This document shows, in pieces, positions 1 through 64,000 of a stretch of DNA of 64,000 nt. The notes beneath the pieces were generated by a model. That model saw only the letters and a list, made by a program, of their open reading frames with translations. It was not told the DNA's origin and did not search any database. The DNA comes from Hyaloscypha bicolor E (lineage: Eukaryota; Ascomycota; Leotiomycetes; Helotiales; Hyaloscyphaceae), in contig NW_020194684.1 of NCBI RefSeq assembly GCF_002865645.1, positions 1,813,241 through 1,877,240 on the forward strand. The letters run 5' to 3'. Each line of letters begins with the position of its first letter. The first letter of the stretch is position 1. Both the position numbers and the translations under genes were made by a program.

Positions 1-3000
1 AGTTAGATAAGCTTAAATATTATTTTTTTAGAGTCTTTTATTATTATAGTTACTAAAGTAATAGTATTTTATTTATCTAAATTTTATTAATAATAACTAG
101 AGCTTTTAAAGAAACTATAAATATTTATATAAACTTTTTTATATATTTATTAAAAGAGCTAGTTATTATAGAAATAGTCTTATACTAGTTTCTTTAATAT
201 AGTAAGAAAAGCTCTTACTAATATCTCTTCTAAAAGCTTTATATATTAATAAATATCTAGAAAAATAGTAAGTTTTTAGTTAAAACTACTATTAGTTCTA
301 TTATATTTCTATATCTTAATATATATCTTTACTATTTCTCTAATAAGCTTTCTAGTAATAATAATAGAAATTAACTAGAGATTTTTCAGATATAATAAAT
401 CTAGTAATAGTAATAAAAATAAAAGTAGTAAATAACTTTAATTTAGAAAAAATAAATAGATGCCTTAATTTAACTAGCTAGTTAACTAAGAATACTTGGT
501 TTCCTTTTATTTAATTCTTTTTAGAGTAAAATAAACTAATATAATAGATTTCTTTAGAAAATCTATTCTAATTAGACTATTTTTAATAATATTAGCTTTA
601 TATTAAATATATATTATTTCTTTCTAAAGAATATTAAATAGAGACTATATTATAGTAAGATATATATGGTTTTATTTAATATAGATACTATTATACTAAA
701 GATATTTTCGAAGAATTTATAGTTTAGTATAGCTATATTAACTAAAGTTCGTATTATTAAAGTTCTTAAAGTTATTTTTAAATAAATTCTATAGGTTTTT
801 ATTAGAAGTTTTATATAAGATATACTAATATAACTTAGTATTTAGATATTTCCGAAAATCTACTTTTATAATATTATTAGTATTAATTCTATTTTTCTAT
901 TTCTTAATTAACTTCTTTTTCTTTTTATTATCTATACTAAATTAAGTTTAGTTTCTTTCTAGTATATATATATAGTTTATAATAAGAGGTATTTAAAAGT
1001 AAGGTAATTTATAATAGGTTTATAGAAAGAATTCGATAGTAAAGATATCTAGATATCTAGTAAGGTATTAAAGTAAATATTTTACTCTTAAATATTTTAT
1101 CTATAATAAGAAATTTAGGAAATGAAATATTATAATTCCGAAAGAATCTAAAGCTTAAAGAACTCGATTTTAATAATAAAATCGAAGTAGTAATTAAAGA
1201 GCTTTAAGGATATATATAAAATATATATTTCGGAAAGAGAATTCTATAAATATAAGTATTATATAAGTAGAAAAGATAGTTTCTAAAAAAGTAGTTCTAA
1301 GGCTAAAAGAAATTAATTTTAAAAGATAATAGAAGTTTAAATAAATAGATAAATAATTAAATAGCTAACTACTTATTAATTAGTAAAAGCTAGTATTTTC
1401 TTTTTAGGCTACTAAATACTTTTCCGGAGTTAATAATAATTCCTTTCTTTAACTAGAAGTAAACTACTTATTTTAGGCTATTAAATACTTTTCCGATTAG
1501 CTAGGTCTTTCTCTAATTTATAAGTACTAACTAATTAGTATTAGTTTACTAGTAATATATAGTACTATTATATAGATATAGAAGTACTATTTATATATAA
1601 TTAGTAAAGTTTTTATTTAGAAATAAGAATTATAATATTATAGTATTAATATATAATTCCTAAATCTATTAAGCCTAAAAAGATCTAGTTTACTAGTTGA
1701 ATTACTAATAGAATATAAGGTTATATAACTATATCTCGTATTTTATATCTTATTACTTATATCTTATTATCTATATTCTATATTCTATATCCCGTAACTA
1801 TATATATAATTCCTAAAGAAATAGCTATATTAATACTTATATATAGCTTATAATTATTTAGATTCGAGATTTCTTTAAAATTCTCTTCTTTTTATTAGCT
1901 TTAAATTATTAAAATAGAAATAATTTAACTCTATTTTTTAGGTTTTAGATTTTAGATTTATAATATTATAAATAAAAATATTATATATTTTTAGAATTAA
2001 TTTAATAATTTCTTTATATAAAGCTTCTAAATTCCGGAATAATTCTTAGAACTTTATTTTTAATAAAATAAATTCTTTTTTCTCTTTATTTTCTAAAAGA
2101 AAGTATTTTTTATTATAAATATTAATAAAATATTTAGATTTCTTAAAAGATTTCTTAAAAGATTCTAGTTTATTTTCTAGTAATATACTAATAATATTTT
2201 ATATTATAACTTCTTTTAATTTGCCTAATTATTTCGGAACTTACTTTTTTATATTCTTTTTAATAATAAAACTACTAGCTTATTTATATACTTAATTAAT
2301 CTAAAGCTTTTTTATTTAATTATTTTAAAGCTTTCTTTATTCTAATATTAGTAAATTAATATAAAAATAGCTATAATATATTATACTTATATTTATTAAA
2401 AACTAATTAAATAAATATTATTTAAATTCTTTATAGAATTAAAAAATAAATAAGCTTTAAATTTTATTATAAATATAAGATTTAAAATCTAGAAAATATA
2501 ATTAGATTATTTCTATTTTAATAATTTAAAACTAAAGAAAAAAAGAAAATTCTAAAAAAGCTTTAAATCTAAATAATTATAGGCTATATTTAAGCCAATA
2601 TATTAGTTTAAGCTTATAATATATAACTTTAATTTATATTTTCTAATTTTGACTTTATATATCTAGCTAGTTCTAATCTAATTCTTACTAGTATTATATA
2701 TTATAATATTAATATTTTTTCTTCTAAATTTACTAAACTTAATTAGAACTATTTTATTAATTAAAATATATATATAATATAAGGTTATATAATTCTTGAA
2801 GTAATAGTTATAGCTATAATTATAATTATATTAATAATTAATATATTTTAAAAACAAGATCTTAAAAAAGAAAGCTTTTTTAAATCTTATAAGAAAAATA
2901 AAAATTAGTTTTATATTAAATTTAATACTAGTAATTTTTTATCTTATTAATTTTATTACTTTATTATATATTAATAAATTCTTTAGATATAAATTTAGAG

Positions 3001-3087
3001 AGTATTAAAATATTAAAAAGGTTTAAAGTTTATATAATTATATATTTACTAGCTCTTAGATATAAAACCCCTTACTTTAATAATAAA
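1..3087. repeat. AT-rich, RIP-like gene-free block
   Basis: The first 3.1 kb is overwhelmingly A/T, dominated by TpA-rich words, and has almost no CpG or CpA. No open reading frame of useful length exists on either strand. The composition changes sharply at about 3090, exactly where the acyl-CoA dehydrogenase stop codon lies. In filamentous ascomycetes such blocks are usually transposons destroyed by repeat-induced point mutation (family knowledge). No original element can be recognised here, so the transposon origin is an inference. Confidence 0.8.
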
Positions 3088-5006
3088 TTATAGCCTCGAC
3101 AGCTCAGCTTTTCTCGGGCCGACATATCTAAATAAGTATGCCGCGATCTTTCTCATTTGAATCTCCTCACTGCCCTCGGTAATGCGATAACGGCCTGTCC
3201 TATATTAGTTCTCGGCCCTAGTATAAGCAGGAGTACCTTCGCTCACGATGATGCCGATATATATGCTCAAATCTGTAACAGTTATTAATTAGACCACTAG
3301 TCGATTGAACACTGTACACCACTCACGATTTATGTCTGGAGTAACCAATCCCACCTGTGTATTTTGTTAACTTGGGTCTATTGATCTCGGAATCTAGACC
3401 TGCCATGAATCTGCATTGCTCGATCAGCGGCCTGCGTGCACAGCCTATTGCCCCAATACTATTTCCAATCAGCTTCAGACCCCCTCCCCCGGAAGCCAGG
3501 ACTGCTTACATTGCACATAGACACCTTGTCGCCCAGATCTTGTTCAATCTCCTTTTGCGTCATACCATCCATTTCAGTGGCAGTTTTCAAAATCAATAAT
3601 TTCAACATCTCTGCCTGCGTTGCAAGTTCAACTACTGGAAACTGAATACCCTGGTTTGCGGAGAGTTCCTTGCCGAAAGGCTTCCGCCTCCTTGCATATT
3701 TGATGCTCTCTTCGATGCAATATTCCGCAGCACCAAGTGAGCTAGCAGCTTGGCGAAGCCGATTCTCGTGTACGAACGTCTGCGCAATTGCCAATCCGTG
3801 GTCGATGGTGCCAAGGACAGCAGTCTCTGGCACGAAGACGTCCGTGAAGGTCAAGGCTGTATCACCGATTGAGCGTTCAGTATAGGGAAGCTGGAAATGA
3901 TTCTTACTTGCGTGATCTGTAGGCATGTTGAATGTCCATTCATAGGACTCGATTATGAAACCCGGAGTACCCTTGGGAACAAAGAAAGCTGTAATACCAA
4001 TTGCATCGCCGGCCTTCCCGTGTGTTCTGGCAAAAACTAAGCAATGTGTTGCTCTGTGCATGCCGCTAATCCACATCTTCCCTCCATTTATCACCCATCC
4101 GTTCGTACCGTTTCTCGTGGTTTGAGCAGCATGAGTGAACATATGAGTTGCATCGGATCCGTGATTGGGCTCTGTTAGACCGAACGCGAAAGAAATCTTT
4201 TCATCAAGTCTCCCCTGAATGAACTCTCTTTTCTGCTCTATTTTGAGTTAACACAAAATCAAGATCGGATACTATAAGGTTCATGCCTTGAGTACCGAAT
4301 TCTTTCACCATAAGTCTGGGTGACGGAGGATTAGTAATTGCTCGATACAGATTCTTGAAGGAGCTTGGAGATTGCCTCGAAGAGTAAATCACGAGACAAT
4401 TACAAATAAGAAAGGAGTTTCTCCCCCTATACCCACATGTCTGGAAAGTTCCCAACGATGCTATGTTCGTTCTGCAAGTCGTTGAACAGGCCCAGCCCCT
4501 TCTTTGCCAGATGCATTCGAATGGCAGCCATCCATAGATTCCCCCCGTTTCTACCACCGAATTCCTCTGGCAAACAGAAACGATAGAAACCCGCCTCGTC
4601 AGCTAATCTGCGAGCCTGAGCTAAAAGCTCTTCCCAATCGTCACGCGGTAGACCGTGATGATCCCAATCGGTCTGTTGAATGGGTCAGAAGGAGGATGTA
4701 TGTATGCAAGGAAGTTTTGCACTACCCTAGCATGTTCCCGGCCTACCAATGAATTAGCAACGTATTTCTTTAGGGACGAAAGAGCAGGGTGCTTAAAACA
4801 TCCTCCCGACGAGTGAGGTAAGGAGCTCGGGATATATAGGACAAAGAAATAGGTTAGTTACGGTGATCGAAAAATCGGTTATTGTCATCGGATGCTTGCA
4901 ATGGCGCAATTTTAGTGTCTATAAAATGGTCAATCTCCTGAAGGTATGCCACAAGATCTGGCGGAATTGAGAAGCTCATCGCCCCAAGAGCTGGGTTGGG
5001 AGGCAT
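3088..5006 (-). CDS. acyl-CoA dehydrogenase with C-terminal SRL (PTS1-like)
   Basis: FAD-dependent acyl-CoA dehydrogenase, which introduces the trans-2 double bond into acyl-CoA in fatty-acid or branched-chain oxidation. Predicted exons (minus): 5006-4862, 4742-4726, 4672-4437, 4315-4296, 4237-3510, 3458-3404, 3354-3327, 3272-3247, 3194-3088. They join in phase to 453 aa, normal for the family. Visible motifs are the N-terminal helical domain with LQNEHSIVGN, the FAD/substrate motif GLTEPNHGSDA, GGKMWISG, and the C-terminal ITEGSEEIQMRK, whose first Glu sits where the catalytic base lies in this family. The last three residues, SRL, fit a type 1 peroxisomal signal. Two exons are tiny (17 and 20 nt). 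Intron 6 appears to start with GC, and intron 1 is the introner-like element described separately. The stop codon abuts the AT-rich block. Confidence 0.88.
4743..4861 (-). mobile_element. introner-like element, copy 1 (ACAD intron 1)
   Basis: This 119-nt intron begins GTAACTAACCTATTTCTTT and ends AAAGAAATACGTTGCTAATTC plus TTGGTAG (minus strand). It matches the MFS transporter intron at 23999-24114 over the first ~40 nt and the last ~30 nt. The end segments are reverse complements of each other (AACCTATTTCTTT against AAAGAAATACGTT, one mismatch), so the intron RNA could fold on itself. Shared sequence between introns of unrelated genes is the defining trait of fungal introner-like elements. 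Confidence 0.75.
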
Positions 5007-5554
5007 GTTGCGGTAGCGAGGAACTTATTCTGTAAGGAAGGATTGCTAATGCAACAGTCACTGTAGAGCCAGTGGCGGAGGTCGTATCATTAAAATGTTA
5101 TTAGGGTGATGTTGGAGTTTTGAATGCGGGTGCAGAAGCATGGAGTGCGGGGCATGGTACCTCGGTTCATTTGCGGCTGTCAGACGAACGGAATACTGTA
5201 TCAAAATATCAAAGTATCAAAGTACAAAAGCACAAAATGCAGGATTTTGGAAGCCTTTCTAAGTGCTCCCTGCATTTACTATAGATTGTCATTATTTCCC
5301 CACATATATCGTACAGAATTTGCAAGTCGACCTCGTTGATGTCTCTGATTTGAGCCTGGAACGTCAGGCTACGCAGAGTCCGTGCCCCGATTCGCTTAGG
5401 AGCATTCTACAGATTCTCAGGGAGCACTCGCGTCGGGAACAACGTCAGTGTCTCGCATCCAAGCCAGCATCTGATTTTCCCTATCCTACGTCCATACTTG
5501 ACTTGCCACTCGCCACGCCAAATCAAGTTATAGAGAAGAGCGCAACATCTCAAA
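5007..5554. promoter_or_regulatory. divergent promoter, ACAD / Cab4
   Basis: A 548-bp gap separates the start codons of two divergently transcribed genes, so it must hold both promoters and 5' UTRs. A short repetitive patch of caaagta units lies at about 5208-5235. No clear TATA box or known factor site stands out. Confidence 0.5.
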
Positions 5555-6787
5555 ATGCCGAACCTTTTGCCGTCTCTTCTGCTTCTCCCTCCGCCTCCTG
5601 TTCCGATCACCTCGGCATCGCTCTCGGCAGCTTACCGTCCATCACTTGTCGCTGTCGTTTCCACCTTGAAAGTGCTTCCAACAAGTACCCAGCTGATTAT
5701 TGTATTACCGTGCCCGGCCGTTCATGCTCAACTTCAAGCACCAAGATGTCAGATCTATACAGAGCTCCAGCGATCCCTGGCTGGCCTCTATAGTTTGGTG
5801 TGCACCGTGTGCGCCAATCTGGGTGTTGATGTGGAGTCCGATACTCCTGGATCTATAGATGCCCGTATCCTCTTGCTAGACTACGATGGGTCACGGCACT
5901 TTGAAGAGGAAGGCGAGCTTAGGCCTGATCCATTTGTGGCTGGACCCATTGTCGACCTTCCAACTCTTGCAGTCACACGGCGCCGGTGGAACATTGTATT
6001 CTCCGTGGACGGAGAAGAAGGCCAGAAGATATTCGCCAGCTACTTGAAGCTTGCAAACCAACATAGTCCATCGCTGTGTGGTCACGTGAGGCCTGTTGCC
6101 GGTGGAGTGAGCTTGATCCAGAGAGAGACTGAACAGGTGACAAGAAAACCGGCCTCGGCCAATACACACAATGTTGTAATTGTGGGAGGAACTTTTGATC
6201 ATCTTCATGCTGGACATAAGCTGTTGCTTACAGCGACGGCGTTGCTCCTCCAACCAGCTAGATCCTCCTCGGCACCCTATAGAAGGCTCATTGTTGGTAT
6301 AACTGGCGATGAGCTCTTGAAAAACAAGAAATATGTCGAGTATCTAAGAAGTTGGGCCCAGCGGCAGGAAGACGTTGTTGACTTCTTACTCTCGGTACTG
6401 CAATTCGCTCGTGGGAGTCGAGAAGCAGAAATCGAAACGCTTTCATTCGACGAACCAATTCCGAACGGCCGTTCAGTCCATACGAGGCTCAAAAATTGCT
6501 CCATTGTCATTGAATGTGTCGAGATACAAGACCCATTCGGACCTACCATTACCGATGAGAGCGTTACTGCACTTGTAGTATCAGGGGAGACAAGGTCTGG
6601 TGGTAAGGCGGTGAACGATAAGAGAGCAGAGAAAGGATGGAAACATCTGGATGTCTTCGAGGTTGACGTTTTGAATGCTGGGGAGACCGAACAAGGGGCA
6701 AGCCAGACTGAAAATTTTGCGTCGAAGATCAGCAGCACGGCAATACGGAAACGCAGAGCAGAGATTGCCCTTACTTCTTCCCTTTGA
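5555..6787 (+). CDS. CAB4: pantetheine-phosphate adenylyltransferase
   Basis: Single-exon ORF of 410 aa. It catalyses the fourth step of coenzyme A synthesis, transferring AMP from ATP to 4'-phosphopantetheine to give dephospho-CoA. The nucleotidyltransferase signature GGTFDHLHAGHK (residues ~209-220) contains the HxGH ATP-binding motif. It is followed by LIVGITGDELLKNKKY and the C-terminal ISSTAIRKR segment typical of the eukaryotic monofunctional enzyme (yeast Cab4 type). About 200 residues precede the catalytic domain, as is usual in filamentous fungi. The ATG at 5555 is the first in frame and lies just downstream of the divergent promoter. Assignment of function is firm; the symbol follows the yeast ortholog. 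Confidence 0.9.
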   Translation: MPNLLPSLLLLPPPPVPITSASLSAAYRPSLVAVVSTLKVLPTSTQLIIVLPCPAVHAQLQAPRCQIYTELQRSLAGLYSLVCTVCANLGVDVESDTPGSIDARILLLDYDGSRHFEEEGELRPDPFVAGPIVDLPTLAVTRRRWNIVFSVDGEEGQKIFASYLKLANQHSPSLCGHVRPVAGGVSLIQRETEQVTRKPASANTHNVVIVGGTFDHLHAGHKLLLTATALLLQPARSSSAPYRRLIVGITGDELLKNKKYVEYLRSWAQRQEDVVDFLLSVLQFARGSREAEIETLSFDEPIPNGRSVHTRLKNCSIVIECVEIQDPFGPTITDESVTALVVSGETRSGGKAVNDKRAEKGWKHLDVFEVDVLNAGETEQGASQTENFASKISSTAIRKRRAEIALTSSL

Positions 6788-7288
6788 AAACATGGGCAGG
6801 GCAAATGATCCTTGAAAACATTGCATATGCAGAGCAGTTGTAACAAGGGACTCCTTCCGCTCCTTCATTGTGCTTCACATGCTCTTGCACTTTGCGGGAT
6901 TTAGACACTGGGGATCAGCCTTAGTCGGCCACGGATGCCACAAAAGTCACTGACTTCTCGAATACGGAGTCGGGAACAAAACGCCAGGGGTCGGGAGTAA
7001 ATGAGATACCGTAGTGCTCACCCTTTCCCCTGACTACGTTCCGGGAACGCACTCAATATCACGACACATGTACCACAGCATAAGTGGATTTTCAGCAGGT
7101 CGAGGAGTGCACATGCAAGCTAGGATCTGGTTCGGCCAGGCAGGAGGAGCTACCTGCCTCTTACGAGAGCGGACTAGCGGCCCGGCAGAGAATGGGGGAG
7201 CACATGTGGATGCATCGTAGCGGTCACAAGCTAGCTGCCTGCGCTATCACAGTCCTGCATCCATATGCAAAGCATCCTTGCGGCCTGT

Positions 7289-7320
7289 TGGGGGGAGGGG
7301 GGGAGGGGGGGGGAAGGGGG
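7289..7320 (+). repeat. G-rich tract (quadruplex-prone)
   Basis: About 30 nt consisting almost only of G, broken by single A residues into runs of 5-9 G. Four or more G-runs so closely spaced satisfy the simple G-quadruplex pattern. It sits in the intergenic region upstream of the F-box gene. Confidence 0.8.
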
Positions 7321-7740
7321 TTTCTCGGGGCACAGCCAAGCGGGTGATTCGGGAAGATCTTTGCATGTGCATTTGGCGTGTCATTCATTCACTCAACTCC
7401 TGTGCTGTGCTGTATCGTGAGCAGGCGGGCGGGCAGACGATGAAGAATCAGAAGACGCACGCACATCCACCAGATCGGCGTGCCGACCCGTTCCCGGTCG
7501 CGGGTAGCTAGCTAGCTGGCTGACCTGGCCCCGAGACCTGCTGGGCGAAGAGTTCCAGCTCCAACGCAGGGGTGGACGGGAGAGACGCGTCCAGCACGAC
7601 ACGCGCCATGCGGGGGCGACATCAATTAAGCGCCCAGCGAGAGGCCGACGCAGCCCAATCATTCCATCGATTATTCATCGATGCTGGGCCCGACCCCTCT
7701 TCCGCCCTCGCCAAACCGTTATTGGCGTCTGCTGTGCAGC

Positions 7741-7850
7741 ATCAGCCATCAGCATCAGCACCAGCACCACCAGCACGAGCACCAGCATCAGCATCCGCAT
7801 CCGCATCAGCATCAGCTTCGGCATCAGCACCAGCTTCGGCATCAGCATCC
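7741..7850 (+). repeat. CAG/CAT hexanucleotide-like microsatellite
   Basis: Imperfect repetition of atcagc / accagc / cttcggc units over ~110 bp. It gives SASA-type repeats in one frame and HQHQ in another. There is no evidence that it is translated. Confidence 0.8.
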
Positions 7851-8627
7851 TCACCCCCCAGCATCCTGGCCCGGCAGCCCTCCTCGCTCTTTTGCGCGAT
7901 CATGTCCGTGGAGGAGAGAGAGAGAGAGGGTGCTGTGCCGTTCTGCTGTCCTGCTGTCCTGCTGCTGCTGTCCTGCCCCGCCAGGATAGGCCGATGCCAA
8001 GCCGTGTTTGCTCGCCCGGAAGGCACTTCTGCCGCAGTGCGGGTGCGATTCGCTACGAGGGCGGCGACCGCAGGCCGCCTTGCAGAGCGGACGCCCACCC
8101 CCCCCCCTCTCGACGATTCGCTGCCACGAAGCCCTTTCCTGCACCCAGCAGCACCGAGCAGTATCGTGTCGAATCCAACACCTTCGCGCGGGAAGCCTGC
8201 AGCTCACATGATCATTTTCCGCACCGAGAACTCGGAACGCTACTGAGCACGCTACCAACCTCCGTCGCCCTTGATTCGTGCAGTGCTGCTGTAGGAGGCC
8301 GTTTTGAATGCAGAGCAAACGCATCTCGGCGAATGACCAAGGCACTGCAGCCTGTCCTCACACATCGGCCAGAGAGTGCCATTCCAGTTCTTGCCGGATG
8401 CATAAACACGTCAGAATGCGTGACCCTTATTTACCCATGTGTGCTGGCACTTCTCGAGCCTCCGCGTGCCTTCCGTTGTCACCGTTTTTCATGATATTGT
8501 GCCCCGAGCGACATCCCCTTCCTTGAGGACACAGCATTCCTTGAAGCAGATGGTGTGTCAACCTGATGGTGATCTACACAGATGGATTTAACGTGCTGGT
8601 TCTAGCAGAAGAGTACATCAGCTGAAG

Positions 8628-11223
8628 ATGGCGAGTGCAATGATTGCCCTGCGGGAGCGGAAAATCCTGGACCGGATCTTATTGCATCTGGCTGGCGACG
8701 AAAAGGGCCTCACTCTCATGCCTCATCCACAAGGCTCCCTAGCCCCGAGACGTATATCCGTGTCTCGGCCTAGCGATACATTGAGAAGCATTCTCAACTT
8801 CGCTGTGGTGGTCAACACACACCTTCTGAAGGAGTTCTTCGACTTTGCCATAATCAACGAATATCGTGACGAAAACACGGACGAAAAGAACAAAGCCCAC
8901 AACAAACAACTCGGTAAATGGTATCAAGACTACAATCATGATAACCGCCCACTCACCAGACTTCCCAAGGAAATGCTATTCGCTATCTTGGAACATCTGA
9001 CGGTCAAACCTGGGAAATTGTTAGCTATCAACGAACGAGCGAGCCTAAGTGTGGACAGCTTTTCTTCAACAGCGGCTTCCCTACCCAAAGATTCAACTCA
9101 GATACGGCAATTTAGATTGGTCTGCCATAGATTTGCAGCAATTGGCGTTCCACGTCTACTCCTCCGAGTCCGGATTCGGTTCTCTTCTGATGGCTTCAGC
9201 ACATTGCGAGAGATTGCAGAGAGGGAAAAATTCCGTGGCTTTGTGCAACAGTTTTCATATATGATTCCTCGCTTTTACCCTTCAGGTAAACGATAACATG
9301 CTACGGGGCTTCACTATGCTGACATTTCTGTCTGCAGATGTGAGAACTCTCGAACGCAAGATAGGAGAGGCACGAGCGAGTGTCGAGGACTCAAGGCAGA
9401 AACTGGCTCTTAGGGCACAAGGAAGACGGACCCCGGTCGACCGGCAGCAGCCAACGGCTCAAGAACTCCGCACCGCATTACGGCGTGGCGAGGCAGACGA
9501 AGTGCAACTCCAAATTGCACTTAAGAAGGCTCAGCAGCAGCAAGAGATCATTGAGCAAAAGATAGACGTCAAGACTCTTGTGTATGCCTTGACGCGGTTC
9601 AAGAATCTTCACCAGCTACGACTAATGAAAGTTGTGGATGCAAACGATAAGTGGGACAAGTAGGTGTAGATTCTTAAGACCATATTACCTCTCTCGGACG
9701 CTTTGTGCTGACTCCGAGACCATCAGGTACCTAAGGGCACATCCAGACGTTGAAACTGAATTCAGGCCCGTTGAATGGAAATGCGCTTACGAGCATGCCG
9801 CCACCACATTGGCTTTGGCGATTCAGCAATCTCATTCTGGTGTTGATCGATTTTCGAGCCGATTCATGGACCCTCGAACACCAGTTCTAGTTACCCCAGG
9901 CTTACGAAGGACGATATCAAGCATTGCTCACCGGGTGGTCGCCTTGGAATTTGAATTTCGACAAACTGATGTCGCTGTCAGTTTGGACCAAAAGATGTCA
10001 CAGTTATCAGGGCTTTTCCAAGTGGTTTTCAGCGCCGCCCTGGACTCTCTCCGGATTCTGCATATCGGTTTGTAAGAGCCCCTTCTGCCCCAAAGTGCGA
10101 AAACCGGCTTTGAAGCACCTCTATTTAGGTTCTTTGGGCTATCTGCGAGCTGAATATGATGAACTGATCATCTCACTTATTAGCACTCGACCAGTTTCAA
10201 TTCCCCTCAGGGATGTTTTCCATAATGTGCACTTCAGGAAGCTAGAGCATATGTAAGCAGAGTCTCCAGCCTAAGAAACAGTGGCCTACGAATTTTCCCG
10301 TTCCACTTATTCAATCACAGTCCATCCCCTTTGTCCTGCTCTTAATATTGTTCTGGTGGGATAAATTCACTAATCCGGCGAACATGCAGTGGCTTGCACA
10401 TGTGGCAATTGAATGGCGATGAGTTATTGGACTTGTTAAAGAGACACAAAAAGACCCTCAGAAGTTTGCGATTGAGGCATATTCTACTCAGACGTGTTCC
10501 GGTGAATGACTGCAGCTGGCGACAGGTGCTCCAATTTATAGTAGGTGTGGGGAGAGAGATTCACTTCTTATTTCTAGACCTCTCATGATTCTCGCACGGG
10601 AATTGGCATTGTCCCAGATTTCCCGAAGCATTTCTTGTCAAAAACCTGCTGACTCCTCCATCACCCAGCGTCTCGAAATTAGACCAAAAGATTATGTTAG
10701 TCTCCGCGGCATCGACTATGAGGATGACACCGATGCTGCGAATGGCATGCACTTTGTGAATGGACCCGCTCAGAATAACACCATTAGCGATGAGGACAGC
10801 GATGAAGACAGCGATATTGATGAACTTTCTGCTGACACCTGGAGCGAGTCGAATGATGAAGTTGAAGACGGGAGCGAAGACGACGAGGACTCGGATCAAA
10901 GTGCGAGCAACACCGTTCTAGGCGAGCAGAATGAGGATGAGCAGGATGAGCAGGATGAGCTGGATGAGTCAACCGATGAAAGTCACGAAAGCCATGAAAG
11001 CCACGATGAAGTCGACGAAAATGAGAGCGATCTTGCGCGAGAGTTTCAGAATATCTCTACCGTCGAGAGTGCACCGCTCCACTGCGAGTGCGCAAATGGG
11101 TTTGGTTGGAATGATTTGCACGATGACGGCAGGGCAGTAACGAAACCCCAGTGGCAGAAATGGCAGAAGTGGGTTGTCAAACACTGCCCATCACATGACC
11201 CACCAATATCCGAAGACTCCTAA
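8628..11223 (+). CDS. F-box protein with LRR-like region and acidic tail
   Basis: Predicted 699 aa from six exons: 8628-9285, 9338-9659, 9727-10071, 10184-10252, 10390-10540, 10669-11223. All are in phase, with CTRAY branch points near most acceptors. An F-box lies at residues ~108-170 (LTRLPKEMLFAILEHL ... FRLVCHRFAAIGVPRLL), expected to bind Skp1 in an SCF ubiquitin ligase. A coiled-coil-like, Gln/Arg-rich stretch follows (residues ~230-300). The conserved core includes SLRILHIGF, FRKLEHIGLHMWQL, RHKKTLRSLRLRHILL and DYVSLRGIDYEDD, which recurs in F-box families of filamentous ascomycetes. Residues ~535-665 are strongly acidic with DES repeats. Without the introns at 10072-10183 and 10541-10668 the frame would break, so both are needed. 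The substrate is unknown. Confidence 0.78.
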
Positions 11224-11257
11224 ATTGGAATTCAACACTCGTCATCACTCGTCACCG

Positions 11258-12678
11258 TCAGAAAAGTATCTGACCTCCATCCACAACAATATCCGTTCCT
11301 GAATTGATATACCGTCAGCAAGTTTGCCACAAGGATGGGGAGGATGCATTGCACGAGACTTGTTTAGTCCGGGGGTCATACCGTTGATGTATGTAGCTTG
11401 CATGCTCGAGAGCAACACAACGGTACCTGTCAGCTCATTCGGCGTTCCCATTCTCCCCAAAGGGTTCCTATCTGCCCATATCTTTCGTGCCTCTGCAATT
11501 CCCTCTCCTTCATTCAATATCGTGTCCATATACCCCGGGGAGAGCGAATTAACTCTGATTCCGTACCTTGCCCATTCGGCCGCCAAACAACTCTTCAATG
11601 TCAACAAAGCACTTTTGCTCACGTTGTAAGCTACCTATTCTCAAGAAATTCGGGTCAGCATACGTCTTTCGGGTATTTTCGGGAGTAGATTGTCCCAAGA
11701 GCTGTTGGACATGTCTACAAAAGGAATTGATACTCTGAGGGGACCTACTTGTGGCTGGGGCCAATTGACTCGGTGGCCAGAAATCGAAGCTACAAAAATA
11801 ATGCTCCCGCCATGACCTTGCTGAACCATCTGCTTTGCTACAGCCTGGGCACAAAGGAATCCTCCAGTCGTGTTGATATCGAGCACCCTGCGCCATTCAG
11901 CAGCGGTCATATCGAGGGCATGTTGACAGCCGACGACCCCAGCGAAGCAGAGAAGGTGATCCACGGAGCCTATCATCAGTCAGAATCAGTATGCCTGAGT
12001 GGATGAATGCCGACTGGGACGCCCTGTCTTGTAAGTCCGTTCAGTCCTTACACATGTCTGATGACACCGAAGAAGCCAACGATATTTGAAGTAGGAAGAG
12101 TTGCTTCGAAAATTAAACCTACCCAGGAGATTTCCTGTTTCTTCAACTGCTTTAGCAACTGCCAAATCATCAGTGATGTCAACTCGTTTCGAATGGATTT
12201 GGCAGGCTGGAAATTCTGGGTACCATAGTCAGTAATCACATGAAGATCGTTTCGGGATCGACTGGAAGATTATCTTAGAAGAAAGCCAAAAGACAGGTGG
12301 AAACAAGAAGAACTCTCACAAAACATACCCTTCTGCAACTTATCGATTTTGGGCTGCGCTTGAGTTAAGTTGACGTCAAAAATCATGACACCCGAGAGAC
12401 CATGTTCCAAGAGAGCCTTCAACGCTGCGAATCCAAGGGCCCCTCCTCCGCCAGTTATTCTGCAAAATCATCAGCGATGGTTTGGTTCGTAGAGAGACCA
12501 CTCACATGGCGTTTCCTTCCACTTCAAACCTCTTTGCGGCGCTTTTCTCAGCACTGAGGTTGTCGGATGGAAGTGCAGGTGGACCAGTTGAAGATGTTTC
12601 ATCACCTTTGCTTAGGGTCATTTGAGGCAGGATTCTTGATGTCAAAGAGTCTCGGTCTGTCGTGGTTGCTGACTGCAT
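11258..12678 (-). CDS. short-chain dehydrogenase/reductase (classical SDR)
   Basis: Predicted 303 aa from exons 12678-12506, 12459-12329, 12215-12123, 11969-11749, 11634-11382 and 11298-11258. NAD(P)-dependent oxidoreductase of the SDR superfamily, probably acting on a polyol or ketone. After a ~55-residue lead the Rossmann motif TGGGGALG appears (TGxxxGxG), then VMIFDVNL; the Asp after beta-2 favours NAD(H). Next come LCFAGVVG (the NNAG position), IIFVASISG with the catalytic Ser, and YNVSKSAL giving the Tyr-x-x-x-Lys pair. The C-terminus TYINGTDIVVDGGQILF is standard for the family. The Tyr-Lys pair is only reached by splicing 11749 to 11634. The real substrate cannot be told from sequence. 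Confidence 0.82.
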
Positions 12679-13523
12679 AATTGTTGGAATATCTGTTTAC
12701 GAAGGGTTGAGAGTATTCCGTGACTAAATTCGGGCTGTTCACGATGCTCTTATTGTCAATAGAGAACGGGTGGTTCCGATAGTATTGGACTAAAGCTCGA
12801 ATTAGGGCGCAGAGAACCTAGAACGATTTAAGGATTGCTCCGTCTGGCTGCATGTATTAGAGACGCCCAACTTCATGTAGAGGTTGCCGGCGGTTTCACT
12901 GGGCAGATCCGTTGACTGTGCATAGAAAGATTTACCGAACAGTGGAAAATTCGTAGATATTGCCAATGGATAGTTCTAACACGAGAAAATCAACGTGTAA
13001 CGTTAGCTGGGAAAGTGGTTTGAAAATGTAAAGTCTTTCATATTTATACATTTTCGGACGTCTGTGGCGCGCAGTGAAGACCGAGCTGCCCCACGGAACT
13101 TCGTCAAGCTTTCCCCACCAACCTCTTCGACCGGGAAGGTTAAACGATGGGAGTTGGGAAACTAAGCCGAGGTGACAAAAGGAAGGACAAGAAAATCACC
13201 AGCCTGGGCTTTTCTTTGTTTTCGTTCACCCACCTACAGTCCAGTTTCCTCTTGGACCTATACAGGGCCACCTGATCCAGATTCCATGTCTTACGTTGAG
13301 CCAGAGCAAATGACCTCGTTATGCAAGCATGTGAACGGCCGTCTACCTAATCCGGGAACTACCGTTCTGCATCCCATTTCACAAATGTTCCTACGAAATC
13401 TACGATATGCGCCTGATCTAAATGACAACACCATGGTCTGAAAGCCTCGAAGCAGTTGCTTCATTTCTTACTTTCCACCCACAGATCCATCTCGGATCCC
13501 CTCAAACGCACCTGGAAAGAAGG
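12679..13523. promoter_or_regulatory. divergent promoter, SDR / Atg28-like
   Basis: 845 bp between divergently transcribed genes. The last ~80 bp before 13524 contain a pyrimidine-rich stretch ending in CCACAG, which resembles an intron acceptor. This suggests a 5' UTR intron or leader for the downstream gene. Nothing else is recognisable. Confidence 0.4.
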
Positions 13524-15125
13524 ATGTCGAGATCATCGTTCTTCTCCCGGTCGTCACGGGACAACAGTCCTCTTCTCCCACAGCACAACGACTCTGTCTC
13601 TCTTGAGGATCTCTCGCCCCGAGAAGCCAGTAGTCGTCAAGCATCCCTTTCTCCGCCGCCGTCATTTTATCGCGCTCAAAACGAGCTGAATAGGCTCAGT
13701 GTCTCCCCATCCCCTCCCAGAACGAAAGCTCGAAGAATACAATTCGCAGCCCCCCCTCCGCCGATCGCTAGCAGCGTATGCTTTCCACCTCGCCAACATG
13801 GCATCCCAGATGGTCCGAAGAATAGCTCGGAGAGCTCTTTCCTAGGACGAAGTTCAAGCCCCCGGATCCGAAGAGGAAGTGGTGGGATCGACCCTTTGCT
13901 GGCCTTAGGACGGACCGAGAAAGCCATACAGAATCACCTGCAAGTCCTTCTAGATGCGCAATCTGCAGGACTGTTACAAGGTTTTGGAGGAGATGTTGGA
14001 GGAGATGCGAGCTCAGATGCAGGGAGTAGCACGCCAACTACAAGGTCTTTACAAAGGAGTTCTAGTCGGGGCAATATTGGAGGGATAGTGCCAGTAAGAC
14101 AACCGAAACGAAGGGCTGTAGGACTAAGAGGTGCGAGGAGGGGCATGTTGAGGGATATGGAGGAGTTGATTTCGATAAAGAGGGAAGAAGAGGGGGTTTT
14201 ACACGGCGAAATTGTACGAAGGAATGAGGTTCTCGGGCATGTTGAGGTCTACGAGCAGAAGATTGAGGGAGCGAAGAACCAACTCAGCGAGTACAGTGGG
14301 CTTGGAGGGTCAATATCTGGGGAGGGAGAAGGAGGTGGAGAAGAAGGCAGGGAGATTGAGGAGTTGAAGACTGAGGAGAGGGCTGTGGAGAATGAGATTC
14401 GGGAAATGGAAGACAGGCTCGCGCAAATGAAGGCCAGGAAGCGATGGCTAGGGGAAAGGATTAATGAGACTGTTAACAAGCGGGAAGCAAGACTCAGCAG
14501 TTATCGGGGTGCATTACGAGACGTCGAGATGGAAGTCAAGGAGTTTCTCAAGAGGCCACCTATCCATGTATCCATTGTCATGGGAGACGAGGAAGGATTC
14601 GTGGCGCTGCCGCCAGGTCGAAGGACGTTAGGCATGGCAAAGGAATGGTGGAATAAAGAGGTCACGCAGCTTCAACTCCGCAAGCAAGAGGCCCAAAAGG
14701 AGAAGGCAGCTTTAGAAGAGGGTGCGACGCTTTGGGAGGAGAGCATCGGTATCGTGACGGAATTCGAAGATGATTTGCGGAAGCAGATGGACAGCAATGA
14801 GGTACAGGATGTTGAGAGGCTTCGAGAACAAATAATAAAGATGGGAGGAGTAACTACGAAGTTGGGAGACACCCTTGGTATTGCAGCAGACAAGGGGTGG
14901 AACTTGCTAATCTGTGCCGTTGGAGCTGAGCTAGAGGCTTTCAAAGAGGGCGAGGCCATTCTGCGTGGGGTATTGGGGCAGAATGAGAATGAGCAGTGTG
15001 AAGAAGAGAGCAATACCAACGGAGTGAAGAGACGTGAGAGCTCGGAAATGGAGGACAGTGAGGACGATGGACCCAACCTCGCAGAGCTTTTAGTCGATCG
15101 TGGAGATCCTGATGATACCCCTTGA
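13524..15125 (+). CDS. atg28: autophagy-related protein 28 (Atg28-like)
   Basis: 533-aa single-exon protein from the start chosen here. The disordered N-terminus (MSRSSFFSRSSRDNSPLLP) is followed by the conserved GGIDPLLALGRTEKAIQNHL and LLDAQSAGLLQG. Next come PVRQPKRRAVGLRGARRG, a long coiled coil (residues ~200-340) with RLAQMKARKRWLGERI and REARLSSYRGALRDVE, and ALPPGRRTLGMAKEWW. This order matches the ascomycete Atg28 family as I remember it. Atg28 takes part in pexophagy/autophagy in methylotrophic yeasts; its role in filamentous fungi is less clear. The frame is open to an ATG at 13422, but those 34 codons look like the 3' end of an intron (polypyrimidine plus CCACAG), so 13524 is preferred. 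Confidence 0.7.
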   Translation: MSRSSFFSRSSRDNSPLLPQHNDSVSLEDLSPREASSRQASLSPPPSFYRAQNELNRLSVSPSPPRTKARRIQFAAPPPPIASSVCFPPRQHGIPDGPKNSSESSFLGRSSSPRIRRGSGGIDPLLALGRTEKAIQNHLQVLLDAQSAGLLQGFGGDVGGDASSDAGSSTPTTRSLQRSSSRGNIGGIVPVRQPKRRAVGLRGARRGMLRDMEELISIKREEEGVLHGEIVRRNEVLGHVEVYEQKIEGAKNQLSEYSGLGGSISGEGEGGGEEGREIEELKTEERAVENEIREMEDRLAQMKARKRWLGERINETVNKREARLSSYRGALRDVEMEVKEFLKRPPIHVSIVMGDEEGFVALPPGRRTLGMAKEWWNKEVTQLQLRKQEAQKEKAALEEGATLWEESIGIVTEFEDDLRKQMDSNEVQDVERLREQIIKMGGVTTKLGDTLGIAADKGWNLLICAVGAELEAFKEGEAILRGVLGQNENEQCEEESNTNGVKRRESSEMEDSEDDGPNLAELLVDRGDPDDTP

Positions 15126-15560
15126 TGAAGCATATGATACCAGAGCGTTAGATTCAACCAACAAAGTTATCCAGCTGTTATACCATCTTTTTGCGCACTT
15201 GTGAATTTCTCCATGCTCGCTACTTCGGGTAAGTTCGGGCCGGCTCGGGAGGAGTGAAGCATGGAGGTGGACCAAGATGGAGATGATGGATACTGCACAC
15301 ATACACATCATTGCACGAAGACCTTATCTCATTGATTCTAGTGCACTTCAATGCTATGATTCGTCGTACTGTACGATGGAGGAGAGGAACCACCTTTCGC
15401 CGTCCCCGGTGTCAACCAGCCTAGAGCAGGCCACGAGAATTTCCCAAACGCCAAAGACTCCACCGATGTCCGCATGCTCCAAGTCAACTCTACAATGTTC
15501 TCCGTTCCGTCAATCTGCAATATTGTGCCTTTATCCATGCAGGCCGATTACAACCCGACT
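15126..15560. other. convergent intergenic region
   Basis: 435 bp between the 3' ends of the Atg28-like (+) and DUF1748 (-) genes. It should contain both 3' UTRs and polyadenylation sites; no gene or clear signal is visible. Confidence 0.5.
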
Positions 15561-16087
15561 CTACCGCTTTCGCTCGAACCAGCTCGAAGATCCTGCGATG
15601 GCAACAGATTGGTCCATCACCCATTCGCCGACTCCTAGGTACTTATCGATCCAGTGGTTTATGTCTTTGTTCTCGGTGAGAGCTTCTTTCTTGAAACTGG
15701 GTCTACGGTCCCAGAGCATGGGAGTTGTTAGCCAGTGTGCTCTCGGGAAAGCAGACGAGGCGAGACAACGATACAAGTATGATTCCAACTCTTCCTAACC
15801 AACTGCGTGCGCATGACGAGAGCATCTTGAGGAGGAGAGGAATCGAAATCTAAACGTACGTTAAGCCGGTTGAGCGTTTCATGCCCGCCAGGAATGCAGA
15901 TACTGGGCAGAGGTCAGTCGGGATTCTGATTGACAGGGCACAGAAGAGCCTACTCAGGACTGCATCAAATGCATAGTGAGCCAGTCTTCCGACCTTCCCC
16001 CACAAACCAAATGTTAGTAAATTGAGGAGCTGAGCTGATTAGGTTCCAGCCGTGGAGACTTGCAACTCTGAGGGAACTGACAACCAT
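15561..16087 (-). CDS. DUF1748 family small protein
   Basis: Four exons (16087-16082, 15993-15954, 15902-15860, 15702-15561) splice in phase to 76 aa. The product reads MVVGRLAHYAFDAVLISAF, AGMKRSTGLT and ends KYLGVGEWVMDQSVA ... SSSWFERKR. This matches the small fungal DUF1748 family (a hydrophobic N-terminal helix, then the conserved GEWVMDQSV and FERKR end). The family is of unknown function, possibly membrane-linked. The first coding exon has only two codons (ATG GTT), so ORF-based annotation would miss or truncate this gene. It shares a divergent promoter with pyruvate kinase. Confidence 0.82.
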
Positions 16088-16883
16088 ATTTGCGGGCTGG
16101 GCCTGGCTGGGCTTGGCTTGGCTTGCTGCTTCAGGGTGGCAAGTGGGCAGCGAGAACTCCTTCCCAAGATGATTATTGCGGTGGGATGGGTTGGTTTGGA
16201 TGTTACAGTGCTGGGTGTGCTGATGGATGAGTAGGGTCAGTCAGGTGCATGGCGGCGACGAGAGAGGTTCTGGTGGCTCGAGGTTGCAAGGAGCAACCGA
16301 CAAATGGCCTCAGGCCGAAACAAGGCAGCGACCGCCCACCGCTGCTGCCCAGTGCCCGATAAGCGATTCGGCCCTTGGACGGTTGGACCACCCTCGCCAC
16401 CAAAAAACCCTGGCCGCGCCCCCCCCCCTGGCAGCTCAGCCCAACCAAACCAAAGAAAGGCTCTCCCAACGAGCGTGGGCTGCTGAGTGGGGTGGGGTGC
16501 CATGCTGGAGCTGTTCTTTTCTTTTTGCTTGTAAAAGCTCTCCTCTTGCATCGCAGCAGACCCTTCACGACCAGGGCATCTGCAAGAGAATTCCCTCACG
16601 CCTCGTGAGTTGCTTTGCTTCAGCCGCTTTTTAACCTCATCTTCTTCATCTGCTGCTCAGTCCTCCCATCCTCACTCAATTGGAAACGCTTGTGGTAAGA
16701 AGGTCGCCAGTTCCCCGTTTGTTGTCAGGTTACCCCACCACGCGTAACAATCGAGGCATTCACCAGCTAATGAGAGGCACTTCACTTTGCAGTCCAGCAC
16801 AGATATATCCAACTCCGTTTATCTTTGCACCCTCCTTCAACTATTAGTAACGAGCCTCCTCCGCGCCGCGTCCTTGCAAAAAA
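16088..16883. promoter_or_regulatory. divergent promoter, DUF1748 / pyruvate kinase
   Basis: 796 bp between two divergent start codons. The part nearest pyruvate kinase is pyrimidine-rich (16610-16680 and 16800-16860), as is common in highly expressed fungal glycolytic promoters. A GGCTTGGC-type repeat lies at 16096-16125. A run of C residues is present at ~16420-16428. Confidence 0.5.
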
Positions 16884-18625
16884 ATGGCTACCGCAATGGA
16901 CCATCTCTCGACCGGCTCGACGAAGATCGAGTGGCTCTCGTCCCTGAATACAGAGGTACAATGATCCTTTGTCTCCTCGTAGCTTAACCAGAGACTAACA
17001 TTCGTCCCAGTTCAAGCCGACAAAAAACTACCGACGTACCTCGATCATCTGTACAATCGGACCCAAAACGAACTCTGTCGAAGCCATCAACAAGCTCCGC
17101 ACTGCTGGTCTCAATGTCGTTCGCATGAACTTCTCCCATGGCTCATACGAATACCACCAATTCGTGATCGACCATGCCCGCGAGGCTGAGAAGGTCCAGA
17201 AGGGCCGTCAGATCGCCATTGCCTTGGACACCAAGGGCCCTGAGATCAGAACCGGCAACACTGCCAATGACGAGGACATCCCCATCTCTGCGGGAACAGA
17301 GCTCAACATTACCACTGATGACAAGTATGCGACATGCTGCGACGATAAGAACATGTGAGTATCTGCTGCCGGATATGCCGGACTCGTTACAGCTAACAAT
17401 TCTCCCAGGTATGTCGACTACAAGAACATCACCAAAGTCATTGAGGCTGGCCGTATTATCTATGTCGACGACGGTGTTCTTGCGTTTGATGTCCTCGAAG
17501 TTGTCAACTCCAACACCATCCGTGTGCGTGCCCGTAACAATGGCATGATCTCTTCTAAGAAGGGTGTCAACCTCCCAAACACCGATGTCGACCTCCCTGC
17601 ACTTTCCGAGAAGGACCAGGCCGATCTTCGGTTTGGTGTCAAGAACAATGTTGACATGGTCTTTGCCTCGTTTATTCGCCGCGGCGAGGATATCACGGCT
17701 ATTCGCAAGGTCCTTGGCGAGGATGGAAAGCACATCCAGATCATTGCCAAAATTGAGAACAGACAGGGTCTAAACAACTTTGCGGAGATCTTGAAGGAGA
17801 CCGACGGTGTTATGGTTGCACGTGGCGACTTGGGTATCGAGATTCCCGCAGCCGAAGTGTTTGCCGCACAGAAGAAACTGATTGCCATGTGCAACATCGC
17901 CGGAAAGCCCGTTATCTGTGCCACCCAGATGCTCGAGTCCATGATCAAAAACCCTCGCCCAACCCGAGCTGAGATCAGTGATGTTGGCAACGCTGTCACC
18001 GATGGGGCCGATTGTGTCATGTTGTCCGGTGAGACAGCCAAGGGCAGCTATCCCACAGAATCCGTCAGAGAGATGCACGAGACTTGCCTGAAGGCCGAGA
18101 ACACCATCGCATATGTTTCCCACTTCGAGGAGCTTTGCAATCTTGTCAAGCGTCCTGTCAGCATCGTCGAGTCGTGTGCCATGGCAGCAGTTCGAGCCAG
18201 CCTGGACATGAATGCAGGCGCCATTATCGTTCTATCCACCAGTGGAGACAGCGCGCGCCTTCTGTCTAAGTATAGACCCGTCTGTCCCATCTTCATGGTC
18301 ACCAGAAACCCAAGCGCTTCTCGGTACGGCCATCTGTACCGTGGAGTCTACCCGTTCTACTTTCCGGAGCAGAAGCCCGATTTTACGAAGGTCAACTGGC
18401 AAGAGGATGTCGACAGGAGAATCAGGTGGGGTATCTCTGAGGCCATGAAGCTCAAGGTTCTTTCCCAGGGCGAGACTGTGGTTGTTGTCCAGGGATGGAA
18501 GGGTGGCATGGGCAACACCAACACGTGAGTGCAATAATTATTTATGTCTCTGTCCAAAGCTAATGTTCAACTCTAGTCTCCGTGTCATCAAGGCAGAGCC
18601 AGAGAATCTCGGCCTTGTGGCGTAA
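16884..18625 (+). CDS. pkiA: pyruvate kinase
   Basis: Predicted 526 aa from exons 16884-16955, 17011-17354, 17409-18524 and 18577-18625. Catalyses phosphoenolpyruvate + ADP to pyruvate + ATP, the last glycolytic step, in the cytosol as a tetramer. Family motifs in order: [47 protein letters not shown], the active-site segment [17 protein letters not shown] with its catalytic Lys, [20 protein letters not shown] and [10 protein letters not shown]. The protein ends [13 protein letters not shown], encoded by a 49-nt last exon. Length and motif order are complete. The symbol follows Aspergillus usage; the yeast equivalent is CDC19. Confidence 0.95.
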
Positions 18626-19402
18626 GGGTCTGTTCGTCGACTTGACTAATGGGCCTTTATACTTGCGACCTGAATACTCCTGCCGCGATACTTTGCAAAA
18701 ATCAACTCCCTTTATGCCCCTCGTCTGTGAACTGGGTTATGGAAGATCTGGGAACGAACGTTACGAAGGCGGATTCGTAAAGAATGCGTTGATAAGTAGT
18801 TTATAGAAGCAAAATGGAATTCAATGCCCCCAATCCGCAACACATTGTCTTCTCTTTGCTGAAATGATAAATTTGATTTCCGGGGCGTCCGAAGCGGGCA
18901 AAATAGACGGATTGTCTCGAACGACTTAGAATGATAAACACTGGTAAAACGAAAGCTTTGGTTACGAGAAAGGAGAACTTGGGAAATGGGGAAAGGTGTG
19001 GAAAAGGTACGGCAGCTGTGAACGTTAATTTGACGCTGTCCATCTGAGTATTCCCACCATTAAAGATCAAAATGGACGGAGAACCTTTTCTGGAAATAAC
19101 TATTGAAGTACAAGGAGCATGAGAAGGTGTGCTCCGCCCCTGATTGGAGCAACAAGGGTCACGGCCTCCCCTTGCTCTGCCCCACCAAACATAGCCGAGC
19201 ACATGCTGAATCTGAACCCTCGACCGCGTTGATGTCATCGCCACACGCTCACCACGACCCATTTCATTGTGCCATTCACCATTCGCTCTCTATACTCTGC
19301 ATGGCGCAAGCAGGCGATTCGACCACGCTTGTTGCGACCCAAATAATACAGCTTTCTACCGGATGAGTGCCCTCCCCTCGAGGGCACCGTCGAACGCCCG
19401 CA
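18626..19402. other. intergenic region
   Basis: 777 bp between pyruvate kinase and the alpha/beta hydrolase, both on the plus strand. It should hold the pyruvate kinase 3' UTR and the hydrolase promoter. Nothing specific is seen. Confidence 0.5.
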
Positions 19403-20907
19403 ATGCCTCTTCCTACGCCGACTTTGAGCTTTACCATCCCCTCCATCCACGACGATATAGTCCTTCAGTGTCGCGTCTATCACCCGACATGCCTTGCACC
19501 AACCTCAATTTTGCAGATCACAACATGGAACAAGAAGGCCGCAATTGTCGCTCATCCTTATGCGGTGCTCGGGGGCTGTTATGATGATCCAGTCGTGGAT
19601 CTTGTTTCCTCGACGATTCTTGAACAAGGCTTTCTTGTCGGGACCTTCAACTTCAGGTCTGTACCTACATACGGGGTATTTGGGGACCTGTGCTAACATT
19701 CTGCGCTTGAAGAGGAGCAGGTGCTTCGAAGGGCCGAACTTCATACCAGTCGAAGCCTGAGCAGAGTGACTATTTGTCCTTTGTCGGTTTCATGATTTAT
19801 TACATGCATCTCTTATCCCCTCCACCAGTTCCGACAGACCTACTCAAGTTTACCCGTTTCGATTCCGAACTCCACGACTTAACTCCCGTTCCATCGCAAG
19901 CCCTACCTCCTCCCCGCCTTAGCGATCCTCGATATGTAACAGCGGCTGTTCCTAACCCTCACCCTGCAGTACCTGCTCCTGCCATTGCCGTCCGGGGAAA
20001 TACGGTTGAGGTGCCGAATACTGGGCCTTGTCTACTGCTGGCTGGATACTCGTACGGTGCTCTTATAACAACCTACCTGCCGCCAATAATCAGTTCTATT
20101 ATTGCCCAGTTTCAGAGCCCCGCTGAAGGTTCAGCCCATTCTGAGATCCGTCTCCGTGCTGAGTGCCTCGCGGCCCAGCAGAACGAGGTGATGCAGACGC
20201 AAATAACGTCGCTTCTCAATGCACATTCGCATAAACGCGGCCGAAGTCTACACGCGGATGACCTTCTTCACAGTCCAAAACTAAGAAAATCGAGTGGTGG
20301 AGTTCGCATGGGTGGGGAGGAGAATCTACGGAGAGCGAGCCATGACTCGTATCGCTCCAGAAGCTCGTTCACCATAGAAACTCCTGAAATGGTGCGCAGA
20401 AGTGTGGACAGGGTTCGGTCAATAGGCAAAACGAAGCGGTTTTTACCCAAACGACAGAACAGTGCTTCGTCTCCTAAGGCAAATGGATCACAATCTTCAT
20501 TCGAGCATGTCTCGCCCGAAGACGGGTCAAGTAAGATGGACACCGTTGTATGTAAGGAGGTTCCAGGCATCGGCTCCGGACTTCAAACGGCGTATTTGTT
20601 GATCTCGCCTTTACAAGGATTGGTCAGTCACCTCTTAACCTTGTGGAGTTCGAGATCTTGGAAAGACCAAATACCAGATCACGAGATGAAGCTCACAGTG
20701 GATCCATCGCTCGTTGTATTTGGTGACGACGATTTGTTTGTCGGTGCCAAGAGACTTCGATCCTGGGTTGGCAAGTTAAGTGCGGCTTCCAAAGGGAGCG
20801 GGCGATTTCGACACGCTGAAGTCTCTGGGGCCGGGCACTTCTGGCAGGACTTTGAAGCCGTAAAACTTCTGCAAGAAGAAGTGCAAGCATTCGTCAAAAC
20901 TCTTTAA
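19403..20907 (+). CDS. alpha/beta hydrolase family protein
   Basis: Predicted 482 aa from two exons (19403-19656, 19713-20907); the intron has a GCTAAC branch point. The N-terminal part (AAIVAHPYAVLGGCYDDPVV, then FNFRGAGASKGRTSY) has the early strand-turn elements of an alpha/beta hydrolase. LLLAGYSYGALI contains the nucleophile elbow GxSxG with Ser in GYSYG. LVVFGDDDLFVG and EVSGAGHFWQD supply the expected acid and His positions. Between them is a basic, Ser/Arg-rich, low-complexity insertion (residues ~245-330). The substrate is unknown. An in-frame ATG 36 nt upstream (19367) is an alternative start. Confidence 0.75.
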
Positions 20908-21259
20908 CTGGGTTAGATGTATAATAACGTTGCTGGTATAGAGGATCGAGGCATAATTTTGGTCAGCGTCGACAATGCCGGGTGTCCCGCACAGAATATT
21001 AATAATTAAAAACAGACAACACGGAGAAAACCGAAACATTGAAATGATTACTGCCCGTTCTCTCGGCATATTACTGTTCAGCGGCTTTGGGCTCTTTTGA
21101 AGTCCAAGAATCCGGTGCCTGAAGTCACTCGAAGTGCAGCAACAGGTCGCCCGTAAGATATCCAAAGACGTTGGGTTTTTGATCAAATCGAAAGCTCTTC
21201 CTTTCGCAATTTGAAGCTGTAAGATATCCGGTAAAGGCTATTGTATTTCTTACCCAAAC
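20908..21259. other. convergent intergenic region
   Basis: 352 bp between two convergent genes. No gene or signal is recognised beyond the expected 3' UTRs. Confidence 0.45.
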
Positions 21260-22047
21260 CTACGAGCCCTTTTCTACATCAACTTTCTTAATCTCACTCT
21301 TTCTCATAGCCACAACACATAGCAAAGCTCCAGCCCCGACAACCAAGGGACCGAAAGCAAACGCCATCTCTGCTATCGTTACCCCAGAACAGAAGAGGAA
21401 TATATATGCCAAAATCTCAGAAAGCAGAACTACATAAACTCCGAAAGTCATGTGTCTCCAATGCCTCTTCGCTCCTGGATTCAGTGCCATGATGAAGGTT
21501 GCTACTGAAACAGATGCGAAGATTGCGGAAACCGAGATAACGAAGAGGAGGATGAGGACGTAGTTATAGATCATCCTCCAAGCCGGGGAAACCAACATAA
21601 GTGCTGGGAGCCTGGCTTTGACAACCTCAGTGATCTTTCAAGAGTGATTCGTTAGCAACCAGTTTTCAAGTTGAAGTACAGGTAGCTATACCTGCTCCAT
21701 CACATCTCCCTCCTCCCAAAAACCCATACTAGCATTCGCCAGCGCTCCCGTGATCCCCATTACGCAGCCCGCACTACCAGCTGTGATGTTAAGGCGGCGT
21801 TCGAAGGCGTCTGAATATTCTATATTGGACACCTCGTGGAGCCAGGATTCTTTGCAGTTTGTGCAGAGTTCCGGGTCGTCGTGCAGGCATTTGGGGCATT
21901 TCCAGTGTTCAGATACTGAATGTGTTTCGTTAGGTAACCTATCTTCTTGTTGGATGGTGAAGGAGGCTGACCTTCGAACTTTCCTAGACCGAGATGATGG
22001 GCGGTAGATTCGATTGCTTTTGCGAAATGGAAGAGGGCGATTGACAT
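21260..22047 (-). CDS. small membrane protein with N-terminal Cys4 motif
   Basis: Three exons (22047-21972, 21915-21692, 21634-21260) join in phase to ~224 aa. Near the N-terminus, HWKCPKCLHDDPELCTNCKE presents two CxxC pairs resembling a zinc ribbon. The C-terminal half holds three to four hydrophobic segments (around YNYVLILLFVISVSAIFASV, MTFGVYVVLLSEILAYIFLF and FAFGPLVVGAGALLCVVAM) and ends in a charged tail. I do not recognise the family. A membrane-anchored zinc-binding protein is the most that can be said. The boundary of exon 1 could be off by one base. Confidence 0.65.
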
Positions 22048-22708
22048 CTTGTATTTTTCTTTAGGCTTGATTGTTCGATCTTTGCGTGGGAAGGGTAGGG
22101 CTGAAGTGGAATGAAGAGGAGAGGTGAGGTGAAGTGTGGGAATATGTGATGGTTAAATACGAGGTGTCGGTTGGTCGCCAAGATGGCCAAGGACGTGGCT
22201 GGTTAAGGGGGGTAAGTGGGGTTTTGGGGCTAAGGCTGTGGAAGGATACGAGGCTGTAATGCACTGAATGAGCTAAGGGGACCCGCGAGAGGAAACATAA
22301 CACGAGGAGAATATCTCCCTCGAAAAATGGCTCTCTTCTCGAACAATGTGCAATAATATCAAGCTGTGAGTAAATTTTCTGTTTATCTCTTCACTTGAAT
22401 CTAATGAATCTTAAATATCGTTGATGCACTTAATCCTTTGCCTGTTATGGTCGTGCCTTGTTGGGCCACCACACGAGGGCGCTAACGTCCAACATGACCG
22501 GGCGATTGAACTTCATACCCCCGAAGCTCGGAAAGAACTGTCAGTCTGGACACTTGTCCCATCTCCTCTGGCATGTTAAGTCGAAGGCACGAGCTTTCTC
22601 GTTTTCAGGAGAAATCGATCGCTCAGTTCCTCTTCAATCAAGCTCCCTCGTAATTTTCAGCGCTGGGTTTGCCGTCCGCTCAGAATCCCCCTGCGATCCC
22701 CTGTCTAT
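22048..22708. other. intergenic region
   Basis: 661 bp between two minus-strand genes. It should contain the promoter of the small membrane protein and the 3' end of the MFS gene. Nothing distinctive is seen. Confidence 0.45.
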
Positions 22709-24621
22709 TCACATAACCTCGCTGGCAAACTTGCTTCTGGCCCTGATCTGGGGTCCATATAGTACCAACACCCACGGCACGGCCGTCAATAGTAATGCTA
22801 GCCCACCTAGTAGACTCGCCGCCCCTTGAAATGTCAATCGGTTGAACATTTGCACCGTGACCAAGGGAAAGACGCCACCCAGGATATTCCTACAAAATGA
22901 TTGCGCTGCCAGTGCCGAGCTTGCGTACCTATGGTAGGTATCGGCAAGATAGTTGAACGTAGCGAGATAGATCGAGAATATTCCCATAGTTGCACATGCT
23001 ATCGACATGGTAGGGACAATCCAAGGGATCGAGGGAAACTGAGTCCAGCCGAACCAGAAAAGGCCAATGGGAAGAAATACTGATTCAACACACGCAAAAT
23101 ATAGACGTGCTTCTGGGGAACTCAGGTCGATGCTTCTTCTTATCCGTCCTGGATTTTCAATATGCTTAGCCGAGGATGTGAGGTATCGGGCTAGCAGACG
23201 ATCTTGGTAGATGGAAAGAACCGTAGAAAGTATTGCACCAACGCACATTGCCGCGAAGACAGCTCCAGACTCTTGGATCGTGAAATCATGTGAACGGCCA
23301 AAGACGAGAGGGATAGACCCAAACGTTAGATAGAGAACAGCCCATGCAAAAGAAACCCAAAGACTGAAAAAGAAGACAACAGGCTCGGTGACGAGGAGGT
23401 GGAAAGGTCGACACACTGAAATGCCGATCATTTTCGAGATCGATTCTCGCTCCTCGTCGGACTTGACTTTCCATCGAATTCGCTGGCTCCCGGTCTTCTC
23501 TGATCCTGGGGAGACTGGCATGTCGAAACCGATGTAACCGGCCGCTTCCCTCTCTTCATACCACCTGTTCAGACACCTCGCTTTCTTGCTCAGAAGAATG
23601 CTTCCTCGAGTCTCCTTGAAGAATAGTGTCACCGCGGAGACCAAGATGCCGCAAATAATAACCTGTACCCAGAACACCCATCTCCAATTCGTGTTGTGGG
23701 CGATAAAGCCTGAGACCAAAGGACCCAAGCCCGTTCCGAGGAGAGCTCCACCCGAGAAAAGAGCCATGGGTGTGTTTCGATCGTGGGCGTGGTATAGGTC
23801 ACTGACAACCCCTACGAATTGTTAAATTCAATGATCACCTTGTTCCTTCTTGGATGCAGACTCACCCCCGACCATGGTTGAGAATACGGAACTCCCACAT
23901 CCAACCCAAAATCTAGCGACGATCATTCCAGCATAAGATTTGGTGACGGCACAGCATATTTGACATATTAGAAACAGAATTCCAGCACCAACGAAAACCT
24001 TCAACGAATTAGCAACCTGTTTCTTTGGAGGGGACGGAGCCGGGAGTATGTCCCATTCTCCTGACCCGTGAAATAGGGAGCTCGGGATATAGGTGAAAGA
24101 AATAGGTTGGTTACTGGATATCGGCCTTGAATTTCAGAAAATGGTGCTAGAACCATAGGAGCTATGCCAAAGCCACAACAGAAGCTAGTAATGCCAACCA
24201 CTGCAGCAACTTGACTCACATTCCATTCGACCGTCATCTGACCAACTGCAGGGGAGTACGCCCCAGCTGTATACGCAGTGCAGAGTGTGGCAATACACGA
24301 TAACCAGACCATGAAATTCTTCCGGGATTCGGGCCAGTCAAAGGGAGATGTGAACTTCTTGAGGTCTGGCTGAGGGGGCGATGGTTTTGCCGGATCCACG
24401 GATATACTGGTTGAAGGCGATGGCAGATTTGTTTCGAATTTTAAATAATGATAGATAATCGGTGTGGATTTGTCCAGGACATTTTCTTGTAGATCTTTCT
24501 CTGTTGACTTGGTTGTTAAGTTGTCCCTGGAATTTGCTTTGCTTTCATCGTCGAAGACTATTCCCTCAGGTACACGGCCCAGATCATCCTCGGCAAGGTC
24601 AACAATCTCTGGAGAAGCCAT
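22709..24621 (-). CDS. MFS transporter, DHA1 (drug:H+ antiporter) type
   Basis: Predicted 580 aa from exons 24621-24115, 23998-23866 and 23811-22709. Plasma-membrane major facilitator with about 12 hydrophobic segments after a ~100-residue hydrophilic N-terminus. The FSEIQGRYPV loop is the MFS motif A equivalent. It continues VFVGAGILFLICQICCAV, and GGALLGTGLGPLVSGFIA is the antiporter motif C typical of DHA1 drug/polyamine exporters. NWRWVFW follows. The first intron, which splits the P/V of the motif A loop, is introner-like element copy 2. An in-frame ATG at 24645 is an alternative start. The substrate is unknown. Confidence 0.85.
23999..24114 (-). mobile_element. introner-like element, copy 2 (MFS intron 1)
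   Basis: A 116-nt intron starting GTAACCAACCTATTTCTTT and carrying CCCGAGCTCC at about position 30. Its branch region is GGTTGCTAATTCGTTG and it ends in AAG. The same landmarks in the same order occur in intron 1 of the unrelated acyl-CoA dehydrogenase gene at 4743-4861. The two ends are complementary (AACCTATTTCTTT against AAAGAAACAGGTT, one mismatch). Confidence 0.75.
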
Positions 24622-25964
24622 TGCTAGCGATCTTTCAACGTACATACAGAAAAATTAGAAAGAGGAGCGGCAATTCAGAACAGGAAAGACGAAGACGAAG
24701 GAAGTACATTAGCGAACGAGATAGACGTCAACGAGGACTCCGTTGACGGGAATATGGGCTACGGTTATAGCCACAAGCATAGCGAACTATCTCCATGCTT
24801 GACTCGCGGTCTTGCTCGCTCAAGCTTGCTCTGATGAGTTAAGAGGACGATCCCGTCGGCTTTCTCTGAACCTCATTGGCCTAGCGCTGAATGGTCGGGT
24901 AGAGGTGGGGTTTGATGTCGTGCAAAATATTATTCCCGGATGAACCAGCGAGGCCAGAAGGCAATCACGTGCGAAGCAACTCTTCCATCCTGTCCTCTGC
25001 TTGGGCCTCTTGCCAGGCGAAGAGGCAGATGAATCCCATGCGAGCCTCGGTGATATTACTAATATGATGGTGGGCGCATAATCAGTCATTGTGTTTCCGA
25101 CAGGAGGGCGGCCGCCGCCAGCACGTCTGCCCGAGAGCCTTGAGAGGGGTAGTCAGCGTCTCCTTGAAGAGGCTGTAGTTCCTGCGGCTTCAATAGCTGC
25201 GCTATATGCTGACCTGGGAAGCCAAATGTAGTTTCCATTGCTGCACGTGGACTGTGCCTGTGTCTGTGCCTGTGTCTGTGCCTGTGTCTGTGCCTGTGCC
25301 TGTGCTTGTGCCTGTGTCTTTTTGGTGGTGCTCGAACGGGTTTGTGTTCAGCAAGCCGGGGGTGCTTTTTCTTTGTAATGGCGAGGCTGACAGGAGGAGG
25401 GGTAACATTTCAGCCTTGCCTCACACCCACGCTAGCGCCACGGTGGCGTCGGCGTTGGCGCTCGCCTTGCGAGGTTGGGACAAACAACGGCGAATGGAAT
25501 CTTTCTTGCTTCCCAGCAGTGGCGCCATCCAACGGCTTTGTTGCGCCTTCTTTCCCGCTGCCAGCTGCGACGAGCAATGAGTGAATGGGTGCCCAGCCCT
25601 GCCAACTGACCTGATGGAAAACCATCTGTTCTCCCAAGGACCCAAAGCCCCAAAGCCCCAAGGCCCTAAGGCGGCCGTCTTTCTTCCTTCCTTTGTGTTA
25701 CCGACTAATAAAAAGCTCGTCCGGCTTGCCCCACTCTTTGGTGGAGGAGGTGGTGGAGGTGGTGGTGGTGTTGACCAGGACGCCACCTAATGGCGTGCTC
25801 GGCCGCCGATTACTTTCTAGTATTTTAGAAGAAGAGACCGCCAGCACTTCAGAGCTTTCAGCTCGACTCCCACCCTCTTCCGCCAAAACCCAATTTCTTC
25901 TGAGAATCCTCCTTTAGATACCCACAGTCCTTTTCATACCGCACAACCCCAGAACTCCTGCAAG
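24622..25964. promoter_or_regulatory. divergent promoter region, MFS / peroxiredoxin
   Basis: 1.34 kb between divergent start codons. It contains a GTGCCT/GTGTCT minisatellite (25252-25318) and a short GGTGGA purine repeat at ~25740-25770. No coding frame with a recognisable domain is found. Confidence 0.5.
25252..25318 (+). repeat. hexanucleotide tandem repeat (tgtgcc/tgtgtc)
   Basis: About eleven consecutive copies of a six-base unit alternating tgtgcc and tgtgtc, with one tgtgct variant. It is a simple sequence repeat with no spacer structure, so it is not a CRISPR-like array. Confidence 0.9.
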
Positions 25965-26914
25965 ATGGCCACTGACGCGAGAGCTGCACCGTGAGTAGTC
26001 CTCTTTTCTTCGACCAACCAAAATTTTACCCCCACCATCGCGGCGCGCGATCGCGCCATTTTCTCAGCCAGAACTGCACGGCCTGTAGCTCGTCGAAGAG
26101 CTGTAGATGGATTCATCTCCGGGCAATGCAATCGAGTTATTTCGCGTCATTTTCACTGTACTGTACTCTTACTGACGTCCTCATCTTTCTAGCCTCCGCT
26201 TGGGATCCCTTGCACCCAACTTCCAGGCCGAAACCACCCAGGGCCCAATCGACTTCCACGAGTTCATTGGCGACAAGTGGGTTGTCTTGTTCTCCCACCC
26301 AGAAGACTACACACCCGTCTGCACCACCGAGCTGGGCGCCTTCGCAAAGCTTGAGCCCGAGTTCACCAAGCGCGGCGTCAAGTTGATCGGTCTTTCTGCC
26401 AACACCATCGAGTCCCACGGAGGATGGATCAAGGACATTGATGAGATTTCTGGCAGCAAGTTGAGCTTCCCAATCATTGGTGATAAGCAGCGAGCCGTTG
26501 CATATCTCTATGACATGTGAGTACTGCCCCATTTCACCATTTCGCGTTTGGCCGAGCTGACCACGCTGAAGGCTGGACCACCAAGACACCACGAACGTCG
26601 ATTCTAAGGGCATTGCGTTCACAATCCGCTCAGTCTTCATTATCGACCCCAAGAAGACCATCCGCCTCATCCTCTCATACCCAGCCTCCACGGGCAGGAA
26701 CACCGCCGAGGTCCTCCGTGTCGTCGACTCCCTTCAGACCGGCGACAAGCACCGTATCACCACTCCGATCAACTGGATCCCCGGAGATGATGTTATCGTC
26801 CACCCTAGCGTCAAGAACGAGGAGGCCAAGACTTTGTTCCCGCAATTCCGCATTGTCAAGCCATACCTCCGATTCACCCCTCTGCCAAAGGAGCAGACTT
26901 CTGCGGCTGTCTAG
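25965..26914 (+). CDS. 1-Cys peroxiredoxin (Prx6 family)
   Basis: Predicted 230 aa from exons 25965-25990, 26193-26516 and 26572-26914. Thiol peroxidase that reduces H2O2 and organic hydroperoxides. The peroxidatic Cys is in FSHPEDYTPVCTTELGA, the conserved Prx active-site box. HGGWIKDI and FTIRSVFIIDPKKTIRL also fit. The C-terminal domain (NWIPGDDVIV ... FPQFRIVKPYLRFTPLP) is the long extension diagnostic of the Prx6/1-Cys class. The first exon encodes only nine residues and the 202-nt first intron is long for this window. There is no mitochondrial leader, so a cytosolic location is inferred. Confidence 0.92.
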
Positions 26915-28681
26915 TTGGGTAGTCTAGGATGGTTGGGGGTTGGGGGATAGGGGACAAGAAGAGATATGGGGGGTGCCTCTGATACTGAGAAGAACATTGC
27001 GATTCTAGCGGCATGAGTTTGGGACGGTGGATGAGCACTTGCCCTTTAAGTCCAGGACCGCATACCAAAAAGAAAATGAATACCCCTTTCCCCTCTCGCG
27101 ACATCGTGATGATATAGATCCTTCCAGGCTGTGTGTCACTTAAAAAAAAAGGAAAACCGATGCCATTACAAACCGTTTAATATATCAATACCTTGGAGGG
27201 TCCCGACAACTGGAAAGCTCCCCTCCCTCCCCAAAATGCAGAAGGTTAGTGAGCGCAGGAATATTGACGTGGAGCTGCCATCCCGAACTTTTCAGCCCCT
27301 CACAAGCACGCATTGCCGCCCTTCCTCTAGCCGCAGCAGCTCGAAGGCCTAATTGGTCACTGACCAGGCACACTGCCAGTGCAAGTGCAAGTGCAACAAT
27401 CTACGGTACATGAGGCAAAGGGCGGACGGCCTCCATCATGCCTCCTTTCCACTGATTTCTCCCTCTCTTCTAGAATCCGCGGAATGCTTTAAGGGGGCGT
27501 GGAGCGATATCGACGAGGTTCACACGTGGGATTCGGACGAACAGTGGATTCTGATTGACCGATCACCCACAGCCAAGCTTGTCCTCGCTCGCTCGGACGT
27601 GTCAGAGTGATCCCAAGGACACAAGCGTTTTCGACTTGCCTGCCCACGAACGGGGCAAGGACTTTCGGCAGACAAGGGTCGGGAATCGCATACGCGAAAC
27701 AAGTCACAGATGACATAGACAGACCAGCGTTCTGCAACTGGTGCAGGAGAGGCGAAAAGACGTTAGTCGAGGCTTTTCTGCGCCCGTTCAGGAGAAGCTT
27801 AAGAGCTTAAGGCTGAAAGCGTCGAAGACGCTGAATCGGGGCGAGGATCTTCGGGCGGGAACAGTGCGGCGGGCAGGCTCAGGAGGACGAATTTGTCGAA
27901 AGAGCCGAGAAGAATCTTCATTCATCCCGGCAGCCAGAGAGGACGGAGATTAGTTCCAGAGTGATTTGCCGGGCAGTGGAAGGTCTGAACTTTGAAGCCT
28001 GAAGGCCTGAAGAGTCAAGACACGCAGGTTGCAGGAAGCAGGCCCTTTTCGGCACCGTTGCACGGGAGACGCCTGGGCAGTGGGCACTGGGCACACGGAT
28101 TGCGGCTTCATCAAGGGTTTTCAGCATCCAGTATCCAGGACACCATTGGCTCCCGGCGCTCAGGTTGTTCGGAGTAGGCCGAGACTCTCGAGGCATTGTT
28201 CATCAGCATCAGATTGTCAGATTGTGAGATTATCAGGCGGCTGACTGGTGCAGTAGTCGGGGCTGCCCTCGCCTCGCGCTGCCCAGCCGAACATCCCAAA
28301 GTACTTTCGTACGAGCCCACTCGGCCACTGAGCCAGAGCGCGTCTGTGCGGTTGTCGACCATTCACAAGCGTCGTTCGCCTCGTCTCCCTCTCAGCTCAC
28401 TCGTGAGTCGTGCTCCACCCCCCCCGGCGTCGAGTTGGCCACCACGAACGGGGAAACAATTACGGAAGAGACCTTGCTTGAGCAGATCTCGCCGAACATC
28501 CTTACGCAGCAGGTCTTGAGGCGAGATAGCGCGCGACTTCACTCGTTTGAGCTGGCTCTCTCCGTGGTAAGCCTTCCTCTCTCTTCACCTCCCGAGTACG
28601 ATATATGAAGGGTTGCTGCTGGCGATGTCTTCGACTGGCTCCCGTAGATCCGCCTCCACGTCTCCCCCAGCATGAGTTATC
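26915..28681. other. intergenic region
   Basis: 1.77 kb between the peroxiredoxin and kelch/BTB genes, both on the plus strand. Several overlapping open frames exist, but none has a recognisable domain or start context. A long regulatory region or 5' UTR for the kelch gene is plausible. Confidence 0.45.
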
Positions 28682-31600
28682 ATGGCAGACAAGCTGACTC
28701 TGCGGCCAACAGCGAGCCTCGAGTCGAAATTCTCAACCCCATCGGACTCGGCAGCAGAAGAGGAGAACAATCTTCCCTCGCCGGACAGAGGAGACTTCTT
28801 CTCCGGCGTACGAAGGGGCATCAAGAAGTTGGGCTCGATATCTGGATCTCAAAATAGACCCACGAATATTCGGACTGGGGACCGATCAACGTCCGCCACA
28901 CCAGACCCGGCTCCAGCATCCGCGGGCTCTGAGATATCTCGTCGAATAAAGAAGCATGCTCGGAGTACAAGCGACCTCAACCGCGAGAAACCTCTGCCTA
29001 AAACGCCAGCGTCGCCTCCTATCGAACTACTGTTACAAACGCCATTCTCACCACCTAATACCCCGAAAGCCTTTGCTTCAATGTCACGGCCAGCTATGAG
29101 TGGAAGTCGGACCAGCACCATGGACTCAACGAGCTCCACCGCCGCAACACAAGTGTATGCAAGTGGATTCAAAGCCCCGTCGAGCACCTACCTTGCAGAT
29201 ACGAGCAGTAACCAAAGTAGCATTGCTAGCTCGAACAGACAGGATGTGGACGACGATACGAAGGATGTCTTGACACCCAGAAGCAATGGCCCGCCATCAG
29301 CGGGACCCTCTCCGGCCCAGCCACGCTCCGCTGGTGGTAATAATGGGAACACTGTAGGAACGCCTACGGGCTCGTCACAGCATCTTTCAGGCCTCATGTG
29401 CAACGTCCATCGAACGACCGGACGAGAGCCGTATCCATTAGTTGGGGCCACGACCACAATCTTGGGAGACAAGCTGTATGTTTTTGGCGGACGAATTTTA
29501 TCAAGGACACGACCTGCCTTGACGGCAGATTTATACGAATTGGATCTAATACGGCGCCATTGGACGAAAGTGGACACCTTAGGTGACTTACCTCCGCCTC
29601 GATATTTCCACAGCGTATGTCCACTGGGGGACACTAAGCTTGTATGTTATGGTGGCATGTCTCCTGCGCCAACCCAAGGTCAAAATCAACCAGTGGCTAC
29701 CTCACAAAACCCTCAGGATGTGCAACCAGAAGTTGTAGTCATGTCTGATATTTACATCTACGATGCGCCTGCGAAGACTTGGTCATTCATCCCCACTCAA
29801 GATACTCCGCAAGGAAGATATGCTCACTGTGCTACTATCCTCCCATCCTCAGCTACCTTCTCATCGACCAATGCAGCTTCATCAGCACTACACCACAACC
29901 CTCCCGGAACGAACCCAAACCAAGGCACTATTGGTGTGAATATTGATGGTACTGGTGGCGCCGAGATGGTCGTAGTTGGAGGTCAAGATAGTGCGAACCA
30001 CTACATTGAGCAGATTAGTGTTTTCAACCTCAGAAGCTTAAAATGGACCACCACACAACAATTAGGCAAGAGCTGTGGAGCTTACCGCAGTGTTGTTGCA
30101 CCACTCCCCAGTGGTGTATCCGCACGCCTTGGGAAAACCTCACCAACGAAACCAGAGAACAGTAGCATAAGTCAGGATTCAAAGGATCCTGCTTCTTCCA
30201 TGTTGATTTACTCGAATTACAACTTTTTGGATGTCAAGTTGGAATTGCAGATACGAGCGTCGGATGGAACCTTGTCCGAAAAACCGATGCAAGGCACATA
30301 CTCGCCGCCAGGGCTCCGCTTTCCCAACGGAGGAGTTATTGATGCGAATTTTGTTGTCAGTGGCACATACCTCACCTCTTCGAAACAAGAATATGCTTTG
30401 TGGGCCCTGGATCTGCGGACTTTAACGTGGAGTCGTATTGATGCCGGCGGTAATGTCTTCAGCCAAGGCAGTTGGAATCGTGGTGTACTATGGAACCGTC
30501 GAAATACCTTTGTTATCCTTGGAAACCGGAAGCGAAGCTTGGTAGAAGATTACAACCACCGACGGATCAATTTTACCAACGTCTGCATGGTGGAGCTTGA
30601 AGCCTTTGGTCTGTATGATAACCCAAGGAAGGTAGCTCCCATGTCAGGTTTTGTCTCAGCTAGTTCACCGTTCGCTGCGCCGTCACTGAGCCTCAGTACG
30701 AAGGCGGGATGGACCGCAGGCGGTCGTTCATTTACAAAAGCGGCAGAAGAACTTGGTCAAACGGCGCTTGGATTGAGGGAGCTTGCAGACATGGACATCC
30801 TCTGCGTGGGAGGCGAGCGTATACCAGTTAACTCTCGGATCGTTGCCAGGAGGTGGGGCCCATATTTCGTTCAACTGCTTCGTGAAGGTGCAGCGACACA
30901 AGATGGAAACGACACTGCAACGCTAAGACCAGACAACATTTTCCGTCACAATCCCAGCCGGAACAGTAGCGTTACCATCACTCCAAGCCTCGGTGGGCAG
31001 TCTTCAAATATATCGACATCCTCAACCCTGAACAACACATCCTCAGCATCACTTGGTTCTGGCCAACAGCAGGCCTCAGTAGACCTAGCTACGCTCTCGC
31101 TCCCACCAGATGCAACTTCACTCTCTCCCACGTCACGTCCTCGGACGTTGTATCTTCCACACACGCAACTCACCCTTCAGTCTCTCTTACACTTCCTATA
31201 TACCTCCTCTCTTCCACCATCATCTTCACCACTCTGTACGCCTCAGATTCTCTGCTCGCTTTTACAAATCGCCCGTCCCTACAGGATCGATGGCCTTTTG
31301 GAAGCTGTTGTTGAGCGCCTGCATGAAGTTCTAGATTCTAGAAATGCTGCAGCCGTGTTTAACGCATCGGCTATGGCTGCTGGCGGTGGTAGGTCAACGA
31401 GTACAACCTCTGCTCTGAGCGAGAACTGGCTGTCCGCTGGTTTCCAGGACATTCCTGGCGACTCAGGCCTGCCAATTCTGCAGCTTGGATCAGGTGGAGC
31501 CGATGGCTCTAGAGCTCAACAGCTCCGTATCAATACCTCAGTTGGCAATCTTGGGACGGGTGCGGGTGGCAGGAAAGCAGAGGATGAAGAGAGTATGAGT

Positions 31601-31867
31601 GCCTCGTCCGGTGCAGCGAGTGATGCATCAGAGTCAGATCTTAGCGGCGGTATGAGTGCCTCTGAATCGGGAGCTAGGAACAGCAATGAAGGCAAAGCGG
31701 TCTGGAAGGGAGACGTCAGTGCCGTGATTGGGCTGCAGAAGAGAGGGCTGAGAGGCTTGATGGAAGGACGGAGGTTGAGAGAGCGTGGAGCGAGTATAGG
31801 ACCTACACAACAGAATCCAGTCCCCAGAGTTGGACTCGGCATTGGGGGTGCTAGTGGGGCTATTTGA
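28682..31867 (+). CDS. kelch-repeat and BTB protein, Ral2-like
   Basis: Intronless ORF of 1061 aa. The N-terminal ~235 residues are disordered and Ser/Pro-rich. Kelch motifs follow at ~240-460 (KLYVFGG, ADLYELDLIRRHWTKV, PPPRYFHSV, LVCYGG, DIYIYDAPAKTWSFI, GRYAHCATI, MVVVGGQD), forming a beta-propeller. A split BTB/POZ-like region is at ~700-735 (DILCVGGERIPVNSRIVARR) and ~820-890 (LTLQSLLHFLYTSSLP ... LLQIARPYRIDGLLEAVVER). The C-terminus is Ser/Gly-rich. Kelch followed by BTB is the layout of fission yeast Ral2, which helps activate Ras1 during mating and polarity. The Ral2 link is by architecture only. Confidence 0.8.
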   Translation: MADKLTLRPTASLESKFSTPSDSAAEEENNLPSPDRGDFFSGVRRGIKKLGSISGSQNRPTNIRTGDRSTSATPDPAPASAGSEISRRIKKHARSTSDLNREKPLPKTPASPPIELLLQTPFSPPNTPKAFASMSRPAMSGSRTSTMDSTSSTAATQVYASGFKAPSSTYLADTSSNQSSIASSNRQDVDDDTKDVLTPRSNGPPSAGPSPAQPRSAGGNNGNTVGTPTGSSQHLSGLMCNVHRTTGREPYPLVGATTTILGDKLYVFGGRILSRTRPALTADLYELDLIRRHWTKVDTLGDLPPPRYFHSVCPLGDTKLVCYGGMSPAPTQGQNQPVATSQNPQDVQPEVVVMSDIYIYDAPAKTWSFIPTQDTPQGRYAHCATILPSSATFSSTNAASSALHHNPPGTNPNQGTIGVNIDGTGGAEMVVVGGQDSANHYIEQISVFNLRSLKWTTTQQLGKSCGAYRSVVAPLPSGVSARLGKTSPTKPENSSISQDSKDPASSMLIYSNYNFLDVKLELQIRASDGTLSEKPMQGTYSPPGLRFPNGGVIDANFVVSGTYLTSSKQEYALWALDLRTLTWSRIDAGGNVFSQGSWNRGVLWNRRNTFVILGNRKRSLVEDYNHRRINFTNVCMVELEAFGLYDNPRKVAPMSGFVSASSPFAAPSLSLSTKAGWTAGGRSFTKAAEELGQTALGLRELADMDILCVGGERIPVNSRIVARRWGPYFVQLLREGAATQDGNDTATLRPDNIFRHNPSRNSSVTITPSLGGQSSNISTSSTLNNTSSASLGSGQQQASVDLATLSLPPDATSLSPTSRPRTLYLPHTQLTLQSLLHFLYTSSLPPSSSPLCTPQILCSLLQIARPYRIDGLLEAVVERLHEVLDSRNAAAVFNASAMAAGGGRSTSTTSALSENWLSAGFQDIPGDSGLPILQLGSGGADGSRAQQLRINTSVGNLGTGAGGRKAEDEESMSASSGAASDASESDLSGGMSASESGARNSNEGKAVWKGDVSAVIGLQKRGLRGLMEGRRLRERGASIGPTQQNPVPRVGLGIGGASGAI

Positions 31868-32347
31868 ACTTCTATTGCATATTGGGTCATGGCTATTTAG
31901 ACGGAATCGGGGTTTGGTGGTTATCATGAAGTGGGATGATGTGTCTTGAATGTTTTACGAGCGCCACGAACGTTATGTTTGGAAAAAGAAAATCTATTTC
32001 GACGCATGTTGCATAACTTTTCGGACGGCTTTAGCATATCAATACAAGCGAGATGACTTCGAGGGAATGAGATTGGTCGGGATTGTGTTCAGAAAAGTGT
32101 GGGACTTACGTGCTGAGCTAGTGCCCAGGAAAGATGCCATGACATTTATTGTTGCTGGAATGCCCCTTTGTGTAGAGTGTGGCACAAAAAGAACTAAAGC
32201 ACGGAATGTCAAGCCTCAAGGATCGAGCCAGCTCCACTCGTCCGATTCCAACATGAAGTGGGATGAGAAGATTTCGGAGATCTCATTCAATTCCACATAT
32301 CGTACAATACAAACGCCAATACCTGCTAATACACCTTCCTACTCCTC
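31868..32347. other. convergent intergenic region
   Basis: 480 bp between two convergent genes; only 3' UTRs are expected. Nothing specific is seen. Confidence 0.45.
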
Positions 32348-34382
32348 TCAAGCAACTTTCCTCTTCTCGAACTCCGTGACCACAGTCCCATCCCTCAAAC
32401 TCGCCTTAGTCTCTACCCACTCAAACTTCCCCAACTTCGGCCAGACGACCCTCCAAACCAGCCACCACGTCCCTCCCACCACCAACACCGTGATCCCGAC
32501 AATCGGATACAACCAATACGGCAGGCTTGTATCTCCTTTACCTCCAGGAGGACGCAGGAACGGGGCAGTGAGTAGGAAGCCTTGTGCGATGAGGAAGAAG
32601 AAGGGCACGATTATCCAGGTTTTGAAGGGCCGGTGGAGATCGGGGCAGGTATAGCGCAGGATGAAGAGGGCGAGGACCACGAAGAGGTTTATTATCGAGG
32701 CGGGGTAGCCTTCGACGTCGAGGATGAAGTTGAATGCGTCGCCGGCGGGCTGGGTGAAGGTGTTAGCTAGTGGGCCGGTGGGTGGAGGTGGAGACAGGTA
32801 GTTTGAAAGTTGTTGGAAATTATTTGTTGTGGAGAGGAAAGGGATGGGGTAATAGACGGGTTGAAGGGAAAGGAGGCAAAGACCCCCATGGTACTCACAA
32901 CTGCTACGGTCACGATAAATGACGGAATGAAATGGAGGAGTAAACCTGTACCAGGTGCTCCTTTAGGCCAATTTGATGCCCAGAATTTGCCAAATCTAAA
33001 AAAAATTGACGTCAGCATTAAAGTTGGAGGGCTTGATATTCCACTGTTTGGGACAGTCGGACGAGAAGTCTGCAGCGAGGAAATACTTACGGCAACACGC
33101 CCTCCTTCGCAAGTTCTTGGTTCACTCGGGATTGAGCGAAGGTGACAGTGACCACATTTCCAAGAGCACTCAGTGCTATGAATACGGAGATGACTCTCCT
33201 GGCCGTGAGACCAAAGACTCTTCCAACCTAAGGGTCTCAATATTTCTCTTTTACATCTCAAATTCTCAGAGATGCACTTACAAAAAAAACTGGCCACCGT
33301 AATCCCGCTTTTTGAAATCTCCTGGGGAGTTGCAGCAGAGAAGTACGCAATGTTTGCGAACATATATAGCAATGTACAGATCCCAAGTCCGAGAGGGCCT
33401 GCAATCTTCAATGTGTGGACTGGCCGCTTGACTTCGTTCAGGACGTAAGCAGCATTGTTCCACCCAGAATAAGAATTCAAAACTTTGAACAAAGCAGTGG
33501 CGTATGGGCCGCCTGACATGACCGAACCGGCAAATGCGTTGCAGAATGAAGCGTGAGGGTCGGGCACGCTCTTGACACCACCACCAAGAACTACAAATCC
33601 GGTGATTGTGATGAAGACGAGAATAGCTAGTTTAATAGCCACCAGTGAGTTCATCACTCCCACTCCAGCATTTGGTGCGAATGTATGCATGATTGTAACT
33701 GCAACAATCACGCCAACTGCTATCCCGCGCTCGTTCCAGGGCGTGACGACATGATCTGCAGCGACTAAGATATTGGATGCAAAAACGATGCAACCAGAAG
33801 CCGTGAACCCTAGTAAGACAGCTTGGGTGGAGAAGAGAACCGTAGCCAGGAGTTTGGGATGCTTGTAGACCGCTTCGAGATAGACTTTCTCTCCTCCAGA
33901 GCGAGGAAACATACAGCCAAGTTCAAGCCAGACACAGAGTCCTGCGAACGATAGGAGGCCACCGAGGACCCAGAGCATAAGCGCAGCTCCTACGGATCCG
34001 ACGGAGGCTGTAATACTTGAAGGAGTTGAGAAGATGCCAGTTCCAATGATGCGGCCAATGCTGGATATATCGTTAATTTCATCAGTATACAAGCAATATT
34101 ACCGTGGCTGGGCACTAATGCTTGAGCTGAAGGGGTTTACATCAGGAACGTTGTACTCGTCAAGCCAAGGTGCCGTCCCAATCCACCTCTGGTATCTTCA
34201 TCGAAGCTCAACTTCCCGGGTTCGAGTATTTTCTCGGCTTCCATGTCTGCGCCTCCACTATCCGAGTCGCGGAACAAGGTCTTGTCCTGGGAAGAAACAT
34301 CAGACCGCGCTGCGGTTGTGTTTATATTTTCGCCCTTGGATCCAGATTGAAAGATTGACCTGAGTCGAGTGGCGATCGCCAT
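32348..34382 (-). CDS. amino-acid permease, Mup1/LAT-like
   Basis: Five exons (34382-34141, 34060-33282, 33227-33091, 32995-32899, 32749-32348), ~551 aa with about 12 membrane segments. The APC-superfamily entry motif IIGRIIGTGIFSTPSSI begins the first helix. GEKVYLEAVYKHPKLLAT, NSYSGWNNAAYVLNEVKRP and the TFAQSRVNQELAKEGVLPFG loop resemble high-affinity methionine permeases. The C-terminal helices follow NFILDVEGYPASIINLF. Exon 2 ends in an eight-T run before GTAAGT. With eight Ts the join to exon 3 is out of phase by one base; seven Ts would restore the conserved reading VGRVFGLTARRVI. This may be a sequencing error or a true frameshift. Confidence 0.78.
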
Positions 34383-36100
34383 CGTGACTAAAATACAGAC
34401 GCTTTCAATATTTCAAATTAGTTTGGGTGATTGATAGCGGCAAGAGGGTCCCATCAAGTCAACCCCGACTCCCTTCTACAATATGGTTCCTTCCCCCACA
34501 GGAAGCTCAATCAGTGAGAAGAAATGGATACCTACAGATGCCGACTTAAAAAATGGAGACTCTCTCAGCTCATGAGTCAGGTTCAAATCCTGGATATCTT
34601 CGCCCAGTAGCCTTGACCAGCTTGATACCAGAGTTTTGGAGATCGAAGCGTATCACCACCCTCACCAGGAGATTATAATCGTCGCTCAAAAGATTATCGC
34701 AAAAAATGTAAGAAGCTGCTTAGAGCTCGAAGAATATAGGAGATGCAAAATCCAGACGGCCTGGGAATGTGCCAGAAAGATATGGTTACTCTTTGCTCGC
34801 GCCGTGCTTCATAGCATGCCGACGATTTCCCGATGCAGCATTCCTCATTGTTCTTTGGGATTGCGTGATTGTGAACCCAGTCGAGTCTGTTGCAGAAACA
34901 CCTTGATACTCCCCAAGGGGCCGAGAAGAGCGTGTCATCCCCTGCCTCTGCTCAGTGACGATAAGAAGCCATTGGGAACCAGAGAAATCTGCAGTGCTTT
35001 GTCCCACTGCTGAAACTCCTCACTAGAGGAAGTGATAAGGCAGCTGGCGAAGCCGAATAAGGGAAGGACTGAAGGGTTGAGGGTCGAGGCCAACGACGGC
35101 GTTCTGGTGGTTGGATTAACCGCGAAAAAGACGGAGTTGTGGATCTTCAAAGGCCAAGATTCTGGAGCAGTTATGGCACTTGCTTGGTGTGCCAGCCTCT
35201 CCCGTCCCCGCAGCGCGTTTAGGAGCTTGGCCTGCGAACTTTCGGAGGAAACAACGGCCTCTTGGAAACAGAATAGCTGCCGGCAACGACGAGATCCGCA
35301 GGAAATGCTGCGGAGGGGGTTGACGAGCATAAACCTTCTAAAACGCCAACGAAGAAGTTTGGTGTCGCAGATCACTTCAACCAAAAGGGGCGCCTCGGCT
35401 AGTGTAAGCGACCCTCTCCCCCACAGCAACCACAGTTGATGATCTCGACTCTGGATGGGCATCAAGCTGGAGGTATGAGACTCGTTTCTGATTAGTGGGA
35501 AAAAGTTTTTCCTTATAGAACTCTCAAATTTTTCGGAACGAACACTTAACTGAATTTTGCGCCGTTGAAGAGATATCTTATCCCCTTTAAATGCCACACC
35601 TGAAAAGCTTTCACTTTAAGCACTGCGGAGGTGCTAGAAGAAGTCCCTCCCGGGATTGAAGGCTCGGCCCTTGGCTGGGCTACCATAAAAGCACTTAGGA
35701 AAACATCATTTGGTGGCGTCTAGTACCAAGGCCGACGGCTTTGAAATCCGCACGCCCCTCAAGTAAGCGCTTACCCCATTCTTCGGTCGCAATAATAAAT
35801 TCACCTCAGATTTAATTATCTCGAAATCTATATATAATAAGAGGGCTGCTTCTTCTCTATCCCATCAGCCCCCAATTGAAAATTTTATATAATCGACTGA
35901 ATCAAAATACGTGTTTGAAAAGGTAGAGATTTTGGTGTTCTGAGCTCTCGCTTAGGCACATCCGGATTTCAAAACCGTCCGCATTCGTAAATTGGATCAT
36001 TCACCATCTTGTTCTTCATTTTCATGTCACTGCATTACTGTGATAACTACATCAAGTGGGCTCTTTATTCAAAATTTGCTCAATCAAGGCTGATGTCCGA
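34383..36100. other. intergenic region
   Basis: 1.7 kb without a convincing gene. Opposed open frames of 135 codons (35032-35439, +) and 220 codons (34935-35597, -) overlap each other and show no domain. A short AT-rich stretch lies at ~35810-35910. A Pol III B-box-like word at 34580-34590 has no matching tRNA fold. Confidence 0.45.
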
Positions 36101-36662
36101 CTAGTATTCATCTTCGTCTTCGTATACTTCTTCATCCTCGAAGTCTTCGACTTCCTCCTCCTCGACAAGGTCTTCTTCATCTTCCGCGCCGTCACCTATG
36201 ACTGTAAGTTAGCAAGCGCTAATGCAATACGGCTGGATCTAAACGCTTGAAGGCCTACCCCCCCTAACAAAGTAGGTTCCCCCGCCAGCAGCATGAGTCG
36301 CTTCAGGCTCAGGGTCATCGTAGCTCGGCACATCTTCTGGCGCATCTGTCTGGTTCGGAGCACTGCCTTCTCCTCCCATGCCATAGTAGAAATCGTCCTC
36401 ATCCATGGTGGTGCCGGGAGGGTTTGCGTTTCCAGGTTCTATTCAAATTTGATTAGCACTTCCGCACTTGTCCTTGTCTTAGCCATTTTCATCATAATCG
36501 GAAGAGTGACTTACGCTGATGGCCCTCATGGTCTTCATATTGAGGAGGATCCTGATATCCAATGCCTTGTCGAGTGTAATATTGCGCCACTTCCTCCTCT
36601 TCTTCACGGTATGCGTAAGTGCCATTATCACGATCTGCCTCGTCCTCGTTAGGGGTGGACAT
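36101..36662 (-). CDS. acidic small protein of unknown function
   Basis: Three exons (36662-36515, 36438-36259, 36201-36101) give 142 aa with good donors and branch points. The protein is very acidic. It starts MSTPNEDEADRDNG, has a central DEDDFYYGMGGEG and DVPSYDDPEPEATHAAGGG, and ends in an uninterrupted run of Glu/Asp with scattered Val, Phe and Tyr (EVYEDEDEY). No family is recognised. Low complexity suggests disorder, perhaps a chaperone-like or nucleic-acid-mimicking tail (inference). Its start faces Bud27/URI 612 bp away, so the two may be co-regulated. Confidence 0.6.
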
Positions 36663-37274
36663 GGCTTGATTAGAATTTATGGAACTTGTAACGTGTACGC
36701 TTCTAAAGGGCAATTGAGAAGTTTGAGACAACATGTAAAGAGGTGCAACACGAGCTCCATTTATCCAAACAATGTCCACACACCATCGCGTAGATGCCCT
36801 GTAACTTCTTTCGCCTGATTCGTTGACTTGCTTTGAGATGCAGATGGCAAAGGCAATGCTCGGCCGTAGTATGAACAACGTGTGTGGAGCTTACTCGCTG
36901 GCAACTGATCGTCGCTGCATGATCCTTCAAGCCGAAGAGCCTGTCTCTGCCATCTCCATGAATTGATTGAACTAGGTATAGCAAGGGAACTCGGAGTTTC
37001 TCTTTCCTCCCCACGGAGGCTGTCTGTTTCTCACTTGAGTACAGTGACAGACAATATTTCTTAGCACAACTAGCAAGGTGTACGAAGGGCCATGCAGAAT
37101 GAAGACAAACAGCAAAAGTCATTTGACAAGCGTTAAGCCGATGTTGTGAATTTTCAGTGAAGGGAGGCGAATCTCCCGTGTCCCTAGCGGCCGCCTTGTT
37201 AAAGCTATGCCCGATTGGGGCATTAAATATTCTGCGAGACCAAGACGCCCAACAAACGGCCATGTTCTCGCAAA
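36663..37274. promoter_or_regulatory. divergent promoter, acidic protein / Bud27
   Basis: 612 bp between divergent start codons. A G/C-balanced stretch; no specific site is recognised. Confidence 0.45.
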
Positions 37275-38933
37275 ATGGCGCAAACTTTGAAAGACAGCTT
37301 TCTGGATCTGGAAAGGCATCGGCAGCTGCTCGAGGAAAATATCGAGAAGCTCTGGAAGTCACTTCGTCACTGGCAGCTTTGGGAAGCAGAGTATGAAGGC
37401 TTGAAAGAGGAGATTCTCGTCGCAAAGCCAAACCCGAACCAAGAACAGCTTTCCGCCATCTGTCGCGATTATGAAGGTGAACTCGTCACTAAAAAGGAGG
37501 TCGAGGATATATTGGGGTCGCGAAACGCTGCGCAGGTCGTGAACATACTAGACAGGAGGATTGACTACGTCGAGCAGAATGTTCGTACAGTTCTGAAGCA
37601 GATCGAGGCTGCAGAGAACAAGTTGGCAGCGGCGACTGTTATCAGCACACCTGAAGTGAGAAACGAAGAAGGCCTACCGTTGACAGAGATAATTGAGGAG
37701 CTGGATGAAGAGGGGAATGTTGTCTCGTGTCGAACATCTACGCCTGGGAGCGCGAAGCCACAGCTGTTGGAGGTGCTGAAAAAGGCGGGAGTGACGAACC
37801 TTCCGACGGACTCGACAACCGCAGAACCTGCGAGCTCCTCGGAGGAAAAGCCGGTAGAAGCCTCGAAGCAAAATGCCACGGAGTCCAAGAAGGCAGCGGC
37901 ATTTGCAGAAGACGCAAAACCTAGTTTTGAACCCGAGAAATCCCAGGCAACGAAACGACTGGAAGGCGTTATGAATACCGCGAAGCAGCAAGAAACCAAA
38001 CCCTCAGCGCCTCCCGTCATACCCGCCGACGAATCGCCTGAGGATGCTGCTCTTCGAAGAGAGATGCTCCAATATGGGGTGTCTGAGGTTGGCGCTGTGG
38101 TTGCAGAGCTAGACCTGGAGGATGACAGCGATTGGACAGATGAGCAGGATTACGACGAAACAAGTACGGACGATGAAGACGAGTTTGGTAGATCAAGAGG
38201 CCGAGTTGTGGACGAGGATATTAGGCAGCAGATGATAAAACTCGAACAACGTCTGGGTGTCAGGATGATGGAGAATATTGGCAAGAAGGCCAGCGACTAT
38301 GATGTGGTCAGGGAAGGCATCGGGCGTGTTACGATCAATGGTCAAGAGACCGCTACGGCATCAGAAGACGAGCCAGCGGCTGCTGCTGCGGAGAGCCTTC
38401 GGAAGGATTCCAGCACAACATCATTCAAGAAGTCGGTCAGATTCTCAGAAGAACTTGATATCTCGCCAGCTCCTAAGCCAGCCACCGCTGCAACTCCAGC
38501 AGCTCGGAGGAAGACTGCTCCCGTCAACGACATCGTCGAGAGGACGGCACCAGCACAATCTTCCGCGTCGCCACAGCAGAACAAGAAGGTGTCACGCTTC
38601 AAGTCAGCTCGAACTGCTCCACCCCTCGAGTTCAGCCCTGCGGAAGACCAAACTCGTACAGTACCCACGGGCCCAGAAGGCACAACCCTAGCACCCGTCG
38701 TTGTCGAGCGTGAAATTCCTCACGATTCCTTTCCCGCCGAACCCGACGAGCTGGACCCTCACCTCTTGCATCAAGAAGTGGCCACTGAATACCACAAAAT
38801 GCGAAATACGATGATCCATAGGCAAGGAGGATTCATGAAAGAAGAAGAGAGCGAGATCGTACCCTTCACAGAAGAGGAAGGCGGCCCGAAAAAGATGAGT
38901 AGGTTCAAGGCCGCAAGATTGGCAAGAAACTGA
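37275..38933 (+). CDS. bud27: unconventional prefoldin RPB5 interactor (Bud27/URI-like)
   Basis: Single-exon ORF of 552 aa. The N-terminal ~125 residues form the two-helix prefoldin-like coiled coil (MAQTLKDSFLDLERHRQLLE ... NILDRRIDYVEQNVRTVL). A long acidic, low-complexity middle holds DDSDWTDEQDYDETSTDDEDE at ~285-305. The conserved RMMENIGKKASDYDVVREG, KKSVRFSEELDISP and C-terminal MSRFKAARLARN correspond to the fungal DUF3835 region. Yeast Bud27 and human URI assist RNA polymerase assembly and TOR-linked transcription (family knowledge). The prefoldin domain and the basic C-terminal box together make the assignment good. Confidence 0.82.
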   Translation: MAQTLKDSFLDLERHRQLLEENIEKLWKSLRHWQLWEAEYEGLKEEILVAKPNPNQEQLSAICRDYEGELVTKKEVEDILGSRNAAQVVNILDRRIDYVEQNVRTVLKQIEAAENKLAAATVISTPEVRNEEGLPLTEIIEELDEEGNVVSCRTSTPGSAKPQLLEVLKKAGVTNLPTDSTTAEPASSSEEKPVEASKQNATESKKAAAFAEDAKPSFEPEKSQATKRLEGVMNTAKQQETKPSAPPVIPADESPEDAALRREMLQYGVSEVGAVVAELDLEDDSDWTDEQDYDETSTDDEDEFGRSRGRVVDEDIRQQMIKLEQRLGVRMMENIGKKASDYDVVREGIGRVTINGQETATASEDEPAAAAAESLRKDSSTTSFKKSVRFSEELDISPAPKPATAATPAARRKTAPVNDIVERTAPAQSSASPQQNKKVSRFKSARTAPPLEFSPAEDQTRTVPTGPEGTTLAPVVVEREIPHDSFPAEPDELDPHLLHQEVATEYHKMRNTMIHRQGGFMKEEESEIVPFTEEEGGPKKMSRFKAARLARN

Positions 38934-39840
38934 GAGCTTAACTACTGAGACACTCGACATCTGTCAGAGTCTATAATAGAACAATTCGACTACATTCAAT
39001 GTGACCTGCTGCTCTCAGCTCTGACCTGATGTCCTTCTCCCTCGATTTCTTTGATCTTATCTTTTCTTTTATCAGGAATGCACTTTCTGACAATTGATGG
39101 GGAGCAGTAAGCTATCTGCTTTCACATTACTGTTGCGTTCCAAGATTAAATATTAGGGCTCTCTGACGCCGTGATCCTTGGAATTCAGTGATCTCGGGGA
39201 TTCGTTTCACCCTTTACATTCAATCACTTGATGAGGATGCTAATGAGATGTCGTACTGGAGATAGTTTTGGATATTTGTCATAACATTTATCCAACGCCA
39301 TTCGACCTTTAGCAGTGCTGTTGCTAAGGTGTCTGGTCTTTCTGTTCACATGAGCAGTACGTTGTCAAGGCTTATTTCCGTTCCTGCTCGTCTCTCGGTG
39401 GAAGTACTTCAGTCGCCTGTCCTCTCAAATTGCCTGATCATACGCAGAGATCCAACTATTTTCCGTGAGTATCGAATACAGATAATGGGCAGGGAGCATG
39501 TTGTTCAATTTTTGGGATTGTTTCCATTACAGCAATGGTCAAATGCTATAGATTGTTCTGTCTTCTGTTCTACCGAATTCATCCCACGAGCTTGGCGCGT
39601 ACTCACCATAGGGATACAAGCACGAGCTTCTTCTCCAGAACCATTTCGCAAGTTCTACCTCCTGTATCATACCTACCATTATGGTCAGCGTGACGCCAAT
39701 TGGTCGCTCTACTCAGGGCCTTCCCAGGGCAGCGTCTCTAATGTCCAACTCATGCCTGGTTTCTCTTCGAGATCACTTCCAACACCTGCTGAGACATTTT
39801 TTTTAAAAAATTTCTATCCTGTCTACACCCCCACCTATAT
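38934..39840. other. intergenic region
   Basis: 907 bp downstream of Bud27. The 181-codon plus-strand frame beginning at 39329 shows no domain and looks fortuitous. A homopolymer T/A patch lies at ~39798-39812. Confidence 0.45.
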
Positions 39841-40430
39841 AGCCTCCGCTAAAAACTTGCGAGCGTATTCATAAATATCATCCTCATCTTCCGGAGGGTC
39901 AAAGTTATCGACATTATCGAATGAATTGGGCTTTCAACCATGGATGACCTTTCCATGGTGAACCGTTGGGAGGCGGAAAAAGTAATTATTAGCTTCGTTG
40001 AAGGGAAGACGGGCAAGTCTATCGTCGATCTGATCATCTGGGCAAGATGAATTTGCATCAATTATCTAAGCAGCACGCCCTTGAAGGACTTGTCATGTTC
40101 TGGTTGTCCAGACTGCCTCTGCCAAGTATTAGCAGATGTTCTAGAGCGGTTGCAGATATGGTAGTGGCGTTACCTGCGTTATGAGTATTCATCAATGGTG
40201 TTCTGAATGGTCTCTGCCAGGTTATTGTTTTGGAGGAGAGAGGGGAGCTGGGGTTGCGGACGAAGGTGGAACTTTGCATCTGCAGTTGCCAGTTTCCCCG
40301 TCGCATGCAACTTCTTTGGCAGGCCTGACAAACTTCAAGAGAGGGTTTCATCCTTGGTCTCGTTTCCATCTGAGTTTCAGACGATTGAGGAGGATGCGTG
40401 AAAATTGAGATTGCACGGTTCAACCGCATG
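39841..40430 (-). pseudogene. decayed inverted fragment of the Cep57-domain gene
   Basis: Minus-strand DNA at 39860-39975 closely resembles 42225-42350 of the neighbouring Cep57-like gene. The words GGTTCACCATGGAAAGGTC and GATATTTATGA.TACGCTCG match almost exactly and would encode VHHGKV and DIYEYARK in both. The copy has in-frame stops, and LPFNEANNYF appears before VHHGKV although the parent has it after. It is therefore rearranged as well as broken. Upstream (40180-40430) matches are weaker. It lies 0.8-1.4 kb upstream of the parent gene in opposite orientation, consistent with a local inverted partial duplication that then decayed. Confidence 0.65.
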
Positions 40431-41253
40431 GCAACAAGCCCACGCCTGGCTCAATCGTGCTTACCTCGCCAGATGCCCAACACCAGCACTGCGCTAAACC
40501 TTACTCCAGAAATCACTCTCTGCCCTTCCTCCCTCCCTCATTGGTCGCCAAACTGTACACTTGGACAGCTTTTAGTGTGCTTTTGACAGCAACAACGTCG
40601 TGCACTGATTGGTCGCAACACTTTTCAGCGCTCGCTTGAGTGCATTGACAAGATCGCATATGACAACGCAACGCAGTAGAAGTACACCAAGTTGATTCAG
40701 AATATCTCCATTTTTGATAAACGGATACAGTTTTTAATGTACAATTCCCTCGATCTTAGTGTGAGCCCATAAGTTCGGGTTTGACAGAGCGATCAGAGAA
40801 AATGAGCTTTGGCACTAGCACTGACGCATTGAGCCAATCACAAATGTCTGGCTCGTTATCTCCTCACCCATACTATTGAACAGTCGCGAATACTGCATGG
40901 GCGTGTGAGTCTTCAGTCGCCAAAAACAGCGATCTTGGAAGCTAGTTCATAACTTCTGTGTTGAGTGTGGGACTCCAGAAGATGAATTGAAGTTGATGCG
41001 GCTCAACGGCCGTCCACCAGAACTGTACTAGCGCGGGAATTAAGTCTGTGATCTCGAATCAGCGCAGAACCTCGGATGTTTATATAAAGGCAGGCCTCCC
41101 AGACCCACTGTTTTTCACCAACCACTCACTCTCAATTCCGCCACCAGAATTGCAGCCAAAATTCCGCGTTGCGTTTCAATGTTTACTTTGATCGTCTACA
41201 TCCTGGCCGCACTTCTTCTCTTCATCAACCAACCTCAATTCACCACCACCACC
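40431..41253. promoter_or_regulatory. upstream region of the Cep57-domain gene
   Basis: 823 bp. A TATA-like word (TATATAAAG at ~41080-41088) lies about 170 bp upstream of the chosen start. CT-rich sequence and CACCACCACC directly precede the ATG at 41254. Confidence 0.45.
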
Positions 41254-44200
41254 ATGGCTACGATCGACTCTGTCGCGTCGAGCACGGGCTCAAACCATGG
41301 ATCAATCACCATCAGCCCCGACGACACATACAACTCCAACTTCCCAATTGACTTCGACCCCGAGCGCGACGATGCCATCTGCTCCACCCTCGAGGTCAAA
41401 CGCAACTACAAGCAGACCGTCAATCCGTCTCCCCAGATGCGAGACACCGCGAAGAAATACGGTCGCTGGTCTCCTCGACGCCCTCAACACGATGTCATTA
41501 TCAACACATCGGCTCTGGCTCAGGCCTTCCCCGACTTCTCTCAAGCCGGTTCTCCGAACGATACCTTCTCCCTAGAAGCCCCTCGCGGCCGCAAGGGCAA
41601 ACAACAAACCACAGTCACGTCCTCCGCACTCGAATATACCACCGACGCGAATACTCCCATGATCAACCTCTCCAGCAATCTCCGCCTTCTGAAGACTCCA
41701 ATACAGCGAGTCGAACCCACTCAACCTACAATCTACGAAGACGTGACGCGCAACAATGCCAACGTCCGCAACAATAGCAACCAAGCCCACACCCATACTC
41801 AATCGAACACCAATGCTCAGACCAACACCAACCTCAACACGCGTAACAAATCCAACAACCCACCTCCAACTCACTTCGCCACAGAGCAGAAGGAGAATAT
41901 TCCTCCCATTCCTCAACAACAAAGCTTCAAGCGATCCTCCTACACCTCCAACGCCAGTCGTACCATCAGCGGCGACCGACGGACCTTCAAGGACCTTCAT
42001 GCCCGAGTCGCGGACGAGTCCGATGGCTCACTTATTGGTACAGAACGACCTGCTTCCGTCACCTTTCAACCCAAGAACACGCGCTTCTCCAAAGCCACGG
42101 AGAAGAAGCAGACCACCCAAACACACATCTTCACACCTACCAGTCTCAACGGCAAATCAGGCAATGCCACGCAACAGTCCTTCTTTGTCGCTAGTGTACT
42201 GAATTCTGCCTCGAACACTCAGACCAACGCCCTCCCCGCGGTTCACCATGGAAAGGTCGTCAATGGCGGCAAATCTCTTCCTTTCAATGAAGCAGACAAC
42301 TTCGACCTCCCAGAAGACGAGAAGGATATTTATGAGTACGCTCGGAAGCTCAAAGCACAGGTTGCAAAGTTGGAGACTGCACTTCAGTCTGCTCACAATA
42401 CCATTGACGAAATTCGAGCAGACAATGCCGATGCTGCTGCAATGCGCACGCAGGCAGGCATCCAATTGGAGAAAGAGCATGAGCGACTTTCTATTGAGAA
42501 CCAATCCCTCAAGGAAGAGATTCGGATTCTTAAAAATCAGCTCGCTCAGGAGGTTCAGGGCAAAGAAAACGCAACTCTTTCATTGGAAGAGCAAGAGTTT
42601 GCCTTCAAGGATCAAGTCGATCGAATACAGGATGAAGTCGATCGACTCCACGCAGAGCGAGAAGAGAATGAGCATAATTTCCAACAGCAACAGTCCGACT
42701 ACCAACGTCGAATTGTTTCACTTTCTCAAGAAAAGCAAGAGTTGATTCGAAACACGCACGCCCTTCAAAATCAAAAGTCTGCTCTCGCAACTCAAGTCGA
42801 ACAGCTGCGACAGGAGAAGGACCAAGACACTCGAACATGGCAGCAAAAGGAGACTACCTTTCAAATCCAAATACAACGACGCGATGAAGCTGTCCAGCGC
42901 CTTACAAATGTCACCCAACACCTCAAGGAGTCGACTCAAAACATCGAAGGTGTCACAAAGACCAGAGCATCAAAATCGCTCTCTGGTCGCAGTACCAAGC
43001 AGAAGTCGACCAGGGGAAACCACGATCAAGACCTGCCATCAAAAGTCATGAAGCAGGCACAAAATCACATGGAGGACATTCAAGCCGCGTCTGGTAACCT
43101 TCACTCCAGTAGTCAGCAACCTCCGGTCAGACAACGCAATCACACTCAGAAGGATCGGGCACCATTCCAAGCGCTCGATTTTGACCTTCACCAACAAGCA
43201 TTCGGCCAGAATCTTCAGCAATCTCAAAACATTCCCATCACTCGAAACGACCGGAATGACACTCAAATCACGCAAGAAGCGTCTTTCGATGACAACACGG
43301 GAGACCTTCAACACACCCAGCAATCCAATGACGAAACCCTTTCCGACGCCGGTTCCAACCTGTCCAGCATCGTTGGGCATGGTTTTATGGCAGACATTAA
43401 CCAGCACCTCAAAAATCTCAAAACTGCGAAGAGACAGCTCGAAGCTGCCGATCAAGCCTCCGCCCACGAAGACACCATTCAATCTGGTCAATCCTCTCAC
43501 GCACCATCTGTCAAGATGATGGCTGAACATCGCACCGTCCGCGATGACACCATCCAGACCATTCAATCTGGCCGTTCTTCTCATGCTCCATCCGTCAAAG
43601 GATCCGGTGGCATCTTGAAGAATTCCAACACCCCACAGGAGGATCTCACTGGCCACTTCAGCATCAAGTCGGCGAAACCAAACACTCGCACAGAACAGGA
43701 TCATACCAGCAGATCCAACACTCACCGGCGCCATCGTTCTCTGGTTGAAGAAGACTACACTACCAAATCCAACACCTCTCATCGTCGCCATCATTCGGAG
43801 ACGGCCGTTCACACCAACACACCTCGCCAAACAGACGGTGACGATATGACTTCGGCCTACCTTGTTGCAGACATCGATGCTGCCAAGCAGGGCAACAACA
43901 AAGATCGGCCAGTTCTCTCAGCCACTGCTCGCCAGGTCCTTGACAATCTTTGCGAACACCACCACAACCGCGGAAATTGCACGATCTGTCTGCGCCTTGC
44001 ATCCTTCAACACCAAGCCAGCAAGCAAGAAGACCATTCAAATTCAAAGACCAATCCCGGTTACCCAGCGCCCAACCAGCCCGGTACCCTACGAGGAAGAG
44101 GTTACACTTCGTCCAGCAGTTTCTCCGGGTCTCGCCTTGGCAACCGTGCTGAAAGGTCTCGAAGATGAGCTTGCTCATCTGAAGCTGAGACATTCGGAGG

Positions 44201-44466
44201 TGCAAAAGACTTACATGGAGCATGACTCGTCATTGGGCAGGCGTGAGCGGAAGGCGTTGAAGAGCGAGATTGACAATCTCCTCAAGAAGATTGACATCAA
44301 GTCTGATCAGATTTATGCATTGTACGATGTCCTCGAGGGACAAGCTGAAGCGGGACAGGAGATGACGCAAGAGATGGTTGATATCACGTTGACCAGAATG
44401 TCCCTGCACGATTTGGACATTGAAGAAGAGGAATTGCCCTGGGAGGGCATTGAAGAGAGTGATTGA
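41254..44466 (+). CDS. spindle-pole-body protein with Cep57 microtubule-binding domain (Ppc89-like)
   Basis: 1070 aa in one exon. The first ~330 residues are disordered and rich in Asn, Thr and Gln. A long coiled coil spans ~355-590 (ARKLKAQVAKLETALQSAHN ... QVDRIQDEVDRLHAEREENE). A conserved Cys/His cluster, LCEHHHNRGNCTICLRL, is at ~897. The C-terminal ATVLKGLEDELAHLKLRHSE, then RKALKSEIDNLLKKIDIKSD, corresponds to the Cep57 centrosome microtubule-binding domain, known in fungi from fission yeast Ppc89. A role in anchoring microtubules or the spindle pole is inferred. The frame is open to 41179, but 41254 follows a strong CACCACCATGG context, so it is preferred. A decayed inverted partial copy lies upstream. 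Confidence 0.8.
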   Translation: MATIDSVASSTGSNHGSITISPDDTYNSNFPIDFDPERDDAICSTLEVKRNYKQTVNPSPQMRDTAKKYGRWSPRRPQHDVIINTSALAQAFPDFSQAGSPNDTFSLEAPRGRKGKQQTTVTSSALEYTTDANTPMINLSSNLRLLKTPIQRVEPTQPTIYEDVTRNNANVRNNSNQAHTHTQSNTNAQTNTNLNTRNKSNNPPPTHFATEQKENIPPIPQQQSFKRSSYTSNASRTISGDRRTFKDLHARVADESDGSLIGTERPASVTFQPKNTRFSKATEKKQTTQTHIFTPTSLNGKSGNATQQSFFVASVLNSASNTQTNALPAVHHGKVVNGGKSLPFNEADNFDLPEDEKDIYEYARKLKAQVAKLETALQSAHNTIDEIRADNADAAAMRTQAGIQLEKEHERLSIENQSLKEEIRILKNQLAQEVQGKENATLSLEEQEFAFKDQVDRIQDEVDRLHAEREENEHNFQQQQSDYQRRIVSLSQEKQELIRNTHALQNQKSALATQVEQLRQEKDQDTRTWQQKETTFQIQIQRRDEAVQRLTNVTQHLKESTQNIEGVTKTRASKSLSGRSTKQKSTRGNHDQDLPSKVMKQAQNHMEDIQAASGNLHSSSQQPPVRQRNHTQKDRAPFQALDFDLHQQAFGQNLQQSQNIPITRNDRNDTQITQEASFDDNTGDLQHTQQSNDETLSDAGSNLSSIVGHGFMADINQHLKNLKTAKRQLEAADQASAHEDTIQSGQSSHAPSVKMMAEHRTVRDDTIQTIQSGRSSHAPSVKGSGGILKNSNTPQEDLTGHFSIKSAKPNTRTEQDHTSRSNTHRRHRSLVEEDYTTKSNTSHRRHHSETAVHTNTPRQTDGDDMTSAYLVADIDAAKQGNNKDRPVLSATARQVLDNLCEHHHNRGNCTICLRLASFNTKPASKKTIQIQRPIPVTQRPTSPVPYEEEVTLRPAVSPGLALATVLKGLEDELAHLKLRHSEVQKTYMEHDSSLGRRERKALKSEIDNLLKKIDIKSDQIYALYDVLEGQAEAGQEMTQEMVDITLTRMSLHDLDIEEEELPWEGIEESD

Positions 44467-44805
44467 ATGAATTGTAACGAAAAGGGTTTGGACATTGAAA
44501 ACAGTATCAGTAGTATCAGTGTATTGTTACGATTGTTCTGTAAGACTAGGAACAATGGATGAAATGAAGATTTTCCAATGCAATGTTCGAGTTGAGATCA
44601 GTGCAATGAACTCATAAATTTGGACTCTTATTGATCCTCAATGTGCCCTCTGTGAGTAAATTTGGGGAGAGGGGGCCGGGACATTGCTTCACTGGACATT
44701 AACGGGAGGATTACTATCGTGGATACAGGAAATATATTTAAATCGAGTAGGAAGAGTTCAAGCGTACCTTAACCTAAGAAATCTAGCGAGCAAGCTCGTC
44801 GCCTT
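44467..44805. other. intergenic region
   Basis: 339 bp of 3' flank of the Cep57-domain gene; nothing recognisable. Confidence 0.4.
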
Positions 44806-45293
44806 CTACAATTGAAGGATCAAAATCTTCTGGTCACTGGATGGTGGGTGGATTAGGTGAGTGAGCCCCTTCGTCCAATCTCTCCCAGAAATCCCAGATG
44901 AGGAATCGAAGCACGTCGGAGAGGATCGTTCTACTCTTCCATCCAGCTTGGGACTGTCTACGGCAACGAGAAGGTGAATATCTTCGTCGTGAGGAACTGC
45001 AACATTGAAAAGCCCTGCGCGATTGCAAACGTCTCTTGTGAACCAAAAGTCTGCCTCCAGATCAAGATCTGCCCAACCTCTGTTCTCCTCGCCTCCTTTG
45101 CCAAGGTAGTGTTTGTAGAGGCTTTCCTCGGGGAGAGCTGCGAGGATCGGCCAAGAGGAAACGATCTAGGCAGAACTCCAACTGACTAGTACTGTGAATT
45201 ATTCCTAAAAAGCCTTTTTATCCAGGGTGCAACTACACAATGGCGACTTTCGATTTCGCCTAGCGGGTAGGAAAAGACGGAGTCTTGACACAT
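44806..45293 (-). CDS. possible small two-exon protein, unknown
   Basis: A 120-codon stretch (45165-44806) is open without an ATG and reads like protein (GWADLDLEADFWFTRDVC, GLFNVAVPHDEDIHLLVAVD). Splicing a 71-nt intron (45236-45166) joins it in phase to MCQDSVFSYPLGEIESRHC from 45293, giving 138 aa. The intron has a GTAGTT donor, a CCTAG acceptor and a TACTAG branch candidate. I do not recognise a family. Because the donor is ordinary and the first exon short, this may also be a fragment of a decayed gene. Confidence 0.35.
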
Positions 45294-45698
45294 GCTGCTA
45301 GTGTCGATTCTCACGAGTGTGATCCGATACTCGAAATATTTAGCTATGTTGGAATGATAGATGATGGATGATAGTAAATGTATAGTTGCGTGGAGTTCAA
45401 TGTCTTACCTGACTTGTGACTGGAATATACATTCAGATATGGTTTATTCAGGAAATGAACAATGCTTGGGTGGTTTTGTTTGAACTTTGAGGGCAACAAC
45501 GCAAGTTATTCTTATTTATGTTTGACAAAGACATTTGATATTGAATACCAGGACCAAAAGGCTCTGAAATTCTTCAGCGAAGTCTTGTTCTTTTGTCTTG
45601 CAGGGCTTGTCACCATAATGAATGGATATAATCCTTTCATACTATCAGATTCCAGTATTACTAGTACTACAAACTCCACATTTGTTCCTTATCTAATC
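45294..45698. other. intergenic region
   Basis: 405 bp, AT-leaning, between two minus-strand genes. Nothing recognisable. Confidence 0.4.
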
Positions 45699-47490
45699 TT
45701 AATAACCTCCCGGCCGGGTGTCTATCTGGCCAGGTGGCTTATATGAACTTACCCCACTCGAATTCAGGGATGGGGCGGGCATTTCATGTACGCCAACTCT
45801 AGTCATATTTGCCCCTTGGGAGCCCGCAATTGGGACTCTCTGCATGGCAGGAACATCATCCGTACGCAACTCGGAGTCACGCTGACGAAAAGCCTGCTCT
45901 TCCTCCCCTTCTGGCAAGTGCCCCCTTGGGGTGGGTGATAAATAAGCGCCGTTAATGGAATCGTGCCGTCTTTCGTAGTCCTGTGGGGAATTAGGGCTCT
46001 GGGCACCACCCGTGGAAATCATATTCAGGGGCGGGATCTGCATGTCGCGATCACGGTCATCAATGGGCGGAGAGCGAGAGCGGTAACTTTCAGAGTCTGG
46101 CGGGTTACTACGATTGTGATGGCCTGGTTCGATTGTCAACATGTTACTCATGTGTAATTTTGGCCACATATATTGAAAGGGAGAAAGGAACAAACCTTTC
46201 ATTGTAAGGGAGTGGTGTTAAGGAGACACTTGCTCGTGATGAAGGACTAGGGAGGTGCGATATTAATAAATCAAAAATGAAGGCTTACCATCAATTTGGC
46301 CTACGCCAGAATATCGATCACGGCCATCAGATGAATTTTCCTGAGTATTAGTAGTTGGTAATTTGTGGTCAATGAAAGGGTATCTGTGGGCCCGAGGGTT
46401 AGCGGTTGTGTCTTATACATCGTGCGGCACACAGATAGAGCAACAATATGCGCTTACTGAGACATTGGATTCCCAAGTCCGGAAAGATAACTCCCTCTGC
46501 CGGTGAACCCCGGCCCATTCTGTGAGTTCTGTAAAACCTCTTTCATTGTTCTCTGTCGCCCATACAGATAGAATAATGCACCCGCCAGCACAGCAATAGT
46601 GGCAGCCCCAATAGCAATTCCGGCTATCCCACCAGTAGAAAGGCCACTCGGCGTTCCAGGAGATACCACCACCGTTGTTTGTGTGGGGATGCCAGTGAGA
46701 GAGGATGTAGTTGAAGATGGGGTTGTGGCCGATGTCGTAGGAGAACCAGTTGGCGTGCCCTCTGGGGAGAAGTATTCGCCTGGAACAAACATTTGAGTTG
46801 CGTTTAATGCGAATGCGTGTTGAACTTCCCAGGTTTGGGTTGCATTTCTACCACGTAGATATTAATGATTAGCTGACTGAATTCCACATCAGAAAGAGAC
46901 ATACGGGTTGATTACTCCCACCATCCCATCGACTAAGCAGGCTCCTGGAGCCCCACAATAGTAGAACAATGGTTGAGTGTCGTTAATGCGAACTTGGTAC
47001 TGGGGTTGCTATTACGAACTTTAGCAATCCGATATATGACCGAGTGGAAATGACTGGGAACCTACATCGATGCCAACGACAAAGATGGGTTTGAAGCCAC
47101 TCCAAATACCAACTTTATTTATACCGGTGACTTCATAAGGGATACATGGCAAGAGGTATTCCGCACGTGCGACAGAGTGGTTTGTGGGATAGAATCGGAA
47201 CTCTATAGCTGGTTAGTTTTGATGATTATTCCAGAAAAGAAAGGAAGACGGACCAATTATATCGCCAATACTAGCATTGACTTCTTTGGGAGTGAACTTG
47301 TGAGGGTCCTAATGACTGTCAACCCCTACTTCAGATAGTCATATAACCAGTGCGGGCGCATATTACCACTCCAACGGCAACAGTATGTGTAGGCACGGCC
47401 GAACCGGTGGTAGCAGACTGTGCTGCGCTCAGCAGCGCCGTAGCCAGTAGTGTTAACACTTGTGATAGCAATATTGCCTTGAAACTCTCA
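45699..47490 (-). CDS. membrane-anchored extracellular cupredoxin-like protein
   Basis: Seven or more exons are inferred: ~47490-47367, 47308-47254, 47202-47066, 47008-46905, 46847-46458, 46383-46289, 46123-45699. The N-terminus is a signal peptide (AILLSQVLTLLATALLSAAQ). The cupredoxin-like domain reads HTVAVGVDPHKFTPKEVNAS, IIEFRFYPTNHSVARAEYL and LFYYCGAPGACLVDGMVGVI, with His and Cys at copper-site positions. A Ser/Thr/Pro-rich stalk follows, then a single membrane helix (GIAGIAIGAATIAVLAGALF) and a disordered cytoplasmic tail ending GQIDTRPGGY. The layout suggests a cell-surface protein, possibly sensing or wall-associated. No ATG is found in frame next to the signal peptide, so the 5' end is uncertain: a first exon is missing or the start is lost. 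Confidence 0.72.
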
Positions 47491-49184
47491 AGATTGACTC
47501 GGTTTCGACAAAAATTGTAAGATGGATGTAATGGTCGAAAAACACGACGCTCCAGGGAAATGACAGAGCTCGACGCTTGAGAACTGGAAGCGGGGAGTGG
47601 ACCAACACAGCAAACACGACAGTACTCAGCTTTGGTGCGGCTGAGCAAGCCAGGGAAACACTTGGCGCGCAATTTTTTGATTGTACTCTCCTCTGAAGTT
47701 CCGCTGGCGTAGGGGGCCTGCAGAAAAGGCGGTTCCGTGGTTGGTGGGAATGAGAAACGTGGCGAAAAATGAGAAAGGTGGGCAAATAGGTGGCGTAGAG
47801 GAGTAAGGTGATGGTCGAGGACTTGACAAGTTCCATACGGAATGTAGGCAGATCCAGCAAGCTGCAGCATTTCGGCGGCCAAGGAGAGATCGAGTTCACA
47901 TGGCTGCATTGCTGCATCGGTGCACTGTTGCACAGTAGACTGGCTTTCAAGATGGACGCAGACATTAGCTCGTCCTTCAAGGATGGCAGAGTCGGCCCTC
48001 TTGGATCATGTAGCCATCGCTGTCCAATCTTCTGGAACTTCGCAGGCTGGACAAACGCCTCTTCAAAATCTCGAAAGGTTCTCGAACATGGAGCTGGAAA
48101 GTGCCAAGGAAAAAGAAAAGATTCCGTGCAAGCCAACTCTTGGCTGTCTACCATGTGATTTGGCTTCAAGTACCAAGTTGTAGAGGGAAGCACCCACGTA
48201 AACTAACTTAGACGCACTCGCGACTCTCCATTAAACACCAGTATTCAGGCAACGATTCAAGGTCACTGAGTATCAAAGTTAAGAAGGTTAAAAATTTCGC
48301 CGCATCGCTGTGATGCTCTGTTACCCAGCTGTTGTCGTGGCAAATCCGTTTCGGCATGTGAAAGAGTCTGGGCTGTCCTCCTCGGGACTTCCCGAATTCT
48401 GGGCGGCGGGCTGGACATGGATCACTAGGTTCTACTATCCCCCCCCTTGAATAATTACGAGTGGGTCCTTTGGTAACGCCACACTGAAACTTCGCCAGTA
48501 TCCCCGAATTAGGAAATATCAGGTGCTTTCGAGAGCCGCTATTCGCTATAGACCCTCGATTGCGTGCCTTTAGTGGTGTGAATCGTGGCATGAGAGTGTG
48601 GCGAATATTGGACCCACTCGAAATTGTTCATGGGGGGGGATAGTACTGTAATCCAAACCATTCAGGTGTTTTTATCGGAGAATTGTGGGGTATGCGGCCG
48701 CTTTATATTTACTACGCACGGTCTTCCGCTCAGTTTCCATTTCAAGTTGTCTTTAGGGCCTTCGGGCTTAAAAACTATATTAGGCGTGAAGTATTGCGCA
48801 TTTATTAATTATTTGAATTTTATTTAAGAGTTAGCTTATAAGAGACTATAGAGAAATTAATTAGTAAGAAAGAAATCGATATTCTTGTAGTTATTTCTAG
48901 GCCGTTAATGCCCTAGAGTTATGGGCATATGCGCTACGTGCTGGGTGTATGGGCCTATCCTGGCCAAAAGCTGGTCCGGGGTTTTAAAATCATACAAAAA
49001 AGGCGATCCATATGGTGGTCCCATATTTTTTCAAATAAGCCTTCATATGTGGGACCTGCCGTGGTAGTGGGAATAGTAATGGTCAAAGCTTGAGACTAGC
49101 ATATGGTCTCCGTATGTGAACGGTGTATGGCGGTGGCAGGAGGGGCCCTAGGAGTGGAAGAAATACCACCAGATCAGGCTCCGA
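47491..49184. other. intergenic region
   Basis: 1.7 kb with no convincing gene. Minus-strand frames of 127-246 codons (48208-48591, 47453-48193) have no domain. An AT-rich patch at ~48770-48900 looks RIP-affected. A short run of G lies at ~48632-48640. Confidence 0.45.
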
Positions 49185-49634
49185 TTATTGAAAGAAATCA
49201 TCCCATGTGATAACATGAGTAAGGTTGCGTTTACACCATGCACCACTTGCCAAGTGGCTACCCCTCTCCCCACTAAGTCTCGATCCGACTCCAGTTTCCA
49301 GCCATTCTATTGGCCACCCTGGGCATGATTCCCCAGGCTGGTCAGTGGTATCCCTTCGCCCAATATCGTTGTACCTTGCGTCGCTAGAATTCCACTGGAC
49401 GCCCAATAACCCTCCACCAGTACCACAATCGATAATAGCAGGAGCCATAAGTGGAGCAAATGGCCCGTCAAGCGTGGCAGCCATATCGTCATAGAGCACG
49501 GCCGAGTTGTGGGGATGGGTCAATGTGCATGGCTCGGAGTGAAACACCATCAGCATCCGTTGTGATCCGCCCTTCACACTTGGAGCTCGTGGGAATGGTG
49601 AAAAGGGGTGGTCTTGGGGGTTTGGCGAGGACAT
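49185..49634 (-). CDS. unrecognised ORF, possible downstream exon or remnant
   Basis: 149-codon minus-strand frame containing VFHSEPCTLTHPHNSAVLYD and GPFAPLMAPAIIDCGTGGG. No family is recognised. It lies just downstream of the decayed secreted-protein exon, but no splice pair joins the two in phase, so it may be spurious. A plus-strand frame overlaps much of it. Confidence 0.2.
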   Translation of the reverse strand: MSSPNPQDHPFSPFPRAPSVKGGSQRMLMVFHSEPCTLTHPHNSAVLYDDMAATLDGPFAPLMAPAIIDCGTGGGLLGVQWNSSDARYNDIGRRDTTDQPGESCPGWPIEWLETGVGSRLSGERGSHLASGAWCKRNLTHVITWDDFFQ

Positions 49635-49803
49635 ACTGTGGTCTTTGGGTAAATAATCGCACCCCTGGGGGTTTTGGTGTCAGCCTCAAATGGGGTAGAT
49701 AACCAATACGAAAGGCAGATTTGACATATTTGTGGGGTCGAAAGTGCTAGAAGCAGGTGCCAGGGGTGTAATTATTTATCCCAAGACCACAGTATTGTAG
49801 CGA
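49629..49803. repeat. ~45-bp imperfect inverted duplication
   Basis: Plus-strand 49629-49673 (around ACTGTGGTCTTTGGGTAAAT) reappears as its reverse complement at ~49759-49803 (around ATTTATCCCAAGACCACAGT). Roughly 85% of positions match over ~45 bp, and an ~85-bp loop separates the arms. The right arm lies inside the secreted-protein exon. There is no flanking target duplication, so it is an inverted duplication rather than an obvious transposon. Confidence 0.75.
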
Positions 49804-49962
49804 CCCTGTGATCCATACAATTTCGGTAGCATTGAGACTCTCCCGACCAGACCGGAGGTTCGAAAAGTTCAAAATGTCTGTGTTGTTGCAGCTTGTCTGG
49901 GCAGCGGCAAGGTGGGCAGATAAAGTCAGAAAGGCAAGAAGCGATGGAGAAACTCTAAACAA
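49747..49962 (-). pseudogene. small secreted-protein exon, probably decayed
   Basis: The frame encodes a signal-peptide-like start (SPSLLAFLTLSAHLAAAQ) followed by TSCNNTDILNFSNLRSG and GSLQYCGLGINNYTPGTC. It begins after a TTTAG acceptor-like site with no ATG, and stops after 71 codons. Related coding sense (TYCGLWVNNRTPGGF) reappears on the opposite strand at 49630-49675. It is best read as the remains of a small secreted cysteine-containing protein family. Confidence 0.4.
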
Positions 49963-50279
49963 TATATTGCACGAGTAAAAGGAGCAGCGAATTGAAGGCA
50001 GAACTCACGGTTTTCAAGCTTGGTTGAGTACGCTTGGGTTGCAGAAGATTCAACAGTGTATAGGTCTGTTTAATGAAAAAAATTCCTCGTCCTGGTTATG
50101 GGGAAGCCCACTCCTTTATCCTTTTCAACTGCTCACGAACTTCATCACGTTCGATCGAGGAAGTTTTCAAAAGCAAGTGCGACTGTGAGATATTGCTATA
50201 TACTCCGCCACTGATGTTTTGTTGCAAGTTGTTGGCGACTAATTAGTAAAGTATGGGTGGGTGGCTGTGTCTAAAGTTA

Positions 50280-50437
50280 TCCCTTCGTCCGGTGAGACAT
50301 GGTCCACGCTAGTAAGGGGGCCTGGCTCAGGGCGAAAAGGTGATAGATGACTAATAACTTTTTAAGCAAAGGTATGACTTTACAGTCTGAGCCAGGCCCC
50401 CTTGCTAGCGTGGACTATGTCTCACCGGACGAAGGGA
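50280..50437. mobile_element. 158-bp MITE, Tc1/mariner-like (TA target)
   Basis: Long terminal inverted repeats of ~50 bp begin TCCCTTCGTCCGGTGAGACA and end in the reverse complement. Between arms they differ at only a few sites (ATGGTCC/ATAGTCC, CTAGTAAG/CTAGCAAG). TA flanks both sides (50278-50279, 50438-50439), the usual target of Tc1/mariner elements. The ~55-bp core has no coding capacity, so it depends on a transposase elsewhere. Confidence 0.85.
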
Positions 50438-50624
50438 TACCGGCGAAGGAATTTCCACCGCACGAGATATTCCTAATTAAACCCATTCTTTAATCTTAAT
50501 CATCTCTTGAAAGCGGCGAGATCAGGAAAGAATCCGGATAAGAAAGTTGCGAATGTGGATGAAGTGCTCCGCCCCCGAAGCAGCTCTTGAGGCCTGAGCA
50601 CTTGTTTAGCATTCCGGCCATAAA

Positions 50625-51228
50625 CAGTGTGTCAAAAAATAATCAAGGCTAATTAATTAGAATTAATTATAATTAATTATAATTAAGTATGATTTGATTA
50701 GCTTGATTTTTATTATAATTAATTATAATTAATTATAATCATCACGTGATAATATAAAAGTATACTTTCTTAGGCATTTCTAAAAATTAGTCTAAATCTA
50801 AAATAACAAACTAATTTTTGTTATGTGGTACCAGTCACGTGGTGCTATTACACGTGACTCAGCATGTGGCCAGTGCTTCCTTAGCCTGGCAGATAGCCTT
50901 TAGCTCAATTCAAGCTCTTTACTACTACTATAACACTGGAAATCAAGGAGGTTCTAGCGCCTTTGGCTTCGCTTACTAATTAGCGCTAGGCCTGGTTTAG
51001 TAAAGAGCGCCTTTAGCAATACCGAATACGGCTAGCCCAGACCTTATTTTAGCCTTATCTCGGCTTCCGAAGCTCCAGAGTCATGTGCGTAATCACGTGA
51101 TGAATCTAATTAATTATCTCTGATTATCTTTGATTATAATTAAGTATGATTTGATTAGCTTGATTTTGACTTGATTTGATTTGAGTAGGGGGGTCTAATC
51201 AAATCAAACCTAATCATTTGACACACTG
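50625..51228. mobile_element. 604-bp non-autonomous hAT-like element
   Basis: Terminal inverted repeats CAGTGTGTCAAA / TTTGACACACTG are perfect over 12 bp. The flanks carry a perfect 8-bp target duplication, GCCATAAA, at 50617-50624 and 51229-51236. CAG-type ends with an 8-bp duplication are the hallmark of hAT elements. Inside, a ~30-bp word containing AAGTATGATTTGATTAGC occurs twice in direct orientation (~50683 and ~51138). A TCACGTGAT motif is arranged inversely near both ends. No transposase frame exists. The left arm is rich in AATTAATTAT repeats. Confidence 0.9.
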
Positions 51229-51587
51229 GCCATAAAGGTGAACAGATTCCGGCAATGCCAATGACATCAAGCCAAGTCGATTGAAGTCGCGTTCATTATC
51301 AGACACTCGCTTCGGTGTTCATGAACTGCGTTCCCAGAAAGGTGACACTTCCGGCAGTTTATGGAGCAAGTCTCAGATTTTGATGTTCCTTTTCTGCCGC
51401 CAAGGGACGTACTAATCGGCGGGATGTCGACCTTTAGCCGTATCAGGTAGCGGTGAATATCCTCGGTTCCGACAACTTTACTTTCAATCCTTTCTCCCCA
51501 TTTCCACAAGCTCACTCTCAAAAAATGCAAAAAGAAAAGCAACTAGGTGTCTGAGCAATGCTCAGGGACATGAACTCTAGAGAAACT
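51229..51587. other. intergenic region
   Basis: Between the hAT-like element and the tRNA. It contains only short frames with no domain. Confidence 0.4.
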
Positions 51588-51669
51588 CTCTCTGACGGGG
51601 AGTCGAACCCCGATCTCCCGCGCATTGTCTGTTGACAAGCGGAAATCATGACCGTTAGACCATCAAAGA
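51588..51669 (-). tRNA. tRNA-Asp (GTC) with ~10-nt intron
   Basis: The 82-nt minus-strand sequence folds as a tRNA: acceptor TCTTTGA/TCAGAGA, D arm around TGGTCTAACGGTCATGAT, T arm CGGGG-TTCGACT-CCCCG, discriminator G. The anticodon stem is TCCGC/GCGGG. The loop contains TTGTCA, so the anticodon is GTC. About ten extra bases (ACAGACAATG) sit after position 37, where nuclear tRNA introns lie, and their GACAA pairs with TTGTC around the anticodon. The stretch CGCTTGTC...GAGATCGGGGTTC resembles yeast tRNA-Asp. CCA is not encoded, as expected. Confidence 0.85.
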
Positions 51670-52343
51670 TGTTATTTGATTTTAATAGGATTAGACCATC
51701 AAGACGAAGAATTTAGCGAGAATTTCTTATTTAATTAAATATTTGTTTCAGCCAAAAAATCGGTTATCGAAAACAGGGCGCAGTCCGAACCTCGTATCTC
51801 GTACTCGCCAAATCTTAGGACCCCTTTTTACTCACTCCAGCTCCTCGAACACAACATAATCCCTTGATATTGCCAGCCGTTTTTCAGCGGGTCTTAAACT
51901 CAGACCAGAGGCACGAATCCTTTGCAGTTCGAGCGCCAAATGAATTTGCTTACTTGATTGGTCATAAAACCCTCTAATTGCCAGCATCGAGAGAATAACT
52001 TATTGCCTTGCGATGTTTGAATCAAAGATGCCAGAACGCAAGATGCAACATAAATACAGCGGATAAAATTAAGAGACGTCTCTCCCCATTCCCGGGATTG
52101 GTAACCAATTTTCAACCCAGTATCGAGACGCACTCGGCTACCAGATGATTTTCAAGAGTGATCAAGGGCTCCTTGACTGTAAGGGTTGTGCAGCAAAGGC
52201 CGAGTCCTGACTCAAGTACCCTCCAGATCATTCGTGCCCTGCTCCTTGGAACCGACTCGGCGACAACCTTGAAAGCCCCGGATTCAGAGTCTGCCTGGCC
52301 AGTTGATTTGACCCCCATTCGACTCATTCAAAGCAGAGAGTGG
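51670..52343. other. intergenic region with partial tRNA echo
   Basis: Nothing coding is recognised. At ~51691-51702 the word TTAGACCATCAA repeats the 5' part of the tRNA gene (51655-51666) in the same orientation. Confidence 0.4.
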
Positions 52344-52929
52344 GGGGAAATGTAAAACGACACCCCAGGTATCGACTGGGGTGTCGATTGGGGCCAGGGT
52401 GTTAGGGACCTTAAGTCAGATTTGTAAATATAAGTATAAGTTAGTATATTATAAGGCTCATAATATAATTATGTGCTTCTTAACTCATAATAAAATGATT
52501 TCTTAAAATAGAATTTTAATTTAAAGGATTTTATATACTAATTGATCAAGTTCTAGTTTTTAGGCCCTATAAGGCCCTTTAAATTAGGGGCTTATAGGGC
52601 TCTCATGTCCAGTTTTAGGGACTTATTTGCTAAATTTCCAGGTTTTCTTAAGCTTACTTTTAAGCTATAAATATTTACTCTTAACTTCTTTAATTTATAG
52701 AACTATTACTAATTAAAAATTTATAAAACGTTTATACTTAAATAACGCTTAATTAGCGCTATAAGGAAACGAAGAAAATATTGAATTCTATTAATTCCTT
52801 ATCAAATGAAATAAATTTAAAGAGAAAGCTAGATTTTTGGTGTTCCTGACCGAGCGCCTCTACTCTGGGTTAGTGCCCCCCAATCAACACCCCAATCGAC
52901 AGCCGGGGGGTGTCGTTTTACATATTCCC
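52344..52929. mobile_element. terminal-inverted-repeat element with AT-rich core
   Basis: The left end ATGTAAAACGACACCCC and an internal GTCGATTGGGG reappear as reverse complements at the right end (52860-52923, ...GTCGTTTTACAT). The arms thus match imperfectly over ~60 bp. The interior (52420-52830) is strongly A/T-biased and non-coding, as if RIP-mutated. The flanking target duplication is not clear, so the superfamily is unassigned. Confidence 0.65.
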
Positions 52930-53143
52930 AGGTATTGGCTGGGTGGTAACCGACCGCCAAGGCAAGCCGATGAGTAAGGTCAGAGAGAGTTGGAACGGAG
53001 AATGCGGGTAAATCACAAGTGACACAAATCACATTCTAGGCAACAAAGTGTGTGCAAAACTCATAAAGAGAGATCCACTCTGCCACTAATACTGCTCTCC
53101 ACTCCCGTCAAGTCCAGCTCTCTCTCCATCCAAGGGTTCCCCA

Positions 53144-54362
53144 ATGTCTTATACGCCAGCGGAAAGGAGACGGGTCTTTCTCGCCTATCGTACCGTATTC
53201 AACGGCACCAACGCTCATATTCGGAAAATCAAGAAGGTCCGAGAGGTTGTGCAATCGCACAACAAGTCTTTCGAACCATTGATTAGGGATTTGGATTTTG
53301 ATAAAGTGGTCGATGTCGTAAAGAGCCTCTTAGACCAAAGCATTTTTGAGTCTGAGTTGCAGGCAAAGATCACCTTCCCGGAACTCTTCCGGTCCTCGCC
53401 AGCGCGCGATGTCCAGCGTAGCGCGTCGGAAGTTGATGCAGCCCGGTCCGAGGCAGAAGCTTTAGAAGTACTGTCGTCTGCGAGTGAACAGGGAGGAGCC
53501 GGCATGGGAGATACAGTTGACGATGTACCACAGAGCAAGTTACCTCTCTCGGATGCAAGATCAGATAGGACCCTGACGATTTGGAGTAGCATCGGAACCA
53601 GCAGTATCAACAGCCCCGTCTTTATATCCCTCCTTCCTTCCGTATACGACTCAGCACCTCATTCTTACAACAGCTCAGCGGCAGCTTGAGGAGTGTTGCT
53701 TCGATTTTGCAGCCAAATGGCTACCCTCGCTATTGAAAGAGAAGAAGTGGGAATGCCCTGAGGCAGCTGAGTTGATAAAGTGGACAAGGACACTGGCTAA
53801 GCATTCCGGCAAAGTTCCTGCTGGTGCAATATGGAAAGTTTCAGAGGCACCTCTGAGTGAGGTCTTCTCCTCCACCAATGTGCTCCGACACACGGCTGTC
53901 CATCGGCTTGTAACGAGTGCACGGGGGATATATAAAATGATCCAATCTGCATCGAGGCTTGCTAATGCACTCGGCGACTCTTCAAGAGCTGCAGAGTTGG
54001 AAAAATTGTGTCTCGAGATGGGAAGTCGTATCCGAGATATGGAGCTGAACAAGAACTTCTTAGAGAATAGGCTGGACGAACAGCTTCAGGCGATCAACAA
54101 GAAGCGTGAGGAACTTGATAGGGAAGAGAAAGAGGCCATAGCAACCATGTTAAGTGAAGATAGGGAGAACAAGTCTCTTGCAGGGTCTTTCCTTGAAGCT
54201 GCCGTCAAGAATATTTTTGGACGACCGGAATCGGGGCCAACTAGCATGGTGGATGGTTTACGCGAGAGTGACGACGTCGATGAAGGCAACGAACACGAGA
54301 ATGATCAGGAGCCTGAATTTAGTAATGGTGATATTGATGCTCATATACCTGCAGATCTCTAA
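53144..54362 (+). CDS. coiled-coil protein of unknown function
   Basis: Two exons (53144-53603, 53674-54362) splice in phase to 382 aa. The N-terminus (MSYTPAERRRVFLAYRTVFN) is helical and charged. The middle contains CCFDFAAKWLPSLLKEKKWE and SEVFSSTNVLRHTAVHRL. Residues ~285-345 are heptad-rich (SRIRDMELNKNFLENRLDEQ), followed by an acidic tail. I do not recognise a named domain, though this type of protein seems restricted to filamentous ascomycetes (impression, not verified). It is convergent with the NLR-like gene 1.2 kb downstream. A 32-nt alternative intron within the same acceptor is possible but too short. Confidence 0.6.
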
Positions 54363-55571
54363 TTAAATCACTAGCTGTTTGAATCCGGCGGCAACTTTCG
54401 CGTCGGCAACATAAGCTTGCCAGGTGTTTTGGATTTCCATACAGATTCATTGATCTGATTTTCTCAGAGCATCAGAGGATTATTTTCACTACTAACAAGT
54501 AGTTCAATTGCCTAATTCTTGTATTCTGCTCGTTCAACGATTCTTCACATGTGTAACTCCTATCACGGCCTGCGGAGTGCTCCGCAATATTCTCCGGTGT
54601 GACACCAGCAATCTTTTATAGGCTACCCTCGTGTGTTGTATTGCTTTTGACTGCGTTGTACTGCCGAACACTCTGCTTCTCCATTGCCTGAATTAATTGT
54701 AAGTAGCTATGTACTATTTGCTATTCTACGGTCATCCCTTTCTTCTCCGCCATGTCGTCAATTCCTCGTGCGTGTATAGAACAATTTCTCCTCGCCTCCG
54801 TGGAGAGGTAGTAATTGCAGCAGAAAAGTATTCGAAACCGCAAGCGCAAAACCAAGGACAGAACAGAGAGTTATCAGCCACATTGCTTAGAGTTTCTTAG
54901 TTATCCTCAATGAAAACTTGATAACCCTTATCAGATCAGATCTTTAGACCCGCTTGCCATTAAATAGCGGTTTAGCAAAAATCCTCGATGTGAACTAGTT
55001 TTCTTTCCACGAGATAGCCATTTACAGCTCTGGATGACTCTTCCTCCCGGTTTTGTCTTATCACTGCGTTTGTGATTCTTCGTGCGGCTGTGAGAGTATT
55101 GAAGTGCATTTGAAAACCGATTGAAAAGCAGTCAGAGTGTACGGCACGTGGATAGATGGTGCTTAAACATTACCAAAATATAACATAAAATATACACTGT
55201 CTCCTACGGAGTGCAACCTTGAGTAGGCCGTAGTAATTTGAAGCCAAGGAAGATAAGTACTTGGCGGTTACGTTCCCTTTCCAGTCTTGCGAGTTGTAAA
55301 TAAGTTGAAAAAAAGTACAAGCTGGTCTGTTATTACAATATATAATGGCATCAACGAAGGGAGAAATAGATTAATACCTATTTGCAGTTTAGAGACAAAT
55401 CGCGTCAAAAAGAAAAGGCACTTCACAAAGGAAGTAGCAGGAAAGAACCGGAGGTATTCGGCCTTGTTAATGAGAGTAGCGATCTTGTTCTAAGCGAGTA
55501 AACGCCGAGCTATTCTCTAAGATAAATTTAATCGAGGGTGTTCAGCGAGACAGCTGGCAGAACCCAGGCCT
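54363..55571. other. intergenic region
   Basis: 1.2 kb between convergent genes. Short frames only; no repeat or RNA gene recognised. Confidence 0.45.
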
Positions 55572-58500
55572 TTACGTCCTATACTTCTCGATATACAATG
55601 AAAGCTGCTCCAATATTTTGTCTCGGTCCTTGAATGAACTTGCTTTTATCCTTGCAAGAGGCGATGTCCCAAAATTGTCTATAGCAGACGGGTCGACATT
55701 GCCGGTTGCAAGAAGCATTGATACAACACCTTCTGCTTCGTGCATAGGATGCGCGTCAACTGCATGCCGCAGAGGAGTTTGGCCTTCATTGTCTCTAGAG
55801 TCCGCATCTACCTCACCTGTCTTGAGCAAGAGCTTAACAATAGCATTGCGGCTACCTATAGCAGCCCACGAGAGCGGAGTCTGGCCACTATTATCTCTCA
55901 AGTCTACATCTACCTTGCCTGTGGCAAGAAGTAGCTTAATAACTGCTTCGTGACCATTTACAGCGGCCCGCGAGAGCGGAGTCTGGCCTTTATAATCTCT
56001 CGAGTTTATAGCTACCTTGCCCGTAGCAAGAAGTAGCTTAATGACTACTTCGTGGCCATTTCCAGCGGCCCGCGAGAGCGGAGTCTGGCCAAAGATATCT
56101 CTCGAGTCTATATCTACCTTGCCCGTAGCAAGAAGTAGCTTAATGACTACTTCGTGGCCATTTTGAGCTGCCCACGAGAGCGGAGTCTGGCCGATATCAT
56201 CTCTCAAGTCCGCATCTACCTCACCTGTCTCGAGCAAGAGCTTAATGACTACAGTATAGCCTTTCTGAGCCGCGCAAAGCAAAGGTGTCTGTCCGTATTT
56301 ACCCTTAGTATCTGCCACGGAAATTTTTCTTGCGTCGAGCATGAATGCCCATATCATCTCATCACCAAGTTCCTCCATGTACGAAAGCAGTGTCCTGCGT
56401 TTCGAGAACTTGAAACCACGTCCAGAGATGCTATCCTTGCTTTCATCATAACGGTATTGACGATAGATCTCGCGCAATTTGCTTGTCTCAAGTTCTATGA
56501 ATGTTTGGACCGCCTCTTTACTTCCTGTAGCCAACGCCGCAAAAAGTGGCAGTCCATATCGCTCATCCTCGACCTCAACATATGATAGGTTGTTGGGGTG
56601 GATTCTAATAAGGTTGGACATATTGTGCTCTGCCAGAATGTAAAGCAGACTTGCGTTTTGTGTATATCGGCGTACCTTGGCCTTTTCAAATAGGTTGTTT
56701 AGCTTGATCCAATTGTCGAGAGGAAAACTCCGAATCAAATCGCCTTGATCGACTCCACGACTTTCTGCTGAATCTGCGTGGCAGAGCACCATGCGTATGG
56801 TGTATTCGAGGAAGGGAAACCTTTTGATAGCTAACTGTCGGAGATCCGCAGCCTCCTCCTCTGATGCTTCTGGGAGTAGTTTTCCCATGTCTAGATGCGC
56901 AGAGTGGTCGATGCCCATATAGAAAAGGCAGCACTGCTTCAATCGGTCATGGCTTTGCCCTTGAAAATTACCTCCAAGATCGGGAAAAAGTTCCCCGAGT
57001 CCATTCTCCTTGACAAGGAAGTCCCTCACCGACTCATGTATGAATTGAACTGTCGGAGTCTTCGACTTTGTAATTTCGGCGAGGCCTTTCGAAGAATTGA
57101 GAATAAATTTCTTCATTACGTCCATTGTGATCTCGTCGATATTTCCGCTTCCTAGGACCTCGGGTGCAACGCCGGAGAGAATAGCAAAGTACAATTCCTC
57201 CGGCTTCAAGGGCTGTTTTGCAAATAGGATCCACTGTATACACAACAGTAATTCATCTCTGTTGTAGCAGTCGCGCATTAAAATTTGGCGGAATAACTCG
57301 TGTAGGTCGTTTGGGATATCTCGAAGCTTTTGGCGAAGGACGTGTACGCGGCCGCCATCGTTCTCCTTGTTTAATATCTCCACGACAAGTACAACCCACA
57401 TAAAAACACCAGAGGCTTTGCTTTGGAGCTCGCCTCTGATCTCTTTGGCAAGTTTTCCGTGCCCGATTTTCAGCTCGCTATCCAAATAGTTGGTGATGTC
57501 CTGATCATGGCCCTCTTGACCTTCCAGTACTAGATTTAGCCCTTTACTAATCGTGATATGCGGGTAGTGTCTGCTTGAGAAGCACACCTGAAATCGAATG
57601 CCGGCAGAGATGGCCAATTCGCCGAGTTGTTCAAAGAATGCTACCATGTCCCTGATCTGGCGTTCCTCGCATTCATCCAAGGCATCTATGAAGCATATTA
57701 GAGACCGCTTTCCGAGCAGCTGAATCGCCTGCTCGAACAATTCTTTTAGCGTCTCTACACTCCACTGATGAGATCCGCTACTGCTCATTGCCGTCGATCC
57801 CAGTGAGTCAAAAACGCACTGTAGTTCGGGGATTCTTTCGAGGAGCTGCAATAACAAGGATCGATACATTCCAGCTGTGGACTTTTCCAAGTCTTCTCCT
57901 CGGGCGTTGAAGAAGAATGAGATAATTATCTTATCCTTCATAGTTTTCCGTGCATGGGCATGGGCAAATTTCATTAGTGTCGATTTGCCAGTTCCCGGTT
58001 TCCCTTTGATCCATAAGAATCCGTGGTGTTCCACGAGCTTGTTAACATCGAGCCAGTCGAGGTATTCTTGCATTTTCAATAGCCATTTGCATGTCTTGGC
58101 GTGGCCGCTCTTAATGGTCATTTGTCGGCCATCGATTTGGTCAAATCTTAGGGAGTCCAGTAATACTCGTCTTTGTTCTGCATCAAGAGACGGAAACTCC
58201 CCACTTCTGGATCCTCTGGAGATCGCACTCGTCATTCTGCAAAGAGCCGCAGCTACTTTCTTGTACTCGACATCCTCGAGGCCAGTGAAGCGACACATGC
58301 CCATATGATCGCGACCAATGTGTTGGGTAGTCTCGATGGTTGGAAAGTTTAGGTACGACGATTCATCCTCGACAACCTACAAAGTCAGACGCCAGCCTTC
58401 ATGCACAGTGAACAATTGTACGTACCTTGTTACCACTGAGGAGATTAACACCTATTTCCTCCTGGAAAGAATGTATAATCCATCCTTGTTGATGAGCGAT

Positions 58501-59309
58501 TGGGCTAAATTCGTCTCTCAGCTCCTTTAAACGCTCTGCTGACGGCAAGAGTGTGTCGACAATTTGCTTATTGACCGAAAATCCAGCAGCTCTAATAGCT
58601 TTCTCGGCAATATGCTGAAGGAAACCACGGGGGTCAGAACCGCCGTGTGGAGTACCAAAAAACATGATACCAACTGTAGACTCGAAGACTGCGTGAAGCT
58701 GAGGTTGAGAGAGGTGGCAAGAACTGGATCTTCGTAGCATCTCTTTGACGACAATCCCTCCAAGACTGTGTGCGATAAACAGTACTGGCCTCGATGGCTC
58801 CAGTCGACGTTCAGCCTCTAGAGCTACCAGAAAATCCCATGCAATGTCGTAAACTGTGTTTTTGGCCACAGGACGACCAAGTACGTGTCTGACATTTGAG
58901 TCGTAACCAAACGTCAGCACCCGGGCGTCCGGGAGTGTTTTTTGGACCAGTTGTCGAGGCCAATAAACCGCCGCGTGACTGATGCTGTTCTTCTGACGAA
59001 TCCCTGAGAACGGATTGAGTTTTCGAACTTTAGATGGAGGTTCAACCGATTCGGACTCGTCATCTTCGTCCAGAACCTTCGCATCCCCTCGCCTGTGAGT
59101 CCATGTCCGTTCTGGATGACCATTAAATCCATGAACAAACACAATGCTTGAAATAGTCAGCATGAAGAATTAAATACACAGGTAGGGCCAAAAGCTTACT
59201 CCAGAGACGCCTCGTCCGGATCCACGAGGACCGTCAGCCCGGTTAGAGGGACCACCTCAAGCGAGCTTCGGCCCCGCCCAGGTACAGGATGGTGTGAATG
59301 CAGGTCCAT
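55572..59309 (-). CDS. NLR-like STAND protein: alpha/beta hydrolase-NACHT-ankyrin
   Basis: Three exons (59309-59200, 59146-58426, 58376-55572) give 1211 aa. An N-terminal SesB-type hydrolase domain (~35-277) has IVFVHGFNGHPERTWTH, the nucleophile elbow AHSLGG (Ser ~163) and GTPHGG. The NACHT NTPase follows, with P-loop GKPGTGKST (~401-409), Walker B LICFIDALDECEE and the downstream FIHESVRDFLV signature. At least six 34-residue ankyrin repeats (~960-1200), nearly identical to each other, close the protein. Fungal NLRs of this layout are proposed to sense non-self in heterokaryon incompatibility or defence. The hydrolase would be the effector and the repeats the sensor (family knowledge). It starts from MDLHSHHPVP at 59309 and is head to head with another NLR. 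Confidence 0.88.
55620..56320 (-). repeat. 102-bp ankyrin-encoding tandem repeats
   Basis: The 3' part of the NLR gene consists of ~102-bp units that each encode one ankyrin repeat (GQTPLSWAAQNGHEVVIKLL type). The plus-strand word GAGAGCGGAGTCTGGCC recurs about every 102 bp at ~55872, 55973, 56075 and 56177. Units 2-4 differ at only a few codons. Confidence 0.9.
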
Positions 59310-60296
59310 AGCTTGATTGTTGCGTAATGGCGGTGAAGTAATGTAGACAGTTGAAATGATTCGAGCTTTGATGAGATGCTACGACGTCTTTGAATCAAAG
59401 TGGAGGTAATATCTGTAGAGGAGGCAATCAATTGGGCCTCGTTCACGTCCGAGTGGGAATCCTGGGTTCTCCCGAGCACTGATCAGTGGAAATCGACGAT
59501 TTACAGGATGGCAGCAACAAGAATGGCAAGGACAGGAGCTTCTGCCACTGGTATACTATCGATTTTTCTTGAAGATGTACCGGTAAGCCAAGAGCAGGCG
59601 AGAGACATCCGTCGGGGGGCAATGCCTTCAGTTAGCAAAATGGCTGGCCTTGAACACACTGGGTTGTGCACAAGCTCGGAGTCTTCGTTGGCAAGGGCAG
59701 GTGATTGAAATCTCTTTGTTAACAGCTCGAATCTTGACGTTCGAGGGTCACCAGGCTCCAGCTGTGAGGCTGAGCCGTTCATCACGTGGAGCAGCGTGGT
59801 CTTCCATCCAAGGAGACGGTGGGCTGAGTTTGACGTGGCACAAACCACACTGGCTGCTCCGACCAAAGCCACCACGAAAGTTCAAAAAGCCTGGGGTCGA
59901 TTCTCCAGAACCCCGCCAAAATGAAGAAGAAAAAAGAACACTAAAAGACCCAGCAAAATTCTTTTTGAACTTAACAAGCTTATAAATTAGTTCCTATCCC
60001 ATGTATCTCAGGTAGGACGGAATCCAAGACCTCAAAACAACGAATTCTTCCTTCCCCGTGTAATATTGCCTGGCTTCACACGAAACGAGAAGTTCAACGA
60101 CCGTGAAACCTATCAAAGAAAGGGCTGCCTGTGGCCCGAATGGCCCGCTTCAGCAGTCGACTTTTCGGCTTCACTTTACCCCCCGTTACAGTACGAGTTA
60201 TTTCGTCCGTACGTCGCTGTAGGTCCCCGCCCTCCAGCAAGTGAGACTTTCGGCTTGGCTGGCAAGGCGAATTTACCACCCCCCATCCGACCACTC

Positions 60297-60481
60297 ATTG
60301 TGGGCCCTTAAGTAACACCACATCTGCACTGGCCAACTTAAGGTCTGTGGCCAATAGAGACTCTCGGAGGCACTTGATATGGCTGTACTGTACAAAGTAG
60401 AAACTCTTGAAGGCACCTGATATTTCCTAGTTTAGGGATATAAACGAGGTTTCGGGGTGGCGTTCCCTAAGGGCCCACAAT
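60297..60481. mobile_element. ~185-bp inverted-repeat (MITE-like) element
   Basis: The left end ATTGTGGGCCCTTAAGTAAC is mirrored at the right end (GTTCCCTAAGGGCCCACAAT). The arms match imperfectly over ~28 bp (shared GTGGGCCCTTA and AACRCCAC). No clear target duplication is seen. It has no coding capacity and lies in the shared NLR upstream region. Confidence 0.55.
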
Positions 60482-60491
60482 AAGTATTAAA

Positions 60492-60504
60492 GGGGGGGGG
60501 GGGG
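60492..60504 (+). repeat. G13 homopolymer
   Basis: Thirteen consecutive G residues ~750 bp upstream of the plus-strand NLR, directly next to the inverted-repeat element. Confidence 0.85.
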
Positions 60505-61260
60505 ATAGCATGAAGTGCACGGCCCTGCCCTGCTTCTCGGTGCTGCGGCGGGACCTAGAACTACTGCACGAAGGCGGGCGGCTTCGAAAACCGGCCATTC
60601 CGCTCAGCGAGAACCTTTGGAAACGCATTCAAAAAGTCGCAGCAAATCTCCCTAGAATTTTATAATCACCGCAACACAAATAAAGAATACTTGTGCTTCT
60701 TCTATATCTTATGATACTTAATATCAAGTATTTGGAGGTGATGGCGTTGTGATGCGCAATTTGCAAACCCAAGAGATTTTGGTGTTCCTCCCGCTCCTCG
60801 TAGTCGTAGCGAAAATGGCCGGTATTCAAAGCCGCCAGCTTCGTAAGTAAGAGTCGGCCCTGGGGGCTTGGGACCGGTGGATGGATCTCTGTCCTGCGCC
60901 TCGGCCCCCTATGGGTAGATCCGTAGGGAGGCCTATGCGATGGGGAGCTTGCATCAGGGGGAAAGGCCGTGAACTTAAATACTGTAACGTACTGTAATCG
61001 ATCAGGCAAAGAAAAGCACCCTTCGCTGCCAGTCCATAGCTTTCAGCCTTGGGGTTTGGATTTTGATTGGATTGGCTGCCTTCTACTGACCACCCAGCCG
61101 CACCACATTCGCGGCACAACCCAAGCCCAAGCCCCATGGTCTGTAGCCAGCGACATAGCATCGTCCCCAAGTGCTTTCAGCTCTGCTGTTAGGCCTCGAA
61201 ACATAAACATTGCAGTGTGTCTCTCGCATCTTCTCATTTCAGCTATAATGCAAATAAAAG

Positions 61261-64000
61261 ATGGTCAGTTGTTCAGAGGTCGCACCAGGAACTCTCCAAA
61301 TTTTCGAGCGTAGCCTCACCACTCGCATTTACAGGCATCCTCGTCACACGCTGACTTCGTTCTCAATGTTGGCCCTACGGTTCTGCATGAGCCAAAAGAA
61401 GCGGAAGCAATCGCGGAGTGAGTATTCTAATATTCCCCTGATATGCGAAGCTGATAAGACGTCAAGCATAGTATTCGTTCATGGGCTGCAGGGCCACCCG
61501 AAGAACACCTGGACGTCGAAATCTGTTGCCCGTGAGGGTGCAAACTCGACCAAGATTGAACACAAGGCACCAAGCAGAGGATTCAAATTCTGGTCAAATA
61601 AGAGATCATCGAATGCAAGCACTCCCAAGTCCACCGACAACCTCGAAGAACGCCTCACATTCTGGCCGTACCATCTTCTCCGCGAGGACTGCAAGAATGT
61701 ACGCATACTTACGTGGGGCTACAACTCAAATGTTTCGGAGTTCTTCAGTGGGTCTGCGAACAAAGGCAATATATTGTCGTACTCGCGCGACCTGCTGGGA
61801 GATTTAGCCGGAGAGCGGAGATCATGTGTAGGAGAAAACACCATACCTTCCTTTCCCACCCCCGAAACTGATTAGGTTGCACCATTAGCCAACTCGACCA
61901 ATAATTTTTGTTGCGCATTCCCTTGGAGGTAAATATCCTCTATCTAGATACGTAGACTAAGTGCTAACACTGGGTGCATTAGGCATTGTAGTCAAAGCTG
62001 TAGGGGTTGCAAGTCCAATATCTCGATGTACAATATGCGTTAACTGAAACTAGATGCTTCTCCGCGCGAGCGAGAGCGAGGGAGAGCGGGATAAGAATAT
62101 CTACCTATCTACGAAAGCAATACTGTTTCTCGGTACTCCACACGGAGGCGGCAATTTTGTTGATTGGGGCGAAACTGCAAGGAGAATCGTGAGTGCTATT
62201 GGTTTCGACACTAACCACCAAAATACTCGCGATCTTGCTATTGATAGTCCAATGTTGGAGGATTGTCGCGAACGCTTTCTCAATCTACACAATCGCAGAA
62301 ATTTTGAGATATGTACTTTTCAAGAGGCATGTGGCATGAAGGGTACTTCGCTACTAGGTCTCAACCGGAAGGTATAATGCAGATCTTTGGGGTTGCAGTG
62401 ACGTATATACTTACAGCTTTAGGTTGTGGATGGTGTCTCGTCGGAATTCCCTGACACAGGAAGAAGGTTCACAATCAATGCCAACCATATGGAGATGTGT
62501 AGGTATTCGAGCAGAGAGGATGATGGGTACAGGAAGGTCTCCCGCGAGTTGCGCATTTTGTGTGAGGAGATTGAGAAAAGCCTCAAAGAGGAAGAAGCTT
62601 TAAAGCATCAAGAGCGTCAGTGAACGGCATCCCTACTATATGTCTGAATATTAATGAGTGTATATAGTCAATAAAACACAACTCGGTCTGAATCCTCTCA
62701 GAAGGCCATCTCGTCTTTTGAACTAACATATTTCAAGCATATCTTGACTCTTTAGCGTTTCCAGAGATGAACTATCGGCAAGAAGAAGTCCTCGATGCAC
62801 GCGCGGATTCATGTACATGGATACTTCAACACCAAAATTATCAGAAATGGCTCACGGATGATCACGGCCTTCTCTGGATCCAAGGAAAGCCAGGCTCTGG
62901 GAAGTCTACCCTGATGAAAAGGATCTTTCAGGTCTTTGGTAGGGAGAATCGGAGCCCAAAGCGAATCCATCTTGCATTCTTTTTCCACAGACGAGGTGTT
63001 CAGTTACAACACACTCCCCTGGGTATGTTTCGGACGATGCTACATCAGTTATTAAGTCAAGTCCCGTCGGCTAGCGCTGATTTCCTAAGCCTCTGCGAAG
63101 AGAAGAGGAGATTTCAAGGAGATGTAAGTAGGGAATGGGAATGGCGTGAGCCGGAACTTCGCAGGGTCTTAAAGTCTTCTTTGGTCTCGGCAGCGAAGAC
63201 CCATTCCCTCGTGATCTTTGTGGACGCACTTGATGAAGCAGGCGAAGACTCAGCTCGGTCCATCGTAAAATATCTCCACGAGGCCAATGAAGAGCTGCTT
63301 CAATCAAGGCATGCCACGAGTATCTGCTTTGCTTGTCGTCATTACCCTATCGTACGGACTCACGAGGGCATTCAAATCTGCGTCGAAGATGAGAATGTCA
63401 ACGATATCTCAGCATATGCTCTTTCAGAACTCCGCCGACAGGTCCATCCGAGAGACGAAAACTTAGGATCCGATCCTTTGAATGAGATGCAGGAACTAAT
63501 CTCAAACAAAGCGTCCGGGGTATTCCTATGGGTGTCTCTGGTTATTCCAACAATCGCAAAACAATACAACGAAGGAAGATCGTTGGAAGAAATACTCGAG
63601 GGACTCGAAAAAGCCCCATCGGATCTCAAAACCATTTACGAGCATATCCTCGGGCTTGTAGACCCCACATTCAGAAGCCAGACATTACATTTGATGGAAT
63701 GGATTTGTCTCGCAGAGAGACCACTTTCTCCAACGGAGTTGCGCTTCGCCTTAGCCATGGACGATTCTTTGGTTACTCCCTACCAAGACTCTGCTCAAAA
63801 ATCTACAGGATTTGTTAAAAGCGACATGCAAATGAAAGGTATGACTGTTGGGTTGTCTGGAGGCCTAGCTGAAGTTAAACTTCACCGCGAAAGACACCGC
63901 GGAATGGAAACCGAAGTACAAATTGTTCAATTCATCCACCAATCGGTGAATGACTTCCTGCTCAAGGATGGCTTTGCATGGCTTGACAAGAATTTCACTG
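61261..64000 (+). CDS. NLR-like STAND protein: alpha/beta hydrolase-NACHT (3' end outside window)
   Basis: Exons inferred: 61261-61827, 61889-61928, 61983-61999 (17 nt), 62054-62371, 62423-62615 and 62738 to the window edge; ~799 aa visible. The hydrolase part has IVFVHGLQGHPKNTW, ILTWGYNSNV, PIIFVAHSLGGIVVKA with the nucleophile Ser, and LFLGTPHGGG. After the link comes NACHT: GKPGSGKSTLM (~426), Walker B VIFVDALDEAGED (~540), ASGVFLWVSLVI and FIHQSVNDFLL at the edge. A phase-0 intron just before VVDGVSS lies at the same place (K|VV) as in the minus-strand NLR, so the two share ancestry. The start is uncertain (61261, 61366 or 61387). The C-terminal repeats, if any, are outside the window. 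Confidence 0.82.

Follow-up and report, generated by a model that had tools for sequence, protein, structure and literature searches.

The genome analysed here holds at least four families of introners. One of them, F1, was found at 83 places, and the first base of the exon that follows it (+1) varies with the variant of the element. F1 elements are almost certainly introners, spliceosomal introns able to spread copies of themselves among unrelated genes. Introners are of a known kind; what is new here are the families F2 to F4 and a +1 base that depends on the F1 variant.

Within the window, the whole stretch of 64,000 nucleotides that was analysed, two introns on the minus strand, at 4743..4861 (119 nt; locus L001) and 23999..24114 (116 nt), align over the shared blocks GTAACYAACCTATTTCTTT, CCCGAGCTCC and GTTGCTAATTC in identical order, as an earlier note on this DNA had described. 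The host genes had been called unrelated, and hand-spliced gene models bear this out: one encodes an acyl-CoA dehydrogenase and the other an MFS transporter. The 3' open frame of the dehydrogenase gene (3459..4247, minus strand) matches Pfam PF02770 and PF00441; in the transporter, the spliced junction reads GRYP/VFVG and PF07690 crosses it. The best protein match of the hand-spliced dehydrogenase was Hyaloscypha finlandica (92% identity in the protein search, 97% in the multiple alignment), followed by Stipitochalara longipes and then H. variabilis. Judged from these matches, the host fungus appears to be nearest Hyaloscypha (Helotiales, Leotiomycetes) and is not a Dothideomycete.

The copy at 4743..4861 has a 5' arm (4842..4861, minus strand) that joins the donor GTAAC to a stem half, TAACCTATTTCTTTG, and this half can pair with the complementary 3' arm AAAGAAATACGTTGC (4757..4771, minus strand). 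The block GCTAATTC (4751..4758, minus strand), near-invariant in F1 alignments, is the predicted branch site, an assignment we assume from the fungal consensus; its branch A lies 12 nt from the acceptor, and the +1 exon base is G. A 17-nt exon (4726..4742, minus strand), delimited by sequence and by frame relative to homologues, separates this introner from an apparently ordinary intron of 53 nt, GTAGTG...CAACAG (4673..4725, minus strand), at which homologues run through. The transporter copy ends in TTGAAG with 11 nt between branch A and acceptor; its +1 base is G, an exception to the trend of its own variant (see below).

Searched with blastn against its own genome (82.0 Mb, 76 contigs), each window intron returned at least 40 matches. 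A 23-base donor pattern and a 25-base 3' pattern, each with up to three mismatches allowed, matched 67 and 63 times genome-wide, and neither matched when written backwards. The likeness of the two window introns exceeds chance by a wide margin. Pattern and blast matches merged into 84 clusters, one of which was the opposite arm of one element, leaving 83 F1 places; further, more divergent copies may exist. This search for further intronic copies had been set beforehand as the refuting test of intron multiplication, and with one family at 83 places multiplication is the right reading. One correction to the earlier note is that two copies per 64 kb represent a local excess over a mean of about 1 per Mb; the window was selected for holding two copies. 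Five F1 pairs lay within 8 kb of each other, compared with 0.66 expected for a uniform genome and 1.33 if half of the genome were available, a clustering that could reflect gene density. By eye, three of these pairs combined different variants, one (L064/L087) the same variant, and one was unclassified. Viral contigs contained no exact match to the donor block.

All F1 statistics refer to 75 of the 83 places, non-duplicate loci in which both the donor GT and the 3' block are clear; the donors of L021, L054 and L077 were moved by one base by hand. L014, L020, L022 and L059 were left out for an ambiguous donor or acceptor, and L066, L068, L072 and L083 are full copies recovered after the statistics were made. 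F1 copies are GT...AG introns of 74 to 139 nt (114 to 130 nt in 65 of 75), the AG being given by construction, since the AG nearest downstream of the 3' block was taken to be the acceptor. The consensus starts with GTAACCAACCTATTTCTTTG and ends with AAAGAAAYANGTTGCTAATTCGTTG followed by GTAG, AAG, CAG or TAG. Three copies (L039, L041 and L051) join the central loop of one F1 variant to the 3' end of another, which may reflect either recombination between copies or shared ancestry.

An all-against-all comparison of flanks, with F1 masked, revealed three more intron families. F2 has the ends GTAAGTCCCAACTTCTCGG...TTCTTGGGAATAG and gave 31 genome matches, merging to 27 places; this count is a lower bound because the search missed the F2 copies in L030 and L052. 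Copies were delineated in the window (11635..11748, minus strand, 114 nt), L003, L013, L030, L052 and L091 to L102; 17 of the 18 rows have a recognisable donor, and some 3' ends are uncertain. Each contains one or two copies of an internal unit, the number varying among copies. The gene hosting the window copy reads as a short-chain dehydrogenase with the junction PQ/VAYNVSK, a label taken from the translation without a search. F3, with the ends GTAAGCTTATTTCC...TACTAATTCGATGATTAG, gave 16 matches in a genome search that missed the copy in L035. Its 13 rows (L003:1639-1795, L003 from 2151, L035 and L103 to L112), at least three of which have a missing or wrongly delimited 3' end, carry G at position -1 in 11 cases. 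The 3' end of F3 resembles that of F1. F4, with the ends GTAGGTGTTGGGGGAG...CTCCCCCGTTACCTAG, was seen in four copies (L029, L088, which is the same as the copy in L072, L089 and L090), and the inverted repeats at its ends include the splice sites.

Families meet in individual genes. L003, which reads as a PDR-type ABC transporter, contains copies from three families, four introners in all (a single F2, a single F1 and two F3), and the exon between its F1 copy and first F3 copy is only 24 nt long. F2 lay within 5 kb of F1 in 3 of 26 cases, more than the 0.27 expected, and F3 in 0 of 14. Both families had initially come to light in the flanks of F1 copies; the counts leave out the copies used as queries and the second F3 copy of L003. 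In Zn2Cys6 genes, F1 in L011 and F2 in L093 both interrupt the same stretch at R/VKCDE, and F1 in L046 lies one base off (by eye). Such entries are possibly parallel gains.

The window also contains repeats of other kinds. Positions 50622-51228 match a portion of L060 with an identity of up to 97.6% and are probably a dispersed repeat; the flank comparison showed a tandem-like repeat at 55771-56276. Two inverted pairs were found, 39856-39973 with 42231-42348 (75% identity) and 48439-48535 with 60404-60499 (79% identity, adjoining C runs).

Several measures place F1 mostly in coding sequence. The open span after splicing was longer in sense than in antisense for 62 of 75 copies. A codon score trained on the 17 Pfam-matched copies favoured sense over antisense in 47 of the 58 remaining ones; it exceeded zero in 35 of 58 sense and 15 of 58 antisense readings and at 23% of random window positions, and was lowest for L009 and L026. 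Among 20 peptides hand-picked as recognisable, 17 have a spliced junction that falls within a Pfam domain, the exceptions being L027, L028 and L047. The frame stays open for 20 or more codons to either side of 64 of 75 copies, a weak test by itself because this also holds for 58% of random window positions. Codon phases 0, 1 and 2 were represented by 27, 19 and 26 of 72 copies, with no phase bias. We conclude that F1 lies mostly in sense orientation and mostly in coding exons, not exclusively so.

At the sites that could be compared, insertion left the exons intact. The FFDH/RREHAR junction of the acyl-CoA dehydrogenase falls in RFFDHRRE, which is invariant and gapless in 13 proteins (the query and 12 others, one from Bradyrhizobium), a comparison of proteins that is silent on introns in the genes of fungal relatives. 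The junctions of a GH32 protein (GNQH/WGHATS) and a THYN1-like protein (EPEP/WDG) are unbroken in solved relatives, and that of an AlkB-like protein (TQAN/WLHSIP) is unbroken relative to ALKBH3. By these alignments, F1 insertion is seamless in existing exons of all four host proteins. No target-site duplication was found at F1 in 3,360 combinations of offset and length; the lone excess (k of 3, offsets -9 and +8, 7 observed and 1.2 expected) was not adjacent to the junctions.

These observations bear on whether F1 introns are simply old, their likeness arising from convergence of ordinary introns or from gene duplication. The host genes of two pairs of copies, L027/L028 and L004/L062, do seem by eye to be related. 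However, the L027 and L028 sites differ in the spliced peptides, each gene being empty at the other's site, and the L004 gene is empty at the L062 site, the converse not being covered (all by eye). The closest F1 pair, L004/L005, is 98.4% identical across 128 nt in different genes, and at the acyl-CoA dehydrogenase site the homologues, bacterial as well as fungal, continue without a break. Great age is an exceedingly improbable explanation.

A second possibility is that F1 is a small, MITE-like DNA transposon with terminal inverted repeats, spliceable by chance and mobilized by a transposase in trans. Imperfect inverted repeats do lie near both F1 ends, those of F4 take in the splice sites, and among the introner families classified from outside the ascomycetes 78.5% have target-site duplications (TSDs), terminal inverted repeats (TIRs) or both, according to the available part of PMC9860276. 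F1, however, shows no duplication, its 3' repeat arm stops about 10 nt short of the element end, and its preference for sense orientation and coding exons does not suit such an element. Nor did L001 to L087 contain two F1-like ends on one strand separated by over 160 nt (up to four mismatches per end) in a search spanning about 0.6 to 2 kb either side of the loci, a range that a long autonomous element could escape. We consider a MITE-like origin quite improbable. The absence of duplication, the prevailing sense orientation and the lack of phase bias together fit a route through RNA and do not fit the usual DNA transposition.

The earlier note had proposed that complementary terminal blocks form a long stem. 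The complementarity was confirmed; support from covariation was absent. Single-copy folds gave at least eight pairs of the terminal stem in 50 of 75 copies, with a median z of -1.1 against 60 shuffles. Among seven folds inspected, L032, L064 and L087 reached z of -4.7 to -5.2, and in six the branch block and acceptor were unpaired beside the stem; in L001 the tail with branch site and acceptor folds into a small hairpin of its own. F1 also has a central hairpin, e.g., CGGGAGCATG/CATGCTCCCG. In a structure written by hand from the F1 alignment, 82.6% of cells pair across 49 copies, compared with 36.2 to 47.5% when it is slid by one to three columns, a control that favours any structure drawn from the same sequences. 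RNAalifold predicted zero pairs on the F1 alignment, and the 49-copy alignment showed no covariation by a shuffle control and no compensatory changes, so the case for the stem is one of complementarity. Our reading is that the stem was present in founder sequences and decays in copies without compensation. The relation reported for Hypoxylon, in which younger copies have better stems, was not seen in F1: stem quality did not correlate with nearest-neighbour identity (Spearman 0.03). A scan of window positions 4700-4900 against Rfam, group II introns included, gave no match up to an E value of 1.

From these features we infer that F1 copies are spliced and spread through an RNA intermediate and a reverse-splicing-like step in which the stem plays a role. 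The F1 RNA would close on its terminal stem, which runs from a few nucleotides past the donor to the position immediately ahead of the branch block GCTAAT, and the predicted stem base would set donor, branch site and acceptor side by side. A reaction resembling reverse splicing could then join the excised RNA into genomic DNA within a transcribed gene, where it would be copied into DNA. We favour this mechanism as a whole, RNA-mediated insertion straight into genomic DNA, as somewhat more likely than not.

The neighbourhood of the introners speaks to the step of insertion. Apparently ordinary introns lie 17 nt from the introner in the acyl-CoA dehydrogenase gene, about 33 nt in the GH32 gene (read from a peptide insertion relative to relatives) and 14 nt from the second F3 copy of L003. 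All of these, at 14 to 33 nt, and the introner 24 nt from its neighbour in L003 were retained, which argues against recombination with a long tract of cDNA made from spliced mRNA. Insertion into genomic DNA is favoured because the cDNA route would erase such close neighbours; the argument would weaken if the neighbouring ordinary introns were gained after the introners, as they may have been.

The base at the entry site depends on the F1 variant. When 70 of the 75 copies were sorted by how far branch A lies from the acceptor (the five with other branch distances being left out), 20 of the 26 at 12 nt had G as their +1 base, and of the 44 at 11 nt, 25 had T and 8 had G. Sorted by internal motif, variant A had G in 24 of 38 and variant B had T in 20 of 32, with five unassigned. 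Fisher tests by distance class gave P values of 2e-6 for G and 3e-5 for T, which are nominal, since both classifications were made after the sequences had been seen. Three of the four copies recovered later fit the rule (L066 and L068 with 11 nt and T; L083 with 12 nt and G), and L072 (11 nt, G) breaks it. The -1 base was G in 25 of 75 copies (G in 12 and A in 7 of the 26 with 12 nt; evenly distributed in those with 11 nt), and thus only a minority begin with the GGT of a [D1,2] stwintron.

In the four genes open to judgement by comparison with relatives, the +1 base belongs to the target and predates the insertion. Two of these genes carry the 12-nt variant: in the acyl-CoA dehydrogenase the base is position 2 of an Arg codon that is invariant across the 13 proteins, and in the THYN1-like gene it is position 3 of a Trp codon that THYN1 shares. 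In the GH32 and AlkB-like genes, which carry the 11-nt variant, a conserved Trp codon begins with the +1 base. Copies in a hydantoinase and an alcohol dehydrogenase decide nothing about the ancestral base because the residue varies, and no solved relative was found for a sugar transporter that carries another copy. The two F1 variants thus seem to prefer different bases at the site of entry.

This preference matters for the proposal, made by Fekete and colleagues for Hypoxylaceae, that intron RNA serves as filler when chance double-strand breaks are repaired, the stem merely protecting the RNA. Such filling explains most F1 features: insertion is seamless and without duplication, phases are random and the structure is symmetric, as in the parts of PMC8469720 and PMC12403724 available to us. 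It does not explain the +1 base, which a randomly placed break does not predict; a chance break should be blind to the variant that fills it, whereas +1 is mostly G or mostly T according to variant (a post hoc classification). The sense bias demands an extra assumption as well. We consider filling of chance breaks unlikely.

The main rival for the +1 base, and for this base only, is a filter at splicing in place of a choice of target: the survivors would be copies that splice well, and the two 3' ends would need different contexts. AG/G is a common exon context, which counts in favour of a filter, as does F2, a family that mostly ends in TAG and has a +1 G in 10 of its 17 rows. T at +1 is not known to be a favourable context, which counts against it, and the 14 copies with 11 nt that end in TAG still mostly have T (T in 7, G in 4, C in 2 and A in 1). 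We regard a splicing filter as a serious possibility, though short of an even one.

As for choice of target, the F1 RNA may help to select its site, such that a small change in the 3' module (1 nt in the spacing of branch A and acceptor, together with linked changes) would switch the preferred +1 base from T to G. We offer this tentatively, as an idea that may well not hold. When intron columns were ranked by mutual information as pairing partners of the +1 base, the best columns were subfamily markers, and consequently no partner can be named. Group II introns recognize single exon bases. If true, target choice by F1 RNA would be a spliceosomal counterpart of this exon recognition, acting through reverse splicing into DNA.

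Introner-like elements (ILEs) were reportedly described in Dothideomycetes by van der Burgt in 2012. Like F1, these are similar canonical introns in unrelated genes, with several families per species, as far as the available text of Collemare 2015 (PMC4457414) goes, and they share seamless sites and a predicted stable structure, as cited in the accessible part of PMC8469720. They belong to another fungal class, and we set them apart from F1 by description, not by sequence. Their site preference is AG/GY (cited in the same portion of PMC8469720), whereas the +1 base of F1 varies with the variant. Symmetrical sister stwintrons, together with cropped sister introns, are described for Hypoxylaceae and Xylariaceae in the portions of PMC8469720 and PMC12403724 at hand; they resemble F1 in having terminal or near-terminal inverted repeats that join the ends, in seamless insertion without duplication, and in being introns on the coding strand only. 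F1 is a single canonical intron and not a [D1,2] stwintron, although the cropped sister introns described there are canonical too. For these Xylariales, the same portions of the two papers describe no exon-border bias; F1 has one.

The introners of Gozashti 2022 (PMC9860276), as presented in the part available, share with F1 full-length similarity in unrelated genes. The ascomycete families among them are described in that part as having neither TIRs nor TSDs; F1 likewise lacks TSDs, but F1 and F4 differ in having inverted repeats near or at their ends. The present genome may already be in the species list of that study. A literature search of titles and abstract openings, with preprints and supplementary species lists outside its scope, found none on introners in Leotiomycetes, and a search for Hyaloscypha and intron gain (preprints and supplementary tables likewise outside) found none. 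Among co-mentions of introners with Leotiomycetes or Helotiales, no title concerned these fungi; both words occur in PMC3510045 and PMC11889510, as indexed.

How new introns originate and multiply is a question of long standing. For its study this genome provides about 80 F1 copies in distinguishable variants, three more families and a target base that depends on the variant. At least two of its introner families have inverted repeats at or near their ends, with unrelated sequences. The +1 base separates the models, since a random break predicts no preference, a transposase normally leaves a duplication and reverse splicing allows such a base. A preference of each variant for its own entry base would make the birth of introns easier to test.
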